Assembly: GCF_014145675.1 (NCBI RefSeq)
Contig: NZ_JACGZW010000008.1
Span: forward strand, 124,001 to 188,000
Direction: 5' to 3'
Length of the DNA stretch: 64,000 bases
Origin: Amycolatopsis dendrobii
GTDB taxonomy: Bacteria > Actinomycetota > Actinomycetes > Mycobacteriales > Pseudonocardiaceae
Shown: positions 1 through 64,000 of the stretch, piece by piece
How positions within the stretch are numbered: position 1 is the stretch's first letter
Layout of the letters: every line of letters starts with the position of its first letter
The notes under the pieces: model-generated
The model's input: the letters and a program-made list of their open reading frames with translations, nothing else
Told to the model about the DNA's origin: nothing
Databases searched by the model: none
Translations under genes and position numbers: made by a program

Positions 1-1423
1 TCAGCCAGGACGGTCGAGCGCCCTTGCGCAGCGTGCGCCACTCGTCGGCGAACCTGCCCTGGAGCATCTTCGCCGCAGCCTCGTCCCGGCCGTAGAGAAG
101 ACCGAAGGTGAACGTGTTCTGGTTCTCGCTGAAACCGTCGATCGCGAAATGCCGCAGCGCCGCACGGTCGACGACGCTGTCCTGATGCTTGCCCAGTGTC
201 TGCTGCACCGCCTTCACGTGCTTGCGCCACGCGCGCAGCTTCTTGCCGAACGCTGGCCGGACGGCGTCGGCGGCATAACGTGCGCGCTTGGCCTTCTTCC
301 GGACGTTGTGCAGTGCCTTCTCCAGTTCAACGCCACTGAGCCCTTCCGTCGCCGCAGTGGCCCGGCAGAGTTTGCGCGCGGTCTTGCGCAGGGGTTTGCG
401 CAGCGCTTTCTTGCCTGCCGGACGCATCGTGTCGAGAAGGGCGGCGATCGACCGCAACAGGGCCGCGTATCGGTTGCTGGACAACGCTTCCGTCGCGCGG
501 GCCAATTCAGTGCGGGAGGTGCGGGCGAAGTCGCGGGTCAGGTATTGGCGCAGGGGACCGAAAACCAGCTCCGGCGAGACCTCGTCGAGGCAGGCTTCGA
601 GGCGCGCTTGGCTGACCTCGGCGTCCCGCGCGGGGGCGAGTTCGGCGCCCAGCCACTTCAGCTCCGCCGTGACCGCATCGGCTTTCTTCCGGCCCACCAG
701 AGACGCGAACGTCTGGAGCGCGCTCCGCAGCTTCCGCGCCGCGACCCGGAGCTGGTGCACTGAATCGTCTTCCCCGACGCGGAAACCCAAGTCAGCGCGA
801 CGCAATCGCTCGAATTGCGCGCGCAGATACGCAGGCAGCACCTCGTTCGAGCCCCGCTTGTTTTCGGCGGCGTCTCCCATCAGCCGCTGCAGTTTCGACG
901 GCCACCAAGCGTTCTCCGCCCCGCGCTTGCGCAAGGTGCGGTCAAGGCGGTCGAGCAGCTCAGGTCCCGCCTCGACGTCCAGTTCGCGCCACCGGTCCAG
1001 CCGCACCGCCGGTCCCCCAAGGAATTCTCCGGTGACGTGGTCGTCCGCGAGCGTCGCCAGCGTTCGGCCGGACGCGTCGGTCAGGCGGTGCGTGAACCGG
1101 TCGGTCCGCAGCTGCGCGACGGGGCGCAGCTTGCGGTCCAATGTGTATGCACGGAGCAGCGTTGCGATTTGAGCGGGCGCCTTCGGGCTGTCACCGAGCG
1201 GAAATCGCAGCTCCTGGCTGGGCAATTTCAGGGACCACCCGGTGCCGCTGTTTCTTCGCAGCGCGATCCCGGCTCTGGTCAGCCGGAAATCCTTGGTGTC
1301 GTAGTAAACGGTCTCGAGCGTCCGCTCGGCCGGAGCTTCCTGTGTGACTCCCTCGCCCGCCAGCCGCGGCACGCGGGCTTTCAAGCTCAGCTCGTACTTG
1401 CGGCCGGACTCTGCGCTTCGCAT
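1..1423 (-). CDS. CYTH-CHAD domain protein (3' end cut by window)
   Basis: An N-terminal CYTH (triphosphate tunnel) domain is followed by a CHAD domain rich in Arg, Lys and His that runs off the window edge. CHAD helices of this kind bind inorganic polyphosphate; CYTH domains hydrolyse or bind triphosphates. The ATG at 1423 has a GGAG ribosome site about 8 nt upstream and lies 11 nt after the malic enzyme stop, so the two genes are probably co-transcribed. The last visible residues (about 474) are still inside CHAD. The family assignment rests on the basic helical pattern (for example HQLRVAARKLRSALQTF and HNVRKKAKRARYAA). The precise substrate is not visible. Confidence 0.85.
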   Translation of the reverse strand, partial: MRSAESGRKYELSLKARVPRLAGEGVTQEAPAERTLETVYYDTKDFRLTRAGIALRRNSGTGWSLKLPSQELRFPLGDSPKAPAQIATLLRAYTLDRKLRPVAQLRTDRFTHRLTDASGRTLATLADDHVTGEFLGGPAVRLDRWRELDVEAGPELLDRLDRTLRKRGAENAWWPSKLQRLMGDAAENKRGSNEVLPAYLRAQFERLRRADLGFRVGEDDSVHQLRVAARKLRSALQTFASLVGRKKADAVTAELKWLGAELAPARDAEVSQARLEACLDEVSPELVFGPLRQYLTRDFARTSRTELARATEALSSNRYAALLRSIAALLDTMRPAGKKALRKPLRKTARKLCRATAATEGLSGVELEKALHNVRKKAKRARYAADAVRPAFGKKLRAWRKHVKAVQQTLGKHQDSVVDRAALRHFAIDGFSENQNTFTFGLLYGRDEAAAKMLQGRFADEWRTLRKGARPSWL

Positions 1424-1434
1424 TCCCCGCTCCT

Positions 1435-2559
1435 TCAGTCGTTTTCGGCGGCGCCGGCGACGCCTTCGGCGATCGCGGGCACCAGGCCCTCGTCGAAGAC
1501 GCTCGGCACGATGTGTTCTCGGTCGAGGTCGTCGCCGACCGTCGCGGCCAGCGCGTGCGAGGCCGCGAGCAACATCCGTGCGGTCACCCTCGGAGCGCCG
1601 GAGTCGAGCAGCCCGCGGAACATCCCCGGGAAGACGAGGACGTTGTTGATCTGGTTGGGCAGGTCGCTGCGTCCGGTCGCGACGATCTCCGCGTGCTCGT
1701 GCGCGGCGTCCGGATCGACCTCCGGATCCGGGTTGGCCAGCGCGAACACGATCGCCCGGTCGGCCATCCGCGCCAGGTCGCCGCCCTTGAGCAGACCGCC
1801 GACGCTCACGCCGACGAAGACGTCCGCGTCGTGCAAGGCGTCTTGAATACTTCCCTGGACGGCGTCGCCGCGGTTGGTGTTCTCCGCCAGCCACTGCTTC
1901 TCGCCGGTCAGGTCGCGCTCGCCGTGCAGAGTGCCTTTGCTGTCGCAGACTACGATCCGCTCCGCGCTGAAGTCGGCCTTCAGCAGCAGCCGGGCGATCG
2001 CGGACCCAGCCGCGCCCGCACCGGAGATCACCACCGACGTGGCTGCCGGCGTGCGGTCGGTCAGCTTCAGCGCGTTGTGCAGAGCGGCCAGCACGGCTAC
2101 CGCGGTGCCGTGCTGGTCGTCGTGAAAGACCGGCACGTCCAGCTCGTCGTGCAGCTGCCGCTCGACGGTGAAGCACCGAGGCGCGGCGATGTCCTCCAGG
2201 TTGATCGCGCCGAAGGACGTCGCGAGGTCCTTCGCGGTGCGCACCAGGTCTTCCGGCTCGCGGCTGACCGGGCAGATCGGCCAGGCGTCGACGTCGGCGA
2301 ACCGCTTCAGCAACGCCGCTTTGCCCTCCATCACCGGCAGCGCGGCGGCCGGGCCCTGGTCGCCGAGCCCGAGCAGCGCGGAACCGTCGGAGACGATCGC
2401 GACGGAGTTGCCGCGCACGGTTTCCCGCGCCAGCACCGACGGATCCTCGGCGACGCGCTCGGCCAGCTCGGCGACGCCGGGCGTGTAGTGCTCGGCGAGG
2501 TCGTCGGCGTCGTCGAGCCGCACTCGGGTGGTGACTTGGATCTTTCCGCGACTGCTCAT
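1435..2559 (-). CDS. Short-form NAD(P)-dependent malic enzyme
   Basis: 374 residues, the usual size of the bacterial short malic enzyme, which oxidatively decarboxylates malate to pyruvate and links the TCA cycle to pyruvate and reducing power. The N-terminal malic domain shows HYTPGVAEL, the Tyr-containing catalytic region. GLGDQGPAAALPVMEGKA and VFHDDQHGTAVAVLAAL follow, the latter holding the metal-binding Asp pair. The Rossmann part has VVISGAGAAGSAIARLLL (a GxGxxG-type site) and LPNQINNVLVFPGMFRG near the C-terminus. NAD versus NADP preference cannot be read safely. It heads a likely two-gene unit with the CHAD protein. Confidence 0.93.
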   Translation of the reverse strand: MSSRGKIQVTTRVRLDDADDLAEHYTPGVAELAERVAEDPSVLARETVRGNSVAIVSDGSALLGLGDQGPAAALPVMEGKAALLKRFADVDAWPICPVSREPEDLVRTAKDLATSFGAINLEDIAAPRCFTVERQLHDELDVPVFHDDQHGTAVAVLAALHNALKLTDRTPAATSVVISGAGAAGSAIARLLLKADFSAERIVVCDSKGTLHGERDLTGEKQWLAENTNRGDAVQGSIQDALHDADVFVGVSVGGLLKGGDLARMADRAIVFALANPDPEVDPDAAHEHAEIVATGRSDLPNQINNVLVFPGMFRGLLDSGAPRVTARMLLAASHALAATVGDDLDREHIVPSVFDEGLVPAIAEGVAGAAEND

Positions 2560-2670
2560 GCGAGCCGGATACCCGGCCGCGCCGCGGCGGAATCGTGCTC
2601 AGCCGGAGCTCCGCCCGCTGCCCCTCTCCCCTCCGCTGACGGGCAGATGTCCGTGAGGGGAACCCGGAGA

Positions 2671-2690
2671 ACCCCAATGCCACATTGGGT
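2671..2690. repeat. Intergenic palindrome, CCAATGCCACATTGG family
   Basis: ACCCCAATGCCACATTGGGT is a near-perfect inverted repeat (arms CCCAATG/CATTGGG). It lies in the 290-bp gap between the divergent-looking end of encapsulin and the malic enzyme start. The same core, CCAATGCCACATTGG, recurs at 30722-30744, and a diverged relative occurs near 36274. The rest of the gap (2560-2849) shows no gene. Confidence 0.7.
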
Positions 2691-2849
2691 GCGTCGCAGA
2701 TACGGTCCGGTGAGCATCAACCGAGTGTTTCGGCCAGGTCGGCGTCCTGTGCGGCGGTCAGCCGGGCGACGCGGCTCAAGGTCCCGGCGTGGGGACTCAG
2801 AGTCGCTCACGGCTCGCTGCCGCGGTGCCCACACCCGGCGCCGGCGTGC

Positions 2850-3665
2850 TCAGTCCAGCACGAGCGCCGCGTCCGGTTCGGTCACCCGGAAACTGAAGCT
2901 TTCCTCCAGGTACAGCGTGAGCGTCTCGGCGTCGTGGTGGCGGTAGCCGACCGAGAGGTCCTGGCCGAGCTCCAGCACGAAGTCCCCGCCGGACAGGCTC
3001 AGCACGACCGCACCGGTCAGCCCCGGCGTGCGCTTCACCCGGCCGCCGCCCAACGCCCGGCGGAGGTGGTCGAGCACGAGAAGACCGCCGTGTTCGGTGC
3101 TCTCCACAATGGAGGTGTAGCCGCCGGGGTTGATCGCGAGCGCGTACGGTCCTTCGATTCCGTTGCACCGCAATGTATTCACCGCGTTGGCCACGATATG
3201 CGGATAGCGTTCCGGATCGCTGCCGAGGGTCCCGTGGTCGTACGGGCTCGCCTCGGCGATCCCGGTGATCCCGGCGTCCGGCCAGCCGTGGAACACCGCG
3301 CGGTTCTCCAGCAGGCCCACCTGGGCGGCGGCCTGGTCGAGGTCGTCGAACTCCAGGTCGTCGGCGCCGCGCTCGGCGTCCTCGAGCTCCTTGCGCTGGA
3401 CGGTGAACGGCACCCGCACCTCCACCAGCGGCAACACCCGGCGCTGCTGCGCGAGGGTTTCGCGCTCCCGGGCGGCTTCAGGCGGATCGACCCGCCGGGT
3501 CCGGCCGAGCGGCGTGGCCGAGTGCGTCCAGCCGTGCGGGCCTTCGACGTCGACCATCTTGCGCGCCGCCAGATGCGTCCCCAGCCGCTCCCGCGCCTCG
3601 TCGTCGATCTGCTTCCAGCCCTCGGCCGGGATCGGCGCGAGGTCGCGCATCAGGTGGTTCATCAT
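2850..3665 (-). CDS. Encapsulin shell protein (type 1, linocin/HK97 fold)
   Basis: 271 residues, typical for T=1 encapsulins of about 265-270 aa. The opening MRDLAPIPAEGWKQIDDEARERL and the VDVEGPHGW segment are classic encapsulin N-terminus, and YALAINPGGYTSI with the closing FRVTEPDAALVLD match the C-terminal part. Such proteins self-assemble into protein cages that trap cargo. The start overlaps the stop of the upstream hemerythrin-like gene (ATGATG over its TGA), with AGGGAGA just before. ATG 3662 is the alternative start, one codon in. The gene pair, and the cargo tail on the neighbour, make the shell role secure. Pore and metal details cannot be judged from sequence alone. Confidence 0.95.
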   Translation of the reverse strand: MMNHLMRDLAPIPAEGWKQIDDEARERLGTHLAARKMVDVEGPHGWTHSATPLGRTRRVDPPEAARERETLAQQRRVLPLVEVRVPFTVQRKELEDAERGADDLEFDDLDQAAAQVGLLENRAVFHGWPDAGITGIAEASPYDHGTLGSDPERYPHIVANAVNTLRCNGIEGPYALAINPGGYTSIVESTEHGGLLVLDHLRRALGGGRVKRTPGLTGAVVLSLSGGDFVLELGQDLSVGYRHHDAETLTLYLEESFSFRVTEPDAALVLD

Positions 3666-4222
3666 TCTCCCTTCAGGCTGCCGATCCCCAGCGATCCGTC
3701 GCCCGACGAGCTTTTCCCGGCTTTCCGCTCCTGCTCCTCGACGTAACGCTCCGGGTCGACGTCCCCGGTGTCGATGCCCTTCCCGCCCTCGTGCTCGGCC
3801 TTGAACTCGAGGAATTTCCGGCCGAGTTCCTCGCGCAGGCCCGGATCGGCGTGCTTGCGGAAGTCGGCGAGCGCGTCGTCCTCCTCCTCGGCCATGTGCT
3901 CGCTGTTGGCGGTGCGGGCCTGCCGGACCGCCGCGTGCCAGGCCGCGCTGCCCGCCGGATGCCTGCGGGCTTCGGCGACGGCGTCGCGGATGTCGTTGTG
4001 GTCGCCGACCGCGTCGAGCGTCTCGTCCTCGGCGTCCGTGCCGCGCTGGATCAGCTCGGGGTAGAAGACCGCCTCCTCGGCCGCGGCATGCAGGTCCAGC
4101 AGGTCCGCGAGCGGTTCCCACGCCCGCGCCAGCTCGTCCGGGCCGTCGAGGTCGTCGAGGTCGGCGAACGCCCGCCGGAACCGCTCGTGATCGTCGAGGA
4201 TCAAGCTGGTGATGTCCGTCAT
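3662..4222 (-). CDS. Hemerythrin-like encapsulin cargo protein
   Basis: 186 residues. A four-helix hemerythrin domain occupies about residues 5-125, with candidate di-iron ligands H12, H45, E49, H75, H109 and E113 in the HxxxE and H...E spacing of the family. After a Glu-rich linker the protein ends in DGSLGIGSLKGE, which matches the known C-terminal loading peptide (consensus like SLGIGSLK) that docks cargo inside encapsulin shells. The shell gene follows with overlapping stop and start codons. Hemerythrin-loaded encapsulins are known in actinobacteria and are thought to protect against oxidative or nitrosative stress. The exact chemistry here is inference. Confidence 0.95.
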   Translation of the reverse strand: MTDITSLILDDHERFRRAFADLDDLDGPDELARAWEPLADLLDLHAAAEEAVFYPELIQRGTDAEDETLDAVGDHNDIRDAVAEARRHPAGSAAWHAAVRQARTANSEHMAEEEDDALADFRKHADPGLREELGRKFLEFKAEHEGGKGIDTGDVDPERYVEEQERKAGKSSSGDGSLGIGSLKGE

Positions 4223-4299
4223 GGCCCTCGACGTTAGCTCTCCCGGCGGCGGCGCGCTCGTCGTGTTTGCGCGAGGCTGCTTGCGGGTAAAGAGATCCG

Positions 4300-4917
4300 A
4301 TGGTCGCGCGTCAGGAACCGGGAGCCGAACCGCCGGACACCGTCAGCCTCGACAAGCTCCGCCGAGCCGCTGGCGATTGCCGCGGCTGCGGGCTTTACCG
4401 CGACGCCACGGCGACGGTTTTCGGCGCCGGGGCCGAGCGTGCGGACATCTTCGCTCTCGGAGAGCAGCCCGGCGACCAGGAGGACCGGCGAGGCGAACCG
4501 TTCGTCGGCCCGGCCGGGCGCCTGCTCGACAAGGCGCTCGGCGACGCGGGCCTCGACCGCGGTTCCCTCTACCTGACCAACGCGGTCAAGCACTTCAAGT
4601 TCAAGCTCCGCGGCAAACGCCGGATCCACGAAAAACCGGCGCGCTCCGAGGTCGTCGCGTGCCGTCCGTGGCTGGTGGCCGAACTTCGGGCGGTACAGCC
4701 CCGTCTCGTGCTGTTGCTGGGCGCGACGGCGGCGCAATCGGTGTACGGCAGCAGTTTCCGGCTCACCCGGCATCGCGGCGAACCGCTGGATCCGCCGGAA
4801 GAGTTCGCCGGCCTGTTCGCCTCGGCAGTCGCCACCGTGCACCCGTCCGCCGTGCTGCGCGCGCCCGACCGCGACACCGCGTACGACGAGTTCGTCGCCG
4901 ACCTGCGCGGCCTCTGA
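4300..4917 (+). CDS. udgX: UdgX-type uracil-DNA binding/crosslinking protein
   Basis: 205 residues of the family-4-like uracil-DNA glycosylase fold. Motif A is GEQPGDQED (54-62) and the C-terminal HPSAV motif is at 171-175. The loop KRRIHEKP (106-113) is the signature insertion of UdgX. In the characterised mycobacterial protein its His (here H110) attacks the deoxyribose after uracil excision, leaving a protein-DNA covalent adduct. Candidate Fe-S ligands are C27, C30 and C121, with H98 in VKHFKF in place of the fourth Cys; that assignment is inferred. It is transcribed away from the hemerythrin/encapsulin pair across a 77-nt gap and is followed 35 nt later by a zinc dehydrogenase. Confidence 0.94.
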   Translation: MVARQEPGAEPPDTVSLDKLRRAAGDCRGCGLYRDATATVFGAGAERADIFALGEQPGDQEDRRGEPFVGPAGRLLDKALGDAGLDRGSLYLTNAVKHFKFKLRGKRRIHEKPARSEVVACRPWLVAELRAVQPRLVLLLGATAAQSVYGSSFRLTRHRGEPLDPPEEFAGLFASAVATVHPSAVLRAPDRDTAYDEFVADLRGL

Positions 4918-4952
4918 CGTTTGCCCGTCCCGGCAAGGGGAATCCGGCCGCC

Positions 4953-6143
4953 ATGAAAGCAGTGACCTGGCACGGCAAGCGGGACGTGCGAGTCGAGGCC
5001 GTCCCGGACCCGAAAATCGAGGAGCCGACCGACGCGGTCGTGCGGGTGACCTCGACCGGCATTTGCGGTTCCGACCTGCACCTGTACGAGGTCCTTGGCC
5101 CGTTCATGACCGAGGGCGACATCCTCGGCCACGAGCCGATGGGGATCGTCGAGGAAGTGGGCAGCGGCGTGAGTTCGCTGAAACCCGGCGACCGGGTGGT
5201 GGTGCCGTTCAACATTTCCTGCGGACACTGCTGGATGTGCGAGCGCGGGCTGCAATCGCAGTGCGAGACCACCCAGGTCAAGGACCAGGACAAGGGCGCG
5301 GCGCTGTTCGGCTACACGAAGCTCTACGGCCAGGTGCCCGGCGGACAGGCCGAGTACCTCCGGGTCCCGCAGGCGCAGTACGGGCCGATCAAGGTGCCCG
5401 ACGGCCCGCCGGACGAACGGTTCGTCTACCTGTCCGATGTGGTCCCGACGGCGTGGCAGGCCGTGGAATACGCGGACATCCCCGACGGCGGCTCGGTCGT
5501 GGTCTTCGGTCTCGGCCCGATCGGCCAGATGGCGGCCAGGGTCGCGCAGCACCAGGGCGCGGGCGAGGTGATCGGCGTCGACCTCGTGCCGGAACGGCTG
5601 GCGCGGGCCCGCGCACACGGCGCGACGACGCTGGACCTGCGCGACCACCGGCAGATCGGCGACGCGATCCGCGACCTCACCGGCGGCCGCGGCGCCGATT
5701 CGGTGATCGACGCGGTCGGCATGGAAGCACACGGCGCGCCGATCGGGAAGCTCGCGCACAACCTGGTCGCGCTGCTGCCGCAGCCGCTCGGCGCGAAGAT
5801 CACCGAGAAGGCCGGAATCGACCGGCTGAGCGTGCTGTACGCGGCCATCGACAGCGTCCGGCGCGGCGGCACGATCTCGCTGTCCGGCGTGTACGGCGGG
5901 ATGGCCGACCCCATCCCGATGATGGAAGTGTTCGACAAGCAGATCCGGCTGCACACCGGACAGGCGAACGTCCGCCGGTGGATCGACGACGTGCTGCCGG
6001 TGCTCACCGCGGACGGGGATCCGCTCGGCGTCGAAGGCTTCGCGACGCACAAGCTTCCGCTGGCCGACGCGCCGCGCGCCTACGAGATGTTCCAGAAGAA
6101 ACTCGACGGGGTGCAGAAAATCCTGCTCGAGCCGACGGCGTAG
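4953..6143 (+). CDS. Zinc-dependent alcohol/formaldehyde-type dehydrogenase (MDR superfamily)
   Basis: 396 residues. The catalytic zinc region is GICGSDLHLYE with GHEPMGIVEEVG. The structural zinc cluster is CGHCWMCERGLQSQC, and the nucleotide fold has VVVFGLGPIGQMAARVA. The shape, with a long insertion before the Rossmann fold and an internal GAALFGYTKLYGQVPGGQAEYLRVP, matches the glutathione-independent formaldehyde-dehydrogenase-like branch of MDR enzymes. The start is ATG 4953 after GGCAAGGGGAA. It lies just upstream of the convergent formate dehydrogenase operon, so an aldehyde-to-formate link is tempting but unproven. A hairpin repeat directly follows the stop. Confidence 0.88.
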   Translation: MKAVTWHGKRDVRVEAVPDPKIEEPTDAVVRVTSTGICGSDLHLYEVLGPFMTEGDILGHEPMGIVEEVGSGVSSLKPGDRVVVPFNISCGHCWMCERGLQSQCETTQVKDQDKGAALFGYTKLYGQVPGGQAEYLRVPQAQYGPIKVPDGPPDERFVYLSDVVPTAWQAVEYADIPDGGSVVVFGLGPIGQMAARVAQHQGAGEVIGVDLVPERLARARAHGATTLDLRDHRQIGDAIRDLTGGRGADSVIDAVGMEAHGAPIGKLAHNLVALLPQPLGAKITEKAGIDRLSVLYAAIDSVRRGGTISLSGVYGGMADPIPMMEVFDKQIRLHTGQANVRRWIDDVLPVLTADGDPLGVEGFATHKLPLADAPRAYEMFQKKLDGVQKILLEPTA

Positions 6144-6146
6144 CCA

Positions 6147-6207
6147 GCGGTCCGTGAAGGACTCCTTGAGGGAATCAGCTTCCCTCAAGGGGCCCTTCAC
6201 GGACCGC
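6147..6207. repeat. Long hairpin repeat (GTCCGTGAAGG family), shared 3' end of two convergent genes
   Basis: GCGGTCCGTGAAGG (6147-6160) is exactly inverted at 6194-6207 (CCTTCACGGACCGC), with an inner second stem CCTTGAGGGA/TCCCTCAAGG. The element sits between convergent genes and could act as a bidirectional terminator. It also encodes the last ten residues of the fdhC-type protein. Related elements occur at 30762-30817, with a fragment at 15339-15354. Confidence 0.8.
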
Positions 6208-7122
6208 TTCGCGTTGCGCGAGCCGTTCCCGCTGCGGAACCACGACGTACTTCGGGTCCTTCGCGGACTCCACTCCGGCCGCATACACGCCGAACCGCGT
6301 GCACAATCCGGAGGCGAGATAAGCCGCCCCGGCAGCAACGCCCGCCGCGCGGTTCTTCCTTGCTGCCAACGACAAAGCCGCTCCCGCCGCGGTCAGCGCC
6401 TTGGCCGCCTTCAGCAATCGTCCGGCCCGCCCGGTCCGGTAAGGCTCCGAAGCCAGCCCCAGCCCGGTCTCCAGGTGATGCTCGGCAGCCAGCTCCGCCG
6501 CGGCACCAGCTAGCCCAGCCCGCACCGCGGGACCGTTTTCCTTCCGCGGCACCGCGAGCAGCGCGATCCCCGCCCCGCTGGTCAGCGCGCTGCCCGCGAA
6601 CAGCACCGGCAGCGTGCCGTGCGCCTCGTGCCACGACGGCGTCGCCGTGTCGGCCAGCAGCACCGCCGTGTACGTGCACATCGCCGGGCCCAGTACGCCC
6701 GCGCCCGCCCCGGCCAACCGGCCCAGCCGCGGGAAACGTCCGGTCAGCGTGGAAAACGCCGCCCCCGCGGCGAGACCGGAGAACGGCGACAGGATCCACG
6801 ACCCCACCGACAACGGCGAAGTCGGCTTGAGCACGCGCAGCATGTTCAGGAACCGCGCCGGCTTGCCGAGGTCGTGGATCAGCGCGACGACGCTGGCGAT
6901 CGATCCGCCGGAAGCCGCCAGCCGGCCGGCCTTGGCCAGTTCCGGGCGTCCGGTCGCGTCCGCGAGGGCGGCCAGCGACGCCGACGCGCCGGCCGCGCCG
7001 CCGAGGAACAGGTACAGCGGGACGTCCGGCTGCTTCCAGGCGGGCTCTTTGAGGATCGGCCTGCCGTAATAAGACCGGAATTCGGCGGGCTCGACCATCG
7101 CCCGTTCGCGGCGGGGGCTCAT
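6175..7122 (-). CDS. NrfD-type membrane subunit of formate dehydrogenase
   Basis: 315 residues with several hydrophobic helices and the NrfD/PsrC signature near the start (PDVPLYLFLGGAAGASASL). NrfD subunits are quinone-reducing membrane anchors for molybdopterin enzymes. It completes a FdhA-FdhB-NrfD formate dehydrogenase instead of the cytochrome b subunit of E. coli FdnI. Its ATG at 7122 overlaps the fdhB stop (ATGA); a second ATG at 7098 is possible. The final residues AVREGPLEGS are encoded by the hairpin repeat at 6147-6207, so the C-terminus appears to have been extended or replaced by a repeat insertion. Confidence 0.87.
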   Translation of the reverse strand: MSPRRERAMVEPAEFRSYYGRPILKEPAWKQPDVPLYLFLGGAAGASASLAALADATGRPELAKAGRLAASGGSIASVVALIHDLGKPARFLNMLRVLKPTSPLSVGSWILSPFSGLAAGAAFSTLTGRFPRLGRLAGAGAGVLGPAMCTYTAVLLADTATPSWHEAHGTLPVLFAGSALTSGAGIALLAVPRKENGPAVRAGLAGAAAELAAEHHLETGLGLASEPYRTGRAGRLLKAAKALTAAGAALSLAARKNRAAGVAAGAAYLASGLCTRFGVYAAGVESAKDPKYVVVPQRERLAQREAVREGPLEGS

Positions 7123-7952
7123 CGGCGCCGTCCCAGGAACGACACGACCAGCGCCGCGGCCACCCCGGCCGCGGTCGTCGCGGCGCGCTTCCACATCCGC
7201 GGCAGGTCGCGGGTCGTCACGACCGGGTCCGGCGGGAAGCCGTAGACCTCGGGTTCGTCCAGCAGCAGGAAGAACGCGCCGTCGCCGCCGACCCCGTCGC
7301 CGGGATCGTGCCCGTAGAGCCGCGCCTCCGGCACGCCGTCGTCGTGCAGCGCCGACACGCGCGCGGCGGCGCGTTCGCGGAGTTCGTCCAGCTCGCCGAA
7401 CTGGATGGAATCGGTCGGGCAAGCCTTGGCACACGCGGGTTCCATCCCCGCGCCGAGCCGGTCGTAACAAAGGGTGCACTTGAACGCACGGCCGTCGCTC
7501 TCGCGCTTCTCGATGACCCCGTACGGGCAAGCCGGAACGCAGTAGCCGCAGCCGTTGCAGATGTCCTGCTGCACCACGACCGTGTCGAATTCGGTGCGGA
7601 ACAGCGCGCCGGTCGGGCAGACGTCGAGGCAGGCGGCGTGCGTGCAGTGCTTGCAGACGTCGCTGGACATCAGCCAGCGCACGCCTGCTTCTTCCGGCTG
7701 CTGCTGCTCCGGCGCTCCGACCGTCGGCATCCCCAGGTCGACCGCGGGCTGTTCGATGAACGCCACGTGCCGCCAGGTGTTCGAGCCGAGGTCGCCGGTG
7801 TTGTCGTAGGACAGCCCGAGCAGGTCCGGCGCGCTTTCGGCCTCCGGGACGCCGTTCCACTCCTTGCACGCGACCTCGCACGCCTTGCACCCGATGCACA
7901 CCGACGTGTCGGTGAAAAAGCCCATCCGGGGCTGGGCGCCGTACTCAGCCAT
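7119..7952 (-). CDS. fdhB: Formate dehydrogenase iron-sulfur subunit (four 4Fe-4S clusters)
   Basis: 277 residues with four ferredoxin-type cysteine groups: CIGCKACEVACKEW, CKHCTHAACLDVCPTGAL, CNGCGYCVPACPYGVI, and a final set including CTLCYDRL and PACAKACP. This is the electron-wire subunit between the molybdopterin FdhA and the membrane NrfD protein. A hydrophobic stretch near the C-terminus (AATTAAGVAAALVVSFLG) may anchor it to the membrane. The start overlaps the end of fdhA by 8 nt, and the stop overlaps fdhC (ATGA), so the three subunits are translationally coupled. Confidence 0.94.
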   Translation of the reverse strand: MAEYGAQPRMGFFTDTSVCIGCKACEVACKEWNGVPEAESAPDLLGLSYDNTGDLGSNTWRHVAFIEQPAVDLGMPTVGAPEQQQPEEAGVRWLMSSDVCKHCTHAACLDVCPTGALFRTEFDTVVVQQDICNGCGYCVPACPYGVIEKRESDGRAFKCTLCYDRLGAGMEPACAKACPTDSIQFGELDELRERAAARVSALHDDGVPEARLYGHDPGDGVGGDGAFFLLLDEPEVYGFPPDPVVTTRDLPRMWKRAATTAAGVAAALVVSFLGRRR

Positions 7953-10900
7953 TGGCTCGCCTCCGGTACTCCGCCACGAACTCCAGCAGCGCCGGCCCGC
8001 GCGGCCGCCGTCCGGGACGGATGTCGCAGGTGGCCGCTTTGGCCTCCTGGATGTGCACGTTCGGGTCCAGCACGATCGACAGCAGGTCGTTGGCCGCGTC
8101 GCCGCGGGACAGTCCGTTCGGGCCCCAGTGGTAGGGCAGCCCGACCTGATGGACGGTGCGGCCGCGCACCTTGAGCGGTTTGACGCGGTCGGTGACCAGC
8201 ACGCGGGCCTCGATCGCCGTCCGCGCCGACACGACAGTGGCCCAGCCGAGGTGCACCAGCCCGCGTTCGGCGGCCAGCGCGGGCGAGATCTCGCAGAAGA
8301 ACTCCGGCTGCAGTTCGGACAGGTACGGCAGCGTCCGGCTCATCCCGCCCGCCGTGTGGTGCTCGGTGAGCCGGTAGGTGGTGAACACGTACGGGTAGAC
8401 CTCGCTGCGCGCCGGGTTGTACTGGTTCACCGGGCTGTCCAGCGTCTGCCGCACCGGCGAGGACTGCTGGCCGTAGAGGGCGTTGCCGACCGGGCTTTCG
8501 AACGGCTCGTAATGCGTGGGCAGCGGACCGTCGGCCAGCCCGGCGGGGACGTACAGCCAGGCTTTGCCGTCGGTCTGCATGATGAACGGGTCGCGGCCGC
8601 TCAGCGCGTCCTGCGCCTTCGCCCCGTCCGGCGGCTGGTAATCGGGTGGCTTGGCGGCCTCGAAGTCCGGCACGTCCGGGCCGGTCCACTTGGACTCCTT
8701 CGCGTCCCAGCGGATCAGCTTTTTGCGTTCGCTCCACGGATTCCCGTCCGGGTCCGCCGAGGCGCGGTTGTACAGGATCCGCCGGTTCGCCGGCCATGCC
8801 CAGGCCCAGCCGTTCGCGATCCAGTCCTGTTCGGAGCCGGGCTGCCGGTTCGCGGCGTGGTTGTGGCCGTCGGCGCGGACGCCGCAGTAGATCCAGCAGC
8901 CGCACGACGTCGAGCCGTCGTCCTTGAGCTGGGTGTAGGACGAGAGCGGACCGCTCGGGCCGTGGCCGTTGATCTCCGCGAGCACGGACTCCGCGCTCGG
9001 GTCGTCCGTCGGGCCCTCGGTCGGATAGCTCCAGGCCAGGTCGCGCAGCGGGGCGTCGCGCTCGTCGCTGCCGACGCGCTCCCGGATCAGCCTGCCCAGG
9101 TGGTAGTAGAACCACAGGTCGCTGCGGGCGTCGCCGGGCGGTTCGACCGCTTTGTGGTGCCATTGCAGCAGCCGCTGGGTGTTGGTGAAGCTGCCGTCCT
9201 TTTCGGTGTGCGCGGCGGCGGGCAGGAAGAAGACCTCGGTGCCGATCTCCTCGGATTTCAGCTCGCCGGTCTCGATCTCCGGGCCGTTCTTCCAGAACGT
9301 CGCGCTTTCGATCAGCTGCAGGTCGCGGACCACCAGCCAGTCGAGATTGGCCAGCCCGAGCCGCTGGAACTTGCCGTTCGCCGAGCCGACCGCCGGGTTC
9401 TCGCCGACCAGGAAGTACCCCTTGCACTCCCCCGCGATCTGTTTCTGGACCGTCGCGTACGTCCCGTGGTCGCCGGTCAGCCGGGGCAGGTAGTCGAAGC
9501 GGAAGTCGTTGTGCGGCTGGGCGGCCTCGCCCCAGTACGCCTTGAGCAGGCTGACCGTGTACGAGCGCATGTTGCCCCAGAACCCGGTCTTGCCGGCGTC
9601 GGCCTCGACGAAGCTGTCGAGGTCGAGGTGCTGGTGCGCGTGCGGCATCGGGATGTAGCCGGGCAGCAGGTTGAACAGCGTCGGGATGTCGGTCGAGCCC
9701 TGGATGCTGGCGTGCCCGCGCAGCGCGAGAATGCCGCCGCCCGGACGGCCGATGTTGCCCAGCAGCGTCTGGAGGATCGAGGCGGTGCGGATGTACTGCG
9801 CGCCGACCGTGTGGTGCGTCCAGCCGACCGAGTACACCCAGGCGGTGGTGCGGTCGCGACCGGAGTTCGCGGTGATCGCCTCGGCGATTTCGGTGAACTG
9901 CTCGACCGGCAGGCCGCAGATGTCGGCGACCGCCTCGGGCGTGTAGCGCGAGAAATGCCGTTTGAGGACTTGGTAAACGCAGCGCGGATGCCGCAGCGTC
10001 TCGTCCGTCCTCGGCTTGTTTTCGATCGCCGCGCCGCCGCTGCCGTAGGACTCGGCGCGCGCGGAGCTCTGGTGTTTCTCGCCGCCGTGGTGGCCGCCCG
10101 GCTGCCCCGGGTCGCGGTGGCCGGCCGCCGGGGCCGCCTCGGCGTCCTCGTACGCCCAGGTCGAGTTGTCGTACTGGCGTTTCTCCGCGTCGAAGCCGGA
10201 GAACAGGCCGTCGAGGTCCTCGGTGTCGGCGAACTCCTCGGTCAGGATCGCGGCCGCGTTCGTGTAGGCCACGACGTACTCGCGGAAGTCCAGTTCGTTC
10301 TGCAGGACGTAGTTGATCAGCCCGCCGAGGAACGCGATGTCCGAACCCGCCCGCACCGAGGCGTGGACGTGCGCGACCGCGCTCGTGCGGGTGAACCGCG
10401 GGTCGACGTGGATGATCTTCGCGCCGCGGGCCTTCGCCTCCATCACCCACTGGAACCCGACCGGATGGCATTCGGCCATGTTCGAGCCCTGGACGACGAT
10501 GCAGTCGGCGTTGGCGAGGTCTTGCTGGAACGTCGTGGCGCCTCCACGACCGAAGGAGGTCCCCAGACCGGGAACCGTGGCGGAGTGTCAAATACGGGCC
10601 TGATTTTCGATCTGTATCGCGCCGAGCGCGGTGTACAGCTTCTTCATCAGGTAGTTCTCTTCGTTGTCCAGCGTCGCGCCGCCGAGGCTCGCGAACCCGA
10701 GCGTGCGGTTGAGCCTGCGGCCCTGGTCGTCGGTGTCCTGCCACGTTTCGGCGCGCGTTGCGAGCACGCGGTCGGCGATCATGTCCATCGCCTGGTCGAG
10801 GGATAGCTTTTCCCAGTCGGTGCCGTACGGCCGCCGGTAGAGCACTTCGGTGACGCGGCTCGGGCTGGTCACGAGCTGTTTGCTGGCCGAGCCCTTCGGG

Positions 10901-11157
10901 CACAGCCTGCCGCGGGAGATCGGCGAATCCGGGTCGCCCTCGATCTGGGTGACCGCACCGTCCTTGACGTACACCTTCTGCCCGCAGCCGACCGCGCAAT
11001 ACGGACAGATGGAACGGACTACCTTGTCGGCGTCCTCGGTGCGGGCGTGCCATTTTTCCGAACCGGCGGATTTCGCCGCCGAGGCGCGCGCGGTGCGGTC
11101 GGGACCGGCCAGCTGCCGGTACACCGGCCAGCCTTCGATCCACTGCCGCATGCCCAC
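7945..11157 (-). CDS. fdhA: Formate dehydrogenase catalytic subunit, selenocysteine-containing (UGA recoded)
   Basis: About 1070 residues when the in-frame TGA at 10590-10588 is read as selenocysteine (codon 190). The N-terminal 4Fe-4S motif is CPYCAVGC...RLCPKGSA. Around the recoded codon the sequence reads ENQARI-U-HSATVPGLGTSFGRGG, aligning with the E. coli FdnG/FdhF active site (NQARV-U-HGPTVA). The molybdopterin domains continue through SNMAECHPVGFQWVMEAK. A SECIS hairpin follows the UGA. The enzyme oxidises formate to CO2 and passes electrons to FdhB and NrfD, probably to menaquinone. The start is GTG 11157, 4 nt after the selB stop; ATG 11151 is possible. Read conventionally, this would be two broken genes. 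Confidence 0.96.
10558..10590 (-). promoter_or_regulatory. Bacterial SECIS element with its UGA codon in fdhA
   Basis: The UGA is at 10590-10588. After 11 nt a 7-bp stem GGUUCCC/GGGGACC (10576-10558, one G-U pair) carries the loop GGUCU. In E. coli fdhF the same GGUCU loop begins 18 nt after the UGA, and the spacing here is also 18 nt. SelB binds such loops to insert selenocysteine. Confidence 0.93.
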
Positions 11158-11161
11158 GCTG

Positions 11162-12916
11162 TCACGGTAATCCGTTCTCCGGGCGCTCGCAGCATGTCCG
11201 GCGGGTCCCGTCGCCGAGCGGTTCGGTGAGCCCGGCGGCGTCGAGGTGCTCCAGCAGCGGGATCATCACCCGGCGGGTGCTGTCCAGCGCCTGCCGCGCC
11301 CGCGACACGGTGAACGGCTCGCCGAGCGCGGCCAGCGCCTCCGCCGCGCGCTCCGGCGCGTCCGGGGCCAGCACCACTCCGTCGGCGATCGCCCGCAACC
11401 GGCCTGCCCGGACGGCGGCGGCCAATTCCCGTTTGCCCAGACCGAGTTTCCGCAGTTCGTCCGCCTCCGGCGCGCGGAACGGGCGCTCGGCGAAGCGCTC
11501 TTCGAGGACTTCGACGGCGCTTTGCACTTCGGCGGTCAGCCCGGCGCCCGGTTCGCGGACGACCCCGTCCTTGAGGACCGGCCCGCCGGCGAGGACTGCC
11601 GGGACGAGTTCCGCGTCCGGCAGGCCGAGCCGCTGCCGCAGCGCCTCGACCGGGATTCCCGCCGCCAGCGGATGTTCCCGGGCCCACGCGGCGACCACCT
11701 CGGCGACCTCCGCTCGCGACTGGCTGAGCCGGCCCGGATCGGCGTGCCAGCCGCCGAGCCGTTCGCCCACCTCCGGCAGCCCCAGGGCCCGGAAGTCCTC
11801 GTGGCGTACGAAACCCTCGCGGCGAAGGTAATCCCAGCCTGGCTCCAGGGCGGTCAGCTCTTCGCCTCGAGCTCGCGCGGCGCCGCGGCGGGCGAGTGCC
11901 GGCGGGCGGACGTCGACCACGTCGAACCCGGCCGGGATCCGGTGCTCCCCCGGGTCGCGCAGCAGTCCTCGGTCGCCGGTCCGCAGCGGCAGCGGGGTCG
12001 CGAGCAGCAGCCGCGCGGTGTCCGGCCCGAGTGGACGGACCCGGGTCGGCACCGCCGCGGATCCGAAGTGCAGCACGAGATTCCGGTGCAGTTCGCCGGA
12101 CGGCGCGCCGCGCAACCGGACGTCGATTTCGGCCGCCGGACGCCACGCGCCCGGGGTCAGCAGAACGTCGCCCCGGCCGACGGAATCCCTGGGCACGCCG
12201 CGCACATTCACCGCCACCCGCGCCACCGCGGACACGCTTTCGCGGGGTTCGCCGAGCGCCTGCAAGCCGCGGATCCGCACCCGGTTCGCGCCGAGCGTCA
12301 ATTCGTCGCCGACCCGCAGGGTGCCGCCGCCGAGCGTTCCGGTGACGACGGTGCCCGCGCCTTTGATGGTGAACGCGCGGTCGATCCAGAGCCGGACGTC
12401 CGCGTCCAGGTCCGGCGGCGGCAACCGGCCGGCGAGCTTGGCAAGCTGCGCGCGCAGTTCTTCAAGACCTTCGCCGGTCGTGCCGCTGACGCTCACCGCG
12501 GGCACCTCGCCGAGCGCCGTCGCCGCTGTCTCCTGCAGCGCCGCCGCCGTCGCTCCCGTCGGGTCGGCGCGGTCGGATTTGGTGACCGCCACGAGGCCGT
12601 GTTCGACGCCGAACGCGTCCAGCGCCGCCAGGTGTTCCGCGGATTGAGGCATCCAGCCCTCGTCGGCGGCCACGACGAACAGCGCGGCCGGGACGGGACC
12701 GACGCCCGCCAGCATGTTCGGGACGAATCGCTGGTGCCCGGGGACGTCCACGAAGGCGATTTCCTCGCCGCCCAGCCGGGTCCAGGCGAAGCCGAGGTCG
12801 AGGGTCAGGCCGCGGCGGCGCTCCTCGGCCCAGCGGTCCGGCTCCATGCCGGTGAGCTGCCGGATCAGCGTGGATTTCCCGTGGTCGACGTGTCCGGCGG
12901 TGGCGATCACCAGCAT
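11162..12916 (-). CDS. selB: Selenocysteine-specific elongation factor SelB
   Basis: 584 residues. The G1 motif GHVDHGKST (8-16), G3 DVPGH and G4 TKSD mark a translational GTPase. Domains 2 and 3 follow (FTIKGAGTVVTGTLGGG). The C-terminal half carries winged-helix repeats of the SelB type (for example FTVSRARQALDSTRRVMIPLLEHLD), which read the SECIS hairpin. SelB brings Sec-tRNA to the ribosome at recoded UGA codons. The ATG at 12916 overlaps the end of selA by 10 nt. The only UGA-recoded target I see in the window is fdhA, immediately downstream. Confidence 0.96.
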   Translation of the reverse strand: MLVIATAGHVDHGKSTLIRQLTGMEPDRWAEERRRGLTLDLGFAWTRLGGEEIAFVDVPGHQRFVPNMLAGVGPVPAALFVVAADEGWMPQSAEHLAALDAFGVEHGLVAVTKSDRADPTGATAAALQETAATALGEVPAVSVSGTTGEGLEELRAQLAKLAGRLPPPDLDADVRLWIDRAFTIKGAGTVVTGTLGGGTLRVGDELTLGANRVRIRGLQALGEPRESVSAVARVAVNVRGVPRDSVGRGDVLLTPGAWRPAAEIDVRLRGAPSGELHRNLVLHFGSAAVPTRVRPLGPDTARLLLATPLPLRTGDRGLLRDPGEHRIPAGFDVVDVRPPALARRGAARARGEELTALEPGWDYLRREGFVRHEDFRALGLPEVGERLGGWHADPGRLSQSRAEVAEVVAAWAREHPLAAGIPVEALRQRLGLPDAELVPAVLAGGPVLKDGVVREPGAGLTAEVQSAVEVLEERFAERPFRAPEADELRKLGLGKRELAAAVRAGRLRAIADGVVLAPDAPERAAEALAALGEPFTVSRARQALDSTRRVMIPLLEHLDAAGLTEPLGDGTRRTCCERPENGLP

Positions 12917-14190
12917 CGGCGGACCGCCTCCCGCAGGGTCGCGTCGTCCGCCGGGGGAACCGTCCGGAGGTCGAGCAGGCACCGGTCCCGCACGATCCGG
13001 CCGACGACGGCGGGCTCGCCGAGCCGCAGCGCCTCCGCGTACCGGGCGGGCAGCGCGACCGCCGCACTGGGCAGCTCGACTCCCGGCGCACCGCCGCCGC
13101 CCACGACCGCGGTCGAGTCCACTGCCTCGGCGGCCACGCCCGCCGCGCGCAACGACTGGGCCAGAGCTTCGGCGCGCGGGTGGAGCCCCTGCGCGAAAAG
13201 CGCCGCCCGCACGGGTGGTTCCGGCCCGCGAAGGGTGGCTTCGAGCGCGGCGAGCGTCAACTTGTCGACCCGCAGCGCACGAGCCGCGGGATGCCTCCGG
13301 AGCCGTCGCAGCAATTCGGCGTCTCCGAAGAGCAAGCCCGCCTGAGGACCGCCGAGAAGCTTGTCGCCGCTCGCGGTGACGACGTTCGCGCCGCCGGCCA
13401 GCGCGGTCGTGACGTCCGGTTCGTCCGGCAGCAGCGGGTGCGGCGCGAGCAGCCCGGATCCCACGTCGGAGACCACCGGCACGCCGAGCCTGGCCAGTTC
13501 GGCGACGCTCGCTGCCGAGGTGAACCCGGTGACCTGGTAGTTCGAGGGGTGGATTTTGAGCACGAATCCGGTGTTCGGGCCGACGGCCGCCGCGTAATCC
13601 TCCGCCGAAGTCCGGTTGGTGGTGCCGACTTCGCGGAGCCGGGCTCCGGTCGAGGCGAGCAGGTCCGGAATGCGGAAGCCGTCGCCGATCTCGACCAGCT
13701 CGCCCCGGCTGACCACGATTTCCTTGCCTGGAGCCAAGGCCAGCGCGCACAGCAGCAGCGCCGCCGCGTTGTTGTTGACCACGTGCACCGCCTCCGCGCG
13801 CGGCACCGCTTCCGCCAGCGCGGCCAGAGTGCCGCGGCCGCGTTTCGCCCGCTCCCCCGTTTCGAGCGCGAACTCGACGTCCGTGGCGCCGCCTGCCGCC
13901 ACGATCGCGTCCAGCGCGGCGGCGGACAGCGGCGCGCGGCCGAGGTTGGTGTGCACGAGGACGCCGGTCGCGTTGAGCACCGGACGCAGCGACGACACCG
14001 TCGCGGGCAGCCGCGCCACCACCTCCGCGACGACCTCGCCGGGCTCGATCTCGCCGGCCCGCGCCCGCTGCTGCGCCGCCGCGACCAGCGACTTCACCAG
14101 GTCGCGGCCGAGCGTTTCGACAGCTTTCGCGATCCTCGGCTCGCCGAGCACGGCGTCGGTGCGCGGGATCGCCCGGCGCGGGTCACCCAT
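12907..14190 (-). CDS. selA: L-seryl-tRNA(Sec) selenium transferase SelA
   Basis: 427 residues, PLP-dependent. It converts Ser-tRNA(Sec) to Sec-tRNA(Sec) using selenophosphate. Landmarks are NATGVLVHTNLGRAPLS, VVNNNAAALLL, REVGTTNRTSAEDY and the PLP lysine in SGDKLLGGPQAG. The likely start, ATG 14190, shares its A with the last base of the encoded CCA of tRNA-Sec, so no separate ribosome site exists outside the tRNA. Translation would have to start on unprocessed RNA or from an RNA end created by tRNA maturation. A later internal start cannot be excluded. selB follows with a 10-nt overlap. Confidence 0.95.
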   Translation of the reverse strand: MGDPRRAIPRTDAVLGEPRIAKAVETLGRDLVKSLVAAAQQRARAGEIEPGEVVAEVVARLPATVSSLRPVLNATGVLVHTNLGRAPLSAAALDAIVAAGGATDVEFALETGERAKRGRGTLAALAEAVPRAEAVHVVNNNAAALLLCALALAPGKEIVVSRGELVEIGDGFRIPDLLASTGARLREVGTTNRTSAEDYAAAVGPNTGFVLKIHPSNYQVTGFTSAASVAELARLGVPVVSDVGSGLLAPHPLLPDEPDVTTALAGGANVVTASGDKLLGGPQAGLLFGDAELLRRLRRHPAARALRVDKLTLAALEATLRGPEPPVRAALFAQGLHPRAEALAQSLRAAGVAAEAVDSTAVVGGGGAPGVELPSAAVALPARYAEALRLGEPAVVGRIVRDRCLLDLRTVPPADDATLREAVRRCW

Positions 14191-14284
14191 GGCGGAGGCG
14201 GACGGGAATCGAACCCGCCAGCGGCAGGACCTGCCGCTCAACGGTGTTGAAGACCGCGCCGGTCACCAGGCCGGATACGCCTCC
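14190..14284 (-). tRNA. selC: tRNA-Sec (anticodon UCA), CCA encoded
   Basis: 95 nt including an encoded GCCA end, the same length as E. coli tRNA-Sec. The acceptor GGAGGCG pairs with CGCCTCC. There is a long D stem (CCGG/CCGG), an anticodon arm GCGGT-CTTCAAC-ACCGT with UCA in the loop centre, and a long variable arm AGCGGCAG/TGCCGCT. The T arm is GCGGG-TTCGATT-CCCGT. The 3' A is also the A of the selA ATG. It heads the sel-fdh run, with selD divergent 45 nt away. Confidence 0.95.
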
Positions 14285-14329
14285 CTGGGGCATTCCGCCA
14301 TCCTGCCAAGAGCGCCGCACGCCCGCATC

Positions 14330-15331
14330 ATGAACGGCATGAGCGTCCGGCTGACCCAGTACGCCCACGGCGGCGGCTGCGCGTGCAAAATCCCGCCCGG
14401 CGAACTGGAAACGATCGTCCGCGGCCTGTCCGGCGCCGCCCCGGAGAACCCGCCCGGCGAACTCCTGGTCGGCCTCGACGACGGCGACGACGCGGCGGCC
14501 GTGCGGATCGCCGGGAACGTCGCGCTGATCGCGACGACGGACTTCTTCACCCCGGTCGTCGACGATCCGTACGACTGGGGCCGGATCGCCGCCGCGAACG
14601 CGCTGTCCGACGTCTACGCGATGGGCGGCGTTCCCGTGGTCGCGGTCAATCTCCTCGGCTGGCCGCGCGAGGTGCTGCCGTTCGAACTGGCTGCGGAGGT
14701 GCTGCGCGGCGGCTTGGCCGTCTGCGCCGCGGCCGGCTGCCATCTGTCCGGCGGGCACAGCGTCGACGACCCGGAACCCAAGTACGGCCTCGCGGTCACC
14801 GGCACTGCCGACCCGGAACGCTTGCTGCGCAACGATTCCGGCAAGCCGGGCACACCGCTGACGCTCACCAAGCCGCTGGGAATCGGCGTGCTGAACTCAC
14901 GGCACAAGGCCACCGGCGAACGCTCCGAGGAGGCGATCGCCGCGATGACCACGCTCAACCGCGCCGCGTCGGCCGCCGCGCTGGAGGCAGGCGCGGTGTG
15001 CGCCACGGACGTCACGGGGTTTGGCTTGCTCGGCCACCTGCACAAACTCGCCCGGGCGAGCGGGGTCACCGCGCGGCTGGACCCGGCGGCTGTCCCGTAC
15101 CTCGAGGGCGCGCGGGAGGCGTTGCGCGACGGGTATGTCAGCGGCGGGACTCGCCGGAATCTCGACTGGGTCCGGCCGCATGCCGACCTGTCGCGGATCT
15201 CCGAGGACGAGGCCTTGTTGCTGGCGGACGCGCAGACTTCCGGCGGCTTGCTCGTGGCGGGCGAGCTTCCCGGCCACCCCGTGATCGGCGAGCTGACTTC
15301 GCGCGGCGACCACACGATCGTCGTCGGCTGA
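14330..15331 (+). CDS. selD: Selenide, water dikinase (selenophosphate synthase) SelD
   Basis: 333 residues of the AIR-synthase/PurM fold. It makes selenophosphate from selenide and ATP. The active-site segment is HGGGCACKI; counted from ATG 14330 the catalytic Cys is C17 and the Lys K20, the same numbers as in E. coli. This is a Cys form, so SelD itself needs no selenium. GLDDGDDAAAV and DVTGFGLLGHL are further family motifs. ATG 14339 is an alternative start; neither has a strong ribosome site. It is divergent from tRNA-Sec and thus probably shares the short promoter region 14285-14329. Downstream 15339-15354 is a fragment of the GTCCGTGAAGG repeat family. Confidence 0.95.
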   Translation: MNGMSVRLTQYAHGGGCACKIPPGELETIVRGLSGAAPENPPGELLVGLDDGDDAAAVRIAGNVALIATTDFFTPVVDDPYDWGRIAAANALSDVYAMGGVPVVAVNLLGWPREVLPFELAAEVLRGGLAVCAAAGCHLSGGHSVDDPEPKYGLAVTGTADPERLLRNDSGKPGTPLTLTKPLGIGVLNSRHKATGERSEEAIAAMTTLNRAASAAALEAGAVCATDVTGFGLLGHLHKLARASGVTARLDPAAVPYLEGAREALRDGYVSGGTRRNLDWVRPHADLSRISEDEALLLADAQTSGGLLVAGELPGHPVIGELTSRGDHTIVVG

Positions 15332-15435
15332 GATCCAGGAGTCCTTCACGGGCCTTCGGCGGCGCAGATCGGGCCAGGCAAGCGGCTGCGGATTGGCCGG
15401 TCCCCGAAGTGGGTAGCCCCTGCCCGAGGTGAGAC

Positions 15436-15891
15436 ATGCGCGCTGCGACCGAGATTCCGCTGTGGTGGCTTGCCCTGACCGGGCTGTGGACCCTCACGCT
15501 GTCCACCCCGTCGGCACCGGAACTGATCGCCGGCGCCAGCGCGGCGGCGGTCTGCGCGATCGCCGCCCGTTCCGCACGCCGGGCGATGAACGGGACGTGG
15601 CAGTTCAAAGCCGGCTGGCTGGCCTGGCTGACGCCGCTCCCCAAAGCCGCCGTCAGCGAATCCGTCGCCGCCTTGCGCGCGGTCTTCCCACGCCCCTCCG
15701 CCGGAAAGTGCGCGAAAGTCCCCGTCCCGGCCGAACCACGCGCGCAGCACGAAGCGCGGCTCGCCGTCGCGACGGTGGTGATCGGCTGTACGCCAGGCAC
15801 GATGGTCGTCGCGAGCCCGCCAGACGACACGGACATCGTCGTTCACCGCCTGCTCCCGGACTCCCCGGCTCTCGATCGGGTGACGCGATGA
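15436..15891 (+). CDS. mrpE: Mrp antiporter subunit E (MnhE-like)
   Basis: 151 residues. N-terminal hydrophobic helices (IPLWWLALTGLWTLTL and the following stretch) precede a soluble domain with VVIGCTPGTMVV, the TPGT motif typical of MrpE/MnhE. It is the first gene of a seven-gene cation/proton antiporter operon in which every pair but one overlaps by 4 nt. MrpE is an accessory membrane subunit needed for assembly of the complex. The ATG at 15436 is chosen because it follows CCCGAGGTGAGAC. The stop overlaps mrpF (ATGA). Confidence 0.9.
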   Translation: MRAATEIPLWWLALTGLWTLTLSTPSAPELIAGASAAAVCAIAARSARRAMNGTWQFKAGWLAWLTPLPKAAVSESVAALRAVFPRPSAGKCAKVPVPAEPRAQHEARLAVATVVIGCTPGTMVVASPPDDTDIVVHRLLPDSPALDRVTR

Positions 15892-16139
15892 CCTGGCTGC
15901 TCCTCGCCGCTCTGCTCTTGATGGCAGGCGGTCTCGGCACCGCGTTGTGGCTGGCCGCCCGGGGCACCGCGATCGAACGCCTCGCCGGGATGCAATTCGC
16001 CGGGACCGTCACCGTCCTGACGCTCCTGCTGCTCGTCCAGGCGTACGGCCCGTCCAGCGCCGTCATCCTCCCCCTGACGCTGACCGTCCTCGCCTTCGCC
16101 GGGACGCTCGTCTTCGCGCGGCTGCTGGGGACCCGATGA
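15888..16139 (+). CDS. mrpF: Mrp antiporter subunit F
   Basis: 83 residues forming three hydrophobic helices, with the family segment GTAIERLAGMQFAGTVTVL. MrpF is a small integral subunit of the multi-protein Na+(Ca2+)/H+ antiporter. Start and stop overlap the E and G subunits by 4 nt each, implying coupled translation. Confidence 0.9.
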   Translation: MTWLLLAALLLMAGGLGTALWLAARGTAIERLAGMQFAGTVTVLTLLLLVQAYGPSSAVILPLTLTVLAFAGTLVFARLLGTR

Positions 16140-16435
16140 CGATCGCCGCGCAGATTCTCGTGTTCGCCGGGGTGTTCGTCGTCCTCGCTTCCGCCGCGGG
16201 TTTGCTGCGCGCGAAAGACTTGCTCACCCGCCTGCATCTGCTCTCCCCGGCGACCACGCTCGGCGCGCCGCTCATCGGTGTCGGGCTCGTCCTGGTCAAC
16301 GGCGTTCAGCTCGGCTCGGGCGCGATCCTCGCGACGGTCGTCCTGCTGGCGGTCACCGGCCCGATCCTGCAATCCGCCACCGCCCGGCTCGAAGCTCGCC
16401 ACCGCGGCGAGATCGACGAGGACCTCCCCTCATGA
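16136..16435 (+). CDS. mrpG: Mrp antiporter subunit G
   Basis: 99 residues with three helices and the MrpG motif AAGLLRAKDLLTRLHLLSPATTLGA in shortened form (RAKDLLTRLH). The charged tail ends in RGEIDEDLPS. It overlaps both neighbours by 4 nt. In Mrp complexes G packs with E and F on the cation-handling side; no catalytic residues are recognised. Confidence 0.9.
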   Translation: MTIAAQILVFAGVFVVLASAAGLLRAKDLLTRLHLLSPATTLGAPLIGVGLVLVNGVQLGSGAILATVVLLAVTGPILQSATARLEARHRGEIDEDLPS

Positions 16436-16668
16436 GCGCCGCCGTGCTGCTCGTCGCCCTCGCGCTGGTCGCCGTGGCCGGATTCGCCGTCGTCGCGACG
16501 CACGACCCGAAGCGGCAAGCGAGCACGCTTACGGTGTTTTCCCTGTGCCTGACGGTGCTTTTCGTGGTGTTCCAAGCTCCGGACGTCGCGTTGTCCGAAC
16601 TCGCCGTCGGCGCGGCGATCGTCCCGCTGCTCGTCCTGCTCACGCTGCGGAAGACCGGCAAACGATGA
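16432..16668 (+). CDS. MbhD/DUF4040-type subunit (equivalent to part of MrpA C-terminus)
   Basis: 78 residues with helices and the motif FQAPDVALSELAVGAAIVPLL, which is the DUF4040/MbhD segment. In classical seven-subunit Mrp systems this segment is the C-terminal part of the giant MrpA. Here it is a free-standing gene, as in archaeal membrane-bound hydrogenase (Mbh) ion-pumping modules. It overlaps the upstream and downstream genes by 4 nt each. Confidence 0.85.
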   Translation: MSAAVLLVALALVAVAGFAVVATHDPKRQASTLTVFSLCLTVLFVVFQAPDVALSELAVGAAIVPLLVLLTLRKTGKR

Positions 16669-17378
16669 GGACCCGCGACGTCGTCGGAGCCGCCGGGCTG
16701 GCCGGGGTCGCGGCGCTGTTCATCGCCGCGTTCACCCGGATGCCCGCCGCCGGAAGCGCCAGCCACGTCTACCGGGACCTGGTGCTGCCCATGGGTTTCC
16801 GGGAGGTCACGCCGAACCTGGTGTCCTCCGTGAACTTCGATCTGCGGGCCCTCGACACCCTCGGCGAGGAAACGATCGTCGCCGCCGCGGTCGTCGGCAC
16901 GCTCGCGTTGCTGCAACCGCCCAAGAAGGAGCCCGAAACGGACGGCACCGGCTACGTCCTGCCCGCCGTGAAGCTCGCCGGATTCCTGCTGCTGCCGGTC
17001 TCGGTGCTGCTGGGCATCGACATCGTCGTGCACGGACACCTGACGCCCGGCGGCGGTTTCCAAGGCGGCGTCGTCCTCGCGACCGGCTGGCATCTGCTCT
17101 ACCTCTCCGGCAGCTACCGCGCGCTGGCCCGGCTGCGCCCGATCGACTGGTGCGAATACGCCGAAGCGGCGGCCACCGGCCTGTACGTCGTGACCGGCCT
17201 GCTGGGGCTGGCCAGCGGCGGTTCGTTCCTCGCGAACGTGGTGCCACTCGGCCAATTCGGCTCGCTGCTGTCCTCCGGGACCGTCCTCGTGCTGAGCGTC
17301 CTGATCGGCATCGAGGTCGCCGCCGGATTCGTCGTCCTGCTGTCGCGGTTCTTCGTGCACGGGCTGGAGGAACGGTGA
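16665..17378 (+). CDS. mrpB: MbhE-MrpB fusion-type antiporter subunit
   Basis: 237 residues. The N-terminal part (to about residue 95, including [22 protein letters not shown]) matches the MbhE/MrpA tail segment. The C-terminal part (about 100-230) is MrpB-like, with [32 protein letters not shown]; the [11 protein letters not shown] motif is the MrpB signature. A fusion of the MrpA tail with MrpB is seen in Mbh-type and some bacterial Mrp operons. It starts at ATG 16665 within ATGA and ends in a GTGA overlap with mrpC. Confidence 0.88.
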
Positions 17379-17728
17379 CCGGCGTGGTGTCGGCGGCCTG
17401 CTACGGCGTGGCGGCGTGGCTGTTGCTGCTGGGCTGCGCCGGGATCATGCGCAGCCGGCATCTCGTGCACACCGTGGTCTCGCTGTCGGTCGCGCAATCC
17501 GGCACGTATGTCCTGCTGCTCGCGATCGGCTACCAGGACCAGGCGACCGCCCCGATCGTGTCCCAAGGCCAGTCGCAGCCGGTGGTCGACCCGATGGTGC
17601 AGGCCATGACGCTCACCGACATCGTCGTCTCGGCGACCATCACCGCGCTCCTGCTCGCCCTGACGCTGCAGATCTCGCGCCGCCACGGCACGGTCGATCC
17701 CGACGAACTGCGGGCACTGCGCGGCTGA
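17375..17728 (+). CDS. mrpC: Mrp antiporter subunit C (NuoK-like)
   Basis: 117 residues, three helices, homologous to complex I subunit NuoK/NDH-4L. The second helix and the segment [25 protein letters not shown] are diagnostic of MrpC. The GTG start at 17375 overlaps the mrpB stop (GTGA). MrpC forms part of the proton path between the large antiporter subunit and the rest of the complex. The gap of 2 nt to mrpD is the only non-overlapping junction in the operon. Confidence 0.9.
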
Positions 17729-17730
17729 CC

Positions 17731-19512
17731 ATGACGACCCTGCCCGCACTCGCCGTCGCCGTCCCGCTGCTGGCCGCCTGCCTGCTGCTCGGCCTCGGCG
17801 GCAAACTCCCCCGCGTCGTCGTCGACGTGACGGCCACGGCGACCGCGGCGGCGGTGTGCGTGCTGTGCGTGGTCCTGCTGACCGCCGCGCACCACGAGCG
17901 GGTGGTCAGCTGGCTCGGCAGACAGGGTCCGGAAGGTGCCCGCTCGGTCGGCATCGTGCTCGTCGCGGACGGGCTGAACACGACGTTCGCCGCGCTGGCC
18001 GCGTTCCTCACCGTCTGCGCGCTGCTCTACAGCTGGCACTACTTCGAAGCCGTCGAAGCCCGCTACCACGCGATGACGCTGCTCTTCCTGACCGGCATGA
18101 TCGGTTTTCTCTTCACCGGCGACCTGTTCACGCTGTTCGTGTTCTTCGAGCTGATGAGCGGCGTCGCCTACGCGCTGACCGGGTACCGGATCGAGGAGGC
18201 GGACTCGGTGCAGGGCGCGCTGAACTTCGGCGTGGTCAACTCCCTCGGCGCGTACTTCACGCTGATGGGCATCGGCCTGCTCTACGCCCGCGGCGGGCAG
18301 CTCGGGCTCGCACAGCTGGGAGTCGCGCTCGACGGCCGTCCGGCGGACGCGCTGGTCATCGCCGCGTTCGTGGCGGTGTGCACCGGATTGCTGGTCAAAG
18401 CCGCGACCGTGCCGTTCCATTTCTGGCTCGCCGACGCGCACGCCGTCGCTCCGACACCGGTGTGCGTGCTGTTCTCCGGGGTGATGGTCGAACTCGGCCT
18501 CTACGGCGTGCTCCGCGTCCGCACGACCGTGTTCGGCACGGTGCTCGACGACGCCACCGTCAGCCGGGTCTTCCTCACCGCCGGGATCGCCAGCGCCGTC
18601 CTCGGCGCCGTGCTTTGCTTCACCCAGCGGCATCTCAAACGATTGCTGGCCTACTCGACCATCGCCCACATCGGACTGTTCCTTTGCGGACTCGCCGCCA
18701 CCGGCGGCGAAGCGACGGCCGCGTTCGTGCTCTCGGTGCTCGGGCACGCCGGAGCGAAGGGTGCGCTGTTCCTCCTGACCGGAGCGTTGAAGGACCGCTA
18801 CGGCAGCGTCGACGAAGACGAACTCTTCGGCCGGGCAACACATTCACGAACCGAAGCAGCGCTGTTCCTGGTCGCCGCGGCCGCTCTCGCCGGATTGCCG
18901 CCGTTCGGCCTGGCGCTGGGCAAAGACGCCGCCGAACACGCCGGACCAGAGTGGCTGATGATCGTGTTCGCAGTCATTTCCGCACTCACCGCCGCGGCGG
19001 TGCTGCGCGCCGGGCTGCGAGTCTACTTCGGACTCGGCAGGCCGCCTGCCGGGGATTCCTCGGACACGACGACCGGCTCCGGCGAGGAACCCGAGACCGG
19101 CCGGCCGATCGCACGCACCCCGATCCCGATGCTGGCCGCCATCGTCGTCCTGCTCGCTTTCGCGCTGGCCGCAGGCGTCGTGCCGTGGATCCGCGACGTC
19201 GCTGTAGCCGCCGGAGCGCAGGCCGTCGACCGCGCGGGCTACCTCCACGACGTCCTGCCGACGCTGCCGCCGTCCCGCCCCGAAGCCGGATCCGAGCTGA
19301 CCTGGACCGGCCCCGGCCTGCTGTCCGCCGCGGCAACCGCCGTCCTCGCCCTCGCCGCCACCGCACTCGCGCTGTGGTCGCGACGCCGGGTCCCGAAACC
19401 GGTGCACGAAGCACTCACCGTGCTGCATCGCGCGCACTCCGGCCAGGTCGGCGACTACGTGGCGTGGCTGCTCGCGGGCGTCGCCGTCCTCGCCGGGCTG
19501 GTCTGGCTCTGA
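17731..19512 (+). CDS. mrpD: Mrp antiporter large subunit D/A-like (NuoL/M/N family)
   Basis: 593 residues with many membrane helices of the proton-translocating NuoM/MrpD family. The transmembrane Glu segment [20 protein letters not shown] and the Lys/His segments [25 protein letters not shown] and [14 protein letters not shown] are the conserved pumping motifs. The operon holds only one such large subunit, whereas standard Mrp has both MrpA and MrpD. Together with the split DUF4040 and MbhE parts, this resembles the Mbh-type module order E-F-G-MbhD-MbhE/B-C-D. No hydrogenase genes are nearby. Confidence 0.9.
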
Positions 19513-19516
19513 CCTC

Positions 19517-19544
19517 GCCGGGTTTACCCGCCGATCAACCCGGC
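19517..19544. terminator. Hairpin after the Mrp operon
   Basis: GCCGGGTT (19517-19524) is inverted at 19537-19544 (AACCCGGC) with a 12-nt loop, 5 nt after the mrpD stop. No T-run follows, which is common in actinomycete terminators. Confidence 0.5.
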
Positions 19545-19586
19545 TACCCGCAGAGCGGCCCGTGACGTCGACCGTGAGGAGTTGCC

Positions 19587-20024
19587 GTGCCCGCCAGCAC
19601 CGCCGACGGCCCGAAACTGCTGCCCGAAACCGAAGAACTGGCCACCGGCAAGAACTTCGCCGCGGTCACCACGGTGCTGCCGAGCGGCCGGATGCAGACG
19701 CAGATGATCTGGGTGCACGTCGAGAACGGCCGGATCGTGCTCAACACCGAAACCCACCGGGCGAAGTACCGCAACGCCGAGCGCGACGATCGCATCACCG
19801 TCCTGATCCGCGACGAGCAGGACCCGTACCGCTACGCGGAGGTCCGCGGCCGCGTGACCGGCGTCGAGACCGGCGAACGGGCCCGGTCGCACGTGGACGA
19901 ACTCGCGCGCAAGTACACCGGCGGCGACTATCCGCCGGACGCGATCAAGTCCGAACGCGTCATCCTCCAGGTGACCCCGGAGCGGCAGACGTTTATCGAC
20001 CAGAAGAAGGGCGTCGCCGACTGA
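19587..20024 (+). CDS. PPOX-class (F420/FMN split-barrel) oxidoreductase
   Basis: 145 residues of the pyridoxamine-phosphate-oxidase-like split barrel. The order TGKNFAAVTTVLPSGRMQTQMIWV, then VLNTETHRAKYRNAERDDRI, then EVRGRVTGVETGE is typical of actinobacterial PPOX-class F420-dependent enzymes. Substrate and flavin type cannot be read from the sequence. The GTG at 19587 follows GAGGAG at ideal distance. Its stop overlaps the phosphoketolase start (TGATG), so it is the first gene of a coupled trio with xfp and ackA. Confidence 0.85.
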   Translation: MPASTADGPKLLPETEELATGKNFAAVTTVLPSGRMQTQMIWVHVENGRIVLNTETHRAKYRNAERDDRITVLIRDEQDPYRYAEVRGRVTGVETGERARSHVDELARKYTGGDYPPDAIKSERVILQVTPERQTFIDQKKGVAD

Positions 20025-22273
20025 TGCGCGACGCGCTCCGCCGCTACCGCCGGGCGTGCGACTACCTGGCCGCCGCGATGATCTACCTCAAGGACAACGT
20101 CCTGCTCACCGAGCCCTTGCGGCCCGAGCACCTGAAACCGCGCCCGCTCGGTCACTGGGGCACCTGTCCCGGCCTGACCCTCGTCTACAGCGCGCTGAAT
20201 CGCCTGGTCGCCGAAACTCAGCAGCGCACCCTGCTCGTCACCGGTCCCGGCCATGGCGCCCCGGCGATCCACGCCAATCTCTGGCTCGAAGGCACGCACG
20301 CCGAGTACGACCCGCGGCTGTCCCTCGACGGTTCCGGACTCGCCGAACTCGTCCGCCGGTTCTCCTGGCCGGGCGGTTTCCCCAGCCACCTCTCCCCCGA
20401 GGTCCCCGGCGTCATCCACGAAGGCGGCGAACTCGGCTACGCCCTCGCCACCGCGTTCGGCGCGGCCTTCGACGATCCCGACCTGCTGGTCGCCTGCGTC
20501 ATCGGCGACGGCGAGGCCGAAACGGGTCCGACCGCGGCGGCGTGGCACAGCCCGAAGTTCACCAATCCCGGCGATGGCCGGGTGCTGCCGATCCTGCACC
20601 TCAACGGGTACAAGATCGCTTCCCCGACCGTCTGCGAAGCCATGTCGGACGACGAACTCACCGCGTACTTCACCGGCTGCGGCTGGAACCCGCTGCTCGT
20701 CGACGTCCGCGACACCGACGATCCGGACTCCCCGCTCGCCGAAGCCCTCGCCCGCGCGCATCGCCAGGACAGCGGCCCGCCGCCGATGATCGTCCTGCGC
20801 AACACCAAGGGCCTGGGCCTGCCTTCGACGTCCCCGGAGGGCACGCCCCTGGAAGGCACCTTCCACGCCCACCAGGTCCCGCTCGACGCGGATCAGCTGA
20901 GCGCAGTGGAACAGTGGCTGCGTTCGTACCGGCCGGAGGAACTTTTCGACGCCGACGGTGTTCCCGCGCCGGATTTGCTCGCCGTGCCACCGGAACCGGA
21001 GCTGCGGCTCGGACGGGTTCCGCAGGCGAACGGCGGCCGGCTTCGCCGAGACCTGCCGCTGCCGGATGTCGCCGCATTCGCCGGTACGGAGGAGGAAAGC
21101 CCGACTGAGGCCCTCGGCGGCTGGCTCGCGGAACTGGTGCGCCGCGCTCCGGACACCTTCCGCGTCGTCTGCCCGGACGAACTGCAGTCCAACAAGCTCG
21201 GCGCGCTGCTGGACGTCACCGACCGGCAGTTCGACCGCGCCGTTCCCGGCCACACCGAACATCTCGCGCGTCGCGGCCGGGTGCTGGAAGTCCTGTCCGA
21301 ACACCTCTGCCAAGGCTGGCTGCAGGGTTACCTGCTCACCGGACGGCACGGCCTGTTCCCGTGCTACGAGGCATTCGTGTCCATTGTGGACAGCATGGTG
21401 AACCAGTACGCCAAGTTCCTCAAAATGTCCGGCGAGGTCGGCTGGCGCGCTCCGGTGGCGAGCCTGAACTACCTGCTCACCAGCGACGGCTGGCGGCAAG
21501 AACACAACGGCTACAGCCACCAGGGCCCGGGCTTCATCAACCAGATGCTCACGAAAAAGGCCCACACCACAAGGATCTTCTTTCCGCCGGACGCCAATAC
21601 GCTGCTGGAAACCATGCACCGCTGCCTGTCCTCGACCGACCTGATCAACGTCGTGGTCGCGGGAAAGCAAAGCAGTCCCGTGTGGTTGTCCCCCGACGAT
21701 GCCCGCGCCCACTGCCGCGCCGGGACCGCAGTCTGGCCTTGGGCGAGCCACGGGGGTTCGCCGGACGTCGTCCTCGCCTGCGCCGGGACTACCCCGACGG
21801 CCGAAACCCTTGCCGCCGTGCAGTTGCTGGCCGCTGCGGCTCCGGAACTGCGGGTCCGAGTGGTGAACGTGGTCGACCTGCTCTCGCTCTGCCCGCCCGG
21901 CCGCCACCCGAACGGACTCTCCGACGAAGCGTTCGCCGAGTGCTTCGGCGAGGACGTCCCGGTGATCTTCGCTTTCCACGGCTACCCGTCCGCCGTGCAC
22001 GAAGTACTGCACGGACGCCCTGCCACGCAACGCTTCCACGTGCACGGCTACTTGGAGGAAGGCACCACGACCACCCCGTTCGACCTGCTGGCCAGCAACC
22101 GGATGACCCGCCACGACCTGGCCGCCGACGCCGTCCGCCGCGCCCGCGGCTGGTCCTCCCTCGGCGGCGACCTGGCCCGCGACTTCCAACGGCAGCGCGA
22201 CGAATTCCTCGCCGCCGCCTACCGCGACGGCGAAGACCCGGCCGAGATCACCGGCTGGCGGTGGAAGCGATGA
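20024..22273 (+). CDS. xfp: Phosphoketolase (xylulose-5-P / fructose-6-P)
   Basis: 749 residues, within the usual 750-830 range. It is thiamine-diphosphate dependent and splits xylulose-5-P or fructose-6-P with phosphate to acetyl-phosphate plus an aldose phosphate. Seen motifs include GPGHGAPAIHANLWLEG, SHLSPEVPGVIHEGGELGYAL, the ThDP/Mg site VIGDGEAETGPTAAAWHSPKF and LHLNGYKIASPT, and the C-terminal QEHNGYSHQGPGFINQ. Acetate kinase follows with a 4-nt overlap, giving the ATP-yielding phosphoketolase/AckA bypass. It starts one base into the previous stop. Confidence 0.96.
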   Translation: MRDALRRYRRACDYLAAAMIYLKDNVLLTEPLRPEHLKPRPLGHWGTCPGLTLVYSALNRLVAETQQRTLLVTGPGHGAPAIHANLWLEGTHAEYDPRLSLDGSGLAELVRRFSWPGGFPSHLSPEVPGVIHEGGELGYALATAFGAAFDDPDLLVACVIGDGEAETGPTAAAWHSPKFTNPGDGRVLPILHLNGYKIASPTVCEAMSDDELTAYFTGCGWNPLLVDVRDTDDPDSPLAEALARAHRQDSGPPPMIVLRNTKGLGLPSTSPEGTPLEGTFHAHQVPLDADQLSAVEQWLRSYRPEELFDADGVPAPDLLAVPPEPELRLGRVPQANGGRLRRDLPLPDVAAFAGTEEESPTEALGGWLAELVRRAPDTFRVVCPDELQSNKLGALLDVTDRQFDRAVPGHTEHLARRGRVLEVLSEHLCQGWLQGYLLTGRHGLFPCYEAFVSIVDSMVNQYAKFLKMSGEVGWRAPVASLNYLLTSDGWRQEHNGYSHQGPGFINQMLTKKAHTTRIFFPPDANTLLETMHRCLSSTDLINVVVAGKQSSPVWLSPDDARAHCRAGTAVWPWASHGGSPDVVLACAGTTPTAETLAAVQLLAAAAPELRVRVVNVVDLLSLCPPGRHPNGLSDEAFAECFGEDVPVIFAFHGYPSAVHEVLHGRPATQRFHVHGYLEEGTTTTPFDLLASNRMTRHDLAADAVRRARGWSSLGGDLARDFQRQRDEFLAAAYRDGEDPAEITGWRWKR

Positions 22274-23325
22274 ACGTCCTGACCGTCAACCCGGGCTCCG
22301 GCAGCCTGCGCTTGCACCTCGTGCGCGCCGAAGACGAGAAAGTCCTGGATTCCGCCTCGACCGACGACGTCTCGTCCTTCGCGGACCGGCAGCCCACGAT
22401 CTCCGTTGTCGCACACCGGCTCGTCCACGGCGGCCCAGACCTGGTCCGCCCGGTGGAGGCGACCCCAAGCGTCCGGGCGAAGATCGCGGACGCCCGGTCC
22501 CTCGCCCCGGAACACGTACCGAAAACCGAGGCCCTGCTGGACCAGCTCGCCGACCTCCTCCCGGACGCGACGCACATCGTCTGTCCCGACACGGCCTTCC
22601 ACGAAACGCTTCCGTCCGTCGCCCAGACCTACCCGCTGCCCGCCCGGTGGCGCTTCCCGTGGAACCTGCGCTGCTACGGCTTCCACGGCTGGTCCTTCAG
22701 CTGGGCGACCCGCCGCGCCGCCGAACTCCTGCATCGGCCGCCCGGGGAACTGAACCTGCTCATCGCCCATCTGTCCGGCGGCTGTTCGGTCTGCGCGGTA
22801 TCTCACGGACACAGCGTTGACACGTCAATGGGGTTCACGCCGCTGGAAGGCGCGATGATGACCAAACGGTCCGGCTCCGTGGATCCCGGCATGCTGCTGT
22901 GGCTGCTGCGCGAAGGAAAACTGACCGTCAGCGAACTGGAAGACGGCCTTTACCACCACTCCGGTCTGCTGGGGTTGTCCGGCATCTCCGACGACACCCG
23001 CGACCTGGTAAGCGACGGTTCCGCCGAGGCCCGCTTCGCCTTGGCCGTCTTCGAACACCGGATCCGAGCCGAACTGGCCGCGACGGCCGCGAGCCTGGAC
23101 CGGATCGACGCGCTGGTGTTCACCGGCGACATCGGCTGGGACCAGCCCGAAACCGCCGAGGCGGTCGCTGGCGGTCTCGGGGTCCTCGGCATCGCCGGCG
23201 GTTTGTCGCGGACCCGGGAACGCGATGCGGTGATCAGCCCGCCCGGGGCGAAAATTCCGGTGCTGGCCTTGCGCTCCCGGGAAGAACTCGAACTCGCCCG
23301 CGCCGCCGCCGAGGCGGTCCGCTGA
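22270..23325 (+). CDS. ackA: Acetate kinase
   Basis: 351 residues, somewhat shorter than the roughly 400 aa of typical AckA. The N-terminal VNPGSGSLRLHLV is the phosphate-binding start; AHRLVHGG, CYGFHGWSFSWATRRAAELL, AHLSGGCSVCAV and DTSMGFTPLEGAMMTKRSGSVDP are core family motifs (H-G-G and the DTSMGxTPLEG signature). It turns the acetyl-phosphate from phosphoketolase plus ADP into acetate and ATP. The shortened middle and C-terminal regions are the only oddity. It is convergent with the DUF2795 gene, with only 2 nt between the stops. Confidence 0.95.
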   Translation: MNVLTVNPGSGSLRLHLVRAEDEKVLDSASTDDVSSFADRQPTISVVAHRLVHGGPDLVRPVEATPSVRAKIADARSLAPEHVPKTEALLDQLADLLPDATHIVCPDTAFHETLPSVAQTYPLPARWRFPWNLRCYGFHGWSFSWATRRAAELLHRPPGELNLLIAHLSGGCSVCAVSHGHSVDTSMGFTPLEGAMMTKRSGSVDPGMLLWLLREGKLTVSELEDGLYHHSGLLGLSGISDDTRDLVSDGSAEARFALAVFEHRIRAELAATAASLDRIDALVFTGDIGWDQPETAEAVAGGLGVLGIAGGLSRTRERDAVISPPGAKIPVLALRSREELELARAAAEAVR

Positions 23326-23327
23326 CC

Positions 23328-23519
23328 TCACGAATGCGGGTCGACGTCGTCGCCGAGAAGCCGGTGCACGGCCTCCACGTTCTCGTACCGCTGCTCGGGC
23401 AGTTTGCCGAGATGGCCGATCACGTCGTCGCCCGCGCCCTTCGCGGCGGCCCGGCGGAGAAGTTCGTCGCGCTCGCACGGGTACTCGACTTCCGTCAAAT
23501 ACTCCCGGACGTCAGACAT
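23328..23519 (-). CDS. Small DUF2795 protein
   Basis: 63 residues. VREYLTEVEYPCERDELLRRAAAKGAGDDVIGHLGKLPEQRYENVEAV is the DUF2795 helical domain, common in actinomycetes and often stress-linked. Its function is unknown. The ATG at 23519 is chosen because GAAGGGAGC sits just ahead; longer in-frame extensions run into the divergent VOC gene. It is convergent with ackA. Confidence 0.85.
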   Translation of the reverse strand: MSDVREYLTEVEYPCERDELLRRAAAKGAGDDVIGHLGKLPEQRYENVEAVHRLLGDDVDPHS

Positions 23520-23591
23520 GGCGCTCCCTTCCTCGGGTTCTCCCTCCGCATACCCGCCCGGTCCGGGATCAATGCGGGTTACGCTCGACTG

Positions 23592-23951
23592 GTGAACGAC
23601 TCCCCGAAGCCGGCCAAGATCGGGAACGTGCTGCATCCCGTCGCCGACGTCAGCTCAGCCGTGCGGTTCTACGCCACGACCTTCGGCCTGCCCGCGAAAT
23701 TCGTCGACGGAGACCGCTACGCCGCCCTCGACGCGGGCGGAACGACACTCGCCCTCGCCGGCCCGGAAGAGGACGTCACCGACGGCGCCCCCGCCGCTTC
23801 GTTCAAGGTGCCCGACGTCTCCGCCGCCCTGACCGCACTGGTCGCCGGCGGCGGAACCGTTGTGCGGCAACCGGAACAAGGCCCCCACGAGGTCCGCGCG
23901 GTAGCCCGCGACCCGTGGGGCAACACGATCGTGGTCTACGGACCGCGATAA
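23592..23951 (+). CDS. VOC (glyoxalase/bleomycin-resistance fold) protein
   Basis: 119 residues with the paired beta-alpha-beta-beta-beta units of the VOC fold. IGNVLHPVADVSSAVRFYATTFGLPAKF is the first unit and VRAVARDPWGNTIVVYGPR the closing strand. Metal ligands are not obvious beyond H18 in the first strand. Substrate unknown. The GTG start at 23592 is divergent from the DUF2795 gene. Confidence 0.8.
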   Translation: MNDSPKPAKIGNVLHPVADVSSAVRFYATTFGLPAKFVDGDRYAALDAGGTTLALAGPEEDVTDGAPAASFKVPDVSAALTALVAGGGTVVRQPEQGPHEVRAVARDPWGNTIVVYGPR

Positions 23952-23955
23952 CGGC

Positions 23956-23990
23956 TGAGTCGCAGCGGGACCACGCCCCGCTGCGACTCA
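23956..23990. terminator. Bidirectional terminator hairpin
   Basis: TGAGTCGCAGCGGG (23956-23969) and CCCGCTGCGACTCA (23977-23990) form a perfect 14-bp stem with a 7-nt loop, between the convergent VOC and acyl-CoA synthetase genes. Confidence 0.85.
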
Positions 23991-23991
23991 C

Positions 23992-25788
23992 TTACCGCGG
24001 CCTCCGCACGTGATCCGCGATCGCCGCGTCGTCGTCCGCGCCGTACATCTGTTCGATCAACCCCGAGAACGACCGCACCACCGCCGCGCGCTTGACCTTC
24101 CCGTTCGCCGTCCGCTCGCCCCGCGAAGCCTCCAACGGCCGCGGCAGCACCCGGAAATCCTTCAGCTGCTCCACCCGCGCGAGATCCGCGTTGACCCGCT
24201 CCAGCTCGGCCCGCAACCGCCCGGCCAGCCCCGCGTCCGCGGCCGCGCTCGGTTCGATCAGGACGGTCAGGTACTTCCGCCCGTCGCCGACCACGATCGC
24301 TTCGTCGATCAGCACACTTTCCTTCAACCGGATCTCGATCGGCTGCGGATCGACCGTCTTGCCGCCCCGGGTGATGAGCACGTCCTTCTTCCGCCCGATC
24401 AGCCGGATGTCCCCGTCGGCGGTCCGCTCCATCAGGTCGCCGGTGCGGAACCAGCCGTCGGCGAAGACCGCCGCGGTTTCCGAAGGATTCCGCCAGTACC
24501 CGCTGAACAGCAGCGGCGCGCGGATCAGCATCTCCCGGTCGTCGGCGAGTTTCACCTGGTAGCGCGGGTCCGCGAACTCCCGGCCGATCCGCCCCGGACG
24601 CGGGAACGGCTGCCCGAACTGCCCGATCGGGCACCCGCCGGTCTCGGTGAGCCCGTAGTTCTCGCGCAGGTCGAGACCCCAGATCTGCCACAGCGCCACG
24701 ACGCTCTCCGGCATGGCGGCCGAAGCCGTCCACGCGACGCGCAGCCGGTCCATGCCGAGACTCGCCCGCAGCGGAACGAACACCGCCCGGACCGCGGCGG
24801 CGTAAGCGATCCGCAGCGGCACCGGCGCACGACGGCCGGACCACCGCCGCTCGGCCATCCGGCGACCGATCCGCATCGCGGCCCGGTACGCGAGGCGGCG
24901 GATTCCCGTCCAGGATTCAGCGAGGGCGATCAGCTCGGCGGCGAGCTTCTCGTAGAACCGGGGCGGCCACAGCACCGCCGTCGGGCGTACCGCGCGCAGC
25001 ACCTCGCCGTAGTCCCCGATGCGGCAGAAGGTCACGACCAAGCGCGTGTGCAGCGGGGTGAAGACGAGCAGCAGCGCGGGAGCGACGTGCGCCAGCGGGA
25101 GGAACCCGACGACGTCGTGCCGCGTGGTCCGGCTCTCCGGGTAAAGGCCGATGACGCTCTGGACCGCGTGCTGGAGCGTGCGGTGGGAATGGGTCACGCC
25201 CTTGGGCGCCCCGGTGGAGCCGGAGGTGTAGAAGAGGACAGCCGGATCGTCGAGCGCCGTGGCGGCGATCAGCTCGGCCAACGCGTCGGGGTCTCCGGCC
25301 GTACGCAGGTCGTCCCAGCTCACGCCGGTGATCCCCGCCGGCAGCTCCGGCGGGGCCGCGTCGATTCCGGCGACGAGCCGCAGGTCCGGGGCGTTCCCGG
25401 CGATGTTCGCGACCTTGGCGAGCTCCGTTTCCGTCTCGCCGAGGAACGCGACCGCCTCGCTGTGCACCAGGAGCTGCTCGATCTCGGCAGGCGAGTTGGT
25501 CGGGTACACCCCGAGCACGACCCCGCCGACGCTCTGCACCGCCAGCGCGGCGAACACCCATTCCGGACGCGCGCTGCTCATCACCGCGACCCGATCGCCG
25601 GGCCGGACCCCCCGCGCGACCAGGCCGAACGCGAGTTCGCGCACCCGGTCCAGGTACGTCCGCCAGGTGATCGCCCGCACCGTCCCGCCGCGCGAATACC
25701 GCAGCGCGACGGCGTCCGGCTCTCGGCGAGCGCGGTCGAGCAGCAGACCCGGCAGCGTCCGCTCCGGTTCGAACTCGGTCAGTTCCAT
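23992..25788 (-). CDS. AMP-forming acyl-CoA synthetase (long-chain FadD-like)
   Basis: 598 residues. The P-loop motif is LFYTSGSTGAPKGVTHSH, and the hinge/adenylate motifs are YGLTETGG, DGWFRTGDLMERTADGDIRLIGRKKD and KTVDPQPIEIRL. It resembles the long-chain/AMP-ligase group that activates carboxylic acids as CoA thioesters. ATG 25788 is preferred because AGAGGGTGGGTC lies right before it. It is the last gene of the leftward unit LLM - ECH - ECH - flavin reductase - ligase, with a 43-nt gap to the reductase. The unit suggests oxygenation and then CoA-dependent breakdown of some acid, which I cannot name. Confidence 0.9.
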   Translation of the reverse strand: MELTEFEPERTLPGLLLDRARREPDAVALRYSRGGTVRAITWRTYLDRVRELAFGLVARGVRPGDRVAVMSSARPEWVFAALAVQSVGGVVLGVYPTNSPAEIEQLLVHSEAVAFLGETETELAKVANIAGNAPDLRLVAGIDAAPPELPAGITGVSWDDLRTAGDPDALAELIAATALDDPAVLFYTSGSTGAPKGVTHSHRTLQHAVQSVIGLYPESRTTRHDVVGFLPLAHVAPALLLVFTPLHTRLVVTFCRIGDYGEVLRAVRPTAVLWPPRFYEKLAAELIALAESWTGIRRLAYRAAMRIGRRMAERRWSGRRAPVPLRIAYAAAVRAVFVPLRASLGMDRLRVAWTASAAMPESVVALWQIWGLDLRENYGLTETGGCPIGQFGQPFPRPGRIGREFADPRYQVKLADDREMLIRAPLLFSGYWRNPSETAAVFADGWFRTGDLMERTADGDIRLIGRKKDVLITRGGKTVDPQPIEIRLKESVLIDEAIVVGDGRKYLTVLIEPSAAADAGLAGRLRAELERVNADLARVEQLKDFRVLPRPLEASRGERTANGKVKRAAVVRSFSGLIEQMYGADDDAAIADHVRRPR

Positions 25789-25831
25789 GACCCACCCTCT
25801 CTTCCCGCCGCGAGCCCGCGTCCGGTGGCGT

Positions 25832-26332
25832 TCACGCGGCACGCTCGCCGAGGTGGAGGAAGTCACCTCGGTACCACATCACGGGTTTGCCGTCGCCGGC
25901 CCGCGCGTCGCGCACGCGCCCGATGAGGATCACGTGATCCCCGCCGGGCACGGCCTGCGCCAGTTCGCAATGGAGAACCGCCGCCGCGTCCGGCAGGAGC
26001 GGATGGCCCTGTTCGTCGAACTCGAAGCTCCCGTACGCGAACTTGTTCTCGCCTTTCGTCGCGAACCGCGTCGCCAGCTCGGCGTGCGAAGGGGTCACCA
26101 CGTTCACGACGAACCGCTCGGCCGCCATGAAAACCGGGAAACACGTCGCGCCCCGGTCGAGGCACACGAGCACCAGCGGCGGATCGAGCGACAGCGACGC
26201 GAAGGAACTCGCGGTGAATCCGTGCAGCGTGCCGTCCTCGCCCCGGGTCGTCACGATCGTGACGCCGGACGGGAAACGAGACAGCGCCGACCGGAAAACG
26301 GCCGGGTCCAGATCGTGCGATACGTCAGCCAT
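25832..26332 (-). CDS. Flavin reductase (FMN-binding split barrel)
   Basis: 166 residues of the HpaC/flavin-reductase family. FPSGVTIVTTRGEDGTLHGFTASSFASLSLDPPLVLVCL is the flavin-binding start and GDHVILIGRVRDARAGDGKPVMWYRGDF the C-terminal part. Such enzymes use NAD(P)H to supply reduced flavin to a partner monooxygenase. The LLM enzyme three genes upstream is the obvious partner. It overlaps the upstream hydratase by 8 nt. NADH versus NADPH preference is not visible. Confidence 0.9.
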   Translation of the reverse strand: MADVSHDLDPAVFRSALSRFPSGVTIVTTRGEDGTLHGFTASSFASLSLDPPLVLVCLDRGATCFPVFMAAERFVVNVVTPSHAELATRFATKGENKFAYGSFEFDEQGHPLLPDAAAVLHCELAQAVPGGDHVILIGRVRDARAGDGKPVMWYRGDFLHLGERAA

Positions 26333-27083
26333 TCCATGCCTCCCGGGCAGCTCGTGCGGCGGGGTCGTCGAAAACTGTTCGCGCGCCGGCGGCCGTGACC
26401 CGCAGCTGCTTCTCGTCCGGCCATCCGGCGGTTTCCTGAAGGAGAGCCAGTTTCAAGGCCGCGAACACCGCGGGCGGTTTCGCCGCCGCCGCTCGCGCCT
26501 GTGCCGAAGCGGCCTCCAGCAACTCTCCCGGCTCAACCACTTCGTCGACGATGCCCAACGCTTTCGCCTCCGACGCGCCGACCGGTTTTCCGCCCAGCAG
26601 CAACCGCCGGGCGCCACGATCGCCCACCGCCTCGCGGACCCGGGCGATCCCTTTGCCCGCAGGCAACATCCCGTGGTCGACCTCGGGGAAAACGAACCGC
26701 GCTCGCGAGGACGCGTAAACGAAATCGGAGAACAACGCCATTTCGATCCCGCCGCCGACGCACCAGCCGTTCACCGCGCACACCAGCGGCCGGGGAAATT
26801 TCTCCAGTGCGCAGAGCAGCGCGTGAAACGACGTCATCCGCTCGGCCATCGACTCGGCGTCGTAGCCGGCCGCTTCCTTGAGGTCGCCGCCCGCGCAGAA
26901 GAACCGGTCGCCCGCACCGGTCAGGACAACCGCGGGACCCTGCGCCAGGTCTTCCAGGGTCGCGGTCAGCCTGCTGATCAGCGAGCCGCTGAGCGCGTTC
27001 GCCGGCGGACGGCTCAGGGTCAAGACCACCGCGCCGTCCGTTTCCGCGGACACCTGGACGGCGCCCAGCGCGGCCGTGGTCAT
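26325..27083 (-). CDS. Enoyl-CoA hydratase/isomerase family protein (first of two)
   Basis: 252 residues, crotonase fold. The oxyanion-hole motifs are FFCAGGDLKEAAG and AVNGWCVGGGIEMALFSDF. The position usually held by the catalytic Glu region reads FVFPEVDHGMLPAGKGIARV. The family covers hydratases, isomerases and thioester-cleaving enzymes, so the reaction is not fixed. The start overlaps the second crotonase gene (ATGA), and the stop overlaps the flavin reductase start. Confidence 0.88.
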   Translation of the reverse strand: MTTAALGAVQVSAETDGAVVLTLSRPPANALSGSLISRLTATLEDLAQGPAVVLTGAGDRFFCAGGDLKEAAGYDAESMAERMTSFHALLCALEKFPRPLVCAVNGWCVGGGIEMALFSDFVYASSRARFVFPEVDHGMLPAGKGIARVREAVGDRGARRLLLGGKPVGASEAKALGIVDEVVEPGELLEAASAQARAAAAKPPAVFAALKLALLQETAGWPDEKQLRVTAAGARTVFDDPAARAAREAWNG

Positions 27084-27892
27084 GTCGCCGGTACGCCGGA
27101 AGCGGAAGGAAAGACCGGCGCACGCTTCTCCCGGAACGCTTGGCGCGCTTCCCGATAGTCCGCTCCGGCGAAGTCGAGAATTTCCAGCGCACTGGACAAT
27201 TCATGCTGAGGCAACGCATTCGTGAGCCACATGTTGAGCGCGCGTTTCGTGAACCGGAGCGCCTGCTGCGAGCCTCGCGCGAGCTGAGCGGCGACCTCCA
27301 ACGCACGCGGCAGCACCTGCTCGCGAGGCACGGCCAAGCTGACGAGCCCGATCCGCTCGGCCTCCGCACCGGTCAGCTTTTCCGAGGTCAGCACGTAATA
27401 CTTCGTCTTGGCCATCCCGACCAGCAGCGGCCAGATCAACGCGGCGTGGTCGCCCGCGGTCACGCCGACCTTGGTGTGGCCTTCGATCAGCACGGCGTCC
27501 TCGGCGGCGATGCTGATGTCCGCGAGCAATGCCGTCGACAGACCGTAGCCGACCGCCGGGCCGTTGATCGCGGAAATGACCGGCTTTTCGATCCGCAGCA
27601 TCGTCGAAATCCGGCGGCGCTCGGATTCCAGCATCGCGAGCGCCGCTTCCGGCGTCGGATCGGGTTCGCGCACGTCCATTCCGGTGCAAAACGCCTTGCC
27701 CGCCCCGGTCACCACGACGACCCGGGTCTCGTCGTCGCGCTCCACGTCGGCCCAGATCTCGCTCAGCTCCTCGAACATCGGCATCAGCAGCGAGTTGTAC
27801 CGCTCGGGCCGGTTGAGGGTGATCAGCAGGACGCCCTCGGCCGGACGCTCGACGAGCACGTTTCCGGTGCCGTGCTGGTAAAGGTCGCTCAT
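27080..27892 (-). CDS. Enoyl-CoA hydratase/isomerase family protein (second of two)
   Basis: 270 residues of the crotonase fold. AFCTGMDVRE (A-F-x-x-G-x-D) and INGPAVGYGLSTALLADISIAAEDAV are the oxyanion-hole segments; IEGHTKVGVTAGDHAALIWPLLVG follows. It is clearly a different subfamily from its neighbour, sharing only general motifs, so the pair probably does consecutive or distinct steps. The start overlaps the LLM monooxygenase stop (ATGA), the stop overlaps the next hydratase. Confidence 0.88.
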   Translation of the reverse strand: MSDLYQHGTGNVLVERPAEGVLLITLNRPERYNSLLMPMFEELSEIWADVERDDETRVVVVTGAGKAFCTGMDVREPDPTPEAALAMLESERRRISTMLRIEKPVISAINGPAVGYGLSTALLADISIAAEDAVLIEGHTKVGVTAGDHAALIWPLLVGMAKTKYYVLTSEKLTGAEAERIGLVSLAVPREQVLPRALEVAAQLARGSQQALRFTKRALNMWLTNALPQHELSSALEILDFAGADYREARQAFREKRAPVFPSASGVPAT

Positions 27893-29061
27893 CGGACTGC
27901 CTCCGCGGTCAGGTTCCCGGACTGGAACCGGCGCAGCGCTTCCTCGTGCGCCGGACGCGCGGCGCGGATGTCGGCCAGCACGTCGCCGGCCGGGCGCACC
28001 ACGTTGCGCGGGTGCTTGAACCGCGGGATCACGTACTTGCCGAACAGCTCGATCGAACGCATCAGCTGGTCGTGCGGCAGACTGTCCACTCGCAACACCA
28101 GCGATTCCACACCCATGTCCGCGTACCGCTGGACGTGCTCGACGCAATGCTCCGGGTCGCCGACGAGGAAGCCCTGCGACCGCTCGAACAGGTATTCCTC
28201 GTCGCTGAAATCGACGTCGTCGATCGCGCCCAGGTAGGCGTAGTCCTGGGAAAGCTTGGCCAGCCGCCCGTACGCGTCGGTGGAGAGCTTGGACATCTCG
28301 AACAGCGGCCGGGCCTGTTCGCGGGCCAGCGCGGTCGTTTCGGCGCAGTGCATACCGCCGCTGACCAGCACCATCTTGCGCGGCGTGATCGGGTACGGGT
28401 GCGTGGCGGCGGCGAGGGTCTCGTCGTAGAGCTTCAGCATGTTCTCCACGAGGTCGTAGCCGAGGTAGAAGCCGCCCATGATCGCGCCGATGCCCATCGC
28501 GGCCGCGGTTTCGACCGAACTCGGACTGCCCGCGGCGACCGAGATCGGCGGGTACGGCGCCTGCAGCGGCTTCGGCACCAGGCTGCGCGGCGGGACCTTG
28601 TAGTGCTCGCCCACGAAGGAGAACGGATCGTCGAGGAACGCCCGGCGGATCAGCTCGATCCCTTCGCGCCACTGGGATTTGTTCTCCGTCGGGTCCACCT
28701 CGAAGGCCCGCAGCGCCAGCGTCGTGTTGCCGCGTCCGGTGCCGAGTTCGATCCGGCCGTTCGAAAGGATGTCCTCGGTCGCGATCCGTTCCGCGACGCG
28801 CAGCGCGTGGTTCATCCGCGTCGGCAGCAGCGTGACGAGGTGGATGAAGCGGATCCTGCTCGTGAGCGCCATCAGGTACGGGTAGAGCACCTCCGGCGCC
28901 GAGACCGTCGCCGTGCCGATGGCGACGTGCTGTTCGGAACTGCCGAACGCGTCGAAGCCGACCTGCTCGGCGAGCAGCACCTCCTCGACCAGCTCCCGGT
29001 AGCGGTGCTCGTGGGTGAGCCCGACCGGGGTGTCCCCCTCCGACATGAGGATGAAGTCCAT
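27889..29061 (-). CDS. LLM-class flavin-dependent monooxygenase
   Basis: 390 residues of the luciferase-like TIM barrel. MDFILMSEGDTP begins the barrel. FGSSEQHV, ILSNGRIELGTGRGNT and the later GVESLVLRVDSLPHDQLMRSIELFG are consistent with the class. It would be the reduced-flavin-using oxygenase, with the flavin reductase in the same unit. It is first in the leftward operon. An operator copy (29080-29101) abuts its ribosome site GGAAGGGG. Confidence 0.9.
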   Translation of the reverse strand: MDFILMSEGDTPVGLTHEHRYRELVEEVLLAEQVGFDAFGSSEQHVAIGTATVSAPEVLYPYLMALTSRIRFIHLVTLLPTRMNHALRVAERIATEDILSNGRIELGTGRGNTTLALRAFEVDPTENKSQWREGIELIRRAFLDDPFSFVGEHYKVPPRSLVPKPLQAPYPPISVAAGSPSSVETAAAMGIGAIMGGFYLGYDLVENMLKLYDETLAAATHPYPITPRKMVLVSGGMHCAETTALAREQARPLFEMSKLSTDAYGRLAKLSQDYAYLGAIDDVDFSDEEYLFERSQGFLVGDPEHCVEHVQRYADMGVESLVLRVDSLPHDQLMRSIELFGKYVIPRFKHPRNVVRPAGDVLADIRAARPAHEEALRRFQSGNLTAEAVR

Positions 29062-29079
29062 GATCGCCCCTTCCAGCCG

Positions 29080-29101
29080 ATGTTATTGCTCGATAACATA
29101 A
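29080..29101. promoter_or_regulatory. Operator copy 1 (ATGTTAT...ATAACAT), before the LLM operon
   Basis: ATGTTATTG followed by CT then CGATAACATAA. The inverted arms ATGTTAT/ATAACAT are separated by 8 nt. It lies directly upstream of the LLM ribosome site. It is nearly identical, including the CCG flank, to copy 3 at 33244-33265. Confidence 0.85.
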
Positions 29102-29143
29102 GACGGAGCTAACCCGTGGTCAATAGCCCTTCCGGGAGGAAAC

Positions 29144-29165
29144 ATGTTACTTACCGCTAACTTTG
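29144..29165. promoter_or_regulatory. Operator copy 2, before the creatininase-family gene
   Basis: ATGTTACTTACCGCTAACTTTG aligned in blocks: ATGTTA, ACCG and TAAC match copy 3, while the right arm is degenerate. It lies 13 nt before the creatininase-family start. Confidence 0.65.
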
Positions 29166-29178
29166 ACTGGCGGAACGC

Positions 29179-29937
29179 ATGAGCGAGTTGCGGATCGAGC
29201 ACCTGACTTCGCCGGAGATCGCCGACGCGCTGGCGAGCGGCATGCGGACCGCGATCCTGCCGCTGGGGGCTACGGAGCAGCACGGGGCACACCTGCCGTT
29301 GTCGGTCGACAGCGACCATGCCGATCGGCTGGGGACGCTCGTGGCGGAACGGCTCGGAGATGCGCTCGTTCTGCCGGCTGTGCGTCTTGGCTGCTCCGCG
29401 CATCATCTCGGCTTCTCCGGGACGCTGTCGGTGCGGCCCGAAACGCTGGAAGCTGTCTGCTTCGACTGTTGCGAAAGCCTTGCCCTGCATGGGTTTCGAC
29501 GGGTCTTGATCTTCTCGGCCCACATCGGGAACTATCCGCTGCTGAGCGAGATCGAGGCGAAGCTCCCCGCAGGCCTGGCTGACGAGCTGGATGTGGTCGC
29601 GTTCTGGGACTCCGCCGCGGTGCTCGATGCCTGGCGCACTGCCGTCGCCGGCCTGGCCGGCCAGGTCGGCGGGCACGCCGATGTTGCCGAAAGCTCGATC
29701 ATGCTCGCACTTCGGCCGGAGGCGGTGCGGCCTGGTCTTGCCGCCGCCGGCCTCGGTGAGCCGATGAACGATGCCCTGCTGGACCGGGTATTAACCGGGG
29801 GCGTCAAGGCGGTCGCGCCGAACGGCGTGCTCGGCGATCCGCGCGGAATGTCCTCCGACCTGGGGTTTGCCTGTCTCAGCGCGGTCGCGGACTTGCTGGC
29901 CGAGTACGCGACGGCTCGTTATCGGCCTCTCACCTAG
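29179..29937 (+). CDS. Creatininase-family amidohydrolase
   Basis: 252 residues. The family's metal segment is ATEQHGAHLPLSVDSDHAD (E, H and D ligands), with later SAHIGN and GGHADVAESSIML. The canonical NGHGGN and HAGExETS motifs appear here as SAHIGN and HADVAESS, so a metal ligand set may differ. Family members hydrolyse creatinine, formamides or peptides (including mycofactocin maturation); the substrate here is unknown. It is divergent from the LLM operon across a 117-nt region with two operators, and is followed by a TetR gene 9 nt later. Confidence 0.8.
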   Translation: MSELRIEHLTSPEIADALASGMRTAILPLGATEQHGAHLPLSVDSDHADRLGTLVAERLGDALVLPAVRLGCSAHHLGFSGTLSVRPETLEAVCFDCCESLALHGFRRVLIFSAHIGNYPLLSEIEAKLPAGLADELDVVAFWDSAAVLDAWRTAVAGLAGQVGGHADVAESSIMLALRPEAVRPGLAAAGLGEPMNDALLDRVLTGGVKAVAPNGVLGDPRGMSSDLGFACLSAVADLLAEYATARYRPLT

Positions 29938-29946
29938 AATCGTGCC

Positions 29947-30543
29947 ATGACGAGCCCATCTCGCGCCGCGTCGCCGCGTTCGTCGCGCAGGCAGACGTTG
30001 ATCAAGGTCGCCGGCGAGTTGTTCCACGAGCGCGCTTTCGACGCGGTCACCACCGAGATGATCGGTGCTCGGGCCGGCGTGACCGGGCCTGCGCTGTACC
30101 GGCACTTTCCCAGCAAGCAGGCGTTGCTGATCGCCGTGCTCGAGGATCCGCTGAAAGATTTGCTCGCCAATGCGCGCGAGACCGCGGCGGAGGTGACTGA
30201 TCCGCGCAAGGCGCTCGAGGCGATGATCGACTACCACGTCACGCGGAGTCTGCAGAATGTGCCGTCCACGTTGGTGTTCTTGAAGAATGAGCACAACGTT
30301 CCGGAGGAGGAGCGGCATCGGATGCGGCGGATGATGCGGTTGTATGCCGAGGAGTGGAGTGCGCTGGTGGAGCGGCTTCGCCCTGATTTGTCTGATGCGC
30401 AGAACCGGGTGCTTACGCATGCGGTGTTCTCGATGATCAATTCTGTGCCGCAGTTCAATAGCGGGCTGGATGTCGAGAGCGTGGCCTCGACGATCCGCAC
30501 CGCGGCGGTTAATGCGTTGCTTGTGCCGGCTGGCGGTGTTTGA
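29947..30543 (+). CDS. TetR-family regulator
   Basis: 198 residues. The N-terminal helix-turn-helix is LIKVAGELFHERAFDAVTTEMIGARAGVTGPALYRHFPSKQALL, unmistakably TetR. The ligand domain has several helices. It is co-oriented with and closely behind the creatininase-family gene, hence a candidate regulator of the divergent operon. The codon style drifts to less GC-rich third positions toward the end (for example runs of ATG, TTG and GAT), unlike the neighbours. Confidence 0.9.
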   Translation: MTSPSRAASPRSSRRQTLIKVAGELFHERAFDAVTTEMIGARAGVTGPALYRHFPSKQALLIAVLEDPLKDLLANARETAAEVTDPRKALEAMIDYHVTRSLQNVPSTLVFLKNEHNVPEEERHRMRRMMRLYAEEWSALVERLRPDLSDAQNRVLTHAVFSMINSVPQFNSGLDVESVASTIRTAAVNALLVPAGGV

Positions 30544-30721
30544 GGCTTCGGCTGGGGCTGCCTGATCTCGGGCGGCTCGTCGCCATGGCGGGCGACATTG
30601 CGCCCGGGGTTGGGCCCCACCCCCGAAGGTTCATTGTGCTGACGGTTCGGGGCCGGGGGCGGTGTGGAGTGCCTCGATGGGTGGGTGCGTCGGCTGCGGT
30701 GCGCGAGCGGGCGGGGCTAGC

Positions 30722-30744
30722 GCGCCAATGCCACATTGGGGCGC
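30722..30744. repeat. Palindrome, second CCAATGCCACATTGG copy
   Basis: The core CCAATGCCACATTGG is extended by GCG/CGC arms to 23 nt. It is identical in core to 2671-2690. Confidence 0.75.
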
Positions 30745-30761
30745 ATCCCGGCGGAGCCGGT

Positions 30762-30817
30762 GGTCCGCGAAGGGCCCCTTGAGGGAATCTGAGTCCGTGA
30801 AGGCGGCCTTCACGGAC
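30762..30817. repeat. GTCCGTGAAGG-family hairpin element
   Basis: GCGAAGGGCCCCTTGAGGGAAT is followed by a perfect inverted repeat, GTCCGTGAAGGC/GCCTTCACGGAC, at 30793-30817 (12-bp arms, one central base). It shares the blocks CCTTGAGGGAATC and CCTTCACGGAC with 6147-6207. Confidence 0.8.
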
Positions 30818-30852
30818 GGCGGGCAGGCGAGCACCGGGCGGCGACCCTGGTC

Positions 30853-30873
30853 ACATTCAGATGTCTGACATTC
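30853..30873. promoter_or_regulatory. Possible FadR-type GntR operator
   Basis: ATTCAGATGTCTGACAT contains TCAGA/TCTGA and ATGTC/GACAT inverted arms, 18 nt upstream of the GntR start. Autoregulation is inferred from position. Confidence 0.5.
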
Positions 30874-30890
30874 GGTGTTAGGGTCGCCTT

Positions 30891-31574
30891 ATGAACGATC
30901 TTCGGGCACCCCGCCGGGTCGCCAGTCTTGCCGCGCAGCTCGTGGACACCTTGCGGGAGCAGATCGCGTCCGGGGAATGGCCGGTCGGGATGCGGATTCC
31001 GGCGGAGAACGACCTGGTCAAGCAGCTTGGCGTCGGGCGAACCACAGTGCGGGAGGCGCTCGGCGCGCTGGTGCATCTCGGTCTGCTGGAGGCTCGGCGG
31101 GGCGACGGGACGTACGTCCGCGCGTCCAGCGAGATGCAGTCCGTCTTGATGCGGCGGGCGAATTCTTCTCGGCGGAGCGACGTGCTGGAACTGCGGGCCG
31201 TGCTGGAGGAGTACGCCTCGGGGCTGGCCGCGGTCCGCCGCAGCGACGACGATCTCGCCAATCTGCGGAATCTGCTCGACGAGGCCGGGCAGCGAGACGA
31301 CACCGGGACGGCCGCCGAGGCGGATGTCCGTTTTCACCAGGCCGTCGTGAACGCGGGGAGGAATTCGCTGCTCACCGAGGTGTACGACGTCCTCAGCGCC
31401 TCCGTTGCCGAGCAGATCGGCGACACACTCTGGCCCGGCGCGACGGCCGACGAGCACACCCGGCTGCACCGGCAGCTGGTCGAGGCGATCGCTGCCCAGG
31501 ACGAGGTCGGGGCACGTTACTGCGCGGCCGAAATCGTGAAGCTGACCGAGGCCGGGACGGAGCGGGAGAAGTGA
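30891..31574 (+). CDS. GntR-family regulator (FadR/FCD type)
   Basis: 227 residues. The winged helix is LVDTLREQIASGEWPVGMRIPAENDLVKQLGVGRTTVREAL. The C-terminal all-helical FCD ligand domain shows LELRAVLEEYASGLAAVR and DVRFHQAVVNAGRNSLL, the latter with FCD metal-type histidines. It overlaps the MFS transporter start (GTGA), so it probably controls that transporter and itself. Confidence 0.92.
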   Translation: MNDLRAPRRVASLAAQLVDTLREQIASGEWPVGMRIPAENDLVKQLGVGRTTVREALGALVHLGLLEARRGDGTYVRASSEMQSVLMRRANSSRRSDVLELRAVLEEYASGLAAVRRSDDDLANLRNLLDEAGQRDDTGTAAEADVRFHQAVVNAGRNSLLTEVYDVLSASVAEQIGDTLWPGATADEHTRLHRQLVEAIAAQDEVGARYCAAEIVKLTEAGTEREK

Positions 31575-32794
31575 CGGCCGAAGTTGAGGCGCCGGCCGTC
31601 GCGAAGAGAGCGGTCGCCAGACCTGAGCGGTCCGTTGGGTTGTTGCTCGCGATTCTCCTGGTGGCGGCCAATCTGCGGGCGACGCTGACTGGCGTCGGCA
31701 CGCTGCTGCCCGCCATCGAGCAGGACACCGGGCTGCCCGCGTGGGCCGGCGGCGTGCTGAATACGTTGCCGTTGCTGATGTTCGCGGTGACATCGCCGCT
31801 TGTCGGGCGCGTCTCGCATCGGGTCGGTTCTACGCGGTTGCTCGTGCTTTCCCTGGCAATGCTGGCAGTGGGCACAGTGGTTCGGTCGCTGCCGTCGACT
31901 GCCTGTTTGTTCGCCGGCACGGTCTTGCTGGCTGCGGCGATCGCGGTCGGGAATGTCTTGCTGCCGACGGTGATTCGCGCTCACGTACCAGCATCGCGGA
32001 TCCACACTGTCAGCGCGCTTTACGTCACGGTGATGGGTGTCGTCGCGGCGGTGTCGTCCGGGATCTCCGTTCCCTTGGCGGGGATTTTGCCGGGAGGCTG
32101 GCATTCCGCGCTGGCTTGGGGTGCGGTCGTCGCGTTGGCCGCACTGGCCGGATGGTTGCCGAGGTTGCGCGGTTCGGGCCCGGACGCCGGTGCGCGGACG
32201 GGCGGCTCGCACGCGCCGACGCCGTGGCGGTCGTGGCTGGCATGGCAGGTTTCCCTGTTCATGGGCCTGCAATCACTCGCCTTCTACACCGCGGTCGCGT
32301 GGCTGCCCAGCATCCTCAGCGGGCAGGGCATGAGCACCGCGGCGGCCGGCTGGATGCTGTTCTGCTACCAGCTCGTCGCGCTGGCCACCGGCATGGTGCT
32401 GCCGCTGCTCACCCGGGGCCGGGCCGATCAGCGTTATCCGGCGGCCGCGGCGTCGGCGGTCATGGCGGCCGGGTTCGCGGTTCTCCTGGTGCTGCCCGGA
32501 ATCGCGATCGTCGGGTGCACGCTGCTCGGGCTGGGCACTGGGGTCTGTCTCGTGCTGGCGCTCAGTTTTCAGAGCCAGCGCGCGACAGGCCCGAGCGAGA
32601 CCACTGCCCTGGCGGGGATGGCGCAGTCGATCGGTTACCTGGTCGCGGCGGCCGGGCCGCTGTTGCTCGGCATTCTCCACGACGCCACGGGGAGCTGGTC
32701 CGGCGCGCTCGTCGCGCTCACCGCGTTGAGTGTCGCGATGGCTTTCACCGGATATGGCGCCGGACGCGACCGTCACGTTCGCGCTGATGTCTGA
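31571..32794 (+). CDS. MFS transporter, CynX/NimT-like
   Basis: 407 residues, about 12 hydrophobic helices, with the MFS loop signature LVGRVSHRVGSTRLL between helices 2 and 3. The opening LLLAILLVAANLRATLTGVGTLLPAIEQDTGL is typical of the CynX/NimT (cyanate/2-nitroimidazole) group. The direction and substrate are not visible. The GTG start at 31571 is inside the GntR stop; the stop lies 8 nt into the MarR gene. Confidence 0.88.
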   Translation: MTAEVEAPAVAKRAVARPERSVGLLLAILLVAANLRATLTGVGTLLPAIEQDTGLPAWAGGVLNTLPLLMFAVTSPLVGRVSHRVGSTRLLVLSLAMLAVGTVVRSLPSTACLFAGTVLLAAAIAVGNVLLPTVIRAHVPASRIHTVSALYVTVMGVVAAVSSGISVPLAGILPGGWHSALAWGAVVALAALAGWLPRLRGSGPDAGARTGGSHAPTPWRSWLAWQVSLFMGLQSLAFYTAVAWLPSILSGQGMSTAAAGWMLFCYQLVALATGMVLPLLTRGRADQRYPAAAASAVMAAGFAVLLVLPGIAIVGCTLLGLGTGVCLVLALSFQSQRATGPSETTALAGMAQSIGYLVAAAGPLLLGILHDATGSWSGALVALTALSVAMAFTGYGAGRDRHVRADV

Positions 32795-33224
32795 CCTCGA
32801 CCTCGCCGACCAGGTGACCCGTCAGCTTCTCGCGCTGACACGGCTGGTCAAGCGAGCGGAAGCAGCGCCGGACGAGCCGGGGTGCTTGCCGCTGCTGGCC
32901 ATGCTCGCCGAGGACGGGCCGTTCCGGGCCGGGGAAATCGCGGCGGAGCTGGGCGTGAACCCGTCTACGGTCAGCCGCCAGGTCGCCGGGCTGGTCCGGT
33001 CGGGGCTGGTCGAACGCCGCGCCGATCCCGAGGACGGGCGGGTCAGTCCGCTGGTCGTCACGGCCGCCGGACGACGGCTCCTCGACCTCGGCAGACAGCG
33101 CCGGGCCGTTCAGTTCGGCGACGCTCTCGCCGGATGGTCGCCGGAGGCGCGGGCGCGGTTCGCGGACCTGCTCGGCTGTTTCGTCCGCGATCTCCGGCAG
33201 TCGGGTGCGCTTCCCGCCCAATGA
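32787..33224 (+). CDS. MarR-family regulator
   Basis: 145 residues. The winged-helix core is LPLLAMLAEDGPFRAGEIAAELGVNPSTVSRQVAGLVRSGLVERRADPEDGRVSPLVVTAAG with the MarR DxR wing (DPEDGR). ATG 32787 overlaps the MFS stop by 8 nt; an upstream ATG at 32730 would lie inside the transporter. It ends 19 nt before operator copy 3, making it, with the TetR at 29947, a candidate reader of the ATGTTAT operators. Confidence 0.9.
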   Translation: MSDLDLADQVTRQLLALTRLVKRAEAAPDEPGCLPLLAMLAEDGPFRAGEIAAELGVNPSTVSRQVAGLVRSGLVERRADPEDGRVSPLVVTAAGRRLLDLGRQRRAVQFGDALAGWSPEARARFADLLGCFVRDLRQSGALPAQ

Positions 33225-33243
33225 ACGGCGCCTCTTCCGCCCG

Positions 33244-33265
33244 ATGTTATTGACCGATAACATAT
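33244..33265. promoter_or_regulatory. Operator copy 3, ribBA promoter
   Basis: Arms ATGTTAT and ATAACAT enclose TGACCG. It differs from copy 1 only in the centre (AC for CT) and at the last base. It lies about 85 nt upstream of ribBA. Confidence 0.85.
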
Positions 33266-33298
33266 GGAGACAGGTAAGACCAGTTCAGCTCACGGCAA

Positions 33299-33320
33299 TG
33301 ATTATTGGCCAGTAACTATG
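33299..33320. promoter_or_regulatory. Operator copy 4 (weak), ribBA leader
   Basis: TTATTGGCCAGTAAC aligns with TTATTGACCGATAAC of copy 3. It lies 29 nt upstream of the ribBA ATG. Confidence 0.55.
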
Positions 33321-33349
33321 AGTGGCTTCGGGACTCAGGGAGGTTCGCC

Positions 33350-34600
33350 ATGCTGGATGCCGCGGACAGCGTGCGCGCGGCCGTGTTCGCGCTCGAGGAA
33401 GGCCGGATGATCGTGGTCGTCGACGATCACGACCGGGAGAACGAGGCCGATCTCGTGCTCCCGGCCGACAGCGTCACTGCCGGCCAGATGGCCTTTCTCG
33501 TCGCGCACACCACCGGAATCGTGTGCGCACCGATGACCGGGGAACGCGCCGACGCACTCGCGCTCCCGCCGATGGTGGCGCAGAACAAGGACGCGCACGG
33601 CACCGCGTTCACCGTCTCTGTGGATCACAACGACGCAGGGACCGGAGTGTCCGCGACGGCCCGCACGCTCACTTGCCGCGCGCTAGCCGATCCGGTCACG
33701 ACGCCTGAGAAGCTTCGCCGTCCAGGTCACATCTTCCCGTTGCGCGCGCGAGAAGGCGGCGTGCTCGTCCGCGCCGGGCACACCGAGGCCGCCGTCGATC
33801 TGCTGCAGATGGCTGGTCGCGAACCGGTCGGTGTCATCAGCGAGCTGATCGGCCCGGACGGCGAAATGCTGCGCGACGAGGCCGTGCGGGAGTTCGCCGC
33901 GGACCACGAGCTGCCGGTCGTCGCGATCGCCGACCTGGTCCGGTATCGCCGCCGGACCGAGCGGCTGGTCGAACCGGTCGCGACCGCGGCGATGCCGACC
34001 GCCTTCGGCGATTTCCGTGCTGTCGCGTACCGGTCGCAAGTGGACGGAGCCGAACACCTCGCCCTCGTCATGGGCGACGTCGCCGCCGCCGGTCGCTCCG
34101 AGCGCGGCGCGCTGGCGCGGGTGCACAGCGAATGCCTGACCGGCGACATCCTCGGTTCGTTGCGCTGCGACTGCGGCGCCCAGCTCGAACAAGCGATGCG
34201 CGCGGTGGCCGACGAGGGTTGCGGGGTGATCGTTTACCTGCGCGGCCACGAGGGCCGCGGGATCGGGCTGGCGCACAAGATCCAGGCTTATGCGCTCCAG
34301 GAATCCGGCCTCGACACGGTCGACGCCAATCTCGCACAGGGTCTTCCCGCGGATTCCCGCTCCTATGATTCCGGGGCGCGGATCCTCGACCGTCTCGGCG
34401 TCCGGCGAGTGCGGCTGATCACCAACAACCCGGAGAAATACCGCGGACTCGGCGAATACGGACTCCGGATCGTCGAGCGGGTCGCACTGCGCGCGGCCGA
34501 AACTCCGCAGAACCTGCGTTACCTCCGCACGAAACGCGACCGGATGGGCCACCGCTTCGGCGCATTGACCGATCCAGTGCCGGAGCAGAAAACTTCCTGA
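33350..34600 (+). CDS. ribBA: RibBA: DHBP synthase / GTP cyclohydrolase II
   Basis: 416 residues, two domains. RibB (about 1-205) makes dihydroxybutanone phosphate; DDHDRENEADLV is its acidic metal loop and RPGHIFPLRA its second motif. RibA (about 215-400) is GTP cyclohydrolase II, with zinc ligands in HSECLTGDILGSLRCDCGAQLE and the catalytic GHEGRGIGL loop. Both give riboflavin precursors. ATG 33350 follows CAGGGAGG. This copy sits apart from any other riboflavin gene and behind two operator copies shared with the flavin monooxygenase locus, suggesting inducible flavin supply. Confidence 0.95.
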   Translation: MLDAADSVRAAVFALEEGRMIVVVDDHDRENEADLVLPADSVTAGQMAFLVAHTTGIVCAPMTGERADALALPPMVAQNKDAHGTAFTVSVDHNDAGTGVSATARTLTCRALADPVTTPEKLRRPGHIFPLRAREGGVLVRAGHTEAAVDLLQMAGREPVGVISELIGPDGEMLRDEAVREFAADHELPVVAIADLVRYRRRTERLVEPVATAAMPTAFGDFRAVAYRSQVDGAEHLALVMGDVAAAGRSERGALARVHSECLTGDILGSLRCDCGAQLEQAMRAVADEGCGVIVYLRGHEGRGIGLAHKIQAYALQESGLDTVDANLAQGLPADSRSYDSGARILDRLGVRRVRLITNNPEKYRGLGEYGLRIVERVALRAAETPQNLRYLRTKRDRMGHRFGALTDPVPEQKTS

Positions 34601-34728
34601 GCCTTGCCGCTTCCGCGCGGCCGGTCCTCCCCCGCGGCCCGCCGCGCATTGTCTCCGGCGACCAGCCACAGTGGACTCCTGTTATGGTCTGCGGTGACCA
34701 CGTCCCGTTTCCAGGAGGAGCCGCCGCG

Positions 34729-35112
34729 ATGGCACAGAAAGTCCTCGTCGAGATGATCGACGACCTCGACGGGTCCGAAGCCGGGCAGACCGTCCCCTTC
34801 GGACTCGACGGCGTCCAGTACGAAATCGACCTGTCCGACGAAAACGCCGCCGCCCTGCGCGACGAGCTCGCGACGTTCATCGCCGCCGCCCGCCGCACCG
34901 GCGGACGCAAGACGACCGTGCGGGCCACGGCCGCGCCGACCGCCGAGGAACGCGAGCGCTCCAAGGCGATCCGCACGTGGGCCCTCGACAACAACTGGGC
35001 CATCGCCGAACGCGGCCGCATCCCGCGCGAAGTGATCGCCGCCTACGAGGAAAGCCAGAAGCCGGAGGCGAAACCCCGCAAGCGCACCGCGAAAAAGCGC
35101 GCCGGGAAATAA
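34729..35112 (+). CDS. lsr2: Lsr2 nucleoid-associated silencing protein
   Basis: 127 residues. The N-terminal dimerisation domain is QKVLVEMIDDLDG...TVPFGLDGVQYEIDLS; the C-terminal DNA-binding domain has RTWALDNNWAIAERGRIPREVIAAYEES with the RGR minor-groove hook. Lsr2 bridges AT-rich DNA and represses acquired and secondary-metabolite genes in actinomycetes. ATG 34729 follows CCAGGAGGAG. It is monocistronic, with a strong terminator downstream, and lies next to the lower-GC region and the NRPS-like cluster, perhaps by chance. Confidence 0.95.
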   Translation: MAQKVLVEMIDDLDGSEAGQTVPFGLDGVQYEIDLSDENAAALRDELATFIAAARRTGGRKTTVRATAAPTAEERERSKAIRTWALDNNWAIAERGRIPREVIAAYEESQKPEAKPRKRTAKKRAGK

Positions 35113-35233
35113 GCGTCCGGCCCCGACGGGTTCCGGATCGATCATTTCGGGAAAAGCCGGACGAGGCGTTCGCTCCCCCGCCGGAGTTCCGGCGCAGGCG
35201 TCCGGAACACCGTCCTCCGCGCACGAAGAAAAC

Positions 35234-35277
35234 ACCGCCCGGCCGCAGGCGAATGCCTCCGGCCGGGCGGTCTTTTC
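35234..35277. terminator. Rho-independent terminator after lsr2
   Basis: ACCGCCCGGCC (35234-35244) pairs with GGCCGGGCGGT (35261-35271), with an inner AGGC/GCCT stem, then TCTTTT. An A-rich lead GAAGAAAAC makes it plausible in both directions. Confidence 0.85.
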
Positions 35278-35658
35278 CGGCTTGCCGGGAGCGGACGAGC
35301 AGTTTCCGGCTCCGTCGCTGACCCCTGTCCCGGCACCCGTCCGGCACGCCCGCCAGATCGGCGGTCGCGTCGAACACCTTGCCGGATTCGACGGAGCCGT
35401 CGAGGACGCCGGGCGATCCCGCATCGCTCTTCCGCAGTCATCGAGCAGTACGGGCGCAGGTCGCCGGAGCGGACCCGGGTGGCGGTGATCCGCACGGAAG
35501 CACCGGCGGGCCGCGCCGAGGGCGAATCGCACCGCCGAGGTCGAACGCGCCGCCAATGCCGCCGCACCAGCTGGCCGGCCACCGAAATCGCCATGAGATC
35601 GGGCCGAGAGCGGGAGAAGTCCGATACAGTTGCCGGAAAACTCTCCCAGGGGGCGACG
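35278..35658. other. Gene-free 381-bp stretch before the nitroreductase
   Basis: Open frames cross it on the minus strand but show no recognisable domain. The last 20 nt contain the nitroreductase ribosome site (CCAGGGGGCG). Confidence 0.5.
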
Positions 35659-36246
35659 ATGGAGTTCCAGGAAGTCGTGCGGCGCAGGCGGATGGTGCGC
35701 AAGTTCACCGGCGAACCCGTGGCCGAGGACAGCATCCGCCGGATCATGCGCAACGCGCTGCGCGGGCCGTCCGCCGGATTCTCGCAAGGCCAGGCCTTCC
35801 TGGTGCTCCAGGGCGACGACGTGCGACGATTCGCCGACACCCTCCAATCCTGGACGCTGGACGACGACGCCAAAGCCGCGCCGGTGATCGTGATCCCGTT
35901 CTCGGTGAAGGACGTTTACCTCGACCGCTACGCCCAGCCGGACAAGGGCTGGACCGACCGCAGCGAGGACCATTGGCCGGTCCCGTTCTGGTACATCGAC
36001 ACCGGGATGGCCGTCCTGCTGATCCTGCAGACCGTGGTCGACGAAGGGCTCGGCGCGGTGTACTTCGGCATCGGCGCGGAGGATTTCGACCGGCTGCGCG
36101 CCGAATTCGGCGTGCCCGACACCCACGAACCCATCGGCGCGATCGCCATCGGCCACGACGCCGACGCCAAGATCTCCGCCGGAGCGTCCCCGAGCACCCG
36201 CCGCCGGAAGCCGGAATCCGAGACTGTCCACTTCGGACAGTGGTAG
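35659..36246 (+). CDS. Nitroreductase-family flavoprotein
   Basis: 195 residues. The opening MEFQEVVRRRRMVRKFTGEPV is the FMN-phosphate binding start of nitroreductase-like proteins. ALRGPSAGFSQGQAFLVLQ and the central helix TGMAVLLILQTVVDEGLGAVYFGI also fit. Members reduce nitro groups, quinones or flavins, or remodel cofactors; the substrate here is unknown. A hydrophilic tail (STRRRKPESETVHFGQW) is unusual. It is monocistronic. Confidence 0.85.
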   Translation: MEFQEVVRRRRMVRKFTGEPVAEDSIRRIMRNALRGPSAGFSQGQAFLVLQGDDVRRFADTLQSWTLDDDAKAAPVIVIPFSVKDVYLDRYAQPDKGWTDRSEDHWPVPFWYIDTGMAVLLILQTVVDEGLGAVYFGIGAEDFDRLRAEFGVPDTHEPIGAIAIGHDADAKISAGASPSTRRRKPESETVHFGQW

Positions 36247-36273
36247 ATCCCTGCCCGCCGGCGGAGCCCGGAG

Positions 36274-36304
36274 ACCCCAAACGTCCACTTTGGATGCCAT
36301 TGGG
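36274..36304. repeat. Diverged member of the CCAATG palindrome family
   Basis: ACCCCAAACGTCCACTTTGG followed by ATGCCATTGGG. It keeps the CCCCAA...TTGG outline of the copies at 2671 and 30722, with a partial second copy of the core. It lies 28 nt after the nitroreductase stop. Confidence 0.5.
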
Positions 36305-37465
36305 CCGGTGTCGCGCAGCGGCCCACGGTTCGCCTGACCGCACCGGCCTCGGCTGACCAACCGCGGTCGCCGGCCGGGGCGGCCCGCTGACGCACGCCGC
36401 CGCCGGTGAGCGCGATTCCTCCGCGTTCACCGGCGGCTTCGTTGTGGAGCCGTCTCACGCGAAGACGGCGGCGCCCGCCACCGCGGCCCGGCGAGATGCC
36501 GCCCTCGGCGGCGACCGGGCCGGGGAGCTCCTGTCCGGGCAGCGGAGCGGGCATCGGACCTCGCGGGAATCCCGGGACGAACCGGAGCGGGCGTCCTTGC
36601 CTCCCCGCACCCGGGGCGCGATCCGGGAAATCCGGACAACACGAAAATGTTTCAATACCGCTGGAAAGCCGCGCGAAGAGACATAATTCCCGTCACTGGT
36701 CCGGCGCTTCGCTTCACCTCCGCGACTGGGCGCGAAAGCCGCCCTCGGCCGTTTTCGCCCGAGAAGGCGTCCGTGCGAGCTTCCTGCGCAACCCGGCAAT
36801 AACCGACGCACGCACGACAAGAACCGCACCGGAGCAGTACCGATCCGGCCGAACAGCGCAATCACGCCCGCCGTCTGCCGCACGCCTCACCCTGGCGGCA
36901 GAAACCCGGGGCACGAAACGGCAATTCCCTCGAAAGTGCCATCAATCCCGTGAGACAGCACTTGCATATTCCGACCTGATGCGCAATGTCCCCGAATTCG
37001 AGGACCAAGGAACCTTGACGGCCGCCCCGCGGCCGTCGCGGCGAGGCCGGACACCCCCTGCGCACAGCGACTTCGCGCCACTCGTTGTGCCACGGATTTC
37101 ACCCCAGCGGAGCAGTTCCACGTGCGCCAACCGGGGAATCCGCACCCCGAAAGAAGGGAAATCCTGGTAACATCGCCCGTGCGGAGGATCGGTTTGCGGT
37201 AAACGCACGACGACGATCAGACTTCACCGGAACCCTTCGCCGGACCCTCCCGGATCCGTCGACAGCTGCCACTGGCTGTTGAAAAATAAAGGGTATTCGC
37301 GGCCTAAGTCCTCTTTGCCAGATAAATACCCGTTCGCGTGGTCTAGACCTCAATCTTCGGTCGTGCCGTATTTGTCAGCCGCGACGCGCATCGAACAGGT
37401 CACGAAATTGTCAACACCGACGTCCGTAGGTTACGTCGGCGTTACATCCACCGATGATTAGGCAT
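36305..37465. other. 1.2-kb gene-free, lower-GC region before the NRPS-like cluster
   Basis: No ORF with recognisable content on either strand. From about 36640 the sequence is visibly richer in A and T than the flanks, for example GTTGAAAAATAAAGGG near 37278. GGGTATTCGCG near 37293 is echoed in inverse and direct form by AAATACCCGTTCGCG near 37323, a potential large hairpin. Such a region is a plausible Lsr2 target and promoter for the cluster, but no promoter is certain. Confidence 0.6.
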
Positions 37466-39967
37466 ATGGATCTCACCGAGTACCCGACCGCCCGCCCCGG
37501 TCCGGCACCCGACACCGAAGAAGCATTCGCCCAGGTGATGGCCGATGTCACCGGGCAGGAAAACGTGTCGGCCGACAGCAACTTCTTCGCCGATCTCGGG
37601 GCCAACTCGCTCGTGCTGGCACAATTCTGCGCGCGAGTGCGCAAGCGTGCCGATCTTCCCTCCGTCTCCATCAAGGACATTTACCGGAATCCGACCATCG
37701 CCAGTCTCGTGTCGGCGCTGGCCGAGCCAGCGGAAGTCCCGGCCGAAGCACCCGCTCCCGCGCCCGCCGAGCCGCCGAAGCGGGCGAGCAGGCTCGAATA
37801 CTTCGGCTGCGGTTTCCTGCAGTTGGTGATTTTCCTTGCCTATTCCTGGCTCGTGGCCCAGGTGCTCGGTCTGGGAACCGACTGGATCGTGGCCGGGACC
37901 GGGCTGCTCGACTACTACCTGCGCGCGGTCGGGTTCGGCGCCATGGTGCTGGTCGTCCTGTGCACCCTTCCGATCGCGCTCAAATGGATCCTCGTCGGCC
38001 GCTGGAAGCCGAGGGAGATCCGCGTGTGGTCCCTCGGGTACGTGCGGTTCTGGGTGGTCAAGACGCTCGTCCAGCGGAACCTGCTGGTCCCGCTCTTCGC
38101 CGGTTCCCCGCTCTACTCGCTGTACCTGCGCGCGCTCGGCGCGAAGATCGGCAAGGGCGTCACGATTTTCTCCCGCTACGTCCCGGTGTGCACCGATCTG
38201 CTCTCCGTCGGGGACGGCACGGTCATCTGCAAGGACACCTACTTCACCACCTACCGCGCGCAGAACGGGCTCATCCAGACCGGGCCGGTCGCGATCGGCG
38301 CGCACGCCTACGTCGGCGAGATGGCCGTCATCGACATCGAGACCAGGATCGGCGACAACGCCCAGCTCGGGCACGCCTCGTCGCTGCACGCCGGGCAGGC
38401 GATCCCGGAAGGGCAGAGCTGGCACGGCGTGCCCGCCGTCCCCGCCGACGTGCTCTACCGGCGGGTCGAGCCGCGGGCCTGCGGAAGCGTCCGGCGGGCG
38501 TTTTTCGCCGTGCGCCAGGCGCTGACCGCGGTCTTCCTGATGGCTCCGCTGGTGCTCGGCCTGCTCGGCTTCGTGCTGAACACGCTGCCGAACCTCAGCC
38601 CGGCGATGGGGCTCGGCTCGGCCGTCATGGACTTCACCTACCCGAAGTTCTACTGGAAGGCGCTCGTCGTCTCCTTCATCCTGTACTTCGGCCTGCGGCT
38701 GACCGGCTTCCTGATCGTCACCCTGGTCCCGCGGCTGCTGAACCTGGCGCTCAAACCCGGCGAGGTCTACCGCCTCTACACCCTGCGCTACACCGCGCAC
38801 CGCGCCGTCCGCGCGCTCACGAATCTGCGGTTCTTCAAGACTCTTTTCGGCGACAGTTCGGCCATCGTGCACTTCCTGCGCTTGCTGGGCTGCAAGGTCT
38901 CCAAGAAGGAACAGACCGGGTCCAACTTCGGGCTCGAGGAGAAATTCGAGAACCCGTACCTGTTCGAGGCCGGCGCGGGCACGATGGTCGCCGACGGGCT
39001 CTCGGTGGTCAACGCCGAGTACACCAACACCTCCTTCCGGCTTTCCCGGGTGCGCGTCGGGGCGCGGAACTTCCTCGGCAACCACGTCGTCTACCCCGCC
39101 GGCGCCAAGACCGGGGACAACTGCCTGCTCGCCACGAAGGTCCTGGTGCCGCTCGACGGCCCGGTGCGCGAGGGCGTCGGGCTGCTCGGCTCCCCCAGCT
39201 TCGAGATCCCGCGCTCGGTGGAGCGCGACAGCCAGTTCGACCATCCGAAGACCCCGGAGGAATTCCGGCGCAGGCTGGCCGCCAAGACGTTGCACAACGT
39301 CGGGGGCATGCTGCTGTACGCCTTGTCCCACTGGCTGTTCTTCTACGGCCTGCTGCTGATGACCTGGGCCTCGGACGTCTACTACGGCGTGATCGGCGCC
39401 CCGCTGTTCGCGATCGACACGCTGGCCTTCCTGCTGTACGGCACGGTCTTCTTCGTCGCCCTGGAACGGATCACCGTGCTGATCCGGCCGCTGCGCCCGC
39501 TGTCGTGCTCGATCTACGACCGGCGGTTCTGGCGGCAGGAACGGTTCTGGAAAGCCGCGGCGACGAACGCCCACCTGCGCGTGCTCGACGGGACCCCGTT
39601 CAAGAGCGTGCTGTGGCGGCTGCTGGGCATCAAGGTCGGCAAGCGCCTGTTCGACGACGGCGCGGGCATCATCGAGAAAACGCTGGTGCGCATAGGAGAC
39701 GACGTCACGCTCAACGTCGGCTCCGTCGTCCAGTGCCACTCGCAGGAGGACGGCGGTTTCAAGATGGACCGCATCTCCATCGGCAGCGGGTGCACGGTCG
39801 GCATCGGCGCGCTGGTGCATTACGGCGTGACGATGGGCGACGGCTCGACGCTCGCCCCCGATTCCTTCCTCATGAAGGGCACTGAGGTCCCGGATCGCGC
39901 GCACTGGGGCGGGAACCCCGCGCACGAGATCGGGGCGGGCCGCCGTCAGCTGGCGGCGAGATCGTGA
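37466..39967 (+). CDS. Carrier protein fused to a Pls-type six-helix, three-LbH terminal module
   Basis: 833 residues. Residues about 12-80 are a peptidyl carrier domain, with the phosphopantetheine Ser in FFADLGANSLVLAQF. Then three units repeat: a membrane helix pair (about 113-185, 350-425, 615-690), each followed by a left-handed beta-helix hexapeptide domain (about 215-335, 450-600, 705-825). Examples are IGAHAYVGEMAVIDIETRIGDNAQLG and ISIGSGCTVGIGALVHYGV. This is the layout of the C-terminal half of epsilon-poly-L-lysine synthetase (TIGR02353-type terminal domain), where the three domains polymerise the amino acid. The adenylation domain usually fused upstream is missing and is probably supplied by the next gene. 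ATG 37454 is an equally possible start; neither has a good ribosome site. Confidence 0.88.
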   Translation: MDLTEYPTARPGPAPDTEEAFAQVMADVTGQENVSADSNFFADLGANSLVLAQFCARVRKRADLPSVSIKDIYRNPTIASLVSALAEPAEVPAEAPAPAPAEPPKRASRLEYFGCGFLQLVIFLAYSWLVAQVLGLGTDWIVAGTGLLDYYLRAVGFGAMVLVVLCTLPIALKWILVGRWKPREIRVWSLGYVRFWVVKTLVQRNLLVPLFAGSPLYSLYLRALGAKIGKGVTIFSRYVPVCTDLLSVGDGTVICKDTYFTTYRAQNGLIQTGPVAIGAHAYVGEMAVIDIETRIGDNAQLGHASSLHAGQAIPEGQSWHGVPAVPADVLYRRVEPRACGSVRRAFFAVRQALTAVFLMAPLVLGLLGFVLNTLPNLSPAMGLGSAVMDFTYPKFYWKALVVSFILYFGLRLTGFLIVTLVPRLLNLALKPGEVYRLYTLRYTAHRAVRALTNLRFFKTLFGDSSAIVHFLRLLGCKVSKKEQTGSNFGLEEKFENPYLFEAGAGTMVADGLSVVNAEYTNTSFRLSRVRVGARNFLGNHVVYPAGAKTGDNCLLATKVLVPLDGPVREGVGLLGSPSFEIPRSVERDSQFDHPKTPEEFRRRLAAKTLHNVGGMLLYALSHWLFFYGLLLMTWASDVYYGVIGAPLFAIDTLAFLLYGTVFFVALERITVLIRPLRPLSCSIYDRRFWRQERFWKAAATNAHLRVLDGTPFKSVLWRLLGIKVGKRLFDDGAGIIEKTLVRIGDDVTLNVGSVVQCHSQEDGGFKMDRISIGSGCTVGIGALVHYGVTMGDGSTLAPDSFLMKGTEVPDRAHWGGNPAHEIGAGRRQLAARS

Positions 39968-39999
39968 CGGATCACCGACAATCACGGGAAGGACGACCC

Positions 40000-42483
40000 A
40001 TGAGAACCGGACTGGGAGCGGTTCGCGAGCATTGGCGCGAAGTACTCACCGCCGGCGGCCGCACCAGCGTCCCGCGCTGGACGCTGGCGGCCGGATCCGC
40101 GATCGGCGACCACGAAACGCCGGTCCCCCGGGGGCTCGCGGCCGCGCTGCGGCTGCTGGCCGAGCAGCTGCGCGTGCCGCTGAGCTCGGTGCTGCTCGCC
40201 GCGCACGCCAAGGTCCTCGCCGCGCTGTCGGGCGAGACCGAGGTGTGCACCGGCTACGTCGCCGAGCCGGGCGGGACGCCGCTGCCCTGCCGGCTCAGCA
40301 CCGAATCCGGCACCTGGCGCGAGCTGATCGAGCACGCCGCGGCGATCGACGCGCAGACCCTCGCCTTCCGGGACTTCCCGGTCGACGAACTGCGTGCCGA
40401 ACTCGGCATCATCGCGCCGCCGTTCGAAACGGTCTTCGACCCGACCCGCGCCGACGGGGACCTCGCCGGGGACATCGTGCTGCGGCTGGACGTTTCGCCG
40501 GATCTGGAGACGCTCCGGTTGCGCTTCCGCACCGAGGTGCTGGATTCCGAAGCGGCCGAACGCATCCTCGGCTACCACCTGAGCGCGCTCAGCCTGATCC
40601 GCACCGACAGCACCGCACCGCACCAGGAAACGACCCTGCTGTCGGCGGCGGAGCTCAAGCTGCAACTGGAAGGGCTCGCCGGGCCGCACGTCGAGGTGCC
40701 GGACCTGCGGTGCCACGAACTGTTCCAGCGCAACGCCGCCCGGAATCCGGACGCGATCGCCGCGGTGCACGGCGACCGGCGGTGGACGTACCGGGAGCTC
40801 AACGGGCGCGCCAACCGCCTGGCGAGGGCGCTGGTCGCGCGCGGGCTGCGCCGCGAGGGCGTCGTCGCGGTGGTCACCGAACGCAATCTGGACTGGATGG
40901 CCGCCGTGCTCGCCGTGTTCAAGGCGGGCGGCGTCTACCTGCCGATCGAGCCGCATTTCCCGGCCGACCGCATCGCGACCACGCTGCGCCGGGCCGACTG
41001 CGAACTGGTGCTGACCGAACCCGGCAGCACGACGACCCTGCGCAAGGCGGTCGAATCGCTGCCCGGCGTGCGCACGCTGTTCGTGGACGCCGCGTACGAG
41101 GAGGACCATTCCGAAGACGATCTCGGCGTCGCCGTCGAATCCGGCCAGCTCGCCTACATCTACTTCACCTCGGGCTCCACCGGCGAGCCGAAGGGCGCGA
41201 TGTGCGAGCACGCCGGGATGGTCAACCATCTCTACGCCAAGATCAACGACCTCGGCATCACCGAGGAGTCGGTGGTGGCGCAGGTCGCGCCGCAGTGCTT
41301 CGACATCTCCCTGTGGCAGCTGGTCTCCGCGCTGCTGGTCGGCGGGACCACGCTGCTGATCGAACAGGACGTGATCCTGGACGCCGACCGCTTCGTGGAC
41401 CGGCTCGGCAGCGGCGGGGTTTCGGTGCTGCAGGTCGTGCCGTCCTACCTCGAGGTCGTTCTGTCCGCTGTGGACAAGAACCCGGTCGCGCTGCCGGATC
41501 TGCGCTGCGTGTCGGTGACCGGCGAAGCGCTCAAAACCGAGCTGGCACAGCGCTGGTTCGCCACGATGCCGGACATCAAGCTGGTCAACGCCTACGGCCT
41601 CACCGAAACCTCGGACGACACCAACCACGAGGTGATGGACCGCGCGCCGGCGCGGGAGCGAGTGCCGCTCGGGCCGCCGGTGCAGAACGTGTGCGTGTAC
41701 GTGGTCGACGAGCGGCTCGACCCGGTCCCGCTCGGCGCGCCCGGGGAGATCGTGTTCTCCGGGGTGTGCGTCGGCCGCGGGTACGTCAACGACCCGGAGC
41801 GCACCGCGCGGGCGTTCACCACCGACCCGCATCGCCCGGACGCCCGGCTCTACCGCAGCGGCGACCACGGCCGCTGGCTGCCCGAGGGCAAGCTGGAATT
41901 CCTCGGCAGGCGCGATTCGCAGGTCAAGATCCGCGGTTTCCGGATCGAGATCGGCGAAATCGAGAACACGCTGCTGCGGGTGCCCGGAGTACGCGACGGC
42001 GCGGTGGTCGTGGCCGACCGCGGCGGACAGGGCAAACGGCTGGTCGCGTTTTATTCGAGCCGGGAACAGCTCGACCACGAGCAGATGCGCGAGCACCTCG
42101 CCGCGGCGCTGCCGGAGTACATGCTGCCCTCGGCATTCCATTGGCGCGAGCGGCTGCCGTTGACCGCCAACGGGAAAATCGACAAGAAGAACCTCGCCGC
42201 GCTGGCCGCCGAACTCGACGCCGTCGACGAGGACTACGACGCACCGGTCACCGGCACCGAAGAGCGGCTGGCCGGGGCCTGGGCGGACGTGCTCGGCATC
42301 CGGGCGGGCCAGGTCGGCCGCCGGGACCACTTCTTCGACCGGGGCGGCACGTCGCTGTCCGCGGTGAAGCTGGCGATCGCGCTCGACCGCGCGGTCTCGA
42401 TCAAGGACGTCGCCAAGCACCCCGTGCTCGCCGACCTGGCCGCGCTGATCGACAGCCGGTCCGCTGCCTCCGGAAACTCCTGA
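40000..42483 (+). CDS. NRPS protein: partial condensation - adenylation - carrier
   Basis: 827 residues. Residues about 1-190 resemble the C-terminal half of a condensation domain (DFPVDELRAEL) but lack HHxxxDG, so it is unlikely to condense. The adenylation domain (about 205-720) has YFTSGSTGEPKGAM, FDISLWQ, NAYGLTETSDD and YRSGDHGRWLPEGKLEFLGRRDSQVKIRGFRIE. The carrier domain ends with HFFDRGGTSLSAVKLA. The pocket residues I can place are D (core 235), I, W and two Asp at the 330/331 positions; an acidic pocket suits a basic side chain such as Dap, by inference. ATG 40000 has GGAAGG upstream. The possible earlier GTG 39964 adds codons unlike the rest (CAA, TCA). Confidence 0.93.
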   Translation: MRTGLGAVREHWREVLTAGGRTSVPRWTLAAGSAIGDHETPVPRGLAAALRLLAEQLRVPLSSVLLAAHAKVLAALSGETEVCTGYVAEPGGTPLPCRLSTESGTWRELIEHAAAIDAQTLAFRDFPVDELRAELGIIAPPFETVFDPTRADGDLAGDIVLRLDVSPDLETLRLRFRTEVLDSEAAERILGYHLSALSLIRTDSTAPHQETTLLSAAELKLQLEGLAGPHVEVPDLRCHELFQRNAARNPDAIAAVHGDRRWTYRELNGRANRLARALVARGLRREGVVAVVTERNLDWMAAVLAVFKAGGVYLPIEPHFPADRIATTLRRADCELVLTEPGSTTTLRKAVESLPGVRTLFVDAAYEEDHSEDDLGVAVESGQLAYIYFTSGSTGEPKGAMCEHAGMVNHLYAKINDLGITEESVVAQVAPQCFDISLWQLVSALLVGGTTLLIEQDVILDADRFVDRLGSGGVSVLQVVPSYLEVVLSAVDKNPVALPDLRCVSVTGEALKTELAQRWFATMPDIKLVNAYGLTETSDDTNHEVMDRAPARERVPLGPPVQNVCVYVVDERLDPVPLGAPGEIVFSGVCVGRGYVNDPERTARAFTTDPHRPDARLYRSGDHGRWLPEGKLEFLGRRDSQVKIRGFRIEIGEIENTLLRVPGVRDGAVVVADRGGQGKRLVAFYSSREQLDHEQMREHLAAALPEYMLPSAFHWRERLPLTANGKIDKKNLAALAAELDAVDEDYDAPVTGTEERLAGAWADVLGIRAGQVGRRDHFFDRGGTSLSAVKLAIALDRAVSIKDVAKHPVLADLAALIDSRSAASGNS

Positions 42484-42518
42484 ACCTCCCGAACCGCGGA
42501 AATCGAAGGGATTCCACG

Positions 42519-43532
42519 ATGTCGTTGTCCAAATTCCTGCCGAAGACTTCCCCGCCCGAGCCGGATTTCTGTCCCGGGCTGCCCGCGGTGCTGCGGGCCG
42601 AGGCAGGCGGCGACCCGGCCGGATGGGCGAGCACGCACCGGGAGACCGTGCGAAGACTCGTCGCCGAATACGGCGCGGTGCTCGTCCGAGGTCTCGGGCT
42701 GGCCGAACAGACCGCGGTCGCGGCCGTGTTCGGGCGGCTGACCGACCTGCTGATGACCGAGCGGGAGGCGTTCGCGCCGCGCACCGCCTACCCCGGCGGG
42801 GCGCACTCCTCGACCGAATGGCCGCCGAACCAGCCGATGTGCATGCACCACGAACTCAGCTACACCCTGGAATTCCCGGGACTGATGCTCTTCGCCTGCG
42901 TCAGCCCGCCGTCCTCGGGCGGGGTCACCGGGGTCAGCGATTCCACCGCCGTGCTGGCCTCGCTGCCCGCGGACCTGCGCGCGCGGTTCGAACGCGACGG
43001 CTGGCTGCTCACCCGCAGCTTCAACGACGAGATCGGGGCCTCGGTCGCCGAAGCGTTCGGCACCGAGGACCGCTCCGCGATCGAGCAGTACTGCCGCGCC
43101 AACCGGATCGAGTTCGAATGGCAGCCCGACGGCGGCCTGCGCACCCGGCAGCGCCGCGACGCGATCGTCGGGCATCCGGTCACCGGCCAGCCGTGCTGGT
43201 TCAACCAGATCGCCTTCCTCAACGAGTGGACGATGGCCCCCGAGGTGCACGAGTACCTGGTCGACATCTACGGGGCCGACGGCCTTCCGTTCAACACGCG
43301 CTTCGGCAACGGCGACCCGATCGGCGAGGACGTCGTGCGATTGCTCAACGAGGTGTACGAGGAACACACCGCCGGAGAACCGTGGCAGGCGGGAGACCTG
43401 CTGCTGGTCGACAACGTCCGCACCGCGCACAGCCGGGACGCCTACGAGGGCCCGCGCGAGGTGCTCGTCGGACTGGCCGACCCGGTGCGGCTTTCCGACT
43501 GCTCGCTCGCTTCCGAGGGGAAAAACCAGTGA
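42519..43532 (+). CDS. SyrP/TauD-like Fe(II)/2-oxoglutarate dioxygenase
   Basis: 337 residues. The iron triad is H110-x-E112 in MHHELSYT and H304 in RTAHSRDAYEGPRE, with R313 as the 2-oxoglutarate salt-bridge Arg. HxE with these flanks is the SyrP/clavaminate-synthase-like group, which hydroxylates carrier-bound or free amino acids (SyrP makes beta-hydroxy-Asp). Here it could hydroxylate Dap or the loaded intermediate, an inference from position. The gap from the NRPS gene is 35 nt, and AAGGGATTCCACG precedes the ATG. The stop overlaps sbnB (GTGA). Confidence 0.9.
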   Translation: MSLSKFLPKTSPPEPDFCPGLPAVLRAEAGGDPAGWASTHRETVRRLVAEYGAVLVRGLGLAEQTAVAAVFGRLTDLLMTEREAFAPRTAYPGGAHSSTEWPPNQPMCMHHELSYTLEFPGLMLFACVSPPSSGGVTGVSDSTAVLASLPADLRARFERDGWLLTRSFNDEIGASVAEAFGTEDRSAIEQYCRANRIEFEWQPDGGLRTRQRRDAIVGHPVTGQPCWFNQIAFLNEWTMAPEVHEYLVDIYGADGLPFNTRFGNGDPIGEDVVRLLNEVYEEHTAGEPWQAGDLLLVDNVRTAHSRDAYEGPREVLVGLADPVRLSDCSLASEGKNQ

Positions 43533-44596
43533 CGACGCAATCCTTCACCGCCGAATCCGCTTCGGCGGGCCCGGTCGCCGTGCCGCCGTTCGCGGTGATC
43601 TCCGGCGCCCAGGTCCAGCAGGCGCTGTCCGGGCGCGAACGCGAGGTCGTCGACCTCGTCGAGACCGCCTACCGGGTGCACGGCTCCGGCGATTCGGTGA
43701 ACCCGCCCTCCTATTTCCTGCGCTTCCCCGACCGTCCGGCCGACCGGATCATCGCCCTGCCCGCCTCGCTCGGCGGGAAGACCAACGTCGCGGGCCTGAA
43801 GTGGATCTCCAGCTTCCCGGGCAACGTCGCCGCCGGGATCCCGAGGGCCTCTGCGGTGCTGATCCTGAACGATCTCGCGACCGGATATCCGTTCGCCTGC
43901 CTGGAAAGCTCCATCATCAGCGCGACCAGGACGGCCGCCTCCGCCGCGCTCGCCGCGGACTGGCTCAGCCGGACCCGGCAGCGTCCCCGGCGCGTCGGGT
44001 TCTTCGGCGTCGGCCTGATCGCCCGCTACATCCACACCTTCCTCGCCGGGACCGGCTGGGAGTTCGACGAGATCAACGTGCACGACCTGCACCCGGACAG
44101 CGCCGCCGGATTCCGCGGCTACCTGGAGCAGTCCGGCTTCGCAGGCGAGATCAGCGTCCACGACACCGCCGAGGGCCTGATCCGCGGCAGCGACCTGGTG
44201 GTCTTCGCGACCATCGCCGGCGAACCGCACGTGCACGATCCCTCGTGGTTCTCGCACAATCCGCTCGTCCTGCACGTGTCCTTGCGCGATCTGGCCCCGG
44301 AAGTCCTGCTGGCGTCGGCGAACATCGTCGACGACGTGGACCACTGCCTCAAGGCCAACACGTCGCCGCATCTGGTGGAGCAGCGCACCGGCAGCCGGGA
44401 CTTCCTGCTCGGCACCCTCGACGACGTGCTGTCCGGCCGGGTCAGCCCGCCGGCCGGCCAGCCGTTGATCTTCTCCCCGTTCGGGCTCGGCGTTCTCGAC
44501 CTCGCGGTCGGGGCCTTCGTCCACGAGAGAGTGTCCGACGCCGGCGGACTGCACGTCATCGAGGACTTCTTCCACGAACTGCGCCGGTATGGCTGA
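43529..44596 (+). CDS. sbnB: SbnB-like N-(1-amino-1-carboxy-2-ethyl)-glutamate dehydrogenase
   Basis: 355 residues of the ornithine-cyclodeaminase/mu-crystallin family. ASLGGKTNVAGLKWISSFPGNVAAGIPRASAVLILND and ESSIISATRTAASAALAADWL are SbnB hallmarks; VGFFGVGLIARYIHTFLAG is the NAD site. In staphyloferrin B biosynthesis SbnB oxidatively hydrolyses ACEGA to L-2,3-diaminopropionate and 2-oxoglutarate. With SbnA next, the pair secures Dap supply. The GTG start overlaps the dioxygenase stop, GAGGGG lies ahead. Confidence 0.94.
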   Translation: MTTQSFTAESASAGPVAVPPFAVISGAQVQQALSGREREVVDLVETAYRVHGSGDSVNPPSYFLRFPDRPADRIIALPASLGGKTNVAGLKWISSFPGNVAAGIPRASAVLILNDLATGYPFACLESSIISATRTAASAALAADWLSRTRQRPRRVGFFGVGLIARYIHTFLAGTGWEFDEINVHDLHPDSAAGFRGYLEQSGFAGEISVHDTAEGLIRGSDLVVFATIAGEPHVHDPSWFSHNPLVLHVSLRDLAPEVLLASANIVDDVDHCLKANTSPHLVEQRTGSRDFLLGTLDDVLSGRVSPPAGQPLIFSPFGLGVLDLAVGAFVHERVSDAGGLHVIEDFFHELRRYG

Positions 44597-44637
44597 GCGC
44601 CGTCCGCCACTGAGCTTTGCCTGAAGGGGAGAAAACT

Positions 44638-45612
44638 GTGCGAGTCATCACCGTTCCCGAAGCTTTCAACGAGGAGGCGCTGTACGTCGACCTCCGCTGG
44701 AGTTTCGGCTATTCGCTCTACCTCAAGTGCGAGGGGTTCAACTTCGCAGGCTCCATCAAGCTGAAGGCCGCGACCGAAATGGTCGACGCGGCCGAACGCG
44801 ACGGCCTGCTGCGGCCGGGCTCGATCATCGTCGAATCGTCCTCGGGCAACCTCGGCGTCGCCTTGAGCATGATCGCGGCCAGCCGGGGGTACAAGTTCCT
44901 GTGCGTCACCGATTCCCGCTGCAACCTCGCGACGCGCCGCGCGATCGAGGCGCTCGGCAACGAGGTGCACATCATCACCGAACCCAGCCCCGAAGGCGGT
45001 TTCCTCGGGGCGCGCATCGACCACGTGCGCATGCTGGTCGCCTCCGACGAGCGCTACGTGTGGCTCAACCAGTACACCAACCCGGACAACTGGGGAGCGC
45101 ATTTCCAGCGCACCGGACCGGAGATCGCCGCCGCGTTCCCGAATCTCGACGTGCTGTTCGTCGGCGCGGGCACCACGGGCACCCTGATGGGCTGCGCGCG
45201 GTTCTTCCGGCAATGGCACCGGCCGGTGCGGATCGTCGCGATCGACAGCGTCGGCTCGGTGACCTTCGGCGGCCCGGCGGGCAGGCGGATGCTGCCCGGG
45301 CTGGGCACCAGCGTGCGCCCGGCGATCCTCGACGAGTCCTATGTGGACGACGTGGTCCTCGTCGAGGAACCGGATTCGGTCCGGGCGTGCCATCGGCTGG
45401 CGCGCAACGGCTTCCTGTTCGGCGGCTCGACCGGGACGGTCGTCAGCGGAGCCACGAGCTGGCTGTCCGAACACGACGCACACCACCTGACCGCGGTGGC
45501 CGTCGCCCCTGACCTCGGCGAGCGGTACCTCGACACGATCTACCAGACCAACTGGCTGCAGGGCATCTACGGAGAGGACGTGCTTTCGCCCCGGCCGCGC
45601 CAGTCCGTCTGA
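44638..45612 (+). CDS. sbnA: SbnA-like N-(2-amino-2-carboxyethyl)-L-glutamate synthase
   Basis: 324 residues of the PLP-dependent cysteine-synthase fold. The Schiff-base Lys lies in FAGSIKLKAA. SSSGNLGVALSMIAASRGY binds the substrate, and GAGTTGTLMGCARFF the PLP phosphate. It joins O-phospho-L-serine and glutamate to make the Dap precursor used by SbnB. GTG 44638 is chosen because AAGGGGAG lies 7 nt before; a TTG at 44617 would put that site inside the gene. It is the last gene of the cluster; a strong hairpin follows. Confidence 0.94.
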   Translation: MRVITVPEAFNEEALYVDLRWSFGYSLYLKCEGFNFAGSIKLKAATEMVDAAERDGLLRPGSIIVESSSGNLGVALSMIAASRGYKFLCVTDSRCNLATRRAIEALGNEVHIITEPSPEGGFLGARIDHVRMLVASDERYVWLNQYTNPDNWGAHFQRTGPEIAAAFPNLDVLFVGAGTTGTLMGCARFFRQWHRPVRIVAIDSVGSVTFGGPAGRRMLPGLGTSVRPAILDESYVDDVVLVEEPDSVRACHRLARNGFLFGGSTGTVVSGATSWLSEHDAHHLTAVAVAPDLGERYLDTIYQTNWLQGIYGEDVLSPRPRQSV

Positions 45613-45618
45613 CCCGCG

Positions 45619-45650
45619 CGCGGCGCACCGGCGTTCCCCGGTGCGCCGCG
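45619..45650. terminator. Bidirectional terminator after sbnA
   Basis: CGCGGCGCACCGG (45619-45631) is perfectly inverted at 45638-45650 with a 6-nt loop, between the convergent sbnA and L,D-transpeptidase genes. Confidence 0.85.
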
Positions 45651-45661
45651 CCGCGGCGGGC

Positions 45662-46834
45662 TCAGTCTTTCTTCTGCCATTCGTCCCAGCTGAAGCGCCA
45701 GTCGGTCCAGCCGTCGCCGGGTTTGAGGTCGACGCCGGTGTCGGTCACCGTCACGACGTCCCCGCGATGGGAGTTCTCGTAGAACCACTTCGCGTTCTCG
45801 ACGCTGACGTTGAGACAGCCGTGCGAGGTGTTGGTGTGCCCCTGCTGCCGGACCGACCACGGCGCGGAGTGCAGGAACTGACCCGAGTTGGTGAGCCGCA
45901 GCGCGTACTTGACCGTGGTGCGGTAGCCGCCCGGCGAGTCGGTGGGCACGCCGTACGTGCTGGAGTCCATGGTGTACGGCGACTGCACGGTCATGATCAG
46001 CATCGTGCCCGAGACGCTGCGCGCCGACGGCTTGCCGAGGCTGACCGGGGACGTCAGGACGAGCTGGCCGTCCTTGTACGTCCGCATCTGCTTTTCCTTG
46101 TCGGACACCTTCGAGATGATCGACGGGCCGGTCTTGAAGCTGATCTTGCGGTCGGCCTTGCCGAACACCCCGTTGCCGAGCGCACGGCCGGCGATTTTGA
46201 TGTCGAGGGTGATCGTGGAGTACGCGGGCCAGTATTCCTTGGTGCGGTAGTGCACCTCGTCGTCGCCGAACCAGCGCCACGCGCCGGTGGCGGGCTTGTC
46301 GGAGGTGACGGTGAGCATCTTCTCGGCAGCGGCCTTGTCCGCGACCGGCGCGGAGAACTTGATCGTGATCGGCATGCCGACGCCGGTGGTCTCGCCGTCG
46401 AGCGGGATCACCGACGGGTACGCCTGCGCCTTCGCGGCCGCGGTGGTGAAGGTGCTCGTACGGGTCACCGGGTTGCCGTCCGCGCTGGCGGAGCGTGCGG
46501 TGAGCGTGTACTTCGTGCGGTATTCCAGGGGTTTGCTGCTGGTCCAGCGCTGCTTCGCGGCGTCCATCCCGCCGGGAACCGGGGTGCCGTCCGCGGCGGC
46601 GAGGGTGACCTCGCTGAGCGTGGACCCGCCCGCCACCGCGGTGACGGGTTCACCCGGTGCGACGTCGTTCGAGCCGTCCTTCGGCCCGAGGTCGAGGGTC
46701 GCGGGCGCCGGCGCCGCGCTGGTCTTCTGTTCGGCGCCGGCAGCGGGACCGGGCTCCGGTGCGGACGTGCACGCCGCCGTCAGCGCCAGCCCGGCAACGA
46801 TCCCCCCGATGATCTGCGTTTTTCGCCCCAGCAC
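45662..46834 (-). CDS. L,D-transpeptidase lipoprotein (YkuD domain)
   Basis: 390 residues. A lipoprotein signal ends at LTAAC, with the lipidated Cys at 22. Ig-like domains follow (about 45-250), then the YkuD domain with the catalytic motif SHGCLN (H338, C340) and upstream H322. Such actinobacterial Ldts make 3-3 cross-links in peptidoglycan and resist most penicillins. The start is GTG 46834. An inverted repeat 24 nt upstream resembles a BlaI-type operator, and blaI itself is 1 kb away, so beta-lactam-responsive control is plausible. Confidence 0.93.
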   Translation of the reverse strand: MLGRKTQIIGGIVAGLALTAACTSAPEPGPAAGAEQKTSAAPAPATLDLGPKDGSNDVAPGEPVTAVAGGSTLSEVTLAAADGTPVPGGMDAAKQRWTSSKPLEYRTKYTLTARSASADGNPVTRTSTFTTAAAKAQAYPSVIPLDGETTGVGMPITIKFSAPVADKAAAEKMLTVTSDKPATGAWRWFGDDEVHYRTKEYWPAYSTITLDIKIAGRALGNGVFGKADRKISFKTGPSIISKVSDKEKQMRTYKDGQLVLTSPVSLGKPSARSVSGTMLIMTVQSPYTMDSSTYGVPTDSPGGYRTTVKYALRLTNSGQFLHSAPWSVRQQGHTNTSHGCLNVSVENAKWFYENSHRGDVVTVTDTGVDLKPGDGWTDWRFSWDEWQKKD

Positions 46835-46857
46835 CTGATTTGCCCCCGTTCGCCCTT

Positions 46858-46875
46858 ACTACCGGACATAGTAGT
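46858..46875. promoter_or_regulatory. Putative BlaI-type operator before the L,D-transpeptidase
   Basis: ACTACCGGACATAGTAGT: inverted ACTAC/GTAGT arms. Read on the other strand it shares the CTACTATG and CCGG blocks with the 49412-49436 palindrome. Confidence 0.65.
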
Positions 46876-46883
46876 CATACCGG

Positions 46884-47547
46884 TCAGGCGTGGAGCAGAG
46901 CGGGAGTCGCCGTCCAGGCCCCGGCGGCGATCAGGGCCACGGCTGTGCTCACGGGGAGTAACGCGGCCGTCGCGAAGGCGAGAACACCGGTAATCGCGGT
47001 GTGCCGCCCGCGGGCGAAGTGTTCGAGCCGGAGCTCGTGTCCGCCGAACGCACCGGATGCGTCCGGTCCAACGCCGCGCTGACGGTCGCCGCTCCATGCC
47101 GACGTCCAGCCGCGGTGTCCGCGCTCAGCTCGACCGCAGCGGCGACGAACTCCGGCGACCGCCGGGCCGGCGGAACGAACGACAGCGCCGCCGACACCGC
47201 GTGCGCGAACCCGGCCAGGCGGTGATGCCGTCCGCGCAGATGGGACCCGTTCGTGGTCGACGACCGCGGCGAGTTCGGTTTCGGAGAGATCCTTCGCGAG
47301 CCCTTCGGAGAGCACGACGAGGCCGGTCGTGCAAGCGAAGCTGACGCCGATACAGGCGGATCGACGCCAGCGCGAACGCCGTCGCTACCGCACCTGCTCC
47401 GGCCGCGATCATGCCGCCCAGCAACAGAATCCACGCGCCAAAACGCAGCGTCGCCGGCATCCGTGCCCGCAATACGCGACGCAGCAACAACGGTCCGCGG
47501 CAACCCGCCATCGCCGCAGTCGCGACGAGCGCCGCGGAGACGATCAC
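46884..47547 (-). pseudogene. Degraded BlaR1-like M56 peptidase
   Basis: The GTG at 47547 overlaps the blaI stop, the normal blaI-blaR arrangement. The reading frame then breaks about three times. The helices MPATLRFGAWILLLGGMIAAGAGAVATAFALASIRLYR are in frame 1 and LSEGLAKDLSETELAAVVDHER in frame 2. One extra G near 47244 splits the HExxH motif (HER/SHLRGRHH), and a further shift occurs near 47060 before GAFGGHELRLEHFARG. About 70 residues also seem to be missing between the helices and the protease core. It cannot make a working sensor; sequencing error would need several independent indels. Confidence 0.85.
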
Positions 47548-47900
47548 GAGCGCTTCCGCAGCCCGCGCCGCAATGCGTCCCGCTCCCCCTCGGACGCCGA
47601 CCGCGCGAAATGCAGCAGCACCCCTTCGGGATCGCCCACGTCCGCGAGCAGGTTCCGCATCGCGCGCGCCGCGGCTTCCTCTCGCGACAGCGCTGGCGTG
47701 TAGCAGTAGGCGCGGCTGCGTTTTTCGCGTTCCACCCAGCCTTTGCTGTGCAAATGATCGAGGACGGTGAGGACCGTCGTGTAGGCGAGATCCCGGTTCA
47801 GCGCCTCCAGCACTTCGCGGACGGTGCGCGCTTCGCTCGCGCGCCACAAGACGTCCATCGCCGCCGATTCCAGCTCGCCGAGTCCTTGCACGCCACGCAT
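47544..47900 (-). CDS. BlaI/MecI-family repressor
   Basis: 118 residues. LGELESAAMDVLWRASEARTVREVLEALNRDLAYTTVLTVLDHLHSKGWVEREK is the winged helix of BlaI, and the C-terminal helix (EGVLLHFARSASEGERDALRRGLRKRS) is the dimerisation part. BlaI repressors are inactivated by cleavage by BlaR; here the partner is broken, so the repressor may be permanently active or controlled differently. It would bind TACTA-type palindromes like those at 46858 and 49412. It has no obvious own operator. Confidence 0.9.
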   Translation of the reverse strand: MRGVQGLGELESAAMDVLWRASEARTVREVLEALNRDLAYTTVLTVLDHLHSKGWVEREKRSRAYCYTPALSREEAAARAMRNLLADVGDPEGVLLHFARSASEGERDALRRGLRKRS

Positions 47901-48000
47901 CCTAGGGCTCGCTCATCCGGCGGTTTCCCCGCTCTCCGGCTCGTTTTCCGGAGGCCGCCGGGCCGAAGCGGCTCGCACGCGGTTCCTTCTGGTGGCGGGA

Positions 48001-48960
48001 TCAGGACCGCCCGGTGAACCGGTACGTCGGCCCGTGCGACCGTTCGCAGTGCTCGGCCCGGTCCTCGTCGGCGTGGTCCACCTGCAATGTCGTGTGGTCG
48101 AGCCGGTGCCGCGACCGCATGATCTCCTCGATCCCGGCGCGCACGGCGTGGCAATCGGCGGCGGGCCGCACCAGCACGTGCGCGGACAGCGCGGGCTCGC
48201 CCGAGGTGATCTGCCAGATGTGCAGGTCGTGCACCTGCACCACGTCCGGGACGGACGCCACCTGCTCGCCGACCGTCTCCGGGTCGATTCCCGCGGGCGC
48301 GGCCTCCAGGAAGATCCGGCCCGACTCGCGGACCAGCCCCCAGCCCGCCTTCGCCATCAGCGCGGCGACGACCAGCGCGGCGATCGCGTCCGCGCGGGCG
48401 AATCCCGTCCACCACACGATCGCGCCCGCCACCGCGGTCGCGATGAACGCGTAAAGGTCGTTGAGGATGTGCTGGAACGCGCCCTCGACGTTCAGGCTCG
48501 ACCGGTTCGCCCGGCTGATGCACCAGCTCGCCGCGACGTTCACGACGATCCCGGCCAGCGCGGTCACGAGCACCAGCGCGCCCTGGACCTCCGGCGGTTC
48601 GATCAGCCGGGTCACCGCCTCGTAGCCGAACCACGCGGTCAGCAGCAGCAAGGTGATCCCGTTGGCCTGCGCGGACAGGATTTCCGCGCGCTTGAGCCCG
48701 TAGGTGAACCCGCCCTTCGCCGGACGCGCCGCCAGCCGGATCGCGACCAGCGCGAGCACGATCGACGCGGCGTCGGTCAGCATGTGGCCGGCGTCGGTGA
48801 TCAGCGCGAGCGACCCGGCGATCAGGCCGATGACCAGCTCGACGGCCATGAACCCGACGATCAGCGCCAGCGCCCGCACCAGCCACATGCGGTCCGCGCC
48901 CGCGGATACGCCGTGACCATGGCCTTGGTGTTGCTCGCTCACCCGCACCGTCCCTGACAT
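48001..48960 (-). CDS. Cation diffusion facilitator (CzcD-like zinc/cobalt exporter)
   Basis: 319 residues. A His-rich N-terminus (EQHQGHGHG) precedes six helices with the metal-site pattern SLALITDAGHMLTDAASIVLAL (HxxxD) and NVEGAFQHILNDLYAF (HxxxD). The cytoplasmic C-terminal domain shows VVQVHDLHIW and a His/Asp-rich tail. The ATG at 48960 is chosen because an open frame extending upstream to 49149 encodes a peptidase remnant, not CDF sequence. AT-rich palindromic bases near 48961-48980 (ACATATTG...) could be a metal-sensor site, but this is weak. Confidence 0.93.
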   Translation of the reverse strand: MSGTVRVSEQHQGHGHGVSAGADRMWLVRALALIVGFMAVELVIGLIAGSLALITDAGHMLTDAASIVLALVAIRLAARPAKGGFTYGLKRAEILSAQANGITLLLLTAWFGYEAVTRLIEPPEVQGALVLVTALAGIVVNVAASWCISRANRSSLNVEGAFQHILNDLYAFIATAVAGAIVWWTGFARADAIAALVVAALMAKAGWGLVRESGRIFLEAAPAGIDPETVGEQVASVPDVVQVHDLHIWQITSGEPALSAHVLVRPAADCHAVRAGIEEIMRSRHRLDHTTLQVDHADEDRAEHCERSHGPTYRFTGRS

Positions 48961-49414
48961 ATTGCGAAACGTGCATGTATTGTCGCGCACGCTCCGCCCC
49001 GGCGTCCACCCGAGGTCACCCGCCCGGTTCGAGAGCACCGTCCCGGCGAGCGGCGTCCGGACCGGGGTGCCGATGGCGTTCGCGACGCCCAGGCCGTAGT
49101 GGGTCGTTCCCCAGCGGATGCCGTAGTTCGAGGCGACCGTGCCGGTCACCGGCGCGCAGGCACGGGGCTTCCCGACTGGCTCGCTCCTCCCGCTCCGGTC
49201 GGTCGTCGCGCACCTTGACCGCCGACTTCAGCTCCGCCGTGGGCGGACGTGCGGAAACCGGAAGAACCTCATGCCCCGGCTGCTCGTGCCGCCGCCGCGA
49301 ACACCCCCCGCCCGCGAACCCGGCCAGGACGAGCCCGCCGCGAGCACCGGCGGACACCCGGTTCGAACGCCGCCCGCGGGCAGCCGCCAAGGTGCTCGTC
49401 TCGCCGGATCTCAT
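48961..49414 (-). pseudogene. Remnant of an M23 (LysM/lysostaphin-type) peptidase
   Basis: From the ATG at 49414 a short Arg-rich and hydrophobic start (LVLAGFAGGGCS) is followed by a frame change. Then a clear M23 segment appears, ACAPVTGTVASNYGIRWGTTHYGLGVANAIGTPVRTPLAGTVLSN. It lacks the zinc triad portions (HxH) that follow in intact enzymes, and it runs in-frame into the CDF gene. A perfect operator palindrome sits over its start, so it was probably once a BlaI-controlled wall hydrolase. Confidence 0.75.
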
Positions 49415-49436
49415 CTACTATGCCGGATAGTAGATG
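49412..49436. promoter_or_regulatory. Perfect 10-bp inverted repeat, BlaI-type operator
   Basis: CATCTACTAT (49412-49421) and ATAGTAGATG (49427-49436) are separated by GCCGG. It lies between the SDR stop (49446) and the M23 remnant start. Confidence 0.8.
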
Positions 49437-49445
49437 ATGCCGAGG

Positions 49446-50186
49446 TCAATGCGCGGTGAGCCCGCCGTCCACGACCAGTTCGGTTCCGGTGACGAACGAG
49501 GATTCGTCGCCGGCCAGGAACAGCATCGCGTGCGCGACCTCGGCCGGGCTGCCCGCGCGGCGCATCGGCGTGCGGACGATGTCGGGCTGCTGGTCGCCCT
49601 GTTCGTCGAGCAGGTCCTGGATCATCGGCGTCGCGATGACGCCCGGGTGCACCGAATTGACCCGGACCCCGCGCGTCGCGTACTCGACCGCGGCCGTCTT
49701 GGTCAGCAGCCGCACCGCCCCTTTCGACGCCTGGTACGCGGCAGCCGCGCCGCTGCCGACCAGCCCCAGCACCGAGGAGGTATTGACGACCGACCCGTTG
49801 CCGGAGGCGCGCAACAGCGGCATCGCGGCCCTCATCCCGAGCCAGGTCCCGGTCTGGTTGACCGCGATCACCTGGTCCCAGGCGTCCTTCCCGGTTTCCT
49901 CGATCCCCGGCCAGTCCACGATTCCCGCGATATTGACCAGCACGTCGAGACGGCCGAACCGTTGCTGGGTCCGTTCGACGGTTTCACGCCAGTTGTCCGC
50001 CGAGGACACGTCCAACCGGTCGGCGAGCACGTCAGTCCCGAGCCTCGCCGCGAGTTTCTCCACCGCGCCGTAATCGACATCGGTAATGACCAGACTGGCC
50101 CCTTCACGGGCGAACAGCTCAGCAGTAGCCTGTCCAATCCCTCCGGTCGCTCCAGTGAGCAACACAACTTTGCCGCCAAGCCGCAT
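49446..50186 (-). CDS. Short-chain dehydrogenase/reductase (classical SDR)
   Basis: 246 residues. The NAD(P) motif is TGATGGIGQ (10-18), NIAG, then the catalytic Ser in VVNTSSVLG and YxxxK in YQASKG. D36-type Asp in ITDVDY suggests NAD preference. The closing FVTGTELVVDGGL is typical. It is downstream of, and co-directional with, a second SDR separated by 27 nt. Substrate unknown. Confidence 0.9.
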   Translation of the reverse strand: MRLGGKVVLLTGATGGIGQATAELFAREGASLVITDVDYGAVEKLAARLGTDVLADRLDVSSADNWRETVERTQQRFGRLDVLVNIAGIVDWPGIEETGKDAWDQVIAVNQTGTWLGMRAAMPLLRASGNGSVVNTSSVLGLVGSGAAAAYQASKGAVRLLTKTAAVEYATRGVRVNSVHPGVIATPMIQDLLDEQGDQQPDIVRTPMRRAGSPAEVAHAMLFLAGDESSFVTGTELVVDGGLTAH

Positions 50187-50213
50187 GGGATATTTCCTTT
50201 CGCCGGAGGGAAA

Positions 50214-50951
50214 TCAAGCCGCCGTGTAGCCGCCGTCGGCGGCTACGACCGCACCGGTGACGAACGCGGACCGCGGCGAAGCCAGAAACCCGATCACCTC
50301 GGCGATTTCTTCAGGCTGCGCGACCCGGCCGAGCGGATGGGCGTCGCCGAAAGACCGCAGATACGCCCGGCTGTCGGCGCGGAAAGTGTCGAGCAGATCT
50401 GTCTCGATCACGCCCGGAGCGACCACATTCGCACGAATTCCGTGCGGCGCGCCTTCCAGTGCGAGCACTTTTGTCAATTGTGCCAGCGCTCCTTTCGACG
50501 CGCTGTACGCCGCCGCTTCGGCCAACCCCACCGTGCTGGCGAACGAGCCGACCGTGACGATCGCTCCCCCGCCGTTGTCGCGCATCACCCGAAATGCTTC
50601 CCGCGCATGCAGAAACGCCCCGCGGGCGTTGACGGACATCACCTCGTCCCAGTCCGCCGCGGTCGTCTCAGTGATCGCTTTGTTCACCGAACGTCCCGCA
50701 TTGGCGACCAGGATGTCGAGCCCGCCGAACCGCTCGATCGCCGCAGCCGCCGACCGCAACGCGACGTCCTCTTCGGACACATCGCCGACCAGCACCGCCA
50801 CCCCGTCGCCGGCCAGCTGCTCCGCCTCCGGCCGGATGTCGGTCGCCAGCACTCGTGCCCCACGGGAGCGCAGCCAAGCGACCGTCGCCGCCCCGACCCC
50901 CCGCGCGGCACCCGTGACCAGGGCGACCTTTCCCGCCAATTCACTCGTCAT
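50214..50951 (-). CDS. Short-chain dehydrogenase/reductase (classical SDR)
   Basis: 245 residues. TGAARGVGA is the cofactor motif, NAGRS and YSASKG (YxxxK) are catalytic. ATDIRPEA has the NAD-type Asp. It is paired with the SDR 27 nt downstream, and divergent from an XRE regulator across 78 nt, suggesting that the regulator controls both SDRs. Confidence 0.9.
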   Translation of the reverse strand: MTSELAGKVALVTGAARGVGAATVAWLRSRGARVLATDIRPEAEQLAGDGVAVLVGDVSEEDVALRSAAAAIERFGGLDILVANAGRSVNKAITETTAADWDEVMSVNARGAFLHAREAFRVMRDNGGGAIVTVGSFASTVGLAEAAAYSASKGALAQLTKVLALEGAPHGIRANVVAPGVIETDLLDTFRADSRAYLRSFGDAHPLGRVAQPEEIAEVIGFLASPRSAFVTGAVVAADGGYTAA

Positions 50952-51029
50952 GCCGCCCAGTCTCAGCCGCTTCGAGTCTCGCTGACAGGACGTGTCACAC
51001 CCACCCAGCCGCCGCCTACCCTGGTCCGC

Positions 51030-51881
51030 ATGGGCACGGAACTGGGCGACTTCCTGCGAGCACGCCGCGCACAACGCTCCCCGGAGGACGCCGGCGTGCG
51101 CTACTCCGGCAGACGCAAAGTCGCGGGACTGCGCCGCGAGGAAGTCGCCGTGCTCGCCGGAGTGAACGTCGACTACTACGCACGCCTGGAGCAAGGCCGG
51201 GAAGCCCGGCCGTCCACCCAGGTGCTCGACGCCCTCAGCCGCGCCCTGGACCTGGACCCCGACGCCCGCGAACACCTGTACCGCCTAGCCGGCGCCGCCC
51301 CGCCCGACCTGCCGTCCCCCGTTTCGCAGAGCGTGAGCCCGGAACTGCGGCAACTCATGGACGGCCACCCGCACGCGCCCGCGTTCGTGCTCAACCGCGT
51401 CCTGGACATCCTGGCCGCGAACGCCCTCGCCGACGCCCTGTTCTCCCCTTTCGCCGCAGCCGGCAACCTGGCCCGCATGACCTTCCTCGACCCAGCGGGT
51501 CGGCAGTTCTACGCCCGCTGGGACTGGACGGCCCAAGCCACCGTGGCGAACCTGCGCGCCGCCGCGGGAGATCCCGCATTGCCTCGCTTAACCGCGGAGC
51601 TCAGCGAGGGCAGCGAGCAGTTCCGAGTGCTGTGGGAGACCCATCAAGTGCGCGGGAAAACCCGCGAACCGAAGCAGTTCGTGCATCCGGCGGTTGGGCC
51701 GCTGACGTTGACTTATCAAGCCTTCGACGTGCGCGGTGCGACTGGGCAGCAGTTGATTGTCTATCAGGCTGAGCCTGGGAGTCCGAGCGCTGATGCGCTG
51801 TCTTTGCTGCGGAGCGTTCCGCTGCGGATTCCGGCTGCCGGGAACGCCACTCACCGTCCGGATGCGGGCGGAAAATCGTAA
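51030..51881 (+). CDS. XRE-family regulator with MmyB-like ligand domain
   Basis: 283 residues. The helix-turn-helix is VAGLRREEVAVLAGVNVDYYARLEQGREARPSTQVLDALSRALDL. The C-terminal MmyB-like PAS domain (about 105-265) carries AFVLNRVLDILAANALADALF and FDVRGATGQQLIVYQAEPG. Such regulators usually control a neighbouring oxidoreductase or efflux gene; here the divergent SDRs. A paralogue is at 62517-63344. Confidence 0.92.
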   Translation: MGTELGDFLRARRAQRSPEDAGVRYSGRRKVAGLRREEVAVLAGVNVDYYARLEQGREARPSTQVLDALSRALDLDPDAREHLYRLAGAAPPDLPSPVSQSVSPELRQLMDGHPHAPAFVLNRVLDILAANALADALFSPFAAAGNLARMTFLDPAGRQFYARWDWTAQATVANLRAAAGDPALPRLTAELSEGSEQFRVLWETHQVRGKTREPKQFVHPAVGPLTLTYQAFDVRGATGQQLIVYQAEPGSPSADALSLLRSVPLRIPAAGNATHRPDAGGKS

Positions 51882-51882
51882 C

Positions 51883-51900
51883 CGCACGAGTTCTCGTGCG
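51883..51900. terminator. Palindromic hairpin after the XRE gene
   Basis: CGCACGAG and CTCGTGCG are exact inverted arms separated by TT, 1 nt after the stop. Confidence 0.5.
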
Positions 51901-52412
51901 TGACGTGGGCGGCGAATACACCGAACTGGCGCGCCGCGCTGCCACGGGATTCTTCACGGCGATGCATCGCACAGCCCCCATCGGAACACGGCCAGCGCGA
52001 CAGCAGCGGCCGCATTTCGGCTGCGAGTTCCGAGCGTGTTTCCGACTCTTCTCGCGGAAACACCGGCAAGACAGTCCGCGAACCGGGCGCTCAAGGCAAG
52101 GCACGCAGGACAGGCAGGCTCTTCTTCCCGCAGAGCACGCGCACAGGTCCCGCGCACTCGAAAACCTCCGCCAACTCACGATCCGCGCGGCGCCCAAGCG
52201 CCCGTTCGCGCACTCGAAAGCCCCACGAGGCAAGGCGTGCGGCGCGAACCGGCCTGTGTTCCCACAATGCAGGCCCGCCCGCCCCGCACGCCGGCCGCCG
52301 GGGCGCGCGTTCGGTGCCCGAGCGCACGTGCGCGCGCGTGCACCAGCGGCCTCCGGCCGGGGTCGCGCCGCCCGGGGGAAAGCGGCGCGGGCCCGGCCAG
52401 GGCCTCGGCAGG
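51901..52412. other. Gene-free 512-bp gap between convergent genes
   Basis: Several frames are open on both strands, but no domain or codon bias is convincing. It lies between the XRE stop and the Rpf stop. Confidence 0.5.
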
Positions 52413-53090
52413 TTACTTCGTGACGATCTTCTGGCCGACCAGGATCAGGTTCGCGTCGGGGATGTACTTCGCGTTCAGCTGCTGCAGGTGCTGCCAGCCG
52501 CCCTCGACGTTCAGGTTCTTCGCGATGCCGGAGAGGGTGTCGCCGGCGGCCACGGTGTAGCTGCCGTCCGGGTTCGAGGACGGTGCGGCGTGCTTGGGCG
52601 CGGACTTGACCTTCGTCTCGGCCTTGACCTCGACCTTCGGCTTCGCGGCGACGGCCTCGACCTCGGCGGAGCCGCCGGAGGTGTCGCCGCCGAAGTCCGC
52701 GTAGCTCGCCGGACCGGAGCCGCCGCGGCACTGCCACGGGGCCGAACCCTGCTTCGCGTAGATCCGGTCCGCGACGATCTGCTGCTGCGCAGGGGTGGCC
52801 TTGTCGGCCGTCGGGGCGAACTGGCCGCCGCCGTTCGCGAGCCAGGTCTTCGTGACGATCTGGAACAGGCCGGCGGGGCGGCCCGCGCGCTGGCCCGCGG
52901 CGGTGTTGTTGACCGCCTTCGGGTTGCCGCTGCTCTCGCACTTGACGATGCCGGCCTGCCCCGGGAAGGCGTTGGCCGTGCCGGCCCCGGCGAGGCCGAT
53001 GCCGCCGAGGGTGGCTCCCGCGAGAGCCGCGGTCGCGCCGGTGCGCTGGAGGACTGTCTTCGTCTTGCTGGGTTTGCTGTGCCGTCCCAC
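52413..53090 (-). CDS. Rpf-type lytic transglycosylase with LysM domain
   Basis: 225 residues. A signal peptide ends near ANAFPGQ. The resuscitation-promoting-factor-like domain (about 40-112) has KCESSGNPKAVNN, GLFQIVTKTWLANGG, QQIVADRIYAKQGSAPWQC (two Cys and the catalytic-type Glu in CESSG). An Ala/Lys/Glu linker follows, then LysM (about 175-225; SYTVAAGDTLSGIAKNLNVEGGWQHLQQLN). Rpf proteins cleave peptidoglycan in spore germination or regrowth. The GTG start at 53090 has GAAGGAG about 13 nt upstream. The 5' leader (see 53091-54219) looks structured. Confidence 0.92.
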   Translation of the reverse strand: MGRHSKPSKTKTVLQRTGATAALAGATLGGIGLAGAGTANAFPGQAGIVKCESSGNPKAVNNTAAGQRAGRPAGLFQIVTKTWLANGGGQFAPTADKATPAQQQIVADRIYAKQGSAPWQCRGGSGPASYADFGGDTSGGSAEVEAVAAKPKVEVKAETKVKSAPKHAAPSSNPDGSYTVAAGDTLSGIAKNLNVEGGWQHLQQLNAKYIPDANLILVGQKIVTK

Positions 53091-54219
53091 GGTAGGTGGG
53101 CTCCTTCGCTGTCACACCGCACCGCCGTCCTCGTGCCTGAACCAGGCAGCGAGCCGCGACGGCGCGCGGCGGCTTCGGGTCGCTGATCCTCGGGGTAGAT
53201 CGCAGGTCACCGCAAAAGCTCGAGAAGATTACGAAACGGAAACGGCAGGTGTACAGAGGCAGTGGGATCGGCCACAGATCGCCTCGGCGCGTAGCAGTGG
53301 GGCGACAGTCCGTCATGGTCACCGCCGCACATCTGGTTAATAAATCACTGCTCAACCGCAACGGTATCTTGCCCATCACCCGCCCAAAACTGCCCTCCAC
53401 CAAAGCACCGGAAATTTTCCAACAGAAAGAACTGTGAGTTACTTGCTCTTCAAACGTAGATAACGGTCGAGATAAACGCAGCTTCGCGGACCTCGTTCAC
53501 CCGCACTGCTCCGCCCGGCCCGGCCGCGCGCGCCCCGCCGGAGCAGGCCCGCTCCCCCGGACGCGCTCGCGCCCGCCGCCGTCCGCGAGCGACCGGAGTC
53601 GGCGGACCAGCGGTCCGGACCACCACGATGGTCTGGACCACCCGCCCGACAGCCCCGCCGCTCCCCGCCGCCGAAACCGCGGTCCGCCGCTCCTTCCCGG
53701 CGGAAACCGCACCCGCCGCCGGACCCAGACGGCGAAAAGACCAGAAAAACCCCGGAAAGGTCCACATTTCTCCCCGTCGGAATATTCTCGAACGTCGGCC
53801 GCGCCACTCGCGGAAACATCTCACCATGCGGCCCTTCCCGCCGATTCACACGCCGGAAACGGATCGTGAATATTCACGCCCCGTTTCGCGGAACCGAGAA
53901 CGCCGTTGCCGTTTCAGTCGTTCAGCCCAGTACGGCGAACTCCGCGAAATCGCCGCGTTCACTCTCCCGGCGCATTGCCTTGCCTTATCGCGGCCGATTC
54001 TTTTCTTTCCGCAGCCGGACGCCACCCGGCCGCCGCCGACCCTCCGTTCGGCCGGAACCGGCTGCGCTACTCTGTGCCCCGCGGCATTCCAGCGAGGTCG
54101 GCCGGAGAGGGCCGAGCACCGGCGCGGCCCTCCCCGCTTTCGCTCTCGACACACCGTTTTCCTCACCGCGGACCGTTTTCCTACGGTTGGCGAATCCCTG
54201 CGAAAAAGAGGAGGAGTGC
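53091..54219. other. 1.1-kb region between divergent rpf and the small ORF
   Basis: 53091-53300 is the rpf leader with stems such as GCCGCG/CGCGGC. 53220-53470 is noticeably AT-rich (GGTTAATAAATCAC, ACAGAAAGAACTGTG). No ORF shows a recognisable domain. The long frame that crosses 53628-54464 toward the aminotransferase is not supported as coding. Confidence 0.55.
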
Positions 54220-54468
54220 ATGACGGACTCGGCGCCGGAACCGCGGCGCGACGTCGGCGGAACGCATCCGGGAAACGGACCGTTCTGTCCCGGAGAAGGC
54301 AACCCGCTGCCGCGGCGATCGGGAAAACCGCTGCTCTGTTCGTTCCGGGAGAAGCGCGTCCGGCGGGCGGCCGCGAAGTCCGCGCGGGGCCAGTCCGCCC
54401 CGAAAGCCCTTCGCGGAGGGAAAACCGGCCGCGCCACCACCACTGTCAGGGGAGAACAGGCCAGATGA
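54220..54468 (+). CDS. Small Arg-rich ORF coupled to the aminotransferase
   Basis: 82 residues. A very strong ribosome site, AAAGAGGAGGAGTGC, precedes the ATG. Its TGA overlaps the aminotransferase ATG (ATGA). The peptide is polar and rich in Arg, Gly and Pro, with two Cys (GPFCPGEGN, PLLCSF), no membrane helix and no known domain. Third-codon-position GC is high but lower than in neighbours. It could be a real small protein, a coupling leader, or a precursor peptide; none is proven. Confidence 0.5.
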   Translation: MTDSAPEPRRDVGGTHPGNGPFCPGEGNPLPRRSGKPLLCSFREKRVRRAAAKSARGQSAPKALRGGKTGRATTTVRGEQAR

Positions 54469-55826
54469 CCACCCTCGAGCATCCCGCGCCGCTCACCGGC
54501 CCCGCCGTCTACTGCGACCTGCCCGGCCCGCGTTCGGCCGAGTACCTCGCCCGGCAGGACCGCCGGGAGCCGAACGCCCGCCGCGGCCCGCGGCGGCTGC
54601 CGATCGCGATCACCGAGGGCTCGGGCAGCTTCGTGCGCGACGCCGACGGCAACGTCTTCATCGACTTCCTCGCCGGGGCGGGCGTGCTTTCCCTCGGGCA
54701 CAACCATCCCGAACTGGTCGCGGCGATGACCGCGCAGCTGAGCAAGCTGACCCACGCGCTCGACTTCGCGACCCCGGTCAAGGACGAGTTCTCCGAGGCC
54801 CAGCTCGCGATGCTGCCCGAAGCCCTGCGCTCGCGGATGAAGCTGCACTTCTGCGGACCGGCCGGGACCAACGCGGTCGAGGCCGCGCTCAAGCTGTGCA
54901 AGACCGCGACCGGACGCGGCGGAGTCGTGTCGTTCCAGGGCCGGTTCCACGGCAGCGCGCACGCCGCGCTCGGCCTGACCGGGCAGCGGCCCGGCGCGAG
55001 CGCTCTCTCCGGCACGCAGTACCCGCCGTACTCCTCCTGCCCCCGCTGCCCGGCCGGCCACGATCCGGACACCTGCGCGGCGACCTGCCCGGACCTGCTC
55101 GAACGCTCGCTGCACGATCCCGACGGCGGCCTCCCGCTGCCCGCGGCGGTGGTGCTCGAACTGGTGCAGGGCGAGGGCGGAGTGGTCCCGGCGCGGGCGG
55201 ATTTCGTGCACCGGGTGCGCGAGCTGACCCGGGAGCTGGGCATCCCGCTGATCGTCGACGAACTGCAAACCGGCTGCGGCCGGACCGGGACCTGGTTCGC
55301 CTTCGAGCGCTACGGCATCGAACCCGACGTGATCGTCGCGTCCAAGGCGCTCAGCGGAATCGGCTCGCCGGTCTCGCTGATCATCTACGACGAGCGCCTC
55401 GACAACTGGGCTCCCCGCCCGCACGCCGGCGCGTTCCGCGGCAATCAGCTCGCCTTCGCCGCGGGCGCGCGGGCGATCGAGGTCGTCAACCGCGACAGCG
55501 TGCTGGACAACGTCGTCGAGCGCGGATACCAGTTCGAGGAACTGCTTTCCCCGCTGGCCAGCCATCCGTGGGTGACGGACGTGCGCGGCGCCGGGCTGAT
55601 GTGGGGCATCGAACTGGCCGATCCGCGCACCGGCGCGCCCGCGTCGGAACTCGCGCTGGCCGTGCAGAACCACGCGCTGCGGCGCGGGCTCATCGTCGAA
55701 CTGGGCGGACGCGGCGACAGCGTGGTCCGGTTGCTGCCGCCGCTCAACGTCGCCGCGGAAGTCGTGCGCACGGCCGCCGGGATTCTGCTGGCCGCACTGG
55801 ACACGGCGACCCGGGAAGCACGCTGA
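54465..55826 (+). CDS. Diaminobutyrate--2-oxoglutarate-type aminotransferase (class III PLP)
   Basis: 453 residues. The PLP Lys is in VIVASKALSGIGSPVSLIIYD, and the Asp in IPLIVDELQTGCGRTG. HFCGPAGTNAVEAALKLCKTATGRGGVVSFQGRFHG matches the DABA aminotransferase (RhbA/Dat) type, which makes L-2,4-diaminobutyrate from aspartate semialdehyde and glutamate. A Cys-rich insert (SSCPRCPAGHDPDTCAATC) is unusual. It lies 9 kb from the Dap cluster with its own leader; participation there is only a suggestion. Confidence 0.85.
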   Translation: MTTLEHPAPLTGPAVYCDLPGPRSAEYLARQDRREPNARRGPRRLPIAITEGSGSFVRDADGNVFIDFLAGAGVLSLGHNHPELVAAMTAQLSKLTHALDFATPVKDEFSEAQLAMLPEALRSRMKLHFCGPAGTNAVEAALKLCKTATGRGGVVSFQGRFHGSAHAALGLTGQRPGASALSGTQYPPYSSCPRCPAGHDPDTCAATCPDLLERSLHDPDGGLPLPAAVVLELVQGEGGVVPARADFVHRVRELTRELGIPLIVDELQTGCGRTGTWFAFERYGIEPDVIVASKALSGIGSPVSLIIYDERLDNWAPRPHAGAFRGNQLAFAAGARAIEVVNRDSVLDNVVERGYQFEELLSPLASHPWVTDVRGAGLMWGIELADPRTGAPASELALAVQNHALRRGLIVELGGRGDSVVRLLPPLNVAAEVVRTAAGILLAALDTATREAR

Positions 55827-55832
55827 CCGCGC

Positions 55833-55870
55833 GACCGCGCCGCCGCCCGGGGTCTGGCGGCGGCGCGGTC
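55833..55870. terminator. Bidirectional terminator after the aminotransferase
   Basis: GACCGCGCCGCCGCC (55833-55847) and GGCGGCGGCGCGGTC (55856-55870) form a perfect 15-bp stem with an 8-nt loop between convergent genes. Confidence 0.88.
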
Positions 55871-55889
55871 GTCCGTCGTTCCAGAAGTT

Positions 55890-56969
55890 CTAGAAGCTGA
55901 ACCACTGCGAGGACACGAGCACCAGCCCGAGCGAGCACACCGCGACCACCACCAGTCCGAGCGCGGCCACGATCAACGGCCGCAGCCCGCTGCGCGCCAT
56001 CTGGCGAAGGTCGAAGTTCAGGCCCACCCCGGCGAAGCACAGCAGGAACGCCCACTTCGACAGGTTCCCGAGGCTGGCGACCTCCGCCTTGGTGAAGACG
56101 TGCGCGGTCGCCAGGGCGGAGACCGCGATGAACCCCAGCACGAACTTCGGGAAGGTGCGCCACACAAAGCCCGCGCGGCCCTTCACCCCGCTGGCGACCG
56201 CCTTGCCGCCGCGCGTGGACCAGTATGCCGCGTAGCCGAGGACGACCAGCCCGATCAACGCGTTCCGCGTGCTCTTCACCGCGACGGCGATGTCCTGCGC
56301 GTGCGGGGAGTACGCCGCGCCGGTCGCGGTCGTCTCGGCGGTGTTGTCCACCGCGAGTCCCGCCCAGAGGCCGAATTCGGTGTCGGTCAGGTTCAGCGCG
56401 TGCCCGATCGCCGGGAAGGTGAACAGCGCGACCGCACCCAGGGCGAGGATCGCGGCGATGGCGTAGCCGGAATCCTCGTCGTCGGCGTCGATGGAGCCGC
56501 GGCCCGCGATGATGGCGGACACGCCACAGATCGACGTACCGATAGCCAGCAGCGAGGACAGCTTTCCGCCGAGGCCGAAAGCCTTGCCCACTAACAGGAT
56601 CACAGTGGTCGCGACGGCCATGTCGACCAGGATCAGGCCCAGGCTGAACCCGCCGAGCTTGGCGAGGTCGCCCAGCACGAACCGGGCGCCGAGCAGGACG
56701 ATGCCGGTCTTCAGCCAGAACTCGTAGGTCCCGACCCCTGGGCGGAACAGCGCGGGGACGCCGATCGTATTGCGGATGACCAGTCCGAGGACGATCGCCC
56801 ACAGCACGTACTCGATGTCCGGCAGCGCCGTCCCGGTCGCGTGGCCGAGGCTGCGAATCCCGTTCTGCGCCAGTGTTCCCGCAATGCCCACTGCTGCCAA
56901 CAGCAGAAGCCCCGGCAGATATCTCACGACCGCGGGCACCGTGCGGCGGCTCTCCAGTGCGGCGGTCAT
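55890..56969 (-). CDS. YeiH-family (UPF0324) membrane protein, putative sulfate/sulfite exporter
   Basis: 359 residues, about ten helices. [31 protein letters not shown] is the YeiH core motif; [20 protein letters not shown] follows. Family members near sulfonate and taurine genes are proposed to export sulfite or sulfate. Here three LLM monooxygenases lie divergent at 57265, fitting removal of sulfur released from organosulfur substrates. The ATG at 56969 overlaps the stop of a tiny upstream ORF. Confidence 0.88.
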
Positions 56970-57097
56970 GTGACGAGAAAGGGAATCGCCGGCAGCACGC
57001 CGAACGCCGCCAACGCCACCAGAACGGCCGCGACCAGCACCGCGGCCCAGTCGGCGCTGATCCGCGCAGCGCCTCGCGGCTTCGCATCTGAACTCAT
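56966..57097 (-). CDS. Small single-helix membrane protein coupled to YeiH
   Basis: 43 residues: a short polar start ([14 protein letters not shown]) then one helix, [19 protein letters not shown]. The stop overlaps the YeiH start (ATGA). A tiny membrane partner for the exporter is likely by context, but the family is not recognised. Confidence 0.65.
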
Positions 57098-57264
57098 GAC
57101 CGCAGGACTGTAGGCGGACCGGCCGCGCTGGTCCGCCTCGTCCACCAGCTGGGAACACCCTGCCGGAACAACATCCCCCAGCCGCCCACATCCTGAGCGG
57201 CAGTGCGGGGCACCCCGGATCCGGGCTACCTGTGGCACAACCGAATCGAGGGGGCAGTGCCCGC

Positions 57265-58230
57265 ATGAGTTCATCGAAAACCTTGCACCTCGCGGTCGAA
57301 CTCGACAGCGACGGAGCACCTCCGGAAACCGGCCCGCACGCGCTGGCGGACGTCGTCGCCGACGCCGAGCGCGCCGGGTACACGTTCGCCACCTTCGACG
57401 ACGCGCCCGTCCCGCCCGCCGGCGGATTCCGGGTCGACGCCACGGTCCGCGCCGCGTATTCCGCCACCCGGACGTCCCGCATCGGCTTGGCCCCGACGTC
57501 GCACGTGCTGACCGCCGAACCGTTCCACCTGGCCGCCCAGCTCGCGAGCCTCGACCACGCCACGCACGGCCGCGCCGCCTGGATCGTCGGTACCGCCGCC
57601 ACTCCGGAGGCGCTCGCGACGGTCGGCCGCGCCGAACCGGGCGATCTCCGCCAGGAGGTGGCTGACGTCGTCGAAGCGATCCGGCGGCTGTGGGACTCGT
57701 GGGAGGACGACGCGGTCATCAAGGACCTCGCCACCGGCCGTTACCTGGACCCGGACAAGGTCCACCACGTGGACTTCGCCGGGGAAACCTTCTCCGTCAA
57801 AGGCCCGCTGATCACGCCGCGACCGCCGCAGGGCAGCCTCGTCGTCCTGGCCGCGGAGGAGTTCGCCGACGTCGTCCGGCCGGACATCGTGCTCACCGAC
57901 GATCTCCAGCGGCGCCGTGAAGCCGGCGCTCCCCTGGTGTTCGGCGAGCTGGAAGTCCGCTTCGATTCCGCGGACCCGACACCGAGCGGACGCACCCGCT
58001 ACACCGGGTCTCCCGCCGGGCTGGTCGCCTTGCTGGAACAGCTCGACCTCGACGGCGTGCGCCTGCACCCCGGCGCGGCGGACCTGCCGGTGCTGAGCCG
58101 GGAAGTGCTCCCGGAACTGCGCCGGCGCGGGGTGCACGCCCCGCCGGAACCGGGCGCGACCCTCCGCACGACGCTGGGCCTCCCGCGTCCCGGGAACCGA
58201 TTCGCCGTGTCGTCGAAGGGAATCGCATGA
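57265..58230 (+). CDS. LLM-class flavin oxidoreductase (first of three)
   Basis: 321 residues of the luciferase-like fold, shorter than usual. [54 protein letters not shown] is a barrel start, but the C-terminal half is reduced. GAGGGGGC lies upstream of the ATG. The stop overlaps the second LLM gene (ATGA). It probably works with the two following LLMs on one substrate class. Confidence 0.82.
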
Positions 58231-59483
58231 CCGCGCAGCTGCACCTCGGGGTCTTCTACACCGGTGTCGGACCGCAGTTCCTGTGGGACGACCCGTCGAA
58301 CGCGGAGCACACCGAGATCGAGACCTACGTGTCGGTGGCCCGCACGATGGAACGCGGGCTGTTCGACGCGTTCTTCCTCGGCGAAGGCCTCCGGGTCCGG
58401 GAGAACCGCGGCCGCGTGCACGCCCTCGACGTCGCCGGCCGTCCGGACGCGATCACCCAGCTGAGCGCGCTCGCCGGGGCGACGACGAAAATCGGGCTGG
58501 TCGCCACGCAGAACACCACTTACAACTACCCGGCCGACCTGGCCCGCCGGCTGGCCTCGCTCGACTACGTCTCCGGCGGTCGGGCCGGGTGGAACATCGT
58601 CACCACCGACAACGCCTGGACCGGAGCCAACTTCCGGCACGGCGGCTGGCTCGCGCACGAGCGCCGCTACGAACGCGCGACCCAGTTCGTGGAAGCCGCG
58701 AAAGCGTTGTGGGCCGGACCGGTCGAGGCGGACACCGACCTGGTGCGGCTGCGCGCCGAGCCGACACTCCCGCCTCAGCGGCCGGTTTTGTTCCAGGCCG
58801 GCGACTCCCCCGGCGGCCGGGAACTGGCCGCCCAACACGCCGACGTCGTCTTCTCCGCGAACACCGCCTACGACAAGGCCGCGGCCTACGCGGCCGACCT
58901 GCGAGCCCGGCTGACCCGCCACGGAAGGCCCGCTGACGCGGTACGCATCCTGCCTGGCGCGTCAGTGGTTCTCGGTGATACGCCAGCCGACGCCGCTGAA
59001 CGCGCAGAGGACATCCGCCGCCGCCAGATCAACCCGCAGCGCGCCATCGCGTTCCTCGAACAGTATTGGGGCCAGGACCTGTCGGCCTACGACCCGCACG
59101 GACCGCTGCCGGACATCGAACCGGCAGAAGGGGAACTGGACCCGTCGCGCGGCACGATTTCGATCGAGCACCGCACCGGGAAGCTCGAGCGCATCCGGCA
59201 GTGGCGCGATCTGGCCGAGGCGAAGAACCTTTCGATCCACCAACTGGTGCTGGAGGTCGAACCGCGGCACCACTCGTTCGTCGGGACGCCGGGACAGATC
59301 GCCGACGAATGGGCCCGGTATGTCACTGACCGGGTGGTGGACGGGTTCAACCTCAGCCCGCAGCTGGTTCCGGGTTCGATCGACGAGGTGGTCGACCGGC
59401 TCGTGCCGGAACTGCAGGAGCGCGGGGTGTACCGCACCGAGTACACCGGGTCGACGCTGCGCGAACATCTGGAGCTGCGGTGA
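58227..59483 (+). CDS. LLM-class monooxygenase, NtaA/SnaA/DszA type (second of three)
   Basis: 418 residues, close to the usual 430-450 for DszA/NtaA. LDYVSGGRAGWNIVTTDNAWTGANFRHGG is the characteristic SGGRxGWNxVT motif. These enzymes use reduced FMN to oxidise sulfur or nitrogen compounds such as dibenzothiophene sulfone, nitrilotriacetate and dimethyl sulfone. No flavin reductase is in this operon, so reduced FMN must come from elsewhere (25832 is a candidate). Overlaps both neighbours by 4 nt. Confidence 0.92.
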   Translation: MTAQLHLGVFYTGVGPQFLWDDPSNAEHTEIETYVSVARTMERGLFDAFFLGEGLRVRENRGRVHALDVAGRPDAITQLSALAGATTKIGLVATQNTTYNYPADLARRLASLDYVSGGRAGWNIVTTDNAWTGANFRHGGWLAHERRYERATQFVEAAKALWAGPVEADTDLVRLRAEPTLPPQRPVLFQAGDSPGGRELAAQHADVVFSANTAYDKAAAYAADLRARLTRHGRPADAVRILPGASVVLGDTPADAAERAEDIRRRQINPQRAIAFLEQYWGQDLSAYDPHGPLPDIEPAEGELDPSRGTISIEHRTGKLERIRQWRDLAEAKNLSIHQLVLEVEPRHHSFVGTPGQIADEWARYVTDRVVDGFNLSPQLVPGSIDEVVDRLVPELQERGVYRTEYTGSTLREHLELR

Positions 59484-60529
59484 AGTTCCTGCTGATCACC
59501 CTCATCACGCACACCCCCGACCCGGTCACCGGCGAACTCGCCGCCCCCGACGCACGGCTGCGCGAGGTGGTCGAAAACGCCGAACTCGCCGAGGAACTGG
59601 GCTTCGACGGCTACGGCGTCGGCGAACGGCATGAGCGACCCTTCCTCTCGTCGTCCCCGCCGGTGGTGCTCAGCCACATCGCCGCCCGCACGCGCCGGAT
59701 CCGGCTGTTCACCGCGGTCACGACGCTCAGCCTGCTCGACCCGGTGCGCGCGTTCGAGGATTATTCGATGCTGGACAACCTTTCCGGCGGCCGGCTCGAA
59801 CTCATCATCGGCAAGGGCAACGGCTCGGCCCAGCGCGAACTGTTCGACGTCACGCCCGAGGACCAGTGGGACCGCAACGCCGAGGGCTACGAACTGTTCC
59901 GCAAGCTGTGGGAGGCGGACCGGGTCACCTGGTCCGGCCGGTTCCGTCCGCCGCTCACCTCGGCGGAGGTGTGGCCGCGCCCCCTGCAGCAGCCGATCCG
60001 GATCTGGCACGGCAGCGCCACCAGCCGCGACTCCGTCGAACTGGCCGCGAAACACGGCGATCCACTGTTCTCGGCCAACGTGACCAACCCGATCGAACCG
60101 TACGCCGAGCTGATCCGGCACTACCGCGAACGCTGGGCCTTCCACGGCCACGATCCGGGCGCCGCCGTGGTCGGCGCGGGCACGGCCGGATTCCACCTGG
60201 CGAGCCGTTCGCAGGACGCCCTCGACGCGTACCGGCCGATTTTCGAGGCCCGGCTGGCGCTCCAGCGCGAACTCGGCCAGAAACCGGTTTTCCCGACGCT
60301 GGCGGATTTCGTCGAGCGAAGCTCCGCGCTGATCGGCAGTCCTGCTCAGGTGACCGAGAAGGTGTTGCGGTACCACGAACAGTTCGGCCACCGGGTGACG
60401 CATCTGTCCGCCGACCGCGACGGACGGACCCCATCCGAGCACCGGGCCGCGCTGGAGCTGTTCCAAGCCGAGGTGGCACCGGCGTTGCGCCGGGCGATAC
60501 CGGGGCCGCCCTGGCCGTCGAACGGCTGA
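59480..60529 (+). CDS. LLM-class flavin oxidoreductase (third of three)
   Basis: 349 residues. LDNLSGGRLELIIGKGNGSAQRELFDVTPEDQWDRNAEGYELFRKLW is a typical LLM substrate/flavin section. The GTG start overlaps the previous stop. The three-LLM set divergent from a YeiH exporter suggests organosulfur oxidation with sulfite or sulfate release, a context inference only. Confidence 0.9.
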   Translation: MKFLLITLITHTPDPVTGELAAPDARLREVVENAELAEELGFDGYGVGERHERPFLSSSPPVVLSHIAARTRRIRLFTAVTTLSLLDPVRAFEDYSMLDNLSGGRLELIIGKGNGSAQRELFDVTPEDQWDRNAEGYELFRKLWEADRVTWSGRFRPPLTSAEVWPRPLQQPIRIWHGSATSRDSVELAAKHGDPLFSANVTNPIEPYAELIRHYRERWAFHGHDPGAAVVGAGTAGFHLASRSQDALDAYRPIFEARLALQRELGQKPVFPTLADFVERSSALIGSPAQVTEKVLRYHEQFGHRVTHLSADRDGRTPSEHRAALELFQAEVAPALRRAIPGPPWPSNG

Positions 60530-60573
60530 TATTCGGTGGACAGGGCTTCCGGCGGCGCGCAAGATCGAGAGAC

Positions 60574-61071
60574 GTGACCGACCTCGCCGCCTTGCCGCTC
60601 GCTGATGCCCAGCTGTCCGAAGCCCAGCCCTCCGACGCCGCCGAGCTCCTTGTGCTGCAACGGTGCTGCTGGGTCCCGCAGGCGATCGTCAACGACACCT
60701 TCGACGTCCCCGCCCTGCACGAGGACCTGGACACCGTGCGCGGCTGGATCGAGACCACTCGTGTGTGGACCGTCCGGATCGGCGGGCGGCTCGTCGCTGC
60801 CGTGCGCGCGCACCTCGAGCAGGACCGCTGGGAGATCGGCCGCTTGATGGTGGCCCCCGATCTCGCCGGGCAGGGCGTCGGGCGGTGGCTGCTGAGCTAT
60901 GCCGAGCAGCAGGCCCCTCCGCGGGCGACCAGCCTGGTGCTCTACACCGGGGCGGGCAGCGAGCGGAATCTGACGATGTACCGGCGCGCGGGGTACCAGG
61001 TGGCCGAACCGCCAGCGGACACGCTCGGGAAGCACATCCGCGGGGCGGTTTATCTCACGAAGAGCGTTTAG
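60574..61071 (+). CDS. GNAT-family N-acetyltransferase
   Basis: 165 residues. The acetyl-CoA loop is LMVAPDLAGQGVGRWLLSYAEQQAP (Q/R-x-x-G-x-G/A), and the C-terminal NLTMYRRAGYQVAE is typical. The GTG at 60574 has GAGAGAC upstream. The stop overlaps that of the convergent MFS gene by 3 nt, with no terminator. Substrate unknown. Confidence 0.88.
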   Translation: MTDLAALPLADAQLSEAQPSDAAELLVLQRCCWVPQAIVNDTFDVPALHEDLDTVRGWIETTRVWTVRIGGRLVAAVRAHLEQDRWEIGRLMVAPDLAGQGVGRWLLSYAEQQAPPRATSLVLYTGAGSERNLTMYRRAGYQVAEPPADTLGKHIRGAVYLTKSV

Positions 61072-62441
61072 CGTTTTCCTCTGCGCAGCAACCCGAACGC
61101 CCCCGCACCGACCAGGGCCAGCGCGTCCACCCCGATCGCCGCCCGGATGGCGTCCAGTTCGCCGGTCGTGACCGTCGTGAACACCGCGCTCGCCAGCGGG
61201 ATCCCGATCGCCATGCCGATCTGCTGGCTCTGCGTCGCCATCCCGGTCGCGAGGCCCTGGGCGTCCGCGCCGGCCGCCGACGTGGCGAGCACCAGGAACG
61301 ACAGCATCGCCAGCATCGAGAAGACCGCGTTCGCGAACTCGGCGGCGATCAGCACCGCCAGCCAGCCGTTCGTCGCGGCCAGCCACAGGCCCGGCAGCAT
61401 GAACGCGCCCTGGCCGACCAGCGCCACGCCGAGCAGCGTGCGCGGACGGACCTTCGCGAGGATCCTCGGGCCGATGCTGCCGCCGAGGATCTGGCCGGCC
61501 CCGATCCCCACCAGCACCATTCCGGCGACCAGCGAGGAATGGCCCAGGACGTTCTGGACGTACAAGCCGGTGAAGAAGATCAGCGCGGTCTCGCCGCCGA
61601 AGAGGAACAGGGCGGCCACGTTGCCGTAGGCGACGTCGGGGTGCCGGAGGATGGCTGCGGGGACGAGCGGGTCGGCGGTCCGGCTTTCCACGATTCCGAA
61701 CGCGATCAGCAAGACGGCCGCCAGTGCGAGCGAGAAGACAGCGGCAGTGTCCAAACCGGACTCGGCGGCCCGGGTGATGCCGTAGACGCCCGCGAACAGC
61801 CCGGTGGTGATGAGCACCGCACCGGGCACGTCGGGTTTCCGGCGGGTTTCCGCGCGGCTTTCCGGAACGACCAGCGGCACGACCGCCAGCGCGGCGAGCG
61901 CGACCGGCAGGTTGAGGAAGAACGCCCAGCGCCAGGAGAGCAGGTCGGTGAGCAGTCCGCCGAGGATCGAGCCGACGGTGAAGCCCGAGCTCATCATCAC
62001 CCCGTTGAGCCCCAATGCCTTGGTGCGCAAGGAAGGTTCCGGAAACGCGGCGGTCAGCAGCGCGAGCGCGGCCGGGGTGACCGCGGCGGTGGCCAGGCCC
62101 TGCAGCGTCCGGGCCACGAGCAGCACCGCGGGCGAACCGGCGAGGCCGCCGACCGCCGAGGCGGCCGCGAGCACGGCCATCCCGGCGGCGAAGATCCGGC
62201 GGCGGCCGAGGTGATCGCCGACGCGGCCGAACATCAGCGTGCAGCCGGCCGCGCACAGCGCGAACGTGGTGGTGATCCATTGCAGATCGCCGGAGAGAAA
62301 GCCGAGGTCCGCCCCGACCCGCGGGAGCGCGACGTTCAGCACGGAGAAATCCGCCGCCAGCATGAACTGCGCGGCCAGCAGGACCACGAGCACCATCACG
62401 CGGCGGCCGGTCAGGCGGACGTGAGCCGTATCGGTCGTCAT
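61068..62441 (-). CDS. Drug:H+ antiporter-type MFS exporter (DHA2/EmrB-like)
   Basis: 457 residues, about 14 helices. FSVLNVALPRVGADLG (motif D1 type), LMFGRVGDHLGRRRIFAAG (loop 2-3 motif A), and GVMMSSGFTVGSILGGLLTDLLSWRWAFFLNLPVAL (motif C and the RWxFxINxP motif) mark an export MFS. It follows the XRE regulator in the same direction, with a perfect inverted repeat between them that may be the operator. Confidence 0.92.
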   Translation of the reverse strand: MTTDTAHVRLTGRRVMVLVVLLAAQFMLAADFSVLNVALPRVGADLGFLSGDLQWITTTFALCAAGCTLMFGRVGDHLGRRRIFAAGMAVLAAASAVGGLAGSPAVLLVARTLQGLATAAVTPAALALLTAAFPEPSLRTKALGLNGVMMSSGFTVGSILGGLLTDLLSWRWAFFLNLPVALAALAVVPLVVPESRAETRRKPDVPGAVLITTGLFAGVYGITRAAESGLDTAAVFSLALAAVLLIAFGIVESRTADPLVPAAILRHPDVAYGNVAALFLFGGETALIFFTGLYVQNVLGHSSLVAGMVLVGIGAGQILGGSIGPRILAKVRPRTLLGVALVGQGAFMLPGLWLAATNGWLAVLIAAEFANAVFSMLAMLSFLVLATSAAGADAQGLATGMATQSQQIGMAIGIPLASAVFTTVTTGELDAIRAAIGVDALALVGAGAFGLLRRGKR

Positions 62442-62487
62442 GCGGCCAGATTCGCGGCCGGCGCCGGAAACAGCCAGATCCCCGCTG

Positions 62488-62508
62488 TGACTAGCACTGC
62501 CAGTGTCA
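62488..62508. promoter_or_regulatory. Operator-like palindrome upstream of the MFS exporter
   Basis: CACTG C CAGTG (62495-62505) is perfectly inverted, flanked by TGAC/GTCA. It lies 46 nt upstream of the exporter start and 9 nt after the XRE gene end. Confidence 0.6.
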
Positions 62509-62516
62509 GGCTGGGA

Positions 62517-63344
62517 TCAGCTGAGATCAGTGGCCAGCAGCTTCACCGCAGCCTCATGCGCCGAGTCCGGCGCGGCGTGATATATCTTCAGAACAGTTCC
62601 GTCGCCCAGCTCAGCCGATTGGTACATCAGCTCGAACTCCCCCACCGTCGGATGCCGGAACGTTTTCACCCCGGCCGTGCAATTCCCGACCGTCTGGCCG
62701 ACCCACAGCTTCGCGAATTCCGGGCTGGCCATCGTCAGCTCGCCGATCAGCTCGGCCAGCCGCGGGTCGTGCCGGTGGTCCGCGGCGATGTACCGCAGGT
62801 AGGAGACGTTCTGCTGCGCCTCCAGCGGCCAGTCCGCGTACAGCGCGCGGACGTTGTCGTCGAGGAAGTTCAGTTTGACGACATTCGGCCGGTCCCGGTC
62901 CGGCGCGGCGAAATCGAGATGGGCGGCGAACAGTTTGTGGAACAGCGAATTCCACGCCAGGATGTCGCAGCGGAAATTCAGCACCGCGACCGCCGCGGCG
63001 CCGAGGGTGTTCACCAGCATGCGGGTGTGCGGGGTCAGTTCGTCGGTCGTGGCCGGGCGCACCGGCGGGGCGGGCGCGGTCGTGCCGATCTTGAGCAGGT
63101 GCGCTTCCTCGGCCGCGCTCAGGTCCAGCGCGCGGGCGATCGCGGACAGGACTTCCGGCGACGCGTGCGCGGTCTGCGCCTGTTCGAGCCGGGTGTAGTA
63201 GGTCGAACTGACCCCGGCGAGCGCGGCGACCTCCTCCCGCCGGAGTCCGGGCACTCGCCGGGACCCGCGGCTGACCAGGCCGATTTCGGCGGGTTGGAGG
63301 CGCTCGCGCATCCGTCGCAGATAGCTTCCGAGGTCGGTGTTCAC
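62517..63344 (-). CDS. XRE-family regulator with MmyB-like ligand domain
   Basis: 275 residues. VPGLRREEVAALAGVSSTYYTRLEQAQTAHASPEVLSAIARALDL is the helix-turn-helix. The MmyB-like PAS part has VAVLNFRCDILAWNSLFHKLF, and GEFELMYQSAELGDGTVLKIYHA at the end. It is a paralogue of the protein at 51030. GTG 63344 (VNTDLGSYL) is preferred; an in-frame GTG nine nt earlier is possible. It probably controls the MFS gene downstream. Confidence 0.9.
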   Translation of the reverse strand: MNTDLGSYLRRMRERLQPAEIGLVSRGSRRVPGLRREEVAALAGVSSTYYTRLEQAQTAHASPEVLSAIARALDLSAAEEAHLLKIGTTAPAPPVRPATTDELTPHTRMLVNTLGAAAVAVLNFRCDILAWNSLFHKLFAAHLDFAAPDRDRPNVVKLNFLDDNVRALYADWPLEAQQNVSYLRYIAADHRHDPRLAELIGELTMASPEFAKLWVGQTVGNCTAGVKTFRHPTVGEFELMYQSAELGDGTVLKIYHAAPDSAHEAAVKLLATDLS

Positions 63345-63388
63345 AGGCTCTGGCACGGTTCCATCCAAGATCTCCCGCGACCGCGGCG

Positions 63389-64000
63389 TCAAGCGTCCCG
63401 CGCGGGGAAGCCGTGCCGTCGGGCAAGCAGGACGACCGCCAGGACCGGCGCCATCAACGCCAGCACAGCCCAGGGGAAGGAGCCGCTGCCAGCCGCGTCG
63501 AGCAGCACCCCGCCGACGACGCCGCCGGCGGCCATCGCGGCGTTCCACAGCGTCACGAGCATCGCTTGCACAGTGTCCGCGGACTCGCCGCCTGCCTCGC
63601 CGGCCGCGGTTTGCAGGAGCGTCGGCACGCCGCCCCAGCCGAGACCCCACAGCGCGGCGGCCGCGTAGACCAGCGCCGGTTCGGTCGCGAGCAACGCCGC
63701 GGCGACGGCGACCAGCAGCGCACTGACGACCGTCAGCAACCGCAGCCGCCGGTGGATCTGCGCGCCGACGATCCAGATGCTCGCGATCGAGGCGAGGCCG
63801 AACGTCAGCAGGACCAGGTCGGTGTCGCCGCCCAGGTCCAGGCCGGTGAGGAAGGTGGCGAGGTAGGCGTACAGAACGGTGTGCGCCAGCACGAACACCA
63901 GCGTGACGAACAGGACCGCCGCGACTCCGGGGATCCGCAGCGCGGGCAGCATTTTCGGACGCGCTCCCCCGGGCTGGCCGGGGAAGTCCGGCACAGCCAC
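63389..64000 (-). CDS. MFS transporter, C-terminal half (cut by window)
   Basis: 203 residues visible, with about six helices (VAAVLFVTLVFVLAHTVLYAYLATFLTGL onward). It has no N-terminal MFS motif, so the gene almost certainly starts beyond the window. GWGGVPTLLQTAAGEAGGESADTVQAMLVTLWNAAMAAGGVVGG fits the AraJ/YdhP-like group. It is followed by 44 nt and then the XRE gene. Confidence 0.82.
   Translation of the reverse strand: MAVPDFPGQPGGARPKMLPALRIPGVAAVLFVTLVFVLAHTVLYAYLATFLTGLDLGGDTDLVLLTFGLASIASIWIVGAQIHRRLRLLTVVSALLVAVAAALLATEPALVYAAAALWGLGWGGVPTLLQTAAGEAGGESADTVQAMLVTLWNAAMAAGGVVGGVLLDAAGSGSFPWAVLALMAPVLAVVLLARRHGFPARDA

Follow-up and report, generated by a model that had tools for sequence, protein, structure and literature searches.

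The window, a stretch of 64,000 nucleotides from Amycolatopsis dendrobii, carries a five-gene operon (37454..45612, forward strand) that encodes a carrier protein with a Pls-type terminal membrane domain (T-TM), an adenylation-carrier protein (AT), a TauD-type oxygenase, SbnB and SbnA. Based on sequence comparison, and with a probability of about 60%, we propose that SbnA/SbnB, AT and TauD form a loading and oxidation station for Dap, which feeds the Pls-type T-TM polymerase to give a short isopeptide chain, and that T-TM derives from a fused A-T-TM enzyme. By family membership, SbnA and SbnB would produce L-Dap, which AT would adenylate and load onto its own carrier and, in trans, onto that of T-TM; TauD would oxidise carrier-bound Dap or a Dap residue within the chain. 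By homology to Pls and the PDAP synthetase, the carrier-bound monomer would be the donor for the three-unit Pls-type domain, which would link side-chain amines at the membrane, and the adenylation domain of the ancestral enzyme may have decayed after the trans station took over. Poly-Dap made by a fused A-T-TM enzyme with cysteine-synthase-like and cyclodeaminase-like Dap enzymes is already known, as described in an excerpt of the original report (PMC4668381); the new features here are the split, the presence of the oxygenase and the breadth of conservation. Domain and profile searches placed every part of the gene layout where a preliminary description of this DNA had put it.

The T-TM gene (37454..39967, +) starts at ATG 37454 or ATG 37466. 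Counted from the latter, the protein contains a PP-binding domain at residues 21–84 and a TIGR02353 match at residues 115–819 (701 bits against a cut-off of 423.1, covering profile positions 2–695 of 695), so that a terminal domain of some 700 residues clears the curated threshold. This match identifies the three repeated units as the Pls/PosA terminal domain, as had been proposed. The AlphaFold model (mean pLDDT 64) contains three long helix pairs, at residues 109–142/147–176, 341–380/393–427 and 597–643/646–673, with beta-helix strands in units one and three, while residues 477–594 of the second unit fall below 50 pLDDT. Three tandem units, each following a membrane-helix pair, are thus present, yet the likeness of C2 to C3 is weak, with profile comparison giving probabilities of 99% for C1/C3, 91% for C1/C2 and 26% (E 7e-4) for C2/C3. 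No AMP-binding match was found in T-TM, whose stop-to-stop frame is 845 aa, and the adenylation domain that precedes the carrier in Pls/PosA proteins is lacking. The terminal module had earlier been credited with an extra carrier domain; however, published Pls and PDAP synthetases have that carrier too, according to the excerpted source (PMC4668381). Judged by domain content, what T-TM lacks is the adenylation domain, and it is AT that contributes the additional carrier. The active-site serine of the T-TM carrier is kept in all 79 readable rows (81 aligned), the arrangement of a carrier that lacks its own adenylation domain and would be charged in trans.

Compared with known systems, T-TM shares its terminal domain with the TIGR02353 synthetases Pls (epsilon-poly-L-lysine) and PosA (delta-poly-L-ornithine), which differ in having the adenylation domain in cis; in these synthetases, too, three units lie between helix pairs (PMC10522769). 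Streptomyces albulus PD-1 makes poly-Dap with a fused A-T-TM synthetase, which also has a Pls-type terminal domain of three tandem units, and with the Dap enzymes NjxA/NjxB, which are likewise cysteine-synthase-like and ornithine-cyclodeaminase-like. In contrast, its A, T and terminal domains lie in one protein (ORF 4,338 bp), and the excerpt of that report mentions neither an oxygenase nor a second A-T protein (PMC4668381). The genome to which the window belongs also encodes two long cis-type proteins, C10 and C45, with the signature DAESIGT..K. A search of the open-licence literature found no description of the split T-TM/AT layout.

The AT gene (40000..42483, +) gives AMP-binding, AMP-binding_C and PP-binding matches, and its product consists of a condensation-domain C-lobe (residues ~1–230), an adenylation domain (242–726) and a carrier (755–817). 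A full, active condensation domain with HHxxxDG is lacking: the HHxxxD motif occurs in none of 71 named homologues, and PF00668 gave no match in the window's AT and one weak C-lobe match in a homologue. The adenylation signature, DIWQSTADDK, is nearly invariant among homologues, with an adjacent Asp pair at positions 330/331 in 108/108 AT rows; since several genomes appear under two locus ids (e.g. L040/L067, L045/L110, L046/L126 and L048/L106), these rows are not a count of genomes. The signature suggests a small diamino acid as substrate, and together with gene linkage it leads us to infer Dap. A search for the exact signature in print turned up nothing but a paper giving a related Dab code. 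The figures for the T-TM carrier serine and the TauD motifs come from alignments, as pattern matching overlooked genuine motifs of both kinds where gene starts were wrong or the patterns too strict.

SbnB (43529..44596, +; TIGR03944, 422.8 bits against a cut-off of 326.9) has a GTG start overlapping the TauD stop, and SbnA (44638..45612, +; TIGR03945, 381.1 bits against 349.95) has a GTG start after a ribosome-binding-like site, with an upstream TTG at 44617 also possible. Both thus exceed the curated cut-offs for Dap-synthesis families, as expected of a PDAP-type pathway, and both belong to the cassette across relatives, which supports the dedicated Dap supply proposed earlier.

The cassette recurs in many soil actinomycetes. 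The preliminary description had suggested searching genomes for the split layout; among the best 80 of 535 matching stretches, of which the closest relative of the window is Amycolatopsis nivea (93%), all five genes were present in 63 of the 80 named T-TM loci, in the same order in 59. A local oddity or broken gene is thereby rejected. If the 80 are restricted to loci flanked by 7 kb or more on either side (n = 65), 57 are complete, one lacks SbnB and seven have T-TM alone. The neighbourhoods of nine orphan T-TM genes shared a few pairwise matches only. A point against the proposed reading comes from a tree of 118 of the 120 T-TM rows, from which L055 and L067 were dropped as duplicates: the split forms do not group into a single clean clade, key branches have SH-aLRT 82 and 91, unstarred, and the split/fused labels need 11 changes.

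Several lines of comparative evidence indicate that adenylation very probably acts in trans, as had been suggested: AT is present in every sampled genome with a split T-TM, some cis domains have decayed, and a natural fusion exists. Among 199 Streptomyces-genus genomes, AT (called at E <= 1e-200) was found in 67/67 with split T-TM and in just 13 among the 132 that remain; split and fused forms were judged by frame length only, and physical linkage and common descent inflate these counts. In the two genomes of the T-TM clade that lack AT, the sole frames measure 1392 and 1412 aa and are read as fused A-T-TM. Genomes with orphan T-TM genes have an AT elsewhere in 8/8 cases (65–74% identity), as does the window's own genome. 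Four genomes retain a decayed cis adenylation domain with its core motifs lost, each beside a full AT, and in one genome a single 2301-aa protein joins T-TM, AT and TauD. No further fusions were seen among long open frames in nine loci (L186–L194). As a point against the proposed reading, in genome G139 the T-TM loci L056 and L057 have TauD and no adjoining AT, one of them with a separate AMP-binding gene upstream, and a full cassette (L179) is also present. Loading of Dap in trans has a precedent in capreomycin synthesis, where the adenylation domain CmnA-A1 loads the carrier of CmnI, a module lacking its own; unlike here, CmnI ends in a condensation domain rather than a Pls membrane domain, and CmnA-A1 is part of a larger NRPS (PMC12400406).

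The oxygenase (42519..43532, +) gives a TauD match of 150 bits and has the HxD/E...H iron triad and oxoglutarate-binding Arg of the Fe(II)/2-oxoglutarate family intact, with HxE conserved in 70/70 rows and the distal His and Arg in 68/68 readable rows. It is predicted that TauD probably oxidises the building block. The earlier suggestion of beta-hydroxylated Dap is doubtful on general chemistry: simple beta-hydroxylation of free Dap is unlikely because the beta-carbon already carries an amine, and hydroxylation at an amine-bearing carbon gives a hemiaminal. More plausible reactions would be desaturation and hydroxylation next to an acylated nitrogen. An A-T protein with a separate non-heme iron oxygenase acting on the carrier-bound amino acid is found in SyrB1/SyrP, which resembles the present system in these parts. 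TauD is fused to AT in two loci (L160 and L177) and to T-TM-AT in a third, and the fusions with AT lend indirect support to the predicted action of the oxygenase on a carrier-bound amino acid.

AT also occurs outside T-TM cassettes, and the AT/TauD/SbnBA set is found in other clusters without any T-TM. In 19 AT loci outside T-TM cassettes, comprising all 11 AT matches in T-TM-free genomes of the 199-genome sample and 8 others, diamino-acid genes were present in every one, as SbnA and SbnB in 10 and as a PALP/ASL/ATP-grasp set in 9. TauD is absent from three of them (L169, L170 and L190), as it is from orphan T-TM loci, which counts against the proposed reading. We tentatively propose, at somewhat less than even odds, that AT, TauD and the Dap supply form a portable load-and-oxidise station plugged into three kinds of backbone, namely Pls-type membrane polymerases, NRPSs of the ordinary type and a pathway rich in ketosynthases; on the first it would yield an oxidised isopeptide oligomer (e.g. 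of dehydro-Dap or N-acyl-hydroxy-Dap), and one station may also charge unlinked T-TM polymerases elsewhere in the genome. If so, the oligomer would open a new chemical class among bacterial poly(amino acids). Enamidonin-type lipopeptides, which contain Dap, were set aside as products of the NRPS-linked stations, with no gene-level link readable, and alanosine was dropped as a precedent, its Dap oxidation being hypothesised as flavin-dependent.

Three other explanations were weighed against the load-and-oxidise polymerase. The cassette could simply make plain poly- or oligo-L-Dap, with AT standing in for the cis adenylation domain that was lost; the oxygenase would decorate the finished polymer or act on something minor. 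The known poly-Dap from a fused Pls-type enzyme (PMC4668381, in excerpt) and the orphan T-TM loci without TauD fit this account, but 58 of the 65 well-flanked loci contain TauD and the seven others have T-TM alone, its iron ligands are intact, and it is fused to AT or to T-TM-AT in three loci; we regard this explanation as improbable. Less probable again is that AT, TauD and, where present, a thioesterase produce an oxidised diamino acid and release it in free form. T-TM would then be charged with this compound or with Dap through some other route, and the product may be a small molecule and not a chain. A thioesterase GxSxG motif does follow the carrier in 44/71 AT proteins, a part that the PDAP synthetase lacks in the excerpted account (PMC4668381), and the occurrence of the station without T-TM also fits. 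The window's AT, however, has no thioesterase, and both the tracking of AT with split T-TM genes and its natural fusion with T-TM speak against this reading.

Very improbable is a dapdiamide-like pathway with T-TM as its release or export part. Such pathways combine a truncated C-A-T protein, a 2-oxoglutarate oxygenase, SbnA/B and ATP-grasp ligases to make an epoxide or fumaramoyl dipeptide antibiotic, and the same three gene kinds, half-C-A-T, oxygenase and SbnA/B, are found here. No ligase gene recurs next to the cassette, though, as flanking families reach 8/63 loci at most, and the AT signature points to a diamino acid and not to valine.

The proposed Dap-fed polymerase bears on how Pls-type membrane domains polymerise and on whether they accept outside monomers. 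Loading is naturally separate from polymerisation here, with evolutionary intermediates and a natural fusion, and therefore carrier-bound monomers could be supplied to test the polymerase. The 67 of 199 sampled Streptomyces-genus genomes with split T-TM and AT suggest that a large fraction of genomes in that genus encode a Dap-derived product that has probably gone unrecorded.

As for the surroundings of the operon, when flanking proteins were clustered strictly, no family reached 8 of the 63 complete loci, and relaxed clustering gave one sigma-factor-like family in 8/63 and none above that, on which a conserved sixth cassette gene was rejected. Because no flanking family recurs in more than 8/63 loci, no conserved transporter or resistance gene accompanies the cassette, in line with what was first noted for the window, where the membrane module was put forward as a possible exporter of the product. 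No Rfam family reached its gathering score in 36300–46900, and a known structured RNA around the operon was likewise rejected. A perfect 12-bp inverted repeat with a 6-base loop (45620..45649, no strand assigned), read from the sequence as terminator-like without a T run, sits between the operon and a converging L,D-transpeptidase gene.

The genome carrying the window (9.69 Mb) encodes an operon of five closely spaced genes at 37454-45612 on the plus strand, with a perfect 12-bp inverted repeat on its 3' side. As judged from domain and profile matches, the first protein (T-TM) joins a carrier domain to a full-length Pls/PosA terminal membrane domain and contains no adenylation domain. The second (AT) begins with a stretch resembling the C-lobe of a condensation domain, for which Pfam gives a weak match, and this in a single homologue, followed by an adenylation domain and a carrier. 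The third is a TauD-family oxygenase, and the last two are the diaminopropionate (Dap) synthesis proteins SbnB and SbnA, scoring above curated cut-offs. The cassette probably encodes a functional route to a Dap-derived isopeptide that is not yet on record.

We scanned named genomes with T-TM and retained the best 80 of 535 stretches. All five genes were found at 63 of these 80 loci, and in the order and orientation of the window at 59. The cassette is real and conserved, and the core of the preliminary description, a split Pls-type machine with AT as a separate protein, holds. For 65 of these 80 loci the sequence extends 7 kb or more in both directions; of these, 57 have the complete cassette, 1 lacks SbnB and 7 hold T-TM alone. 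The closest named T-TM relative in this best-80 set is from Amycolatopsis nivea (93%); the hosts are Streptomyces, Amycolatopsis, Pseudonocardia, Kibdelosporangium, Kutzneria, Actinomadura, Rhodococcus, Modestobacter, Blastococcus, Actinacidiphila and a Pseudonocardiales genome. No family of flanking proteins recurs at more than 8 of the 63 complete loci, so the conserved unit is the five genes. An L,D-transpeptidase gene (45662-46834, minus strand) is convergent with the operon in the window, and a homologue lies 3' of the cassette at 4 of the 63 loci, all four in Amycolatopsis. Incomplete sets were seen outside the best-80 list in genome G139, where loci L056 and L057 carry T-TM with TauD and without AT; this genome additionally holds a full set (L179). 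At L057, which matches a plasmid of Pseudonocardia, a stand-alone AMP-binding gene is located upstream. AT was detected in 5 of 200 genomes sampled from the window's order (E <= 1e-180) and in 7 of 296 from its phylum (E <= 1e-200), the window's genome counted in both, and is thus rarer there than in the genus of S. jeddahensis, Streptomyces (80 of 199).

In the same 199 Streptomyces genomes, 71 carry a T-TM-clade gene, which is split in 67; the other four hold only long frames (1388-1412 aa) and were counted as fused adenylation-carrier-membrane (A-T-TM) proteins. AT is present in all 67 split genomes versus 13 of the 132 remaining; the Fisher test of this contrast takes no account of linkage or kinship. 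Two genomes of the T-TM clade lack AT (G218 and G323), and both belong to the four with long frames. Eight genomes each have one orphan T-TM, with no AT at its own locus, and all eight encode an AT elsewhere (65-74% identity), that of G153 being in two pieces and that of G156 matched over 351-820 only. Because AT occurs in 40% of the sampled Streptomyces genomes anyway, this is suggestive of adenylation in trans and not proof of it. The window's genome itself has a second split T-TM, 70% identical (G000:C2:412794-415277; locus L007, 10642-13131). Genes for a MurJ-like flippase and an MFS protein are close by, and the 19 kb examined there contain neither AT nor TauD nor any Sbn gene. Orphan T-TM genes also lie on the large Streptomyces plasmids NZ_CP013744.1 (L195, where two genes for cation diffusion facilitators and one for CopC are close by) and NZ_CP074103.1 (L196).

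In four genomes, T-TM retains a decayed cis adenylation domain that has lost its core motifs, each adjoining a full AT (pairs L040/L011, L041/L012, L178/L038 and L179/L036), and at L174 a single 2301-aa protein comprises T-TM, AT and TauD. The case for adenylation in trans is built on the co-occurrence in 199 genomes, the orphan genomes with AT, the decayed domains and the L174 fusion. In the T-TM tree (118 rows), 14 of 16 fused-labelled rows cluster on a branch with support 91, and the split rows lie apart from them (support 82). Neither branch is starred; the remaining two fused-labelled rows, L036 and L038, are decayed-domain cassettes. Two or three tandem carriers without an adenylation domain occur in the T-TM of L068, L082, L122, L137 and L056.

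The AT signature is highly uniform, reading DIWQSTADDK in 89 of 108 rows and DIWQSTTDDK in 15, with the other four being near variants or cut off. It agrees at 6 of 10 positions with DVWQMIGDDK, the code given in print for beta-hydroxy-Dab (PMC12283262). Of 17 AT loci compared outside T-TM cassettes, 9 carry SbnA and SbnB and 8 a PALP, argininosuccinate-lyase-like and ATP-grasp set; with one more of each (L189 and L190, respectively), diamino-acid genes accompany AT at 19 of 19 such loci and TauD at 16 of 19. The signature and these neighbouring genes together make Dap the likely residue loaded by AT. In friulimicin biosynthesis, a set of the PALP type makes 2,3-diaminobutyrate, which is a possible substrate of the nine ATs with that set. 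These nine loci without T-TM (L167-L170, L172, L175-L177 and L190) include a GHMP kinase in seven, TauD in six and a Pfam-confirmed thioesterase in L167 and L172. At L161, AT, TauD, SbnB and SbnA adjoin a series of genes for ketosynthase, FabA-like, SDR and thioesterase-like proteins resembling a highly reducing type II PKS cluster; at L162, L164 and L165 the same four lie inside an NRPS cluster, and L164 additionally encodes another protein of the TauD family and an adenylation-ketoreductase-carrier protein.

By sequence, the nearest solved relative of TauD is At3g21360 (1y0z, E 2.8e-25); clavaminate synthases match much less strongly. The iron ligands are retained in all readable alignment rows, and fusions of TauD with AT (L160, L177) and with T-TM-AT (L174) occur, which makes a carrier-bound substrate likely. 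Hydroxylation of free-amine Dap at its beta-carbon would give a hemiaminal; more plausible reactions are desaturation and oxidation next to an acylated nitrogen. As precedents, the non-heme iron oxygenase SulO is described as acting late on the Dap-derived ring of sulfazecin (PMC11298585), and in viomycin biosynthesis a dehydrogenation of carrier-bound Dap by the flavin enzyme VioJ has been proposed (PMC10880069). A thioesterase-like C-terminal end is present in 44 of 71 AT proteins.

A fused Pls-type synthetase making poly-Dap, with adjacent genes for its two Dap enzymes, has already been published (PMC4668381), as has loading of Dap in trans for capreomycin (PMC12400406). The PosA study (PMC10522769) models the same terminal domain as that of T-TM, and its network is described as restricted to 1100-1800 residues, so T-TM proteins (~840 residues) would fall outside it. 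In the open-licence literature, mostly judged from listings, we found no description of a split Pls system or of the five-gene cassette. The window's genome encodes two more TIGR02353 proteins, long A-T-TM frames of 1327 and 1354 aa on contigs C10 (L001/L008) and C45 (L004/L009). Their signature is DAESIGT..K, and this genome may additionally produce a polymer of the Lys or Orn type.
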